Origin: Thiotrichales bacterium
GTDB taxonomy: Bacteria; Pseudomonadota; Gammaproteobacteria; Thiomicrospirales; Thiomicrospiraceae
Assembly: GCA_022759035.1 (NCBI GenBank)
Contig: JAEMQD010000082.1
Location: 1 to 34,735, forward strand
DNA: 34,735 bases
Direction of reading: 5' to 3'
The notes under the pieces were generated by a model. That model had not been told where the DNA came from, ran no database searches, and saw nothing but the letters and a program-made list of their open reading frames with translations. Positions within the stretch are counted from its first letter, which is position 1; each line of letters begins with the position of its first letter. Made by a program: the position numbers and the translations under genes. Shown here in pieces: positions 1 to 34,735 of this stretch.

Positions 1-29
1 TTTTCTAGACATGCCTATAACGAAAAGCT

Positions 30-584
30 TTAGGCTGTAGCACTTAACATTGTGCTTGCTGTTGCTGTCTGCGCGGCACCAGCACCAGAAATACCCATCA
101 TACGCATCATTTCCATCAACTGACGTTGTAAGTTGTTGTTGGCAGAAGTTGCCGTATTGCTGGCAGAAGTTGCCGTGCTCGCTGCATCGTCAGCATCACC
201 GTCTGGTCGGTGATGATGGCCTTTGCCTTGCATGCCCATGCGTGTTGCGAATTGATCACTCGCAGCACTCATTTTCTGTTGCAGGGCAGAAGCGACTTCT
301 GCTTGCGTCAACTGGCCATCACCATTCGTATCGAGTGAATCAAATAAAGCGTCCGCTTTGCTGTTCGTATCGGTTGCATTGGCATTGCTTGCAGACTGGG
401 AAAAAGCGCCTTCTAGCTGCGTTTTATCAATCGAACCCGTATTGTTAGTGTCCAATAACTTAAATAAATTATTGGCAAATTGGGTTGGATCAATTTTATG
501 GCCACCATGAACATGACGTTGACCAGACGAAATGCCTGACGTCATATCCGTGGTGTAACTGCCTACGTTGGTTATGGTACTCAT
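30..584 (-). CDS. EF-hand calcium-binding protein, His/Met-rich
   Basis: Predicted 184-aa protein with two EF-hand loops. The first (residues 45-56, DTNNTGSIDKTQ) has Gln at position 12 where Glu is usual; the second (85-96, DTNGDGQLTQAE) is canonical. The pair probably binds Ca2+. After the EF-hands come a His cluster (about 123-125, HHH), an Ala/Ser/Thr/Asn-rich linker containing a 7-residue duplication, and a Met-rich patch (about 156-163). No Sec signal or membrane segment is visible, so the location is unknown. I chose the ATG at 584 because AGAAGGT lies 6 nt upstream; a longer reading to 647 would add 21 residues without a better ribosome site. It lies downstream of and on the same strand as the Lrp-type gene, 122 nt away. 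Its role (calcium buffer or sensor, metal binding) is inference. Confidence 0.8.
   Translation of the reverse strand: MSTITNVGSYTTDMTSGISSGQRHVHGGHKIDPTQFANNLFKLLDTNNTGSIDKTQLEGAFSQSASNANATDTNSKADALFDSLDTNGDGQLTQAEVASALQQKMSAASDQFATRMGMQGKGHHHRPDGDADDAASTATSASNTATSANNNLQRQLMEMMRMMGISGAGAAQTATASTMLSATA
141..182. repeat. 21-bp in-frame tandem duplication in the EF-hand gene
   Basis: The 15-mer GGCAGAAGTTGCCGT occurs at 141-155 and again at 162-176, a period of 21 nt (7 codons). On the minus strand the two units encode TATSASN and TATSANN in the low-complexity linker. Because the unit is a multiple of three, gain or loss of a copy would change linker length without a frameshift. Confidence 0.8.
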
Positions 585-706
585 TATGTTACCTTCTATT
601 TTAGATCCTTGTGTGTTTAAAAATTCACGAACAAGTTCGAGAATCACACCAGCAGATGCAAAAATCGTTCCAACTTACAGTAGGTTAGTTGTTCTTATGC
701 TTATTT

Positions 707-1147
707 TTATTGTCTTCTAAGGACAAAGCTGCTGTGTACACCACTAACGCCTTTAATTCGTGTAATGCGGTGTAAGAGCAATTCTTGGTAGGCGTGCATG
801 TCTTTAACAAGCACTTTAAGCTGATAGTCGGCAGTGTGACCAGTAATGAGCAAGCACTCAAGCACCTCTGGCAACAATGCGATACTGTTTTCGAAATTTT
901 CAAAACGCTCGGGCGTATGCTTGTCCATAGAAATATGGATAAGTGCCATTAACGATAAGCCCATTTTTTCGTTGTCGAGCAGGGCTTGATAGCCTGTAAT
1001 AATGCCACTGTCTTCTAATGCCTTTACCCGTCTTAAACAAGGCGATGGCGATAAGCCAATTCGTTCCGCCAGTTCTTGATTGGTGAGACGTCCATTTTTG
1101 CGTAGTTCGTTAATGATGGCGAGATCAAATTTGTCTAAATTGTGCAT
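707..1147 (-). CDS. Lrp/AsnC family transcriptional regulator
   Basis: A 146-aa protein of normal Lrp/AsnC length. The N-terminal winged helix-turn-helix (about residues 5-60, with NQELAERIGLSPSPCLRRVKAL as its core) is followed by an RAM ligand-binding/oligomerisation domain (about 65-146, containing the glycine turn LLITGHTADYQL). Members bind DNA as dimers to octamers and sense amino acids such as leucine. The gene diverges from a 2-isopropylmalate synthase gene, so control of leucine synthesis is a natural hypothesis. A perfect 7-3-7 palindrome 13 nt upstream of its ATG could be an autoregulatory site. The ligand cannot be read from the sequence. Start is the ATG at 1147; no strong Shine-Dalgarno sequence is visible. 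Confidence 0.9.
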   Translation of the reverse strand: MHNLDKFDLAIINELRKNGRLTNQELAERIGLSPSPCLRRVKALEDSGIITGYQALLDNEKMGLSLMALIHISMDKHTPERFENFENSIALLPEVLECLLITGHTADYQLKVLVKDMHAYQELLLHRITRIKGVSGVHSSFVLRRQ

Positions 1148-1159
1148 TTTTACTATCCG

Positions 1160-1176
1160 TTGGCATTTTATGCCAA
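1160..1176. promoter_or_regulatory. Palindrome upstream of the Lrp-type gene, candidate operator
   Basis: TTGGCAT-TTT-ATGCCAA is a perfect inverted repeat with 7-bp arms and a 3-nt spacer. It sits in the 112-nt divergent region between the Lrp-type regulator and leuA. Lrp/AsnC proteins often bind such dyads next to their own gene. Binding here is inference. Confidence 0.45.
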
Positions 1177-1259
1177 TAGTAGCATTTATTATCGTATAAA
1201 AAGCAATTATCTACGTTGTTATTGCGTTTATTATGATGACATTATTAGGAGAGATAGTT

Positions 1260-2885
1260 ATGTCATCATTTAATGCACAAAAATATCAGTCCGTCGCTGG
1301 GGTTAAACTAGAAAACCGCCAATGGCCCAATCGTATGCTAACGAAAGCGCCTATATGGTGTAGTGTAGATTTGCGTGACGGCAATCAGGCCTTGCCAGAA
1401 CCCATGACGGTCGAACAGAAAAAACAATTGTGGCAACTGTTAGTGCGCATGGGTTTTAAAGAAATTGAAGTTGCGTTTCCTTCTGCCAGTCAGCCAGATT
1501 ATGATTTTGTGCGTTGGTTGATCGAAGAAAATCAGATTCCAGATGATGTGCGCATTCAGGTTTTGGTTCAAGCACGGGAATCGTTGATTGCACGCACTTT
1601 TGAGGCGTTAGCGGGCGTTAAACGTGCTAATGTGCATGTTTATAACTCGGTATCGCCAACGCAGCGAGATTGGGTGTTTGGTTTAGACAAGGCACAAGTT
1701 CAGGATTTGGCTGTTCAAGGTGCGCGTTGGCTGCAAGACTATGCGCAGCGTTATCCGCAAACGGATTGGCGTTTTCAATATTCGCCAGAAAGCTTTAGCC
1801 AAACCGAGCCAGATTATGCTTTGTCTGTTTGCAATGCGGTGTTGGCTGTATGGCAGCCAACTAAAGACAACCCTGTTGTCATTAATTTGCCTTCTACCGT
1901 ACAGGTCGCAAGTCCGAATGTTTTTGCGGATCAAATTGAATATATGAGTACGCGCTTAACTTATCGTGATGCTGTTATTTTAAGTGTTCACACCCACAAT
2001 GACCGCGGTTGCGGTGTAGCCGAAGCAGAGCTTGCAATGCTTGCTGGTGCGCAGCGTGTCGAAGGTACGCTGTTGGGAAATGGTGAGCGCACTGGTAACT
2101 GCGATATTACTACAATGGCAATGAATTTATATAGTCAGGGTATCGATCCAATGCTTGATTTGAGTAACCCAGATGAGTTGGTGCGTGTTGTTAAAGCATG
2201 CACAAAAATGGAATTGCATCCGCGTCATCCGTGGTTAGGTGAGTTGGTGTATACCGCCTTTTCTGGGAGTCACCAAGACGCGATAGGCAAGTGTTTGCGT
2301 CGTCAAAGTGCTAACAGTCCTTGGCAGGTCGCCTATTTACCCATTGACCCCAAAGATATTGGTCGTAGTTATGAGGCTGTTGTGCGTGTGAATAGCCAAT
2401 CTGGTAAAGGTGGCACCGCATTTGTGCTAGAGCGAGATTATGGTTTGCGTTTGCCAAAGTGGTTGCAACCCGCTTTAGCTAAAGAAGTGCAACGATTGAG
2501 CGAGCAGCAGGCAACAGAAGTGAGTAGTCAGCAAATTTATGCGTTGTTCCAGATGCATTACTTGTCGGAAGTGGCAGGATGGAAATTGACCGCTTACACG
2601 GTAGATAATGTACTAGGTATGGATAAGTTGGCTGTCACCTTAGATGATGGTCGTGCTTTTTCGGGGCAAGGAGCGGGAACAATAGAAGCATTGGTTAATG
2701 CGCTGGCAATGGATGTACGCGTTTTGGATTATCAAGAACATGCGTTAACGCAAGGCACTAAATCGCAAGCGATTGCTTATGTGCAGTTGCAAGTGCAAAA
2801 CAAGGTGGTATTTGGTGTGGCGATAAGTGATGATACGGTTTGTGCGAGTTTACAAGCTGTGTTGACTGCGCTTGGTCGTGGTTAA
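1260..2885 (+). CDS. leuA: 2-isopropylmalate synthase (type 2, long form)
   Basis: Condenses acetyl-CoA with 2-oxoisovalerate, the first committed step of leucine synthesis. The 541-aa protein has the HMGL-like TIM barrel with the metal/active-site motif SVDLRDGNQAL near residue 40 and the metal-binding HTHNDRGCG near residue 245. An LLGNGERTGNCD segment follows, and a C-terminal LeuA allosteric dimer region (about 425-541) probably gives leucine feedback inhibition. The length and the MLTKAPIWCSVDLRDGNQ start fit the yeast/actinobacterial-like LeuA type 2 group, which also occurs in proteobacteria. I chose the ATG at 1260 because AGGAGAG lies 6 nt upstream; an upstream in-frame ATG at 1233 lacks a ribosome site. 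It diverges from the Lrp/AsnC gene and ends at a strong hairpin terminator. Confidence 0.93.
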   Translation: MSSFNAQKYQSVAGVKLENRQWPNRMLTKAPIWCSVDLRDGNQALPEPMTVEQKKQLWQLLVRMGFKEIEVAFPSASQPDYDFVRWLIEENQIPDDVRIQVLVQARESLIARTFEALAGVKRANVHVYNSVSPTQRDWVFGLDKAQVQDLAVQGARWLQDYAQRYPQTDWRFQYSPESFSQTEPDYALSVCNAVLAVWQPTKDNPVVINLPSTVQVASPNVFADQIEYMSTRLTYRDAVILSVHTHNDRGCGVAEAELAMLAGAQRVEGTLLGNGERTGNCDITTMAMNLYSQGIDPMLDLSNPDELVRVVKACTKMELHPRHPWLGELVYTAFSGSHQDAIGKCLRRQSANSPWQVAYLPIDPKDIGRSYEAVVRVNSQSGKGGTAFVLERDYGLRLPKWLQPALAKEVQRLSEQQATEVSSQQIYALFQMHYLSEVAGWKLTAYTVDNVLGMDKLAVTLDDGRAFSGQGAGTIEALVNALAMDVRVLDYQEHALTQGTKSQAIAYVQLQVQNKVVFGVAISDDTVCASLQAVLTALGRG

Positions 2886-2911
2886 TCAGTAAGGTGAATC
2901 AGTTAAGTAGA

Positions 2912-2936
2912 AAAAACGCGGCAATGCCGCGTTTTT
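2912..2936. terminator. Bidirectional rho-independent terminator after leuA
   Basis: An 11-bp perfect stem (2912-2922 with 2926-2936, loop AAT) with a GC core flanked by A5 on the left and T5 on the right. Placed between convergent leuA and the DUF302-like gene, it can stop transcription from both sides. Confidence 0.9.
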
Positions 2937-2960
2937 AATGTGCCAGTATAAAACGGGCGT

Positions 2961-3830
2961 TTATTTATTAATGTTTTCTTTCAAAATCGTTTCAATTGCA
3001 TCTGGTGCAGCAGAGATGCTCATAAAATTACCCATGCTTAGATCGGGGAAGCTTTGCGCAATGCGAAATTTTCCGTGTAGCATATAGGCATTTTTACCAG
3101 ATACTAATACCTCATAAGGCAGGTGTGCAGTATGGCGTAACGCGCCGGTGTCAATTGCGCTCATGACGGTTTTATCAGCACCATCACCTTCGGTAATGGC
3201 AACGCCAAACACAGCTTCTTCTTTGCCAGGAATGTCGATGCGATAAACTTTTTTAACGCCTTTGCCATTGGTCAGTCCCGCTTCAACTTTGGCGAGCGCT
3301 GCTTGATAGTTATCAAACTCGCCGAGTTCGAGTTGGTCATCAAAGTAAGGCATGGCCATCATGTAGTGGTATTTTCTAAGCTCGCTTGCGCTTAAGCCGT
3401 CTGCAGAACCAAAGCTTTTATCTTTACCTAGCGCTTGTTCAAGTGCCGTGGTAATGGGTGTCATGTCGCCCTTCATGCGGTAGGCATTTTTCATGTATTC
3501 TGGATTGACGTAGCTTGCTTGGGGTTGTCCGTTGACATCAGTAACGGCAACACGAATCATGGCACCATAGCCGCCAAATTTAGAGGCTGATGCAATTTTT
3601 TTTAGTGCGTCGTTCGTTGCCACAATAACGGTGGCTCCCGCATAAGGTGACACGGTCCCAGCAATTTGAAAACCATTTGCAGTTAATGCTTTTTTAACAT
3701 CGTCAGCTTTAACGGCGGCAGGATTAGCAAGCACGTAAGGTTTTAATGCTTCATCAGCCCAGCTAATTGACGAAGCAAGGCTCGAATAAATGCCAACGAC
3801 TAAGGCGGTTGCGGTAAGTAGTTTTTTCAT
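2961..3830 (-). CDS. Periplasmic DUF302-like protein
   Basis: A 289-aa protein with a Sec signal peptide (MKKLLTATALVVGIYSSLASSISWA, cleavage probably after the SWA). The mature part begins with a KADDVKKALTANGFQIAGTVSPYAGATVIVATND-like stretch, resembling the DUF302 fold in which one molecule stretches across a small alpha/beta domain. The remainder (roughly residues 110-289) has no motif I recognise with certainty. The ATG at 3830 is preceded by AGGAA at 3836-3840 (opposite strand) and creates the signal peptide; the longer reading to 3962 would place 44 residues in front of it and is rejected. It lies downstream of the decarboxylase gene on the same strand, 148 nt away. Function unknown. 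Confidence 0.75.
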   Translation of the reverse strand: MKKLLTATALVVGIYSSLASSISWADEALKPYVLANPAAVKADDVKKALTANGFQIAGTVSPYAGATVIVATNDALKKIASASKFGGYGAMIRVAVTDVNGQPQASYVNPEYMKNAYRMKGDMTPITTALEQALGKDKSFGSADGLSASELRKYHYMMAMPYFDDQLELGEFDNYQAALAKVEAGLTNGKGVKKVYRIDIPGKEEAVFGVAITEGDGADKTVMSAIDTGALRHTAHLPYEVLVSGKNAYMLHGKFRIAQSFPDLSMGNFMSISAAPDAIETILKENINK

Positions 3831-3933
3831 GAGTATTCCTAATTTTTTTGTTATGCATCTTGCCCAGTTAGTATGACATATTGCAGCATGTTTTTTTAGA
3901 AAATACGCACAAAATTTACTTATAGGGGTATAA

Positions 3934-3965
3934 GCGGTGCGAGCCAACTTGGCTTGATGCACCGC
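3934..3965 (-). terminator. Strong hairpin downstream of the decarboxylase gene
   Basis: The arms GCGGTGC (3934-3940) and GCACCGC (3959-3965) enclose a second inner stem AGCC/GGCT. It begins 13 nt past the decarboxylase stop. The following tract on the minus strand is not T-rich, so it could be a weak terminator or a transcript-stabilising hairpin rather than a classical intrinsic terminator. Confidence 0.4.
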
Positions 3966-3978
3966 GTATTCTGTGGTG

Positions 3979-6249
3979 TTATGCTTTAACGCAGTCTACC
4001 GAATAACGCTGACTACCGTCTGGCATGTCTTCAATGGTTAAGCCATGTACATCGGTATTGAAACCAGGGAATTTTGCATTAAATTCACGCGCAAATTTCA
4101 AATAATCCACAATCGTTTTGTTGAAGCGTTCGCCTGGAATTAATAGTGGAATGCCGGGTGGATAAGGTGTGACTAGGCTGGCAGTAATCCGACCCTCTAG
4201 TTCATCAATGTTCACGCGCTCAATTTTGCGGTGTGTCATCATCGCAAAAGCATCTGCTGGCTTCATGGCAGCTTCCATTTCCGACAAGTACATATCTGTT
4301 GTTAAGTGGGCAATATTGTGCTGAGCGTAGAAATTATGGAACTGCTGACATAGGTCTCGTAGACCAATTTTTTCATAACGTGGATTTTTGGTCACAAACT
4401 CCGGCAATACACGCCAAAGCGGTTGGTTCTTATCAAAGTCATCTTTGAACTGTTGCAAGGCAGCCATGAGGGTATTCCAACGCCCTTTGGTAATGCCAAT
4501 CGTGAACATGATGAAGAAGCTGTATAACCCACATTTTTCGACAATTACGCCATGTTCTGCTAAATACTTAGTAACAATTGCTGCGGGAATACCAATGTCG
4601 TCACTAAACGCGCCATCGACATCTAAGCCAGGCGTGATAATCGTTGCTTTAATCGGGTCAAGCATGTTGAACCCCGTAGCAAGATTGCCAAATCCGTGCC
4701 AACGATCATTCGGTTGCAATACCCAGGCGGCACGGTTTTCTGCACCTTCTTGGTTGCTAACATCTGGCCCCCACACCTTGAACCACCAAGAATCGCCATA
4801 CTCTTCATCTACCTTGGCCATGGCATGGCGGAAGTTAATGGACTCAGCAATGGATTCCTCAACAAGTGCGGTGCCGCCTGGTGCTTCCATCATCGCTGCA
4901 GCAACGTCACAGCTAGCGATAATGGCATACTGCGGACTGGTTGAACTGTGCATGAGGTAGGCTTCGTTAAAGGCTTGCAAGTCTAACTCTGTTTGTTTGG
5001 CGTTTTGTACCAAAATTTGCGAAGCTTGTGATAAGCCAGCCAGTAATTTATGCGTTGATTGTGTTGCAAATACCATCGATTTTTCAGTACGTGAGCCATC
5101 ACGAGCAATCGCATGCATATCTTTGTAAAAATCGTGGAAAGTGGCATGTGGTAACCAGGCTTCGTCGAAGTGCAAGGTGTCTACCCAGCCGTCAAGACGT
5201 TGTTTAATCATGCTGGTGTTATAGAGTACGCCATCATAAGTGCTTTGGGTAATGGTAAGGATGCGTGGATCTGTGCCAAGTTTGCTCGCGATGGGGTGCG
5301 CAGCAATTTTTGCTTTGATGGTAGATGGTTCAAATTCGCTTAAAGGAATGGGGCCGATAATGCCGTAATGGTTACGCGTTGGTGTTAAAAAGACAGGGAT
5401 CGCGCCCGTCATGGTAATCGCGTGTAGAATCGATTTGTGGCAGTTGCGGTCAACAACCACAATGTCGTTGTCGGCAACGCAAGAGTGCCATACCATTTTG
5501 TTAGAGGTAGATGTGCCATTGGTAACAAAGAACAGATGGTCAGCGCTAAAGATGCGAGCAGCATTACGTTCTGAAGCAGCAACGGGGCCAGTATGGTCAA
5601 GCAATTGCCCTAACTCATCTACCGCGTTGCATACGTCGGCACGTAATAGGTTTTCGCCAAAAAACTGGTGAAACATTTGCCCCACAGGTGATTTTAAGAA
5701 AGCAACACCGCCAGAATGTCCAGGGCAATGCCAAGAGTAAGAGCCGTCTGCTGCGTAATGTGTTAGTGCGCGGAAAAAAGGTGGTGCCAAGCTGTCTAGG
5801 TAGGCTTTGGCTTCGCGAATGATGTAACGTGCAACGAACTCTGGCGTATCTTCAAACATGTGAATAAAGCCATTTAGCTCGCGCAAAATATCATTGGGAA
5901 TATGGCGTGCGGTACGCGTTTCACCATGTAAGAAAATGGGAATTTCTGCATTGCGCCAGCGAATTTCTTCTACAAAAGCTCGTAAGGCGGTAATCGCTTG
6001 CGCTTCTTTGGGGTTATTTTCATCAGCTTCTGCTGCTGCCGCTAACTCTTCATCGTCAATCGACAAAATAAACGCAGAAGCGCGGCTTTGTTGTTGTGCA
6101 AAAGTAGAAAGATCACCGTAGCTTGTTACTCCTAAAACTTCCATACCCTCTGTTTGAATAGCGTCGGCTAGTGCGCGAATACCCAAACCAGAGGTATTTT
6201 CTGAACGGAAGTCTTCGTCAATAATGACAACAGGAAAGCGGAAGCGCAT
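3979..6249 (-). CDS. Arginine/lysine/ornithine decarboxylase (PLP, fold III-wing type)
   Basis: A 756-aa PLP enzyme that removes the alpha-carboxyl group of a basic amino acid, consuming a proton and giving a polyamine-type product. Domains: N-terminal response-regulator-like wing (about 1-130), PLP core, and C-terminal domain ending in PYPPGIPLLIPGERF. Visible motifs are VDRNCHKS (about 267-273), HFDEAW (360-365, PLP-contacting Asp) and STHK with the Schiff-base lysine at K401. The length equals AdiA/LdcA. The surrounding ATQSTHKLLAGLSQ has Gln before STHK, as in ornithine-type members, so the substrate cannot be fixed from sequence. I chose the ATG at 6249 (MRFRFPVVIID) over an in-frame TTG at 6279. 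Typical roles are acid resistance or polyamine supply. No cognate antiporter gene is adjacent. Confidence 0.92.
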   Translation of the reverse strand: MRFRFPVVIIDEDFRSENTSGLGIRALADAIQTEGMEVLGVTSYGDLSTFAQQQSRASAFILSIDDEELAAAAEADENNPKEAQAITALRAFVEEIRWRNAEIPIFLHGETRTARHIPNDILRELNGFIHMFEDTPEFVARYIIREAKAYLDSLAPPFFRALTHYAADGSYSWHCPGHSGGVAFLKSPVGQMFHQFFGENLLRADVCNAVDELGQLLDHTGPVAASERNAARIFSADHLFFVTNGTSTSNKMVWHSCVADNDIVVVDRNCHKSILHAITMTGAIPVFLTPTRNHYGIIGPIPLSEFEPSTIKAKIAAHPIASKLGTDPRILTITQSTYDGVLYNTSMIKQRLDGWVDTLHFDEAWLPHATFHDFYKDMHAIARDGSRTEKSMVFATQSTHKLLAGLSQASQILVQNAKQTELDLQAFNEAYLMHSSTSPQYAIIASCDVAAAMMEAPGGTALVEESIAESINFRHAMAKVDEEYGDSWWFKVWGPDVSNQEGAENRAAWVLQPNDRWHGFGNLATGFNMLDPIKATIITPGLDVDGAFSDDIGIPAAIVTKYLAEHGVIVEKCGLYSFFIMFTIGITKGRWNTLMAALQQFKDDFDKNQPLWRVLPEFVTKNPRYEKIGLRDLCQQFHNFYAQHNIAHLTTDMYLSEMEAAMKPADAFAMMTHRKIERVNIDELEGRITASLVTPYPPGIPLLIPGERFNKTIVDYLKFAREFNAKFPGFNTDVHGLTIEDMPDGSQRYSVDCVKA

Positions 6250-6384
6250 GGTGTAACAATCCTCAAACAAGCGAAGCAATAAACAATGAGCGCATTATGA
6301 CATAGTTGTGTGACAGTTAAAGGAAATTTTGTGTGTTTTGCGCGATTTATGCCTTGTATTTTTGTCTTATGTTGTTGTAACATG

Positions 6385-6401
6385 GACTAGACGGTCTAGT
6401 C
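6385..6401. promoter_or_regulatory. TetR-type operator palindrome
   Basis: GACTAGAC-G-GTCTAGTC is an exact 8-1-8 inverted repeat, 29 nt upstream of the tetR start codon in the 181-nt region shared with the divergent decarboxylase gene. Its size and position match TetR-family self-operators of RND efflux loci. It probably controls tetR and the pump genes behind it, and might also affect the divergent gene. Confidence 0.75.
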
Positions 6402-6430
6402 TAATTAATGTGTTGCTAAAGGTATGCGTT

Positions 6431-7012
6431 GTGTCAGATAAGTTTTCGCAAATTATTGCTGCTGCGCGTGCAGCGTTTGAAGATAAGGGTTACCGTGTCA
6501 GCATGGTTGACATTGCTAAACGCGCAGGTGTGGCAAAGCAGACTTTATACAATCATTTTGAGAGTAAAGAAGCTTTATTTGCAGAGGTCTTTACTGGTTG
6601 TGGTGCGGAAGCTGCCTCTGTGCTAGATAACACAAGCTTATCTGTCGCAGACAAAATCATGGCGTTTGCTTTTGCGTTACGTCGTGTATCCATGAGTCCT
6701 AATGGTGTGGCGGGTTACCGTGCGATGACGGCGGAAGCGCATCAATTCCCCGAGTTGGCTGCGAGCTTTTATCAGCAGGGTGTGGGTGTTTTGCATCGTC
6801 AAACCGCAGCGATGCTTGCCGAGGCGCATCGGTTAGGACAACTTGTTTGTCCTAACCCAAATTTGGCTGCAGATATGTTGTTTTCGATGTTGACGGGGTT
6901 TGAACGTAGTCGTTTATTGTTGGGTGTTGCTCAGGGTGATGATGGTACCGATGCACGTGTTGCCCCAATTGTGGCCGCATTTTTGCGCGCTTTTGCTGCT
7001 CCTACAGCATAA
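6431..7012 (+). CDS. TetR/AcrR family repressor of the RND pump
   Basis: A 193-aa regulator. The N-terminal HTH (about residues 5-50) contains FEDKGYRVSMVDIAKRAGVAKQTLYNHFESKEALF, a textbook TetR DNA-binding domain. The C-terminal ligand pocket (about 60-193) resembles the AefR/TtgR-type C-terminal domain. I chose the GTG at 6431 because AAAGG lies 8 nt upstream and the HTH starts at the usual distance from it; the extension to 6329 is not TetR-like and runs through the operator palindrome. It is followed 33 nt later by the RND adaptor gene, so it most likely represses the pump operon and itself. The inducing compounds are unknown. Confidence 0.92.
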   Translation: MSDKFSQIIAAARAAFEDKGYRVSMVDIAKRAGVAKQTLYNHFESKEALFAEVFTGCGAEAASVLDNTSLSVADKIMAFAFALRRVSMSPNGVAGYRAMTAEAHQFPELAASFYQQGVGVLHRQTAAMLAEAHRLGQLVCPNPNLAADMLFSMLTGFERSRLLLGVAQGDDGTDARVAPIVAAFLRAFAAPTA

Positions 7013-7045
7013 TTTTCGTTGTAACGGATAGAAGGATAAACAGGT

Positions 7046-8200
7046 ATGAAACAGCAAGTAACTTTTAGCTTAGTCGCCACTATGGCATTGTTATTAACGG
7101 GATGTGATGGCGACAAGCAAGCAGCTGGAATGCCTGGCGGTATGCCGCCTTTGCCTGTTGAAGTCGTTCAGCCTAATCACATAACACGGCAAGAAACTTT
7201 AGTGCTGCCTGGTCGTATGCAAGCAGTGCGCACGGCACAAGTTCGTGCGCGTGTAGAAGGCATTGTTGAGCGCCGTATCTATAAAGAAGGCGGAGATATT
7301 AAAGCGGGCGATGTGTTGTTTCAAATTGACCCTAAAGTTTTGCAGGCGACCGTACTTTCTGCGAAGGCAACATTGATGCGTGCTCAGGCCGATGTGCGCG
7401 TGGCAGAGCAAACACAACACCGTCTTGCGGTGTTGGTGCCACAAAAAGCAGCAAGCCAGCAAGAGCTTGATACTGCTGATGCTACGTTAGCGCGCGCTAA
7501 AGCCGATGTGGCCGCAGCACAGGCAGCATTAACGCGTGCCGAAATTGATTTAGGTTATGCCAAGGTGACGGCGCCGATTAGTGGTCGAATTGGTCGTGCT
7601 TTGGTTACTGAAGGCGCTTTAGTTGGCAAGTCTGAAGCGACACCTTTGGCTGTTATTGAGCAAGTAGACCCAATTTGGGTGAACTTTGCGTTATCGAGCA
7701 ACCAGTATGCTTCGTTACGTTCTGCTATTGCAGCACAAGCGGGAGATGGGCGCGCACAAATTGCGCTAAAGCTAAACGATGCGACAGTTTATCCAGTAAA
7801 AGGTACATTGTTATTCAGCGATCCATCGGTTGATGCTGCGACAGGTAGTGTTGGTTTGCGCGCTGAGTTTGCTAACCCAGACCGTACCTTATTGCCAGGT
7901 CAATTTGTTTCAGTGGTGTTGCCTGTTTCGGATGCAAAACCATGGCTGACGGTACCACAAAAAGCCGTTCAAGCTTCGCCTCAAGGGCAAATCGTCATGA
8001 CTGTTACTGCTGATGGTAAGGTTGTGCCGAAACCGATTAAAACAGGAGACCTCGTGCAAGGTGCATGGATTGTATTATCTGGCTTACAGGGTGACGAGCA
8101 AATTATTGTTAATGGCTTGCAAAAAGCCCGTCCTGGTAGTGTGGTAACGCCCGTACCATTAAATAGTGTAGAACAGCCTGCAGCGCCAGGGAGTAACTAA
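7046..8200 (+). CDS. RND efflux periplasmic adaptor lipoprotein (AcrA/MexA family)
   Basis: The 384-aa membrane-fusion protein links the inner-membrane pump to the outer-membrane channel. A lipoprotein signal ends at LLTGC (Cys20), so the mature protein is lipid-anchored. The usual order is visible: beta-barrel start (about 38-65), lipoyl half (ARVEGIVERRIYKEGGDIKAGDVLFQID), an alpha-helical hairpin (about 100-165, Ala/Gln-rich), second lipoyl half (GYAKVTAPISGRIGRALV), beta-barrel, and a membrane-proximal domain with PGQFVSVVLP. AGAAGGA lies upstream of the ATG. It is followed after 2 nt by the pump gene. Confidence 0.95.
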   Translation: MKQQVTFSLVATMALLLTGCDGDKQAAGMPGGMPPLPVEVVQPNHITRQETLVLPGRMQAVRTAQVRARVEGIVERRIYKEGGDIKAGDVLFQIDPKVLQATVLSAKATLMRAQADVRVAEQTQHRLAVLVPQKAASQQELDTADATLARAKADVAAAQAALTRAEIDLGYAKVTAPISGRIGRALVTEGALVGKSEATPLAVIEQVDPIWVNFALSSNQYASLRSAIAAQAGDGRAQIALKLNDATVYPVKGTLLFSDPSVDAATGSVGLRAEFANPDRTLLPGQFVSVVLPVSDAKPWLTVPQKAVQASPQGQIVMTVTADGKVVPKPIKTGDLVQGAWIVLSGLQGDEQIIVNGLQKARPGSVVTPVPLNSVEQPAAPGSN

Positions 8201-8202
8201 TT

Positions 8203-11200
8203 ATGTTGCCACAGTTTTTTATTACGCGGCCCATTTTCGCTTGGGTAATCGCGCTATCTATTTTACTCGCGGGTAGCTTGGCGTTAACTAAATTGCCAGT
8301 GTCTCAGTATCCTGAAGTTGCACCGCCAGCATTGACGATTACGGCAACTTACCCTGGTGCGGGTGCGCAACAGGTTGAAGATACGGTGATTAATTTAATC
8401 GAATCAGAAATGAATGGCTTAGAGCATTTGCTTTATATGGAGTCATCTAGTGAAGCAACGGGTGAAGGTACGATTACCTTAACCTTTGCAACGGGAACGA
8501 ATCTTGATGTAGCCAACATGGAAACGCAAAATCGTATTAAGCGTGTTGAAGCGCGATTGCCCGATGAAGTAAAACGTATGGGAATTACGGTGGCGAAATC
8601 ACGTCGTAATTTCTTGATGTTTCTATTATTGACCTCGCCAGATAATTCGATGAATAGCGTTGACTTAGGTAACTTTGCGTCTACACGCGTCATTGACAGT
8701 ATTCGTCGTGTACAAGGCGTAGGCGAAGCGCTTTTATTTGGTACTGACTATTCTATGCGCATTTGGTTAGATCCATTAAAGCTGGCCAGTTATAGCCTAA
8801 CGCCAGGGGATGCTTTGCAGGCAGTTAAAGCGCAAAACGTGCAGGTGTCGACTGGTGAGCTGGGTCAGTTGCCAGCAGCAGCGGGGCAAGAACTGAATGC
8901 AACGATTTTAGTTAAAGGACGGGTTAATACACCAGAAGCGTTTGGCAATATTATTTTGCGCACGAATAGTAACGGTAGCAATGTCTACTTAAAAGATGTT
9001 GCGCGTATTGAATTGGGTGCACAAGAGTATTTGCGTAACGTAAAACTAAATGGTGTCCCCGCAGTTGGTATTGGTATTAAACTTGCCCCAGGCGACAATG
9101 CCTTAGCAACCGTGCAGCGTGTTCGCGAACGGATGAGTCAGCTATCTCAAAGCTTTCCAAGCCAATCGGTAAGCTGGGATATTCCTTATGACACCTCTCG
9201 CTTTGTTGATATTTCGATTCGTGAAGTAATCAAAACGCTTTTAGAGGCCTTTGTGCTGGTGTTCTTGGTAATGTGGTTGTTTATGGGTAATCTGCGCGCG
9301 GCGGTTATTCCAACCATCGTTGTCCCCGTATCGTTGACGGGGGCGATGCTTGGGTTGTACGCGATGGGTTATTCAATTAACGTACTAACCTTGTTTGCTA
9401 TGATTTTGGCCATCGGTATCTTGGTAGACGACGCTATTGTGGTGGTCGAAAACGTTGAGCGCATTATGACCGAAGAAGGACTTGATGCTAAAACGGCAAC
9501 ACGTAAGGCGATGAAGCAGATTTTTAGCGCGATTATTGGTATTACCTTGGTATTAATTGCCGTGTTTTTACCTATGGCATTCTTTTCTGGTTCCGTTGGT
9601 GCGATTTACCGCCAGTTCTCTGTGACTTTGGTGGTGACGATTGCTTTCTCAGCGTTCTTAGCTTTATCGTTAACACCCGCACTGACAACCACCTTGTTGC
9701 GTCAATCCGATATGGCGCATCACACTGGCTTTTTAGGCTGGTTTAACGACAAATTTGCTAGCTTTACCACTAGCTATAGTCGCTGGGTGAGCGGGGTGTT
9801 ATCTCGACCAGTGCGTTTTGGGTTAATTTATGTGGCTATCGTAACGATTACCGCATTTATGTATAGCAAGTTGCCGACGGGCTTTTTGCCAGAAGAAGAT
9901 CAAGGTTACTTAATTAACCTTATTCAATTACCACCAAACGCGACACAAGAGCGGACATTGGCTGTATTACAACAGGTTGATGCCTATTATCGCGCTCAGC
10001 CAGAAGTCAATAAGGTGATTGCGGTTGCCGGATTTAGCTTTTTAGGTAAAGGGCAAGATGCCGCGCTTGTTTTCGTATCACTAAAAGATTGGAGTCAACG
10101 CTTAACACCGGGTAGCGATGCCGCGAGTTTGGCGCGTAAAGCAAACATGACTTTCTTTAAAATTAAGCAAGCGATGATTTTTGCGATTAATCCGCCGCCT
10201 ATTCCTGAACTGGCCGCAGTAGGTGGCTTTGACTTCCGTTTAATGGACATTGGTGCGGTGGGTCGCGACAAGTTATTGGAAGCACGCAATATGGTATTAG
10301 GCATGGCTGCGCAAAATAAAACGCTTGCAGGGGTTCGTCCAGAGAGTAAAGAGTTTGCTAGTCAGTTGCTTTTCAATATGGATAGAACTAAAGCGCAAGC
10401 ATTGGGCATAGATTTAGCTGACCTAAATAATACCCTACAGGTTGGTTTAGGTTCTGCCTATGTCAATGACTTTATCCGTGACGGTCGCGTATTGCGTGTT
10501 CAAATGCGTGTCGATGCGCCCAACTTAGTCACGCCAGATGACATTTTGGCGTTGCGTGTGCGCAATAAGCAGGGCGATACGATTGCACTATCCGAAATTG
10601 CGACGCCAGAATGGGTGGTTGGGGCGCCGAAATTGGATCGCTATAACGGCGTACCGTCTATGAAAATAGCGGGTGCGCCAGCGCCAGGTAGCACCACAGG
10701 GGAAGCGATGCAGGTGATGCAGCAAATAGGCGCACAGCTTCCAGCAGGTATTGGTTTCGATTGGTCTGGCACTTCTTATGAAGAGCGCTTGTCTGCATCG
10801 CAAGCAGGCTTACTGTTTACCTTGTCGATTCTTGTGGTGTTTTTATGTTTGGCCGCTTTGTATGAAAGTTGGTCAGTACCTTTGGCCATTTTGCTTGTGG
10901 TGCCATTGGGGTTATTTGGCGAAATTTTGGCGGTCATTATTCGCGATCTACCAAATGATATTTACTTTAAGGTAGGTATGGTGGTGATCATTGGTTTGGC
11001 TGCTAAAAACGCGATTTTGATTGTCGAGTTTGCCCGCCATCTTGAACTAGAAGGCAAATCGTTAATTGAATCGATTGTTGAAGCAAGTCGGTTGCGTTTA
11101 CGCCCCATTATTATGACCTCTATTGCCTTTGTGTTTGGGGTATTGCCGTTAGCCTTTGCAACAGGGGCTGGCGCAGCTAGCCGTCATGCAATTGGCACTG

Positions 11201-11334
11201 GCGTTATGGGTGGGATGCTTTCGGCAACCTTCTTGGCTATTTTCTTCGTGCCGTTGTTGTACTTATTAATTCGTCGTATTTTCCCAGGTGGAAAACCAAT
11301 CGACCATGCGGCGGAGGAGATGAATCATGTATAA
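8203..11334 (+). CDS. RND multidrug efflux pump, HAE-1 family (AcrB/MexB-like)
   Basis: This 1043-aa inner-membrane proton/drug antiporter has the full family length. It opens with FFITRPIFAWVIALSILLAGSLAL (TM1). TM4 carries the proton-relay aspartate pair in AIGILVDDAIVVVENVERIM, and TM10 carries the partner lysine in GLAAKNAILIVEFARHLE. The two large periplasmic loops after TM1 and TM7 form the porter and docking domains. A GFLPEEDQGY motif opens the second loop, and a duplicated 6+6 TM layout is apparent. It starts 2 nt after the adaptor gene; the last 8 nt overlap the outer-membrane factor gene, indicating coupled translation. Substrates cannot be predicted reliably. Confidence 0.96.
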   Translation: MLPQFFITRPIFAWVIALSILLAGSLALTKLPVSQYPEVAPPALTITATYPGAGAQQVEDTVINLIESEMNGLEHLLYMESSSEATGEGTITLTFATGTNLDVANMETQNRIKRVEARLPDEVKRMGITVAKSRRNFLMFLLLTSPDNSMNSVDLGNFASTRVIDSIRRVQGVGEALLFGTDYSMRIWLDPLKLASYSLTPGDALQAVKAQNVQVSTGELGQLPAAAGQELNATILVKGRVNTPEAFGNIILRTNSNGSNVYLKDVARIELGAQEYLRNVKLNGVPAVGIGIKLAPGDNALATVQRVRERMSQLSQSFPSQSVSWDIPYDTSRFVDISIREVIKTLLEAFVLVFLVMWLFMGNLRAAVIPTIVVPVSLTGAMLGLYAMGYSINVLTLFAMILAIGILVDDAIVVVENVERIMTEEGLDAKTATRKAMKQIFSAIIGITLVLIAVFLPMAFFSGSVGAIYRQFSVTLVVTIAFSAFLALSLTPALTTTLLRQSDMAHHTGFLGWFNDKFASFTTSYSRWVSGVLSRPVRFGLIYVAIVTITAFMYSKLPTGFLPEEDQGYLINLIQLPPNATQERTLAVLQQVDAYYRAQPEVNKVIAVAGFSFLGKGQDAALVFVSLKDWSQRLTPGSDAASLARKANMTFFKIKQAMIFAINPPPIPELAAVGGFDFRLMDIGAVGRDKLLEARNMVLGMAAQNKTLAGVRPESKEFASQLLFNMDRTKAQALGIDLADLNNTLQVGLGSAYVNDFIRDGRVLRVQMRVDAPNLVTPDDILALRVRNKQGDTIALSEIATPEWVVGAPKLDRYNGVPSMKIAGAPAPGSTTGEAMQVMQQIGAQLPAGIGFDWSGTSYEERLSASQAGLLFTLSILVVFLCLAALYESWSVPLAILLVVPLGLFGEILAVIIRDLPNDIYFKVGMVVIIGLAAKNAILIVEFARHLELEGKSLIESIVEASRLRLRPIIMTSIAFVFGVLPLAFATGAGAASRHAIGTGVMGGMLSATFLAIFFVPLLYLLIRRIFPGGKPIDHAAEEMNHV

Positions 11335-12727
11335 CCGTAAACTATCTACTGCATCGATGCTACTTTCCGTTGCTGTAGCAAGTTTCCTAGTTGCTGGTTG
11401 CGCACCAATGAGCGAACCAGGCTTAGCGAAAGTAGACGAAAGCCTGATACCCGTTAGCAATAAAATGGCGCAGCCTTTACCTGATTGGCAAACTTTCTTT
11501 GCCGATAAACGCTTACAGGCACTATTAACAACTGCCTTGGACAATAACCGTGACTTGCGTATTGCCATTGCGCGCGTTGCTGAAACGCGTGCGCAATATG
11601 GCATTGCGCGCGCAGATCGCTTTCCTGAGGTAGACCTTGGTGTTGGTGCTACACGGAGTAGTACACCAGGGCGTGTTTCTCCTTCAGGCAATCGCTACGA
11701 TTTAACGAGCGGCAACATGTCATTATCCTTGCCAAGCTACGAGTTAGATTTATGGGGACGTGTAGCAAATTTAAGCGAAGCGGCATTAGCGACTTTTTTA
11801 GCAACGGAAGCGAATGCCAAGGCGGTTCGTCTGTCATTAATTGGTGATATTGCCTCGACCTATTACCAAGCGTTAGAAGCACAATCTCGTTTAGTGCTAT
11901 TAAACGCGACAAAAGAAAATCGTGCTGCCTTTTTAGCCTTGGTGGATAATCGTGTTCAAGTCGGTCTTGCCACACAGGCAGATAAGTTGCAAGCACAAGC
12001 CGTCGTTGACGGTCTGGTGCGTGATATTGCCGATTTGCAGCGGCAGCAAACCTTGGCAGATAATGCCTTGTCTGTACTTGTCGGGGTGCCCGTGACTAAA
12101 TTGGCATTGCCTGCATCTTTGCCATTACAGCAACAAGCAGACAGCGAAGCTTTGAAAACAGACTTGCCCTCGACACACTTATTACAGCGCCCCGATGTGC
12201 AAGCAGCCGAGTTGCGTTTGAAAGCTAGTGATGCCAACATTGAAGCTGCACGTGCTGCGTTTTTACCTCGCATTAGTTTAACAGCCAGTTATGGTACGGC
12301 AAGTAATGACCTGAATGGCTTGTTTGCTAACAATAGTGAGAGTTGGAGTTTTGTGCCACAGATCACTTTGCCGCTCTTTAATGCAGGGCGTACACAAGCT
12401 AATTTAGACGTTGCTGCGGCCCGTCAAGTGGTGGCGGTTGCAGATTATGAAAAAACCCTGCAAAATGCATTCAAAGATGTTGCCGATGCCTTGAGTAATC
12501 GCAGCAGTTACCGTATTCAATTGACGAGTCAACAAGCGGTTCTTGCGAGTCAACAGCAACGACTACAAATTAGTGAGCAGCGTTACCAACAAGGCGCCGC
12601 TAGCTATATGGAAGTCTTGGATGCCCAGCGCGAACTGCAAACCGCAGAGCAACAACTTGTTCAATTAACGCGCGCCTTAAAAGTCGCAGATGTTCAAGTA
12701 TTTAAAGCATTGGGAGGAGGAGCATGA
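11327..12727 (+). CDS. Outer-membrane efflux lipoprotein (OprM/NodT family)
   Basis: The 466-aa trimeric outer-membrane channel completes the tripartite pump. The signal peptide ends in a lipobox, VAGC (Cys25). Two repeated OEP halves are visible, each with long coiled-coil-forming helices rich in Ala, Gln and Leu (for example LLTTALDNNRDLRIAIARVA and the C-terminal LDAQRELQTAEQQLVQL). PDVQAAELRLKASDANI and AAFLPRISLTASYG are typical of the family. GGAGGAG precedes the ATG. It overlaps the pump gene by 8 nt and the PsiE-like gene by 4 nt (ATGA). Confidence 0.95.
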   Translation: MYNRKLSTASMLLSVAVASFLVAGCAPMSEPGLAKVDESLIPVSNKMAQPLPDWQTFFADKRLQALLTTALDNNRDLRIAIARVAETRAQYGIARADRFPEVDLGVGATRSSTPGRVSPSGNRYDLTSGNMSLSLPSYELDLWGRVANLSEAALATFLATEANAKAVRLSLIGDIASTYYQALEAQSRLVLLNATKENRAAFLALVDNRVQVGLATQADKLQAQAVVDGLVRDIADLQRQQTLADNALSVLVGVPVTKLALPASLPLQQQADSEALKTDLPSTHLLQRPDVQAAELRLKASDANIEAARAAFLPRISLTASYGTASNDLNGLFANNSESWSFVPQITLPLFNAGRTQANLDVAAARQVVAVADYEKTLQNAFKDVADALSNRSSYRIQLTSQQAVLASQQQRLQISEQRYQQGAASYMEVLDAQRELQTAEQQLVQLTRALKVADVQVFKALGGGA

Positions 12728-13203
12728 GTCAACATACTTCGGCTTTGGCCGCTTGGCTAGCCAGTTGGGATAGTCAATTAGACAGCAGTATGCAGGTGTT
12801 TGTACGCCTTATGCGGCATTTGTTTTTGATTATTATGATCGTTTATTTATTCGTATGTATGGTGAGCTTGGCAGGCAAACTGATACATTTATTGGTCATA
12901 CAAGGTGGCGTCCTCGACTTCATTGCGATTAGAGACGTGCTCACCGATGCCTTGCTAATCTTGGTTATTTTAGCGATTGTTCGCACTTTGTTTATTGCCA
13001 GTGGTTTTGACTATGCTCTGGCATTTTTAGAAATTGGTTTTGTTGTACTGGTGCGAAAACTATTATTGCTTGAAACGATTCCAGCAGAAACAGGCTTATT
13101 ACTGGTGCTAGGCGTCGTTTCTGCCTTGTTTTTTGGGCTGATTATTTTAATTTATCATCTGAAGCAAAAGTGGCAGAAAGCTCAGAATAGCTTAGTGACT
13201 TAG
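12724..13203 (+). CDS. PsiE-like inner-membrane protein
   Basis: A 159-aa protein with four predicted hydrophobic helices (about residues 28-52, 72-92, 98-112, 122-146). The arrangement and the segment FLEIGFVVLVRKLLLLE resemble the phosphate-starvation-inducible PsiE family, whose biochemical function is unknown. A strong Shine-Dalgarno sequence (GGGAGGAGGAG) lies inside the end of the outer-membrane factor gene, and the ATGA overlap ties its translation to the pump operon. Family assignment is from pattern memory only. Confidence 0.6.
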   Translation: MSQHTSALAAWLASWDSQLDSSMQVFVRLMRHLFLIIMIVYLFVCMVSLAGKLIHLLVIQGGVLDFIAIRDVLTDALLILVILAIVRTLFIASGFDYALAFLEIGFVVLVRKLLLLETIPAETGLLLVLGVVSALFFGLIILIYHLKQKWQKAQNSLVT

Positions 13204-13209
13204 CGTGCA

Positions 13210-14010
13210 ATGACGCCACTCATTCGTTTGGCACGGGTATCGGTTCGATACGACTCGCATCAGGTTTTATCGGATATTCATTGGCAAATGAATGCGGGTA
13301 GTCATTATGCGATACTGGGTGCAAATGGCTCGGGCAAATCGACATTAATTAAGCTGCTATCGCGAGATATCTACCCCTTAGTCTGCGATGGGCTGGTTAA
13401 TGAGCAGTTTGGTTATGACAATTGGCATATTTGGGAACTCAAGCAGCGTATTGGTTTCATTACCCATGACCTGCACGTTAAGCTTGCGCAACAAGCACCG
13501 CTTGTCCGTGGATATGAAGCGGTTATCTCCAGTTTTTATAGTGCCTATGGTGCTTATGCACACCATGATTATACCGCAGCGCAAAAACAGATTACCGAAC
13601 AAGTCATGCAGCAGTTACAGATTAGCCATTTAGCCAACCAAGCGATTGGCACCATGTCTACTGGCGAGTTGCGCCGTTGTGTGATCGCCCGCGCCATGGT
13701 GCATCAACCCAGTTTGTTATTGTTAGACGAACCAACGATTGGATTGGATATTAAGGCGCAGCATGAATTTCTTACCACTATTCGCCAACTCAGTCATCGT
13801 TTGTCGATTATCATGGTGACACACCATTTGGAAGAAATTATCCCCGAAATTACGCATGTGGCGCTAATTAAACAAGGAAAGCTTGTTCATGATGGCTTAA
13901 AGCAAGAGATTATGACAGCAGATAAGTTAAGTGACGCCTTCGATTTTCCAATTCGGCTGACTTATTGTCAGGGTTGGTATCGTGTCACACCTGAGGGGGA
14001 AAATTGTTAA
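13210..14010 (+). CDS. ABC transporter ATP-binding protein (lone ATPase)
   Basis: A 266-aa nucleotide-binding domain with Walker A GANGSGKST (about 38-46), Q-loop region RIGFITHDL, a signature variant MSTGELRR (Ser-Thr-Gly-Glu instead of LSGGQ), Walker B LLLLDEPTIGLD and an H-loop MVTHHLEEI. It resembles the YlmA/ModF-like cytosolic ATPases. No permease or binding protein gene is nearby, so it either pairs with a distant permease or acts without one. It starts 6 nt after the PsiE-like gene; no clear ribosome site is visible, suggesting re-initiation. Confidence 0.85.
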   Translation: MTPLIRLARVSVRYDSHQVLSDIHWQMNAGSHYAILGANGSGKSTLIKLLSRDIYPLVCDGLVNEQFGYDNWHIWELKQRIGFITHDLHVKLAQQAPLVRGYEAVISSFYSAYGAYAHHDYTAAQKQITEQVMQQLQISHLANQAIGTMSTGELRRCVIARAMVHQPSLLLLDEPTIGLDIKAQHEFLTTIRQLSHRLSIIMVTHHLEEIIPEITHVALIKQGKLVHDGLKQEIMTADKLSDAFDFPIRLTYCQGWYRVTPEGENC

Positions 14011-14046
14011 TGAAAATAACCCTTGTCAAATACAGAAGGAGAGCGT

Positions 14047-14355
14047 GTGATTGAATTAACCAATTTAAAAACGGTTGCAGGCCTAGTTGCCGCTTACCAA
14101 ATGCAAGAAACGTTGCAATTTAATGGCGAAGCAATAACGCCACATCAAAATGCAGTAGTACGGTATGTGGTTTCTGGCGCATTAAATGAAGACGATTTTT
14201 CCGCATGGCTGTTGCGTCAACCCTTAGACAATCCGAATTTGCTGAGTCTTGGTTGGCAGAATGGTTATTTAATCGTTGGTGATCCCGATGAGTTTAGCAA
14301 CTGTTCATTTTTTGCAGCACTAACGCCAGACACTTGGCTACAGAAAAATACCTAG
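14047..14355 (+). CDS. Hypothetical 102-aa protein, GTG start
   Basis: I do not recognise a family. The predicted protein (starting VIELTNLKTVAGLVAAYQMQ) is soluble and mildly acidic, with a likely alpha/beta pattern and no signal peptide or metal motif. The GTG at 14047 is chosen because AAGGAG at 14036-14041 gives a 5-nt spacing; a TTG at 14023 further upstream has no such site. It sits between the lone ABC ATPase and the EamA permease on the same strand and is followed after 11 nt by the latter, so it probably belongs to the same transcript. The good ribosome site and conserved spacing support a real gene. Confidence 0.65.
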   Translation: MIELTNLKTVAGLVAAYQMQETLQFNGEAITPHQNAVVRYVVSGALNEDDFSAWLLRQPLDNPNLLSLGWQNGYLIVGDPDEFSNCSFFAALTPDTWLQKNT

Positions 14356-14366
14356 CGCGTCGAGCT

Positions 14367-15263
14367 ATGCTAAATTCGCCGATGCTTTACCTTTTAGTGC
14401 TGATTGCAACCTTTTTCTGGGGTATTAACTTTGTGCTTGCAGGGTATGTGTTGGCAGACTTTTCACCAAATTGGTCGGCAGCAACGCGATTTGGTGGCGC
14501 TGCGCTGTTGTTGCTCGGCGTGGCCGTTTGGCAAGGTGCGGCACTTCTTTCGCTATTTCGTCGTTATTACCTAATTTATATCCCCTTGGGAGTCATTGGT
14601 GTGACTGGCTTTAACTTGCTGTTTTTTTATGCGATGCAAACGACCAGTGCCGATAATGCCGCTTTAATTATGGCGACCAATCCTTTGGTGACCAGTTTAA
14701 TTGCTTTTTTATGGCTAGGCGAGCGCATGCCTTGGAATGCGGTATTAGCGCTGCCGATCGCACTAATCGGTGTCTCGATTGTGGTGACGCATGGCAATAT
14801 TGCTAATATGACATCGGTAGACTATGTGCTTGGCGATGGCTTAATGCTGCTCGCAAATTTATGCTGGGCTTTGTACAACGTGTTGAGTCGGCGCTTTATG
14901 CCGCGAGAAAATGCGCTTGCGAATACGGCGTTAATTATTTTTAGTGGTGCGGTAGCGTTGTTGCTTTTGGCACTGTGGCACGATGGTATTCCTAGCTTAG
15001 TGATGCCAAGTGCTAGTGGTGCTATCGCCATGGTAATTTTTATTTTGGGTGGCACCGTATTAGCCTATTTATTTTGGAATATGGCGATTGCGCGTTTGGG
15101 TGCTGGTAAAACAGCGCTGTTTATGAATGCGGTACCTGTTTTTGCTTTCTTTGCGGCTATCTTGGTGGGTGAATTACCGAGTAGTGTTCAGCTATTAGGG
15201 GGCGGTATCGTGTTGTTTGGGCTATTCCTTGGTATGTGGTCATTCGAGAAAAACCATGATTGA
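14367..15263 (+). CDS. EamA/DMT superfamily transporter
   Basis: A 298-aa inner-membrane permease with about ten hydrophobic segments arranged as two EamA repeats (about 1-140 and 155-298). Signatures include FWGINFVLAGYVLADFSP in TM1, NAALIMATNPLVTSLIAFLWLGERM at the end of repeat 1, and ALFMNAVPVFAFFAAILVGEL near the C-terminus. The family exports or imports small metabolites such as amino acids and nucleosides; the substrate is unknown. The start is either ATG 14367 or ATG 14382; neither has a strong Shine-Dalgarno sequence. The last 8 nt overlap the AlkD-like gene. Confidence 0.9.
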   Translation: MLNSPMLYLLVLIATFFWGINFVLAGYVLADFSPNWSAATRFGGAALLLLGVAVWQGAALLSLFRRYYLIYIPLGVIGVTGFNLLFFYAMQTTSADNAALIMATNPLVTSLIAFLWLGERMPWNAVLALPIALIGVSIVVTHGNIANMTSVDYVLGDGLMLLANLCWALYNVLSRRFMPRENALANTALIIFSGAVALLLLALWHDGIPSLVMPSASGAIAMVIFILGGTVLAYLFWNMAIARLGAGKTALFMNAVPVFAFFAAILVGELPSSVQLLGGGIVLFGLFLGMWSFEKNHD

Positions 15264-15909
15264 ACAGATTATTGAAGCGATGCAGCAACAACGTAATCCC
15301 GATAAAGCGATTGCGATGCGTGCGTATATGCGTAACCAATTTCCTTTTTTAGGTGTGCCGACACCTGCGCGTCGTTTTTTATTATCGGACTATAAAAAGG
15401 TGGCGTTATCGCAAGCGCAATTGTTGCTTTTAGCGCAACAACTTTGGCAGTTGCCTGAGCGCGAATACGCCTATGTGGCGATCGATTTACTCAGTATGCA
15501 TATTAAACGACTAGATGCCGAGGCGATTCCTGCATTGCTCGCACTGGTTAGACAGGGCGCATGGTGGGACACTGTAGACAATATGGCGAGCGTGATTAAT
15601 CGAATTATTCGCGCCAATCCAACATGGCAAGTAACGATGGACAGCGCGCTGCTACATGAAAATTTGTGGACAAGACGCATTGCGATGATTCATCAATTGG
15701 GCTGGCGTGACAAAACCGACAAGACGCGCTTATTTGCTTATGCAGAACAGCTCGCACCAGAAAAAGAGTTTTTTATTCGCAAAGCAATCGGCTGGGCGTT
15801 GCGGGATTACGCGCGCTGGCAGCCAGCGTTAGTGGTCGATTTTGTTCATGCGAATCAGCCAATATTGTCACCACTAACCGCTCGTGAGGCGTTAAAGCGG
15901 TTACGCTAA
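15256..15909 (+). CDS. AlkD-like DNA alkylation repair protein
   Basis: A 217-aa all-helical HEAT-like repeat protein of the AlkC/AlkD DNA glycosylase group. Members excise positively charged alkylated bases such as N3- and N7-alkylpurines without flipping the base. Characteristic segments are GVPTPARR near residue 30, GAWWDTVDNMAS near 105 (catalytic Trp and Asp region), ENLWTRRIAMIHQL near 140, and EFFIRKAIGWALRDYAR near 175. I chose the ATG at 15256 rather than an upstream TTG because the protein then starts at the normal place. The start overlaps the permease stop by 8 nt. This is the last gene of the long same-strand run beginning with tetR. Confidence 0.9.
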   Translation: MIEQIIEAMQQQRNPDKAIAMRAYMRNQFPFLGVPTPARRFLLSDYKKVALSQAQLLLLAQQLWQLPEREYAYVAIDLLSMHIKRLDAEAIPALLALVRQGAWWDTVDNMASVINRIIRANPTWQVTMDSALLHENLWTRRIAMIHQLGWRDKTDKTRLFAYAEQLAPEKEFFIRKAIGWALRDYARWQPALVVDFVHANQPILSPLTAREALKRLR

Positions 15910-15929
15910 ATGCGCTAGGCTAAGCGGGC

Positions 15930-15948
15930 GCACACTGAAAAAGTGTGC
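15930..15948 (+). terminator. Short hairpin after the alkD-like gene
   Basis: GCACACT-GAAAA-AGTGTGC forms a 7-bp stem with a 5-nt loop, 21 nt after the stop. No U-tract follows, so termination is uncertain. The rest of 15949-16141 contains no gene I would support. Confidence 0.35.
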
Positions 15949-16141
15949 ATAATCGAAAACGGCAATTAACCTAGTGTATTCATATCATAAAATAAGTTTA
16001 TTTACCTATTGCTTTTGTTTATGACTATGGTTTATTGTTTAGTCGGACACAAGCTCCATCGGTCAGATGGCAGCAGCAGATTCATAGGTAACTTACTCAC
16101 GACTCTGCTGGTGCGATTTTGCACTGAAACAGGAGTGTGTC

Positions 16142-16345
16142 ATGAGTGCTTTATCAGCAGTAGTGGTTGTTGCAAGTTTAGGCATGGGTGGTTGCGTTGT
16201 TGCGACGCAAACGCATTTTCCAGACTATCGCCCGCCCGTTGTTGTTCAGTCTTATTGTCCCCCCGCTTATTACCCGCCCGCTCGCATTTATTATCCCGCT
16301 TACTATCCACACCATCATGAGCACCATCACGGCTATCGTTATTAA
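16142..16345 (+). CDS. Small Tyr/Pro/His-rich lipoprotein
   Basis: A 67-aa predicted lipoprotein. A short signal (MSALSAVVVVASLGMGGC) gives Cys18 as the lipidation site, although the n-region lacks the usual Arg/Lys. The mature 50 residues are dominated by Pro, Tyr and His, ending with PHHHEHHHGYRY. Such tails can bind metal ions or pack on surfaces, but no function is known. AGGAG sits 6 nt before the ATG. It is an isolated gene between the alkD-like gene and another small protein, 232 nt and 102 nt away respectively. Confidence 0.65.
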   Translation: MSALSAVVVVASLGMGGCVVATQTHFPDYRPPVVVQSYCPPAYYPPARIYYPAYYPHHHEHHHGYRY

Positions 16346-16397
16346 GCATGTGAATGGTCACCCATAGAATTTATCATTCAAGTAATAAAATAAACTT

Positions 16398-16406
16398 TGG
16401 TATGAT
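16398..16406 (+). promoter_or_regulatory. Extended -10 promoter candidate
   Basis: TGG-TATGAT matches the extended -10 pattern (TGnTATAAT) about 41 nt before the ATG of the 130-aa protein. A -35 box is not clear. Confidence 0.35.
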
Positions 16407-16447
16407 GATGGATTGGGCTTCATTAATGACATCGTAAGGAGAGTAAT

Positions 16448-16840
16448 ATGCAACAGAGCATCTTTATGGAAAAGTACCCTATTTTTGAGCTGACCTTAAC
16501 CAAGGCAGAGTGTTTGTGTGCAACGACAGCGGAAATTATCCAGACGTTGACAGATAAAATTAATGCGCATCCTGTGGCAAAGTTTATTGCTCATTTTGAT
16601 CATTATGCACACACTAAAAGCATTGAAGGTGAAATTAATCCAGAAATTATTGCCGCGCAGCATGTTGTTTTTTGTTTCGGCACCAAGTTGCCTAATGCGC
16701 ATGTGATGACGGTTCGTCCGCGTAGTATTGGCGTAACAGAGTTTGCAGATAAGTTTGTCTTAGCTTTTTTAGAGCCACCAATGCCAGTGGCAACAGAAGC
16801 GATGGTGACGTGGGTTAAATCGTTACAGAAATCAAGTTAA
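16448..16840 (+). CDS. Conserved small protein of unknown function (DUF6858-like?)
   Basis: A 130-aa soluble protein with no signal peptide or TM segment. Visible features are FDHYAHTKSIEGEI (about residues 50-63), VVFCFGTKLPNAHVMTVRPRSIGV (about 74-97) and a C-terminal helix ending WVKSLQKSS. I associate these with a conserved proteobacterial family of unknown function, possibly DUF6858, but the family name is from memory and unverified. AAGGAGAG lies upstream of the ATG. It is convergent with nrdB. Confidence 0.7.
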   Translation: MQQSIFMEKYPIFELTLTKAECLCATTAEIIQTLTDKINAHPVAKFIAHFDHYAHTKSIEGEINPEIIAAQHVVFCFGTKLPNAHVMTVRPRSIGVTEFADKFVLAFLEPPMPVATEAMVTWVKSLQKSS

Positions 16841-16856
16841 GTCTAAGTCTTTGACC

Positions 16857-16919
16857 GAGTGCGCAGACCGAATGGTCTTGCGCGCTTGATCGAAGGCGGA
16901 TTGTCTTTATTAAATCCGC
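16857..16919. terminator. Two hairpins between convergent genes
   Basis: The first is GCGCAGACC/GGTCTTGCGC around a GAAT loop (16861-16883, one bulged base, extendable outward). The second is GCGGATT/AATCCGC (16896-16902 with 16913-16919). They lie between the ends of the 130-aa gene and nrdB. Neither has a clear T-tract. Confidence 0.4.
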
Positions 16920-16929
16920 TAAGTCGGCC

Positions 16930-18063
16930 TTAAAGTGAAAAGCCTTTTAGATCGTCTATGTCGATTTTCGTTTCCACCGCGCCCGTTAAGTAAGAGGATA
17001 CTTCGACTTCTTGCGGTGCCACCTGAACATTGTCGGTCGTTAGCCAGGCATTCATCCAAGGAAGTGGGTTAGCATTGCCACGGTCAAAAATTTTGTCATA
17101 ACCTAACGCGCGTAGGCGTACATTGGTAATGTATTCAACATAGTCTTTAAGAATATCAGCATTCAAACCAATCATGCTGCCGCCTTCAAACAAGTAGTCC
17201 GCCCATTCTTTTTCTTGTTGTGCTGCTTGTCTAAAAATATCAATGACTAAAGGTTCGCACTCGGCAGCAATTTCGGCCATTTCTGTATCATCTTTATTTT
17301 CGCGCATCAACGTTAGCATGTGCTGCGTACCAGAAAGATGTAGTGCTTCGTCACGGGCGATCAGTTTAATAATTTTAGCGTTGCCTTCCATTAAGGCGCG
17401 CTCACCAAAAGCAAAAGAGCAGGCAAAAGACACATAAAAGCGAATCGCTTCCAGTACATTGACTGACGTTAAGGTGAGGTAGAGTTTTTTCTTTAATTCA
17501 CGTTGGTTGATATGAATCGTTTTACCGTTGACAGTATGCGTGCCTTCACCAAGCAAGTTAAAGTACATGCTGTATTCAATAAAATTGTCGTAATGCTCGG
17601 TGACACTAATGGCACGTTTGGTGATTTCTTCATTGATAACGATATCGTCAAATACTTCGGCAGGGTTGTTAAAAATATTGCGGATAATATGCGTGTAAGA
17701 GCGAGAATGGATGGTTTCTGAGAATGCCCAAGTCTCGATCCATGTTTCTAATTCAGGAATAGACACAACAGGCAATAAAGCAACGTTAGGGCTGCGTCCT
17801 TGCACTGAGTCGAGTAGCGTTTGATATTTTAGGTTTGAAATGAAGATATGACGCTCATGCTCGGGCATCGCATTAAAGTCGATGCGGTCTTTCGATAAAT
17901 CAATTTCTTCTGGACGCCAAAAGAAAGAAAGTTGCTTTTCGATAAGCTTTTCAAATAATGGGTAACGTTGTACATCGTAACGTGCTACGTTGACTGGCTC
18001 TCCCAAGAACATGCATTGTTTGGTGGCGTCAAATTGGTGTTGGTTAAATGTTTGGTAACGCAT
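16930..18063 (-). CDS. nrdB: Ribonucleoside-diphosphate reductase class Ia, beta subunit
   Basis: The 377-aa diferric-tyrosyl radical subunit supplies the radical to NrdA for reduction of ribonucleotides to deoxyribonucleotides. The iron ligands and radical tyrosine appear in [17 protein letters not shown] (Glu, His and Tyr equivalent to E. coli E115, H118 and Y122), and a second ligand set in [15 protein letters not shown] (E238/H241 equivalents). The preceding [10 protein letters not shown] probably gives the Asp ligand. The C-terminal end is the NrdA-docking tail. AGAAGGT precedes the ATG. Its partner nrdA is on the same strand but 3.7 kb away, with cheV, a Csd6-like gene and a membrane-protein gene in between. 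Confidence 0.96.
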
Positions 18064-18171
18064 CGTGACCTTCTCTTATTGAATAGTTATCAGCCTATCA
18101 TTTTACAGTATTTTATTTTTTCATTCAGGTTAATAATGACTTTTAATCTGGCATTCGCTATGCTTAATCTA

Positions 18172-18320
18172 GGGCATCTCTAAAAACCCAATGGGTAGGA
18201 AGTCTGAAGGAAGGGGTTGCTAAAAATAGCATGTAACACAGTGATAAACCCCCTTCTTTCAGCTAAAAAATAAACTTGGGAAGTCTAAAAACAAGCGAAG
18301 CGAGGTTTTTAGAGGTTCCC
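18172..18320. mobile_element. 149-bp MITE-like element with terminal inverted repeats
   Basis: The left end GGGCATCTCTAAAAACC (18172-18188) matches the reverse complement of the right end (18304-18320, GGGAACCTCTAAAAACC) at 15 of 17 positions. TCTA abuts both ends (18168-18171 and 18321-18324), as expected for a 4-bp target-site duplication. Inner arms also pair (CTGAAGGAAGGGG near 18204 with CCCCCTTCTTTCAG near 18249). The right end folds on its own (TCTAAAAAC 18284-18292 with GTTTTTAGA 18305-18313). No transposase is encoded, so it would be non-autonomous. It occupies the nrdB-cheV intergenic region, 42 bp from the cheV start. Whether it carries a promoter is unknown. Confidence 0.7.
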
Positions 18321-18362
18321 TCTATTACGCACAGCAAGCACTTATGAAAAAAAGGAAGGATC

Positions 18363-19358
18363 ATGTCCATTTCGCTAGAACAAATTGATAAAACGACCAA
18401 GCTAGTCGAGAATAACCAGTTGTCTTTAATGGTTTTTCAAGTCCAAAACCCAACTGAGACACAAGAAAAACCGCCTGCTTATTATGGTATTAATGTGTTT
18501 AAGGTGCGTGAAGTATTAGAAGCGAAGTCTTATGGGCTATCGAAGTTGCCAGATAGCAATCGCTTAATTGAGGGCATGATTCAGTTGCGTGGCAAGTTTA
18601 TTCCTGTTGTCGACTTGCCGGGTTGGTTGGGTTTTCCTATGTCGGAAGCGGATCGAGCGAATTCGGTGATTATTATTGCCGACTTTAGTCATAACTATGT
18701 TGGCTTGCGCGTTGCGAATATTTATGGCGTTGAAGAAAAGGGTTGGGAAGAAATTTTACCAGCTGAAAACTACGGTATGACAAGCGAAGACTCGTTTGTG
18801 ATTAATCATACCTTTTTAAGTCAAACCAATGCGCTATGTTTTATTTTGGATGTCGAGCGCTTGTTAATGGAGGCGCTACCAGAAGTAGCAGCCAAAATGT
18901 TTCAAGAAGTAGAGAGCGTTGAAGCAGGGCAATTCTCACCATTTTTAACAACGCGAACCCTTTTAGTCGCTGATGACTCGCGTGCTATCCAGCAGTATTT
19001 AGCGGGTGTATTTAATAAGGCGGGTATTCCGCATCTTATGTTCGATAATGGTCGTAAGCTGTTAGATCATTTGGTTACCATGGCGCCAGAAGAGATTTCT
19101 TTGGTGTTTACAGACTTAGAAATGCCAGAGGCTTCTGGTCACACCGTTATTAAAGAAATTCGCGCTAATCCACGCTATGCTAAGTTGCCAATTGTGGTGC
19201 ATAGTTCGATGACTTCAGAAAATAATGCCCGAGAAGTCTATCGTATGGGGGCGGATTATTTTGCAGGCAAAATTGACACCGATGCCGTTATTAAAGACTT
19301 GCACGAAATTGATGTGAAGTTTGGTGGTGCACCACACCGTTCGCTCATGTTGTCATAA
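18363..19358 (+). CDS. cheV: Chemotaxis coupling protein CheV (CheW-receiver fusion)
   Basis: A 331-aa protein with an N-terminal CheW-like coupling domain (about 20-175; GINVFKVREVLEAKSY and MIQLRGKFIPVVDLPGWLG are typical) and a C-terminal receiver (about 198-320). The receiver keeps the acidic pair D204/D205, phospho-acceptor D251 in LVFTDLEMPEASG, Ser in VVHSSM and a conserved Lys near 287. It links chemoreceptors to CheA, and phosphorylation tunes adaptation. AAGGA lies 6 nt before the ATG. The gene stands alone with no other che or fla gene in the window. It is convergent with the Csd6-like gene (15 nt between the stops). The MITE-like element lies directly upstream. Confidence 0.93.
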   Translation: MSISLEQIDKTTKLVENNQLSLMVFQVQNPTETQEKPPAYYGINVFKVREVLEAKSYGLSKLPDSNRLIEGMIQLRGKFIPVVDLPGWLGFPMSEADRANSVIIIADFSHNYVGLRVANIYGVEEKGWEEILPAENYGMTSEDSFVINHTFLSQTNALCFILDVERLLMEALPEVAAKMFQEVESVEAGQFSPFLTTRTLLVADDSRAIQQYLAGVFNKAGIPHLMFDNGRKLLDHLVTMAPEEISLVFTDLEMPEASGHTVIKEIRANPRYAKLPIVVHSSMTSENNAREVYRMGADYFAGKIDTDAVIKDLHEIDVKFGGAPHRSLMLS

Positions 19359-19373
19359 GTTGTCGATGGCGTA

Positions 19374-20558
19374 TTACGAAACGAGTTCTTCGCTGATAAT
19401 ACGCCATTGGTCATTTTGCCTTTGCCACCATATGCGTTTACGCTCGACTGTTTTGGTGCCTTCACGTATATAAGTTTGATTGAACGTCGTAATGGCGATG
19501 CCTTGCTCTCCCGGATAGCGAATAATAAGGGGATCGCTAATTTCAATTTGGTGTGGGCGATGGTAGCTAAATAGTTTCGTTTTGCGTTCAGACCATGCTG
19601 CTTTATTTTCGCCGTTACCGCCAATAAAATTGTCGGCATAAAAATTGAGGTAGTCTGTGCCATTTTGGCTCTGCCAGGCGTTGCGCCACGCTTCGAGTCT
19701 TTGCTGAAGTTGGTTTTTGGCTTCGTTCATCGTTTCAGCGTCTTCCCATTTTAGGGGGTTGTCAGTAACGACGAGTGTTTTTTGCCAATTTACCGTCTTC
19801 ATAATTTGTTGTAAATCGTCGTTGCTAAATACCATGCAACCATCAGAAGCTTTGGGTGGTCGGCTATACTGTCCAATAGGCGTGCCATGGAGCCAAATAC
19901 CATGACCACTCCGGTTCTTACGCTTGTCCCAAGTGTTAGGATAGTCAAGCGGCAAAGCGCCTGCGCCATAAAAACTGGTGAGCTTATTGGCTGGGATGGG
20001 TGCAGTCAGCTCGTATACGCCAATCGGTGAACGTTTGTCGCCTTCTTTTTCTTTGCCTGCGCCTAGTTTCCCTTGGGTGAGATAGAAACTGGTAACAAAG
20101 CGCATATTGTTTTGTTTAAGGGCAAATAAATAGGCGCGAGATTCACTTAAATCAACTGCAATAATGTGCGATAACCATGTTGGTACGGCTAATAAATAGC
20201 TTGGTCGTTTATCTTCTTGCGGCTGTTTAACGGCAGATAAGCGCGCGTTTGCCTCGGCTTGTAGATTTTCAACTGTGGCACTGTCAACGGCTTGTCCCAT
20301 TTTCGTGAGTAGATGACTTTGTGCGTAAAGGATGTCCGCACGCATGAGTTGGGCGAGTTGAAAATCGGGATAAAGCGCAATAAGCTGATTTAGTGTGTCT
20401 AATGCTTGTGTTTGTTGTTGCGCGTTAATTTCAGCAACAGCTTGCGCTAGCATCTGCTCTGGGTTCATGATGCCATAAGCTTGGGCGCTGGTTAGGCCAA
20501 GTAATAGCGCAGCCAGCGATGCGCGTGTTAGCGTTCCGATTCGGAAGTGATCAGCCAT
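19374..20558 (-). CDS. Csd6/Pgp2-like L,D-transpeptidase-fold peptidoglycan enzyme
   Basis: A 394-aa exported protein. The signal peptide ends at SAQA (about 27). Next are TPR-like helices (about 30-105), a YkuD catalytic domain (about 120-262) with H224 in WLHGTP and catalytic C241 in KASDGCMV, and a C-terminal NTF2-like domain (about 285-394). This order matches Helicobacter Csd6 and Campylobacter Pgp2, which trim peptidoglycan stem peptides and set helical shape, rather than plain cross-linking L,D-transpeptidases. The SDGC motif, in place of SHGC, also fits. The start has no Shine-Dalgarno sequence, and the gene overlaps the preceding one by 31 nt, so translation is probably coupled. No alternative start keeps the signal peptide. 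The precise reaction (carboxypeptidase or transpeptidase) is inference. Confidence 0.85.
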   Translation of the reverse strand: MADHFRIGTLTRASLAALLLGLTSAQAYGIMNPEQMLAQAVAEINAQQQTQALDTLNQLIALYPDFQLAQLMRADILYAQSHLLTKMGQAVDSATVENLQAEANARLSAVKQPQEDKRPSYLLAVPTWLSHIIAVDLSESRAYLFALKQNNMRFVTSFYLTQGKLGAGKEKEGDKRSPIGVYELTAPIPANKLTSFYGAGALPLDYPNTWDKRKNRSGHGIWLHGTPIGQYSRPPKASDGCMVFSNDDLQQIMKTVNWQKTLVVTDNPLKWEDAETMNEAKNQLQQRLEAWRNAWQSQNGTDYLNFYADNFIGGNGENKAAWSERKTKLFSYHRPHQIEISDPLIIRYPGEQGIAITTFNQTYIREGTKTVERKRIWWQRQNDQWRIISEELVS

Positions 20559-21697
20559 TTATGATTTATTAACTCGAGTTCTAACGTTTTTTGATTTTTG
20601 GCGCTGAGCAAATCAGAGGTATATTTTTGTAAAAAACTAACGCGCACATGCGTTGGGTCAAGTAGAATCGCTTTTTGATCAGCAAGTTCAACTTTAATGA
20701 ATATTGGTGCAGCAAGACGCTCTGTGCGGTATGCAACCCAAGCTTTATGTGTCATTGTTTTGGGCGCATAATTTGGCGCATAAGCTTGAATATATGCTTT
20801 GCTGTCTTTTTGTGACCAGGCCTCACTCCAACGTTTTACGGCAGCCATTACTGCGGTATTAATTTCACGTCGTTCTGCTGCTGTTAATGGTGGCGGTGGT
20901 GGCGCTTTTACTGGTGCAGGCGGCGCAACAACGGCTGGCGCAACATTTGCCACTTTGGTTGGCGTAGGTGCGGGCGTATTGGTCGCCACGTTTACGGTGG
21001 TTGTGCTTGGTTCTGTTTTGTTCTCGGTTGTTGTTATCTTTTCGGCATTGTTATTGTCTGCATTTGCAAGAGTGCGACGCTCGTTAGTATTCGTTGCCAA
21101 AAGAGGGAGATTAACGGTGTAAGTTTGTTTGGCATCATTCAGTTCGACAGTGATAGGTTGCTGTTTGTTTGATGCAACCGCGAGCTGGTAGGATTGCGCA
21201 GCAAATCCCGCATAGAGTTTACGTAAATTTTCAAAAACAGGCCCTGCTTGCGGATCGGCTAGGAGCGCATTTTCTAATTGTGTTGTTGCTTTAGTTACGT
21301 CACCTTTAACGGCAAGCTGGATTGCTTGTGTGTTCGCATTGCTGAGTGTTGAGCGTACTTCTGATTTTTGTTGCGCGGTTTGCTCATGCGTTGTTGCCGC
21401 GCTTTTGCTACTAAGATTTTCGAGTCGTGCGTCATTCATTTCGATAACAGATGTTTTCGGTAAAGGAAGTGCTTGTTCAATGAGGTTGTCGTTGTTGTGC
21501 TGCGTTAACCACAGCATTGCGAGAATGAAGAACACAACAATGAAGCTGACGCGAGTGCGACGCTGCGAGAGTTGCTCGCGCACACGCGCAATGCGCTGGT
21601 GTAAAGAAAAAGCAGCAGGCTGGGCATCATCTGCAGCAGGACGAAATCTTTCTGCAATTTTGTTGGACAGTTGACGATAAAATATAGGGCGCTGCAT
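20528..21697 (-). CDS. Membrane-anchored partner with NTF2-like (Csd6 C-terminal type) domain
   Basis: A 389-aa protein. The cytoplasmic N-terminus is basic (RIARVREQLSQRRTR); a single TM segment lies at about 50-64 (VSFIVVFFILAMLWL). The periplasmic part has a TPR-like stretch (about 115-180), a Thr/Asn- then Ala/Pro-rich linker (about 205-275, with a polyproline run), and a C-terminal NTF2-like domain (about 285-389) starting VKRWSEAWSQKDSKAYIQAYAPNY. That start resembles LEAWRNAWQSQNGTDYLNFYADNF in the overlapping downstream enzyme, suggesting the two C-terminal domains are related. There is no catalytic motif, so it probably binds or positions the enzyme or the wall. The exact function is unknown. 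Confidence 0.75.
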   Translation of the reverse strand: MQRPIFYRQLSNKIAERFRPAADDAQPAAFSLHQRIARVREQLSQRRTRVSFIVVFFILAMLWLTQHNNDNLIEQALPLPKTSVIEMNDARLENLSSKSAATTHEQTAQQKSEVRSTLSNANTQAIQLAVKGDVTKATTQLENALLADPQAGPVFENLRKLYAGFAAQSYQLAVASNKQQPITVELNDAKQTYTVNLPLLATNTNERRTLANADNNNAEKITTTENKTEPSTTTVNVATNTPAPTPTKVANVAPAVVAPPAPVKAPPPPPLTAAERREINTAVMAAVKRWSEAWSQKDSKAYIQAYAPNYAPKTMTHKAWVAYRTERLAAPIFIKVELADQKAILLDPTHVRVSFLQKYTSDLLSAKNQKTLELELINHKWLITSESER

Positions 21698-21790
21698 GCA
21701 AGTCTCTCAATGATTAGCGGGCTATTATATAAGAGCAATGCGCAAATCGTGCAGCATTACTTCATTTTTTACGCAATAAATTTTCTGGCT

Positions 21791-24046
21791 TTATAGTTTG
21801 CACGCGCCGCCAGCACAGCCTTCATCATCACTTGTTCCTGCGCCATCCCGTGTATTGTGATAATACAAGGTTTTTACGCCGAGTTTGTAGGCGTAGAGTA
21901 AGTCTTGTAGTAAGACCTTCATGGGTACTTTTTCACCTTCAAATCGCGTTGGATCATAATTTGTATTCGCCGAAATCGATTGGTCGACAAACTTCTGCAT
22001 AATACCAATGAGTTCAAGATAGCCAGTGTTGTTTGGAATATTCCATAGTAGCTCGTAGTTGTCACCATAGGTTTTGAACCCTGGAACCACTTGTTTCAAG
22101 ATGCCGTCTTTACTTGCCTTAACTGAAATTAAGCCACGGGGTGGCTCAATGCCATTTGTTGAGTTGGTAATTTGTGATGAGGTTTCACAAGGCATTAGCG
22201 CAGATAGGGTTGAGTTGCGTAGGCCGTGTTTTAAAATATCGGCACGCAATCCTTCCCAGTCGTAGTGTAAGGGTTCTGGACAAATCTCATCAACTTCTTT
22301 TTTGTAAGTGTCGATAGGCAGGATGCCTTTGGCGTATTTAGTTTCGCTAAACCACTCACAAGCCCCTTGTTCTTGCGCTAGCTTGTTTGAGGCTTTGAGT
22401 AGATAAAACTGAAACGCTTCGAATAAGCGATGCGTTAAGCGGTTTGCACTACCATTAGAATAATAGACGCCATTTTTAGCTAAATAGTTAGCAAAGTTGG
22501 TGACACCAATACCCAAGGTGCGACGTTTTTTGCCGTGGAGTGCAGCATTAACGGGGTAGTCTTGATAGTCGAGCAATGCATCTAATGCACGCACTTGAAT
22601 ATCAGCCAATTCCTCTAGCTCATCTAACGAATCAAATGCACCTAAATTAAAAGCAGCGAGTGTGCAGAGCGCGATTTCACCATTAGGGTCATCGACGTTG
22701 TTTAATGGCTTGGTTGGCAGGGTGATTTCCATACAAAGATTAGACTGATGCACGGGCGCAATAGCAGGGTCAAATGCGCTGTGGGTGTTGCTGTGGTCTA
22801 CGTTCTGAATATAGATACGCCCTGTTTGTGCGCGCTCTTGCATAAGCGTACTAAACAGTTCTATCGCTTTAATGGCTTTTTTGCGAATGCTTTCATCTGC
22901 TTCATATTGTAGATAAAGCTTCTCGAAAGTTGCTTGATCGGCAAAGAAGGCATCGTAGAGTCCAGGCACGTCGGCTGGGCTAAACAGGGTAATATTGCCG
23001 CCTTCTAGTAGGCGTTGGTACATAAGTTTGTTGAGCTGTACGCCATAGTCTAAATGGCGTGCACGGTTTTCTTCGACGCCGCGGTTGTTTTTTAAGACCA
23101 GCAGGCTTTCAACTTCTAAATGCCATAATGGATAGAATAGTGTTGCTGCGCCACCACGCACGCCGCCTTGAGAACAAGACTTTACCGCGGTTTGAAAATA
23201 TTTAATGAAAGGAATCATGCCGGTATGGAAGGCTTCGCCACCGCGAATTGTACTACCAATTGCACGAATGCGACCAATATTTACGCCAATACCTGCACGT
23301 TGAGATACATATTTAACGATGGCGCTGGCGGTGGCATTAATTGAGTCAAGCGAGTCATCCGATTCAATGAGTACGCAAGAACTAAATTGGCGTGTCGGGG
23401 TGCGTACACCAGACATAATTGGTGTGGGTAGGCTGATTTTAAATAGCGAACAGGCGTCGTAAAAACGACGCACATAATCAAGGCGCGTTTCTTTTGGGTA
23501 GTTGGCAAATAAGCAGGCGCCAATGAGCATATAGGCAAATTGCGGGCTTTCATATATGTCGCCTGTCACGCGGTTTTGTACGAGATATTTTCCTTCCCAT
23601 TGTTTGACAGCTGCATAAGCAAAATTTAAGTCACGCCAATGGTCAATGTATTTGTCTAAGGTTTCAAGCTCTTGTTTGCTGTAGTCGGTCATGAGTGCTG
23701 GGTCGTATTTTCCCATGCGCACCATTTTACTGACGTGTTCAAACAAACTTGGCGGCGTGAAGCGCTGGTAGGCGCGTTTGCGTAAATGAAAAATTGCTAA
23801 GCGTGCGGCTAGGTGCTGATAGTCTGGTGTTTCGGCGCTAATGAGGTCAGCAGCAGATTTAATGATAAGCTCATGAATGTCGCTGGTCTTAATGCCATCA
23901 TAAAACTGAATATGGGCTTTCAGCTCGACTTGCGATACAGAAACATCTTCTAACCCTTCGGCAGCCCAAGTAATAACACGATGAATTTTATCAAGATCGA
24001 TGGGTTCTTTTCGGCCATTACGTTTCGTGGCAGTCAAAGTGTTCAT
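21791..24046 (-). CDS. nrdA: Ribonucleoside-diphosphate reductase class Ia, alpha subunit
   Basis: The 751-aa catalytic subunit reduces NDPs to dNDPs. Features in order: N-terminal ATP-cone (about 5-95; KRNGRKEPIDLDKIHRVITWA), the first redox cysteine in FSSCVLIES (about 225), the active-site NLCMEI cysteine (about 437), the second redox cysteine in EIALCTLAAFNLG (about 460), and a C-terminal CAGGACKL tail whose two cysteines re-reduce the active site. The ATP-cone implies dATP/ATP overall activity control. AAGGA is 7 nt before the ATG. A candidate NrdR box lies 54 nt upstream. The partner nrdB is on the same strand but separated by three genes. Confidence 0.96.
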   Translation of the reverse strand: MNTLTATKRNGRKEPIDLDKIHRVITWAAEGLEDVSVSQVELKAHIQFYDGIKTSDIHELIIKSAADLISAETPDYQHLAARLAIFHLRKRAYQRFTPPSLFEHVSKMVRMGKYDPALMTDYSKQELETLDKYIDHWRDLNFAYAAVKQWEGKYLVQNRVTGDIYESPQFAYMLIGACLFANYPKETRLDYVRRFYDACSLFKISLPTPIMSGVRTPTRQFSSCVLIESDDSLDSINATASAIVKYVSQRAGIGVNIGRIRAIGSTIRGGEAFHTGMIPFIKYFQTAVKSCSQGGVRGGAATLFYPLWHLEVESLLVLKNNRGVEENRARHLDYGVQLNKLMYQRLLEGGNITLFSPADVPGLYDAFFADQATFEKLYLQYEADESIRKKAIKAIELFSTLMQERAQTGRIYIQNVDHSNTHSAFDPAIAPVHQSNLCMEITLPTKPLNNVDDPNGEIALCTLAAFNLGAFDSLDELEELADIQVRALDALLDYQDYPVNAALHGKKRRTLGIGVTNFANYLAKNGVYYSNGSANRLTHRLFEAFQFYLLKASNKLAQEQGACEWFSETKYAKGILPIDTYKKEVDEICPEPLHYDWEGLRADILKHGLRNSTLSALMPCETSSQITNSTNGIEPPRGLISVKASKDGILKQVVPGFKTYGDNYELLWNIPNNTGYLELIGIMQKFVDQSISANTNYDPTRFEGEKVPMKVLLQDLLYAYKLGVKTLYYHNTRDGAGTSDDEGCAGGACKL

Positions 24047-24099
24047 TGTGCTTTCCTTTGCGGCGCTAACGCCAAATGTGGTTTATTTTATATTTGTAG

Positions 24100-24115
24100 C
24101 TACTACATATAGTAT
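24100..24115. promoter_or_regulatory. Candidate NrdR box upstream of nrdA
   Basis: Read on the nrdA strand the site is ATACTATATGTAGTAG, matching the NrdR-box pattern ACACTATATATAGTGT at 12 of 16 positions, with the core CTATATGTAG nearly palindromic. NrdR represses nrd genes through such boxes, usually a pair about 30 bp apart; only a weak AT-rich second match is seen. The rest of 24047-24286 holds no gene. Confidence 0.55.
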
Positions 24116-24269
24116 TTTTTCCAGTCATTTTACCAAAAAAAATTTTACAAAACAGCCTTGCTTTTTAGTAATTTTCTTCATTAAAAATCGATTGCTGTGT
24201 AACTGCTTGATGTGACGAGCTTGGCGCGAATAAATTATTTTTTTATCGTCGGTTTCGATGCTGTTTTTC

Positions 24270-24278
24270 TGCTAAAAT
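24270..24278 (+). promoter_or_regulatory. Extended -10 promoter, possibly giving a leaderless transcript
   Basis: TGC-TAAAAT matches an extended -10 element and ends only 8 nt before the flippase ATG at 24287, so transcription would start about 0-3 nt from the start codon. No -35 box is obvious, and no Shine-Dalgarno sequence precedes the ATG. Confidence 0.4.
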
Positions 24279-24286
24279 CTGGCTAT

Positions 24287-25603
24287 ATGACAGTCATTAA
24301 TCGTTTGCTTCAAAAATTGGTTGCGCTTAAGTACAACCTGCTAGCCTTAGGCTATGTAACCTTACATTTTATTTTTATTGCGTTGCTTGGGCGCTTGTTT
24401 GGCGCAAGCAGTGAAACGGACGTTTATTTTTTAGCCATTACGGTGATTACTTACTTGGGGCACATTGTGCAGGCGGTGTGGGAAGCTTGGACGCCTTGGT
24501 ATGTCGAGCGTTTAAAGCAAAATCGGCGAGAGGCGGATAAGCTCTATTCTGTTTTTATATTCTGGATTACGCTTTGCTCCTTATTGTTAATTGGATTGTA
24601 TTTCTTGTTGCGCTTATTTTGGACAGTAGAAGCGCAGGCGGGGTTATTTAACTTTTTAGATGTTTTTATTGTTTTTCTACTGATACAAAACCTTATTTTT
24701 ATTAATCGCGAATATCTGACGTTGCATGGTTATTATGGTATGTACTATGCCGTCGATATTTTGGCATCTGTTTTAAAAATTATCGGCGTGTGGTGGATGT
24801 GGGATGCCCCGAATGTGCACGATTTAGCTTGGATTATGTTGGCTGCTTATAGTGTTGGATTGCTTTGGCAGTGGGGGTTAATTTTTGGCAAGTTAAAAGC
24901 CAAACTTTCTTGGACACTCCGTGCGCCAGATGATCGTGTTATTCTGTGGAACTCGTCAAAGATGAAATTGGGTTCCTTGGCTTATGACGGCAAAGAAATT
25001 TTGTTGGCCATGGTGTTAACTGCTGCGGGCCCAGGGATTTATTCGTTATTCTCCTATGCGAGCAAGTTTGCGGCGGTTATTTTGGAAGTTGTTAACGCGC
25101 CGATTATGAGTATGTTTAGCGCAAAACTAACCCATGCCCATGAAGAAAAGCGTTATTGTGATATTCCGCCGTTGGTGAAGGGAGCCTTGAGTCAGACGGT
25201 AGCATTATATTTAATCGCAACAGCAGTAATGTATATGGTTATGCCCCAGATTATGTTGGTTTTCTTTGGTGATAAGTTTACAACAGCGCAAGTCGATGAA
25301 ATGCGTTGGATTTTCTTGTTGTTGTCGGGTTATACCGTAACGATTGTACTAGAATCGCCTTTTGCGCGCGCAGTCAGTTTGTTTCGTTATTATACTTATG
25401 GCATGACACTGAATTTTATCTTTGGTGCCATTATGCTTTCGGGTTATGGCTTGCTTTGGTGGCTCGGTCGTACGGATGATTATCTGTTGTTTTTGGGGGT
25501 GTTGGTTGTGGCGCAAACCTCTAATTATTTACTGTATTGGCGCAAGTACCATGCGCATCTTCAGCCTCGTTTGGCGTTAAGTCGCTGTAAGGATCATTTA
25601 TGA
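24287..25603 (+). CDS. Polysaccharide flippase (Wzx/MATE-MOP type)
   Basis: A 438-aa integral membrane protein with about 11-12 hydrophobic helices and charged short loops, in the MurJ/Wzx/O-antigen flippase superfamily; GRLFGASSETDVYFLAITVITYLG near the N-terminus is typical of the family. It likely moves lipid-linked oligosaccharide across the inner membrane. The ATG at 24287 is preferred over GTG 24212, which would add 25 residues with an extra hydrophobic stretch; neither has a good ribosome site. It opens a four-gene cassette with three glycosyltransferases, and its stop overlaps the next start by 4 nt. Neither a polymerase nor an initiating transferase is present in the window. Confidence 0.85.
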   Translation: MTVINRLLQKLVALKYNLLALGYVTLHFIFIALLGRLFGASSETDVYFLAITVITYLGHIVQAVWEAWTPWYVERLKQNRREADKLYSVFIFWITLCSLLLIGLYFLLRLFWTVEAQAGLFNFLDVFIVFLLIQNLIFINREYLTLHGYYGMYYAVDILASVLKIIGVWWMWDAPNVHDLAWIMLAAYSVGLLWQWGLIFGKLKAKLSWTLRAPDDRVILWNSSKMKLGSLAYDGKEILLAMVLTAAGPGIYSLFSYASKFAAVILEVVNAPIMSMFSAKLTHAHEEKRYCDIPPLVKGALSQTVALYLIATAVMYMVMPQIMLVFFGDKFTTAQVDEMRWIFLLLSGYTVTIVLESPFARAVSLFRYYTYGMTLNFIFGAIMLSGYGLLWWLGRTDDYLLFLGVLVVAQTSNYLLYWRKYHAHLQPRLALSRCKDHL

Positions 25604-26508
25604 CCCAGGTTAATCATAAAGTTGCCATTATTACCCCAACTTATAATAGGGCACATACCATTGCACGTGCGATTTTATCGGTGCAAGCACAGACTTTTCC
25701 AAACTGGGAAATGATTATTCGTGATGATGGTAGTACGGATAATACCGCTGAAATTGTCGCGCCATATTTAAGTGATCCGCGTATTCGTTATTTGCCGCGA
25801 AAAGAGAATAAGGGTGTAAACACCACGCGCAATGAGGCATTAGACGCTATTTCGGAAGCAGTCACCGTGGTTACGTTTTTAGATAGTGATGATACCTTAG
25901 TGGTTGATGCCTTAGAAAAAGCATTGGCCGTTATGGCGCAAGAACCAGATTATGCCTGGTTTAACTTTCCAGCGCGCGATGAAGCTGGCAATACGCGTAC
26001 ACACTTAACTTCGCCTGACTTAATTGGTACACCAGACGTGTTTATTAAAGGCACGGAAATTGGGGGCGAATTTGTGCAGTTCTTGCGTCGTGACGCTGCA
26101 CAACAGTTGCGTTTTGTTGATGGCTTAAATGGTTATGAAGGCATTGCTTGGATTCGCTTGGCATCGCAGTTTGTTTGTCGTTTTCGTTCAGAGCCGTTGC
26201 GCGTTTATTGGCAGGACACTGAGTCGCTTATTCGTGTTGGGACAAAATCGCGTCGTTATTACGATAATCAAGCGCGTGGTTTGCAATTGTGGATGGATTT
26301 GTTTGGTGCGCGATTGACGGTGTTAAATCCGCATGGCGCGGCACTAAATTGGTATGTATTGGGGCACGCGCAAGCGATGTTAGGTTTGTGCGCCGAGTCG
26401 CGTCGCGCAACGTGGCGTGCGCTGAGACTGAATCCGCGAGACTTACGTTTGTTGCGTAATCTGGTTTCGCTTATGAAATGTTGGCTTGGTATTGGGTTGG
26501 CAAAATGA
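25600..26508 (+). CDS. Glycosyltransferase family 2
   Basis: A 302-aa GT-A fold enzyme, probably cytoplasmic or peripheral. It begins VAIITPTYNRAHTIARAILSVQAQTFPNWEM, followed by the nucleotide-binding DDGSTDNT (about residue 41) and the metal-binding LDSDDT (about 93). The remainder is a substrate-specific domain with little to identify the sugar. AAGGA lies 6 nt before the ATG. It overlaps the flippase stop and the next GT start by 4 nt each (ATGA). Confidence 0.92.
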   Translation: MTQVNHKVAIITPTYNRAHTIARAILSVQAQTFPNWEMIIRDDGSTDNTAEIVAPYLSDPRIRYLPRKENKGVNTTRNEALDAISEAVTVVTFLDSDDTLVVDALEKALAVMAQEPDYAWFNFPARDEAGNTRTHLTSPDLIGTPDVFIKGTEIGGEFVQFLRRDAAQQLRFVDGLNGYEGIAWIRLASQFVCRFRSEPLRVYWQDTESLIRVGTKSRRYYDNQARGLQLWMDLFGARLTVLNPHGAALNWYVLGHAQAMLGLCAESRRATWRALRLNPRDLRLLRNLVSLMKCWLGIGLAK

Positions 26509-27683
26509 GCGAGCGCCCGGTTGTATTGTTAATTAATTCGCTTGGTAATGGTGGTGCGGAGCGCGTGGTCAGTATTTTGCTTGACCAGCTTAAGCGTCAA
26601 CACAAGCCCGTCCAGCTTGTTTGCTTGGAGCGCAATGATTTTTATACCCTGCCAGAAAATTTGTCGGTAACTTACTTGTCGCATTTTACTGGCCAAGAAG
26701 CGGGTTGGAAAAAGTTGGCTTATTTACCCGTTTTTGCTTGGAAGTTAAGACAGTTGGTTAAATCGCAAAAAATTGCTGTGGTACAGAGCCATGTGTATCG
26801 GGCGAGTTATGTGAATGGTTTGGCTAAGCTTTTTGGTGCGGGGCATCGCGCGCAGATGGTGAATGTCGGTCAAGTAAGTTTGTATCAGCAAGAAGGTTGG
26901 TTAGGAAAGATTAATTTGTTGCTGATTCGTTGGTTATACCCTGTGGCGGATTTGCTCATTCTTAAATCGCATGGCATGAAGGCAGATTTAGCTAAGTTAA
27001 TGCCGAATTTACGTGTGCCACAGGTGGTTATTCATAATCCCTATGATGTTGCTAAAATTCACCAATTAGCACAGGAAGAGCCTGTGGGTTGGAAAAAACA
27101 GGCAAGTAAATTTACTTTGGTATCGGTTGGTCGGCTCATTCCGCTAAAGCAATTAGATAACGTGATCGCCGCTTTGGCAAAGTTGCCAGAACAAGTGGAG
27201 TTGGTATTGGTTGGTGACGGACCACAGAAAGCCTTGTTAAAAGGGGTCGCGACAGCACAGGGTGTTGAAGAAAGAGTAATTTTTGTAGGTCGACAAGAGA
27301 ATCCTTTTAGCTATGTGGCGCGAGCGGATGCGTTTGTTATGATGTCGCGTTCGGAAGGATTCCCGAATGTATTGGCTGAGGCTTTGTTGTGCGGTGTGCC
27401 ATGTATTGCAGCAGATTGCACCAGTGGGCCGCGAGAAATTTTGGCGCCAGAGTCTGATCAAGATAAGCAGTTGCAAGTGGGTGATGGTGTTGAGTGGGCG
27501 CACTATGGTGCATTGGTTGCGGTTAATGATGTCTCGGCCTTAATTACTGCCGTTACTCAGTTGATGCAAGCGGAGCAGCAGCGTAATGCTTACGCTTTAT
27601 TGGGGCGGACACGAGGTCAAGATTTTAATAGTGAAGCGATTGTTGCTGCCTACGCAAAGGTAATTTGGGGTGATGAAACGTGA
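26505..27683 (+). CDS. Glycosyltransferase family 4 (first)
   Basis: A 392-aa GT-B enzyme. The N-terminal half carries NSLGNGGAERVVSILLDQL (the glycine-rich loop near residue 10); the C-terminal half has LVSVGRLIPLKQLD (about 204) and the donor-binding SRSEGFPNVLAEALLCGVPCIA (about 285, the EX7E motif). I chose the ATG at 26505, which overlaps the preceding stop (ATGA), not the earlier in-frame start at 26478. It ends in a GTGA overlap with the next GT. The sugar donor is unknown; RPV/INSLGNGGAE-type enzymes are often hexosyl or N-acetylhexosaminyl transferases. Confidence 0.92.
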   Translation: MSERPVVLLINSLGNGGAERVVSILLDQLKRQHKPVQLVCLERNDFYTLPENLSVTYLSHFTGQEAGWKKLAYLPVFAWKLRQLVKSQKIAVVQSHVYRASYVNGLAKLFGAGHRAQMVNVGQVSLYQQEGWLGKINLLLIRWLYPVADLLILKSHGMKADLAKLMPNLRVPQVVIHNPYDVAKIHQLAQEEPVGWKKQASKFTLVSVGRLIPLKQLDNVIAALAKLPEQVELVLVGDGPQKALLKGVATAQGVEERVIFVGRQENPFSYVARADAFVMMSRSEGFPNVLAEALLCGVPCIAADCTSGPREILAPESDQDKQLQVGDGVEWAHYGALVAVNDVSALITAVTQLMQAEQQRNAYALLGRTRGQDFNSEAIVAAYAKVIWGDET

Positions 27684-28861
27684 CCGTTCTGTTGGTTTGT
27701 AATACGGCGTGGGGGATTGCTAATTTTCGTGGCAACCTAATTAAGCATTGGGTGGCGCAGGGTAAGCGAGTTGTAGCGATTGCGCCAGCCGATCCTATTG
27801 CTGAAGCGAAGCTGGCAGAGCAAGGAGCGGTTTTTGAGGCGCTGGCTTTAGACAATCGAGGCGCTAACCCATTACAAGAATTAAAAGTGGTTTGGCAGTT
27901 AATGCGCTTATATCGTCATTATCGTCCTGCGCTTGTGGTGCATTACACCATTAAGCCAGTCATTTATGGCAGTTGGGCTGCTTTGCTGGCTGGTGTGCCG
28001 AGTTTGTCTGTGGTAACAGGTCAGGGTTTTGCTTTTCTTAATAATGGGTTGAAAGCTTGGTTAGCGCGAAATTTGTATCGGTTGTCGTTGCGTTTCGCTA
28101 AGGGCGTGTGGTTTTTAAATCAGGATGACTATCGTTTGTTTACTGAAAATGGATTGTCGCCGCGAGATAAAAGCGCGATTTTGCCAGGAGAAGGGGTAGA
28201 TATCGATTATTTCGCGCCGCAAAGTGTTCCGCACCAGGATGGTGCGTTGCGTTTGCTGCTCGTAGCGCGATTGTTATATGACAAGGGGATTGCTGAGTAT
28301 GCACAAGCAGGGTGTTTGCTACAGCATCAACATCAGGATGCCTTAGATCATCATGCGATTAATCCGCGTAATAGCAAAGAGCAAGACAAGGTTGTGCATT
28401 TGCCGCCCGTAATTTTGCAGTTACTTGGTCCGTTTTACCCGCAAAATCCACAAGCTATTCCGCCTGAAGTGGTTGCGCATTGGCAGTCCGAGGGCTGGAT
28501 TCATTATTTGGGTGAGACAAGCGATGTGCGCAGTTATATTGCTGCTTGTGATGCGTTGGTATTGCCTTCCTATGCCGAAGGCTTGCCGCGCACGGTGCTT
28601 GAAGCGATGAGTATGGGCAAGCCCGTCATTGCAACCGATGTGGTTGGGTGTCGTGATTTGGTGGTGCCTAATCAGACAGGGCTGTTGTGTTCGGCACGCG
28701 ATGCCGATGCCTTGGCCGAGGCAATACGTCGGTTCGCAGCGTTGTCGTCCGAGGCACGTATGCAGATGGGACAAGCTGGTCGAGCGCGCGTTGTGGCACA
28801 ATTTGCTGATGATCGGGTCGTGGCGCAATACGATGCGTTTTTGGCTAAACTTTCAGTTTAA
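27680..28861 (+). CDS. Glycosyltransferase family 4 (second), with an internal insertion
   Basis: A 393-aa GT-B enzyme. The N-terminal half has ALVVHYTIKPVIYGSWAALLAGVP, as in GalNAc/hexosamine transferases of lipopolysaccharide and glycan loci. The C-terminal half has LLVARLLYDKGIAEY (about 192), YLGETSDVRSYIAACD and the donor-site PSYAEGLPRTVLEAMSMGKPVIATDV. Between LLYDKG and the LLGPFYPQNP strand there is a His/Gln/Asn-rich stretch (about residues 216-242) that seems to lengthen a usually short helix-loop. The GTG start overlaps the preceding stop (GTGA). dusB follows after 5 nt. Confidence 0.9.
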   Translation: MTVLLVCNTAWGIANFRGNLIKHWVAQGKRVVAIAPADPIAEAKLAEQGAVFEALALDNRGANPLQELKVVWQLMRLYRHYRPALVVHYTIKPVIYGSWAALLAGVPSLSVVTGQGFAFLNNGLKAWLARNLYRLSLRFAKGVWFLNQDDYRLFTENGLSPRDKSAILPGEGVDIDYFAPQSVPHQDGALRLLLVARLLYDKGIAEYAQAGCLLQHQHQDALDHHAINPRNSKEQDKVVHLPPVILQLLGPFYPQNPQAIPPEVVAHWQSEGWIHYLGETSDVRSYIAACDALVLPSYAEGLPRTVLEAMSMGKPVIATDVVGCRDLVVPNQTGLLCSARDADALAEAIRRFAALSSEARMQMGQAGRARVVAQFADDRVVAQYDAFLAKLSV

Positions 28862-28866
28862 CAGTT

Positions 28867-29847
28867 ATGTGCGCGCTATTGCGTCCGTTACAAATTGGCC
28901 CTTATGTCTTAGATAATAATATCGCGTTGGCTCCGATGGCTGGCGTATCCGATTTCCCTTGGCGCGATGTCTGTCGTACTTGGGGTGCGGGTTATGCGGT
29001 CGGTGAGATGTTGCATAGTCGTGGCGATTTAATGGGTACGGACAAAAGCACGTTTCGGACAGTACAGATGTATGAAAAAGCGCCGATTGCGATTCAGTTG
29101 CTTGGCAATAATCCTCAAGATATGGCACGCGCCGCACAAGCACAGGTGGCTGCGGGGGCGCATATTATTGACATTAATATGGGCTGTCCAGCGAAGAAGG
29201 TTTGTGCCGTTGCTGCAGGGTCGGCTTTGTTAGATAACGAGCCGTTGGTTGCGGCGATTTGTCAGGCGGTTGTGCAAGCTGTTCCCGAAGCCGTTGTTAC
29301 CTTAAAAATGCGTACAGGTGCTTTGCGCGACCACAAAAATGCAGTGGCGATTGCACGGATTGCCGCGAACTCAGGGGTGCAGTTGCTGAGTGTCCATGGT
29401 CGTACCCGTGAGGATAAATTTTTGGGTGAAGCAGAGTATGACACGATTGCGGAGGTGGTGCATGCCGTATCTATTCCCGTATTGGCAAATGGCGACATTA
29501 CTTGCCCAGAAAAAGCACAACAGGTGCTAAAACATACGCAAGCAGCGGGTATTATGATTGGACGTGGTGCGAATGGTCGTCCTTGGTTGTTTAGTCAAAT
29601 CGCGCATTATTTAGCGACGAATCAGCAGTTACCAGAACCAGATTTAAAAACAATCCACCAAGTTATCCACAAACATGTGCAAGCGATGCACCAGTTTTAT
29701 GGTGATTTTATTGGTGTACGCATGGCGCGAAAACATTTGGTTTGGTATGCGCCATATCTTCGTATGTCGCTGGTTCAGCGTCAGCAATTAATGGCAGCAG
29801 AAACGCCAGAGCATCAATTGTCTGTTTTAGCACAGTTGTCCGTTTAG
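28867..29847 (+). CDS. dusB: tRNA-dihydrouridine synthase B
   Basis: A 326-aa FMN enzyme that reduces a uridine of tRNA (U17 in E. coli DusB) to dihydrouridine using NADPH. The TIM-barrel shows IALAPMAGVSDFPWRDVC at the start (FMN phosphate/start-strand motif) and the catalytic Cys107 in DINMGCPAKKV. MKMRTG-type and LSVHGRTRE segments follow, and GIMIGRGANGRPWLF (the second phosphate-binding loop) closes the barrel; the C-terminal helical domain ends the protein. It lies 5 nt after the GT4 gene with no Shine-Dalgarno sequence, so may be translated by re-initiation. In many gammaproteobacteria dusB precedes fis; no fis is present here. Confidence 0.93.
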   Translation: MCALLRPLQIGPYVLDNNIALAPMAGVSDFPWRDVCRTWGAGYAVGEMLHSRGDLMGTDKSTFRTVQMYEKAPIAIQLLGNNPQDMARAAQAQVAAGAHIIDINMGCPAKKVCAVAAGSALLDNEPLVAAICQAVVQAVPEAVVTLKMRTGALRDHKNAVAIARIAANSGVQLLSVHGRTREDKFLGEAEYDTIAEVVHAVSIPVLANGDITCPEKAQQVLKHTQAAGIMIGRGANGRPWLFSQIAHYLATNQQLPEPDLKTIHQVIHKHVQAMHQFYGDFIGVRMARKHLVWYAPYLRMSLVQRQQLMAAETPEHQLSVLAQLSV

Positions 29848-29855
29848 TGGGAGCA

Positions 29856-29884
29856 AAAAAGATTCATGTTACTTGAATCTTTTT
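29856..29884. terminator. Rho-independent terminator after dusB
   Basis: An 11-bp stem AAAAAGATTCA/TGAATCTTTTT (29856-29866 with 29874-29884) with a 7-nt loop and a T5 tail, 8 nt after the dusB stop. It is symmetrical, so it can work in both directions. Confidence 0.85.
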
Positions 29885-29937
29885 GGGCACTTTATGTAGA
29901 CTAGGACTTCATAGGTAAAACAAGGTACTCGACATTT

Positions 29938-30651
29938 ATGCTAGGCTTTAAGTGGATGAAGCCGACAACCGCTGTTGAAGATAATCACCTGTTAGAGTTG
30001 TTGTTATCGACGCTAGGTGTTTTTGTTGCCATGGTAACCTTAATTGGGGTGATGTCGTGGCTAGATAAAACGGCAGCGTTGCCTTGGTTGGTCGTGGCGT
30101 CGATGGGCGCAAGCGCCTTGATTTTGTTTGCGACACCGCATGCGCCCATGGCGCAGCCATGGGCGTTAATTATGGGCCAAATGCTGTCTGCTGCGAGTGG
30201 CTTAGTGGCTTGGCATCTCTTCACTAATGTCTGGGTAGCCATGCCAGTTGCGGTGGCGAGTGCGACATTTTTAATGTTGCTATTGCAGTGCCGTCATGCC
30301 CCTGGCGGCGCTACGGCGCTGTTTATTGCGATGGGTGGCCCCGCGATTAGCGCGCTCGATTGGCGTTTGTTGTGGGTAAATATGTTACCAAGTTTGTTGA
30401 CATTGCTGGTTGTGGCTACGATTTTTAACGCACCTTTTAAATGGCGACGCTATCCCGCAATATTTGCTACTCGAAACGCTGCGCCATCAGTCGAGCCAGT
30501 TGCTGCCAATACGCAAGACATTGACCATTATGATCTCGTTTATGCAAGCGAGCATTTGAAAGCTTACTTTGAAATTTCAGAGACAGAGTTTATGGAAATT
30601 TACCAAGCAGCAAAGGCGCATCATCAAAGTAAAAAGGCGCTTAACCCATAA
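29938..30651 (+). CDS. HPP family membrane protein
   Basis: A 237-aa protein with four to five TM helices (within about 20-170) and a soluble C-terminal tail of about 65 residues. The HPP-family motif SMGASALILFATPHAPMAQPWALIMGQ is present. Some HPP proteins transport nitrite or are fused to CBS domains; the function here is unknown. The C-terminal tail (DLVYASEHLKAYFEISETEFMEIYQAAKAHH) shows no known domain. The next gene starts 84 nt later. A hairpin overlaps the stop codon. Confidence 0.85.
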   Translation: MLGFKWMKPTTAVEDNHLLELLLSTLGVFVAMVTLIGVMSWLDKTAALPWLVVASMGASALILFATPHAPMAQPWALIMGQMLSAASGLVAWHLFTNVWVAMPVAVASATFLMLLLQCRHAPGGATALFIAMGGPAISALDWRLLWVNMLPSLLTLLVVATIFNAPFKWRRYPAIFATRNAAPSVEPVAANTQDIDHYDLVYASEHLKAYFEISETEFMEIYQAAKAHHQSKKALNP

Positions 30652-30665
30652 CAGAGCGCCTTTTT
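30631..30665. terminator. Rho-independent terminator overlapping the HPP stop codon
   Basis: An 11-bp stem AAAAAGGCGCT/AGCGCCTTTTT (30631-30641 with 30655-30665) with a 13-nt loop that contains the TAA stop (30649-30651), followed by T-rich sequence. Symmetrical ends allow action on both strands. Confidence 0.85.
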
Positions 30666-30688
30666 CTGCCGTTTATAAAACTGTTTTA

Positions 30689-30697
30689 TGGTAAAAT
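30689..30697 (+). promoter_or_regulatory. Extended -10 promoter candidate for the giant oxidoreductase
   Basis: TGG-TAAAAT is a good extended -10 element 38 nt before the ATG and lies just after the terminator of the preceding gene, as expected for a separate promoter. Confidence 0.4.
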
Positions 30698-30735
30698 GTT
30701 AACCCTTTCTTCGTTACTAACGAGGCTACTACCCC

Positions 30736-33700
30736 ATGCAATCCCCAGATCGCGTTAGAGAAATCCCCTACAATTACACGTCGTTTTCCGACCGTGAGAT
30801 TATCATTCGCCTATTAGGTGAGTCGGGTTGGCAGTTGGTAAACGCGCTGCGTGAAGGGCGGACGACAGGGCGCTCGGCGCGGATGTTGTTTGAGGTGCTG
30901 GGTGATATTTGGGTGGTTAACCGCAACCCTTATTTGCAAGACGATCTGCTTGAAAATCAGAAGCGTCGTCAGAAATTGATTGATGCGATGCGCCATCGCT
31001 TAAAGCAAGTGGAAACGCGCTTAAACGGCAATGAACGCGCGCGCGATCTAATGAATATGGTTGCTGATGCGGTTACTGCATTTGATCAAGCCTTGGATGC
31101 GCAGCAACAGTTGCGTCAACAGGTGTTAAAGCGCTTAAGCAAAGTAACGCATCCAGATAATATCGACTTTTCTGGTATTGCGCGCGTCAGCCATGCAACC
31201 GATGCGACAGATTGGCGCGTAGAGTTGCCGCTTGCGGTGATTTCACCAGATAGCGAAGCAGAAGTGTTAGACATTGTAAAAGGCTGTATTGCGCTTGAGT
31301 TGCCGATGATTCCTCGAGGTGGTGGCACAGGCTATACGGGCGGTGCGATTCCGCTCGATAGTCGCGCGGTGGTAATTAATACTGAAAAGCTCGAGTTTTT
31401 GTCGTCTGTTGAGTATCTGGCTTTGCCTGGTGTTGCGGGTGAAAAGGTAGCAACTGTGCGCGCTGGTGCAGGCGTGGTAACGCGCCGCGTTGCTGATTTG
31501 GCAGAACGACATGGTTTGATTTTTGCGGTCGACCCCACTTCTATTGATGCCTCCACGATTGGTGGCAATATCTCGATGAATGCGGGCGGTAAAAAAGCGG
31601 TACGCTGGGGCACGACCTTAGATAATCTTGTCTCATGGAAAATGGTCACGCCGCGCGGTACTTGGTTAGAAATTACTCGTCATCACCACAATTTAGGCAA
31701 AATCCACGAGCAAGAAATGGTGGTGTTTATTGCGCAAGAAATTTCGGCTGATGGCGTAACGCCGCTAGGTGATCCACGTAAAATCGAGATGCCTGGCGCG
31801 ATGTTACGTAAAGACGGGCTAGGTAAAGATGTGACCGATAAGTTCTTGTCTGGTCTGCCAGGGATTCAGAAAGAAGGGTGTGATGGTTTAATCACCTCCG
31901 CGCGCTTTGTGCTTTACCCAGATAGCAAATATACACGCACCTTGTGTATCGAATTCTTTGGTGCCGATTTAAGTCTTGCTGTGCCGGCTATTGATGAAAT
32001 TACGCAATTTATGGACGAGACAGCCAAAACGGGTGTGTTGCTTACCGGGTTGGAGCATTTAGATGAGCGCTACATCAAAGCGGTGAAATACGCCACTAAG
32101 GCGAACCGTCGTCAGCGCCCTAAAATGATTTTGTTGGCTGACATTGTCAGTAACGATGAAGCTGCATTGGTGGCGGTGTGTAATCGGGTGATCGCTATGG
32201 CAGCAGCACGTGGCGCAGAAACCTTTATGGCAACTTCACCAGAAGCACGCAAACGCTTCTGGTTGGATCGCTCGCGCACAGCCGCAATTTCGGCGCACAC
32301 CAATGCCTTTAAAATTAATGAAGATGTCGTTATCCCGATTCCACGCTTAAATGACTATAACCGTGGTATTGAGCGTCTGAATATTGAGCAGTCGATTAAA
32401 AATAAAATTCAGACATTGGACCTATGTGCCGAGTTCTTGACCGAGCGAGCAGACAAGTTGGTCGCTTCCGAAGAAATTAGTGATCAAGATGATGCACAAG
32501 CCTTTTGGTTAGGGGAGCAGGGTAAAAAAGCGCAGGCCTTAGCGCATATTGCACAAGTGCGCGCGCGCTGGCAAGGGCTGCTGGACAATATGGACGAGCC
32601 GATTAACCAGCATACAGAACTGTTGCTGGCTGAAGATATGCCGCTTGCCGCACGCGAAGAGCCTTTGTTTGAGGCCCTGTTACGTCGAGAGTTGGTGGTT
32701 TCGTATCGTCGTGAAATGGCCGATAAGATGAAAAAACTCTTTGCTGGTCACGAATATGATGCCGTGTGGCAGAAGCTACAGGTCATTCATGCGCGTCAAC
32801 GTAATTTGCGTTTATTTGTAGCGACGCATATGCATGCGGGCGATGGCAATGTGCATACGAATATTCCAGTTCATTCCAGTGACTATGGCATGATTCAAGA
32901 GGCCGATCGTTTGGTAGATCGTATCATGGAATTGGCGAAATCTTTAGATGGCGTGATTTCTGGTGAGCATGGTATTGGTCTAACCAAAATGCAATATCTT
33001 GAGTTAGACAAGGTCGAAGCCTTTGCAGCCTATAAGAAAAAGGTTGATCCACAAGGTTGGTTTAATCGCGGTAAATTAATGGCAGGCTCTGGGTTGCACA
33101 ATGCCTATACGCCATCGCTTGATTTAGTGAAACAAGAAGCGTTAATTCTCGAAGCTTCAGAGCTTGATGCGCTTAATGACGATATTAAAGATTGTCTGCG
33201 TTGTGGTAAGTGTAAACCAGTGTGTCAAACCCATATTCCGCGCGCTAATATTTTGTACTCGCCAAGAAATAAAATTTTGGCGACGGGCATGATGATTGAA
33301 GCCTTTTTATACGAAGAGCAAACACGACGCGGTGTGTCGGTGCATCATTTTGATGCAATGAATGATGTGTCTGATCATTGTACCGTTTGCCATCATTGCG
33401 CTAAGCCTTGTCCTGTCAACATCGACTTTGGCGATGTAACGATGCGTATGCGTAAAATTTTGACTGAGAAAGGACAAAAGCGTACAGCATGGGCAGCAAA
33501 AGCGGCTTTTTTATATTTAAACAGTAAAAATCCATTTCCGGTACGTTTAATGCGCAAAACCTTAATTGGTTGGGCGTCAACGGCACAAAAACTGGGACAT
33601 TACACCTTTAAAACATTAGGATTGCTCGGTAAAGCGAGCGATATTCCGCGCTCGACCAATAAACCGCAACCTGTTGTGCAACAAGTTGTGCATTTTGTGC

Positions 33701-34608
33701 GTAAACCTTTAGATACGGGTGGTAATCTACCGCCAATGCGGGCGTTGCTAGATTTAGAAGATCCTAGCTATATTCCAATTATTCGTGCCAATAATCGTGT
33801 GACAGAAGAGTCTGAGGCGGTATTCTACTTCCCAGGATGTGGCTCTGAACGCTTGTTTAATAAAATCAGTATGGCGACCTTGGCGATGGTATCAGAAGCG
33901 GGTGCGCAAACGATTCTACCCCCTGGCTACTTATGTTGTGGTTATCCGCAAACAGCGGCAGGCAATGCGGCTAAAGGAACGCAAATTACAACCGAGAATC
34001 GGGCTTTATTCCATCGTGTTGCCAACACACTAAATTATTTAGATATTAAAACCGTGTTGGTTTCTTGTGGTACCTGTTTAGATCAATTGATGAAATACGA
34101 GTTTGAACAAATTTTCCCTGGATGTCGCATTATGGATATCCATGAATATTTGATGGAAAAAGGCTTAAAGCTTAATCAAGCGACAGGGGTGCAGTATATG
34201 TACCACGATCCCTGCCATTCACCGATGAAAATTCATAACCCACTTAAAGTGGCGTCAACCTTGATGGCAACAGAAGTCATTGATTCTGATCGTTGTTGTG
34301 GTGAAGCGGGGACTATGGCGGTATCGCGACCAGATATTGCAACACAATTACGTTTCCGTAAAGAAGAAGAAATTTTGTTGGGTGTGAAAGACTTAACGGG
34401 GAAAGCGGGTAAGGCAGACAAAGGAAAAGTGAAGATGCTGACCGCTTGTCCCGCTTGCCAACAAGGCTTGAATCGTTATGCCGATAGTACGGGTGTTGAT
34501 ACCGATTATATTGTGGTAGAAATGGCGGCTAATTGGTTAGGTGCCAATTGGCAAGATGACTTTATCAAACGCATTCAAAATGGTGGCGTAGAGAAGGTAT
34601 TGCTCTAA
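30736..34608 (+). CDS. DUF3683-FAD/FMN-binding oxidoreductase with Fe-S and CCG domains
   Basis: A 1290-aa fusion. In order: DUF3683-like N-terminus (about 1-175); an FAD-binding type 4 domain (about 190-340; PMIPRGGGTGYTGGAIPLDSRAVV); an FAD-linked oxidase C-terminal domain with HAGDGNVHTNIPVH (about 700); two 4Fe-4S cysteine clusters (CLRCGKCKPVCQ and CTVCHHCAKPCP, about 815-895); and two cysteine-rich CCG domains (YFPGCGSERLF...CCGYPQ and YHDPCHSP...CCGEAG, about 1030-1240). The first half is GlcD/D-lactate-dehydrogenase-like; the second resembles GlcF/HdrB electron-transfer modules. It likely oxidises a 2-hydroxyacid, passing electrons to the respiratory chain; the substrate is unknown. 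Betaproteobacterial homologues are well conserved. No strong Shine-Dalgarno sequence is visible. Confidence 0.9.
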   Translation: MQSPDRVREIPYNYTSFSDREIIIRLLGESGWQLVNALREGRTTGRSARMLFEVLGDIWVVNRNPYLQDDLLENQKRRQKLIDAMRHRLKQVETRLNGNERARDLMNMVADAVTAFDQALDAQQQLRQQVLKRLSKVTHPDNIDFSGIARVSHATDATDWRVELPLAVISPDSEAEVLDIVKGCIALELPMIPRGGGTGYTGGAIPLDSRAVVINTEKLEFLSSVEYLALPGVAGEKVATVRAGAGVVTRRVADLAERHGLIFAVDPTSIDASTIGGNISMNAGGKKAVRWGTTLDNLVSWKMVTPRGTWLEITRHHHNLGKIHEQEMVVFIAQEISADGVTPLGDPRKIEMPGAMLRKDGLGKDVTDKFLSGLPGIQKEGCDGLITSARFVLYPDSKYTRTLCIEFFGADLSLAVPAIDEITQFMDETAKTGVLLTGLEHLDERYIKAVKYATKANRRQRPKMILLADIVSNDEAALVAVCNRVIAMAAARGAETFMATSPEARKRFWLDRSRTAAISAHTNAFKINEDVVIPIPRLNDYNRGIERLNIEQSIKNKIQTLDLCAEFLTERADKLVASEEISDQDDAQAFWLGEQGKKAQALAHIAQVRARWQGLLDNMDEPINQHTELLLAEDMPLAAREEPLFEALLRRELVVSYRREMADKMKKLFAGHEYDAVWQKLQVIHARQRNLRLFVATHMHAGDGNVHTNIPVHSSDYGMIQEADRLVDRIMELAKSLDGVISGEHGIGLTKMQYLELDKVEAFAAYKKKVDPQGWFNRGKLMAGSGLHNAYTPSLDLVKQEALILEASELDALNDDIKDCLRCGKCKPVCQTHIPRANILYSPRNKILATGMMIEAFLYEEQTRRGVSVHHFDAMNDVSDHCTVCHHCAKPCPVNIDFGDVTMRMRKILTEKGQKRTAWAAKAAFLYLNSKNPFPVRLMRKTLIGWASTAQKLGHYTFKTLGLLGKASDIPRSTNKPQPVVQQVVHFVRKPLDTGGNLPPMRALLDLEDPSYIPIIRANNRVTEESEAVFYFPGCGSERLFNKISMATLAMVSEAGAQTILPPGYLCCGYPQTAAGNAAKGTQITTENRALFHRVANTLNYLDIKTVLVSCGTCLDQLMKYEFEQIFPGCRIMDIHEYLMEKGLKLNQATGVQYMYHDPCHSPMKIHNPLKVASTLMATEVIDSDRCCGEAGTMAVSRPDIATQLRFRKEEEILLGVKDLTGKAGKADKGKVKMLTACPACQQGLNRYADSTGVDTDYIVVEMAANWLGANWQDDFIKRIQNGGVEKVLL

Positions 34609-34669
34609 TCTGATTAGTTCAGACCTGATCTGACAGTTACCGTTTTTGTAGGGTGTCTGTCAGATTAGA
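34604..34669 (+). other. Possible alternative hairpins after the oxidoreductase gene
   Basis: ATCTGACAG (34628-34636) can pair with CTGTCAGAT (34657-34665), and TCTAATCTG (34604-34612, across the stop) can pair with CAGATTAGA (34661-34669). The two pairings compete for the same downstream arm. No T-tract follows, so the role (terminator, processing site or none) is open. Beyond it, 34670-34735 shows no feature. Confidence 0.4.
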
Positions 34670-34735
34670 TCGAAACTACTACCCTAAGGTAAGGGCGTTA
34701 AAACTCACTCCATTCTTCGCTATTGCTCTTTTTTG

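Follow-up and report, generated by a model that had tools for sequence, protein, structure and literature searches.

The inverted-repeat sequence upstream of cheV

The palindromic 149 bp that lie between cheV and a divergent nrdB-like gene raise the question of whether they are a mobile element that has landed at a chemotaxis gene or a fixed regulatory part of that gene and, if mobile, of what has moved them. From the window alone (the whole stretch of 34,735 nucleotides that was analysed), the original prediction described a MITE with ends sharing 15 of 17 bases as inverted repeats, TCTA abutting both ends, inner arms that also pair, and a position 42 bp before cheV. Each of these features was recovered at the positions listed below, the inner arms pairing at 12 of 13 positions and the ATG of cheV lying at 18363.

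16930..18063, - strand: nrdB-like ribonucleotide reductase small subunit, divergent neighbour
18136..18164, + strand: promoter-like ATGACT - 17 bp - TATGCT, from the junction alignment with genome G003
18168..18171, no strand: left target-site duplication TCTA
18172..18320, + strand: MITE of 149 bp with IS5-family / IS1194-type ends, from copy family, ends and flanks
18172..18188, + strand: left terminal inverted repeat GGGCATCTCTAAAAACC
18204..18216, + strand: inner stem, 5' arm CTGAAGGAAGGGG
18250..18262, + strand: inner stem, 3' arm CCCCTTCTTTCAG
18277..18320, + strand: right unit of 44 bp, in which an internal third end copy faces the right end
18278-18292, direct orientation relative to the left end: internal third end copy GGGAAGTCTAAAAAC
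18304..18320, - strand: right terminal inverted repeat, reading GGGAACCTCTAAAAACC on the - strand
18321..18324, no strand: right target-site duplication TCTA
18353..18359, + strand: ribosome-binding-site-like AGGAAGG before the cheV ATG
18363..19358, + strand: cheV, with CheW and receiver (response-regulator) domains, downstream of the insertion

Within the 34.7-kb window, 18172-18320 is the sole inverted pair that combines a match of at least 15/17, a spacing of 80-250 bp and an identical 4-bp flank. In 20 Markov-shuffled windows there was a mean of 1.0 inverted pair of the same match and spacing, and none with an identical 4-bp flank. Given that the inverted ends alone are near chance, it is the target duplication together with the family of copies that settles the element as real.

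Copies and target duplications

The 149-bp query gave 41 matches in the genome carrying the window (G000), about 20 of them long copies with 81-100% identity over most of the length and the rest short, so the sequence is multicopy rather than single-copy. The element end sequence is GGGNACCTCTAAAAAC and the 16-bp ends are conserved over 35 copies; with up to two mismatches, the end pattern occurs 71 times in G000 as against once for a reversed-pattern control. Eighteen long copies are intergenic, with one unclear exception, and they occur in both orientations and in every gene arrangement. An exact 4-bp duplication is present at 25 of 37 near-full-length copies from four species, and the duplicated bases are mostly AT-rich (CTTA, TAAA, TATT, ATAA, CTAG and others). 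The 149-bp element, which falls in the size range of bacterial MITEs (about 50-600 bp), codes for nothing, since it contains no ORF of at least 80 aa.

The other three genomes of the genus (G001, G002 and G003) all carry diverged copies (70-83%). Among 53 further genomes from the family and the class, 52 had no match to the element body and one had a match of 23 bp only, and neither a scan of viral contigs nor a search of plasmid DNA gave a match to it. Among the sampled genomes, the element body is restricted to the genus. As regards the host lineage, the nearest NrdA proteins encoded on plasmids are enterobacterial, with 75% identity, and point to a gammaproteobacterium.

Empty sites

The genome G003 has the same divergent nrdB-cheV pair, with a cheV that is 81% identical, and lacks the element there, so the element does not stand at the same place in all relatives. 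The nrdB-cheV junction measures 190 bp in G003 as against 299 bp in the window genome, and subtraction of the element and one TCTA from the window leaves a promoter-to-ATG spacing about equal to that of G003, in which the aligned empty site has diverged around the target position. The search for empty sites was also productive for two other copies: at C1:2672 the flanks are continuous in G001, with 152 bases fewer (59 vs 211), and the element is missing from G002 too, while the copy at C24:8663 is not present at the orthologous site in G001 or G002. Empty sites were found at all 3 of the 3 loci tested, and these three copies are either insertions after the separation of the species or losses in the relatives, of which insertion is favoured because of the target duplications. 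The MITE assignment of the original prediction is borne out by the 41 matches, the target duplications and the empty sites.

The same sequence could otherwise be read as a fixed part of cheV with a regulatory or RNA function, such as a riboregulator in the leader, that is single-copy, vertically inherited and palindromic by chance. Such a reading would suit the strong predicted fold (-46.6 kcal/mol, as against -31.8 +/- 3.5 for shuffles; z -4.3), the position in the probable 5' leader and the pairing of the inner stem, which holds in 94% of cells across copies with some pairs changing on both sides. Nevertheless, covariation in the stems across copies is not above shuffles, so no claim of selection on RNA structure is made, and Rfam gave no match anywhere in the window. 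Furthermore, the copies at unrelated loci, the absence of the element at the cheV ortholog of G003 and the target duplications that flank the element refute a riboregulator as its origin, and this reading is left with a very small probability indeed. A later co-option of the element at the cheV site is conceivable.

Source of the transposase

The original prediction placed the helper in another part of the genome, and here the draft assembly did not bear it out, both PF01609 and PF05598 being absent from G000. PF01609 is absent from every genome of the genus, and PF05598 is absent from G001 and G003 as well as G000 and was found only in G002. The assembly of G000 consists of 174 contigs, and because several of these break inside element copies, a repeated IS could be missing from it; the helper would be lost, unassembled or transiently present in G000. 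As G000 showed no IS5 transposase domain, the helper was assigned from relatives and from other phyla. Present-day mobility would need a helper in the genome itself, whereas an element can lack one and still derive from an IS5-family IS.

The IS with the same ends that the original prediction proposed to look for does exist, and is an IS1194-like member of the IS5 family. Six intact IS5/IS1194 elements on plasmids, 1.20-1.28 kb in length, have ends that match GGGCACCTCTAAAAAC at 13-16 of 16 positions, and exact 4-bp target-site duplications flank three of them (TCAC, TTGC and ATAT); their hosts are Diaphorobacter, Comamonas, Pseudomonas putida (pWW0), Lactococcus raffinolactis (annotated IS1194), Acidithiobacillus and Aliarcobacter. 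Inside the genus, G002 carries a relict of 470 bp (G002:C76:24695-25164; L062 1196-1665) that has the same ends and the N-terminal DUF772 (PF05598) part of an IS5 transposase, and that is without the catalytic part and without a clean target-site duplication. The comparison suggests a clean chain that can be followed across the genus and its wider relatives and that leads from intact IS through the deletion relict of a sister species to orphan MITEs. The IS5/IS1194-like group gains a MITE family. Two more DUF772 fragments occur in G002 (C187 and C212).

The two ends were also sought 100-130 bp apart in 84,980 species genomes, and at least 118 such stretches were found. Among the matches listed, 107 of the 115 readable pairs have full GGG-type extended ends, and an exact 4-bp duplication is present at 72 of these 107 pairs as against 0 for control 4-mers; the organisms, again among the matches listed, include Ruminococcus, Pseudomonas, Treponema, Pilibacter, Lactococcus laudensis, Nitrospirota and Bacteroidetes. 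In L. laudensis many contigs stop some 110 bases in from such an end, and the sequence at these breaks reads into MNLFGDSDYLEKLSLKGDPLERLEKVVDFECF, the start of an IS5-family (IS1194-type) transposase. In this species abundant IS1194 has been reported, and no MITE (PMC13335696). Autonomous IS were also considered in the form of long end pairs among the loci examined, and the candidates were rejected as chance pairs or as pairs of two MITEs around host genes. A very heavy MITE load was observed in Pilibacter termitis (G059, L088), with about 280 end matches (at most one mismatch) in a genome of 2.8 Mb and element sizes of about 71, 155, 277 and 402 bp.

Insertion into the probable cheV leader

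The element starts 7 bp past the promoter-like sequence, near the expected transcription start, and ends 33 bp before the ribosome-binding site, which is intact, as is the start codon of cheV. The promoter-like sequence is kept in the element-free G003 as GTGACT - 17 bp - TATGCT; it matches the consensus at 8 of 12 positions, below the threshold of the scanner, and its conservation is that of two genomes. Neither a sigma-70-like site nor a terminator-like site was found in 18060-18400. The insertion lies exactly between two signals of a chemotaxis gene, the promoter-like sequence and the ribosome-binding site, and our best guess from these positions is that it adds a strongly folding stretch of 153 nt, made up of the element and one target copy, to the 5' leader of cheV. 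A longer, folded leader could change the processing or translation of the cheV mRNA, or may be neutral.

It is suggested, with a probability of about 0.92, that a MITE inserted at cheV, moved in trans by an IS1194-like IS5-family transposase, and most likely lengthened the leader. The transposase, supplied in trans, would have recognised the 16-bp ends and joined the element to the 4-bp AT-rich target TCTA, duplicating the target, at a landing site 7 bp past the conserved -10-like hexamer and upstream of the ribosome-binding site of cheV. Once the species of the genus had separated, the family would have spread anew, and the helper would since have been lost or be missing from the assembly. 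This account draws on sequence comparison, namely on the copy number, the ends, the target duplications, the empty sites, the matching ends on transposase-coding elements and the relict in the genus, and by it the cheV copy was probably moved by that IS1194-like transposase.

Given that G000 yielded no IS5 transposase, it is conceivable that a transposase of some other family moved the MITE and that its ends converged on the same 16 bp. However, this is highly improbable: several independent IS5/IS1194 elements agree with the MITE both in the ends and in the length of the target-site duplication, and the genus itself holds an IS5 relict that has these ends. A further possibility concerns what the element does at cheV, which may now be transcribed from an outward promoter within it, as in a Correia/ERIC-like repeat. 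The element is indeed upstream of the gene, and sigma-70-like promoters are present in other bacterial MITEs (PMC10969869; PMC6382973). The original prediction, too, allowed that the element might supply a promoter, but this was not supported: the scan of the region gave no sigma-70-like site, and a conserved promoter-like sequence was already upstream of the insertion. Transcription of cheV from the element is thus unlikely. Insertion of an IS1194-mobilised MITE downstream of an existing promoter accordingly stays the preferred reading.

Relation to known elements

These MITEs form a new family, their ends are of the known IS5/IS1194 type, and the kind of element is already known; for the window itself this is an ordinary result, a mobile element of a known kind. 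No relevant paper printing these end sequences was found in the open-licence literature, and an earlier description elsewhere is possible. Relatives of IS1194 have the same ends, GGG(C/A/T)ACCTCTAA(A/T)AAC, and the same 4-bp target duplication, but they are 1.2-1.28 kb long and code for a transposase (IS5 family, DUF772 N-terminus), whereas the 149-bp element shares only the ends and has no gene, as in a type II MITE.

Correia elements of Neisseria differ from the cheV element in their ends and in their target duplication, which is TA rather than the 4-bp TCTA, and promoters and RNase III cleavage have been shown for them and not for the cheV element. They are nevertheless alike in being small, palindromic and often just upstream of genes, and at mtrCDE a Correia element lies just downstream of the promoter, as the cheV element does, and affects expression (PMC10969869). 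MITEAba12 of Acinetobacter is likewise short and geneless, with 16-bp imperfect inverted repeats and a predicted mobilisation in trans by an IS with common ends, but it has the ends GGCTTTGTTGCACAAA, a 9-bp duplication, a length of 113 bp, a resident helper, and outward promoters that were predicted and checked against transcriptomes (PMC6382973).

MITEs with these ends are found, among the matches listed, in Firmicutes, Proteobacteria, Spirochaetes, Nitrospirota and Bacteroidetes. A tentative and rather doubtful extension is that one near-unchanged set of 16-bp ends serves MITEs in many phyla. Orphan MITEs of unrelated hosts could then be reactivated by any IS1194-like element that arrives, which may be what took place in this genus, and the cheV insertion would represent a recent change in regulation left by such a visit. 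The wide spread of the same ends over phyla makes cross-phylum mobilisation testable.

Internal structure and variant copies

A feature beyond the original prediction is the third, internal copy of the end at 18278-18292, owing to which the last 44 bp form an inverted-repeat unit by themselves. This unit also occurs free-standing, with TAAG/TAAG flanks, at G000:C24:17291-17334 (L030 1501-1544). The element contains 9-bp direct repeats (TCTAAAAAC) at 18179-18187 and 18284-18292, and the free-standing version is possibly the product of a deletion between them. A nested insertion of the 44-bp unit was considered and rejected, given that no duplication flanks the unit in the long copies; a simpler account is that the copies have an internal end copy in common.

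In two species, some copies carry at the same internal site a hairpin insert of 22-30 bp and of variable sequence (L016 264-434; L025 1501-1641; loci L057, L059 and L063 of G002), examples being CTGCTTACGCAG and CACCTTACGGTG followed by CACTAAAGTG. Other copies end at about element base 113-114 (L022/L073, at G000:C121:1-55, and L009). In C121 the truncated copy is followed by CTGAATTCAAGTATTAAGTGCAACG, which looks like the end of another IS inserted in the MITE and which may be IS30-like.
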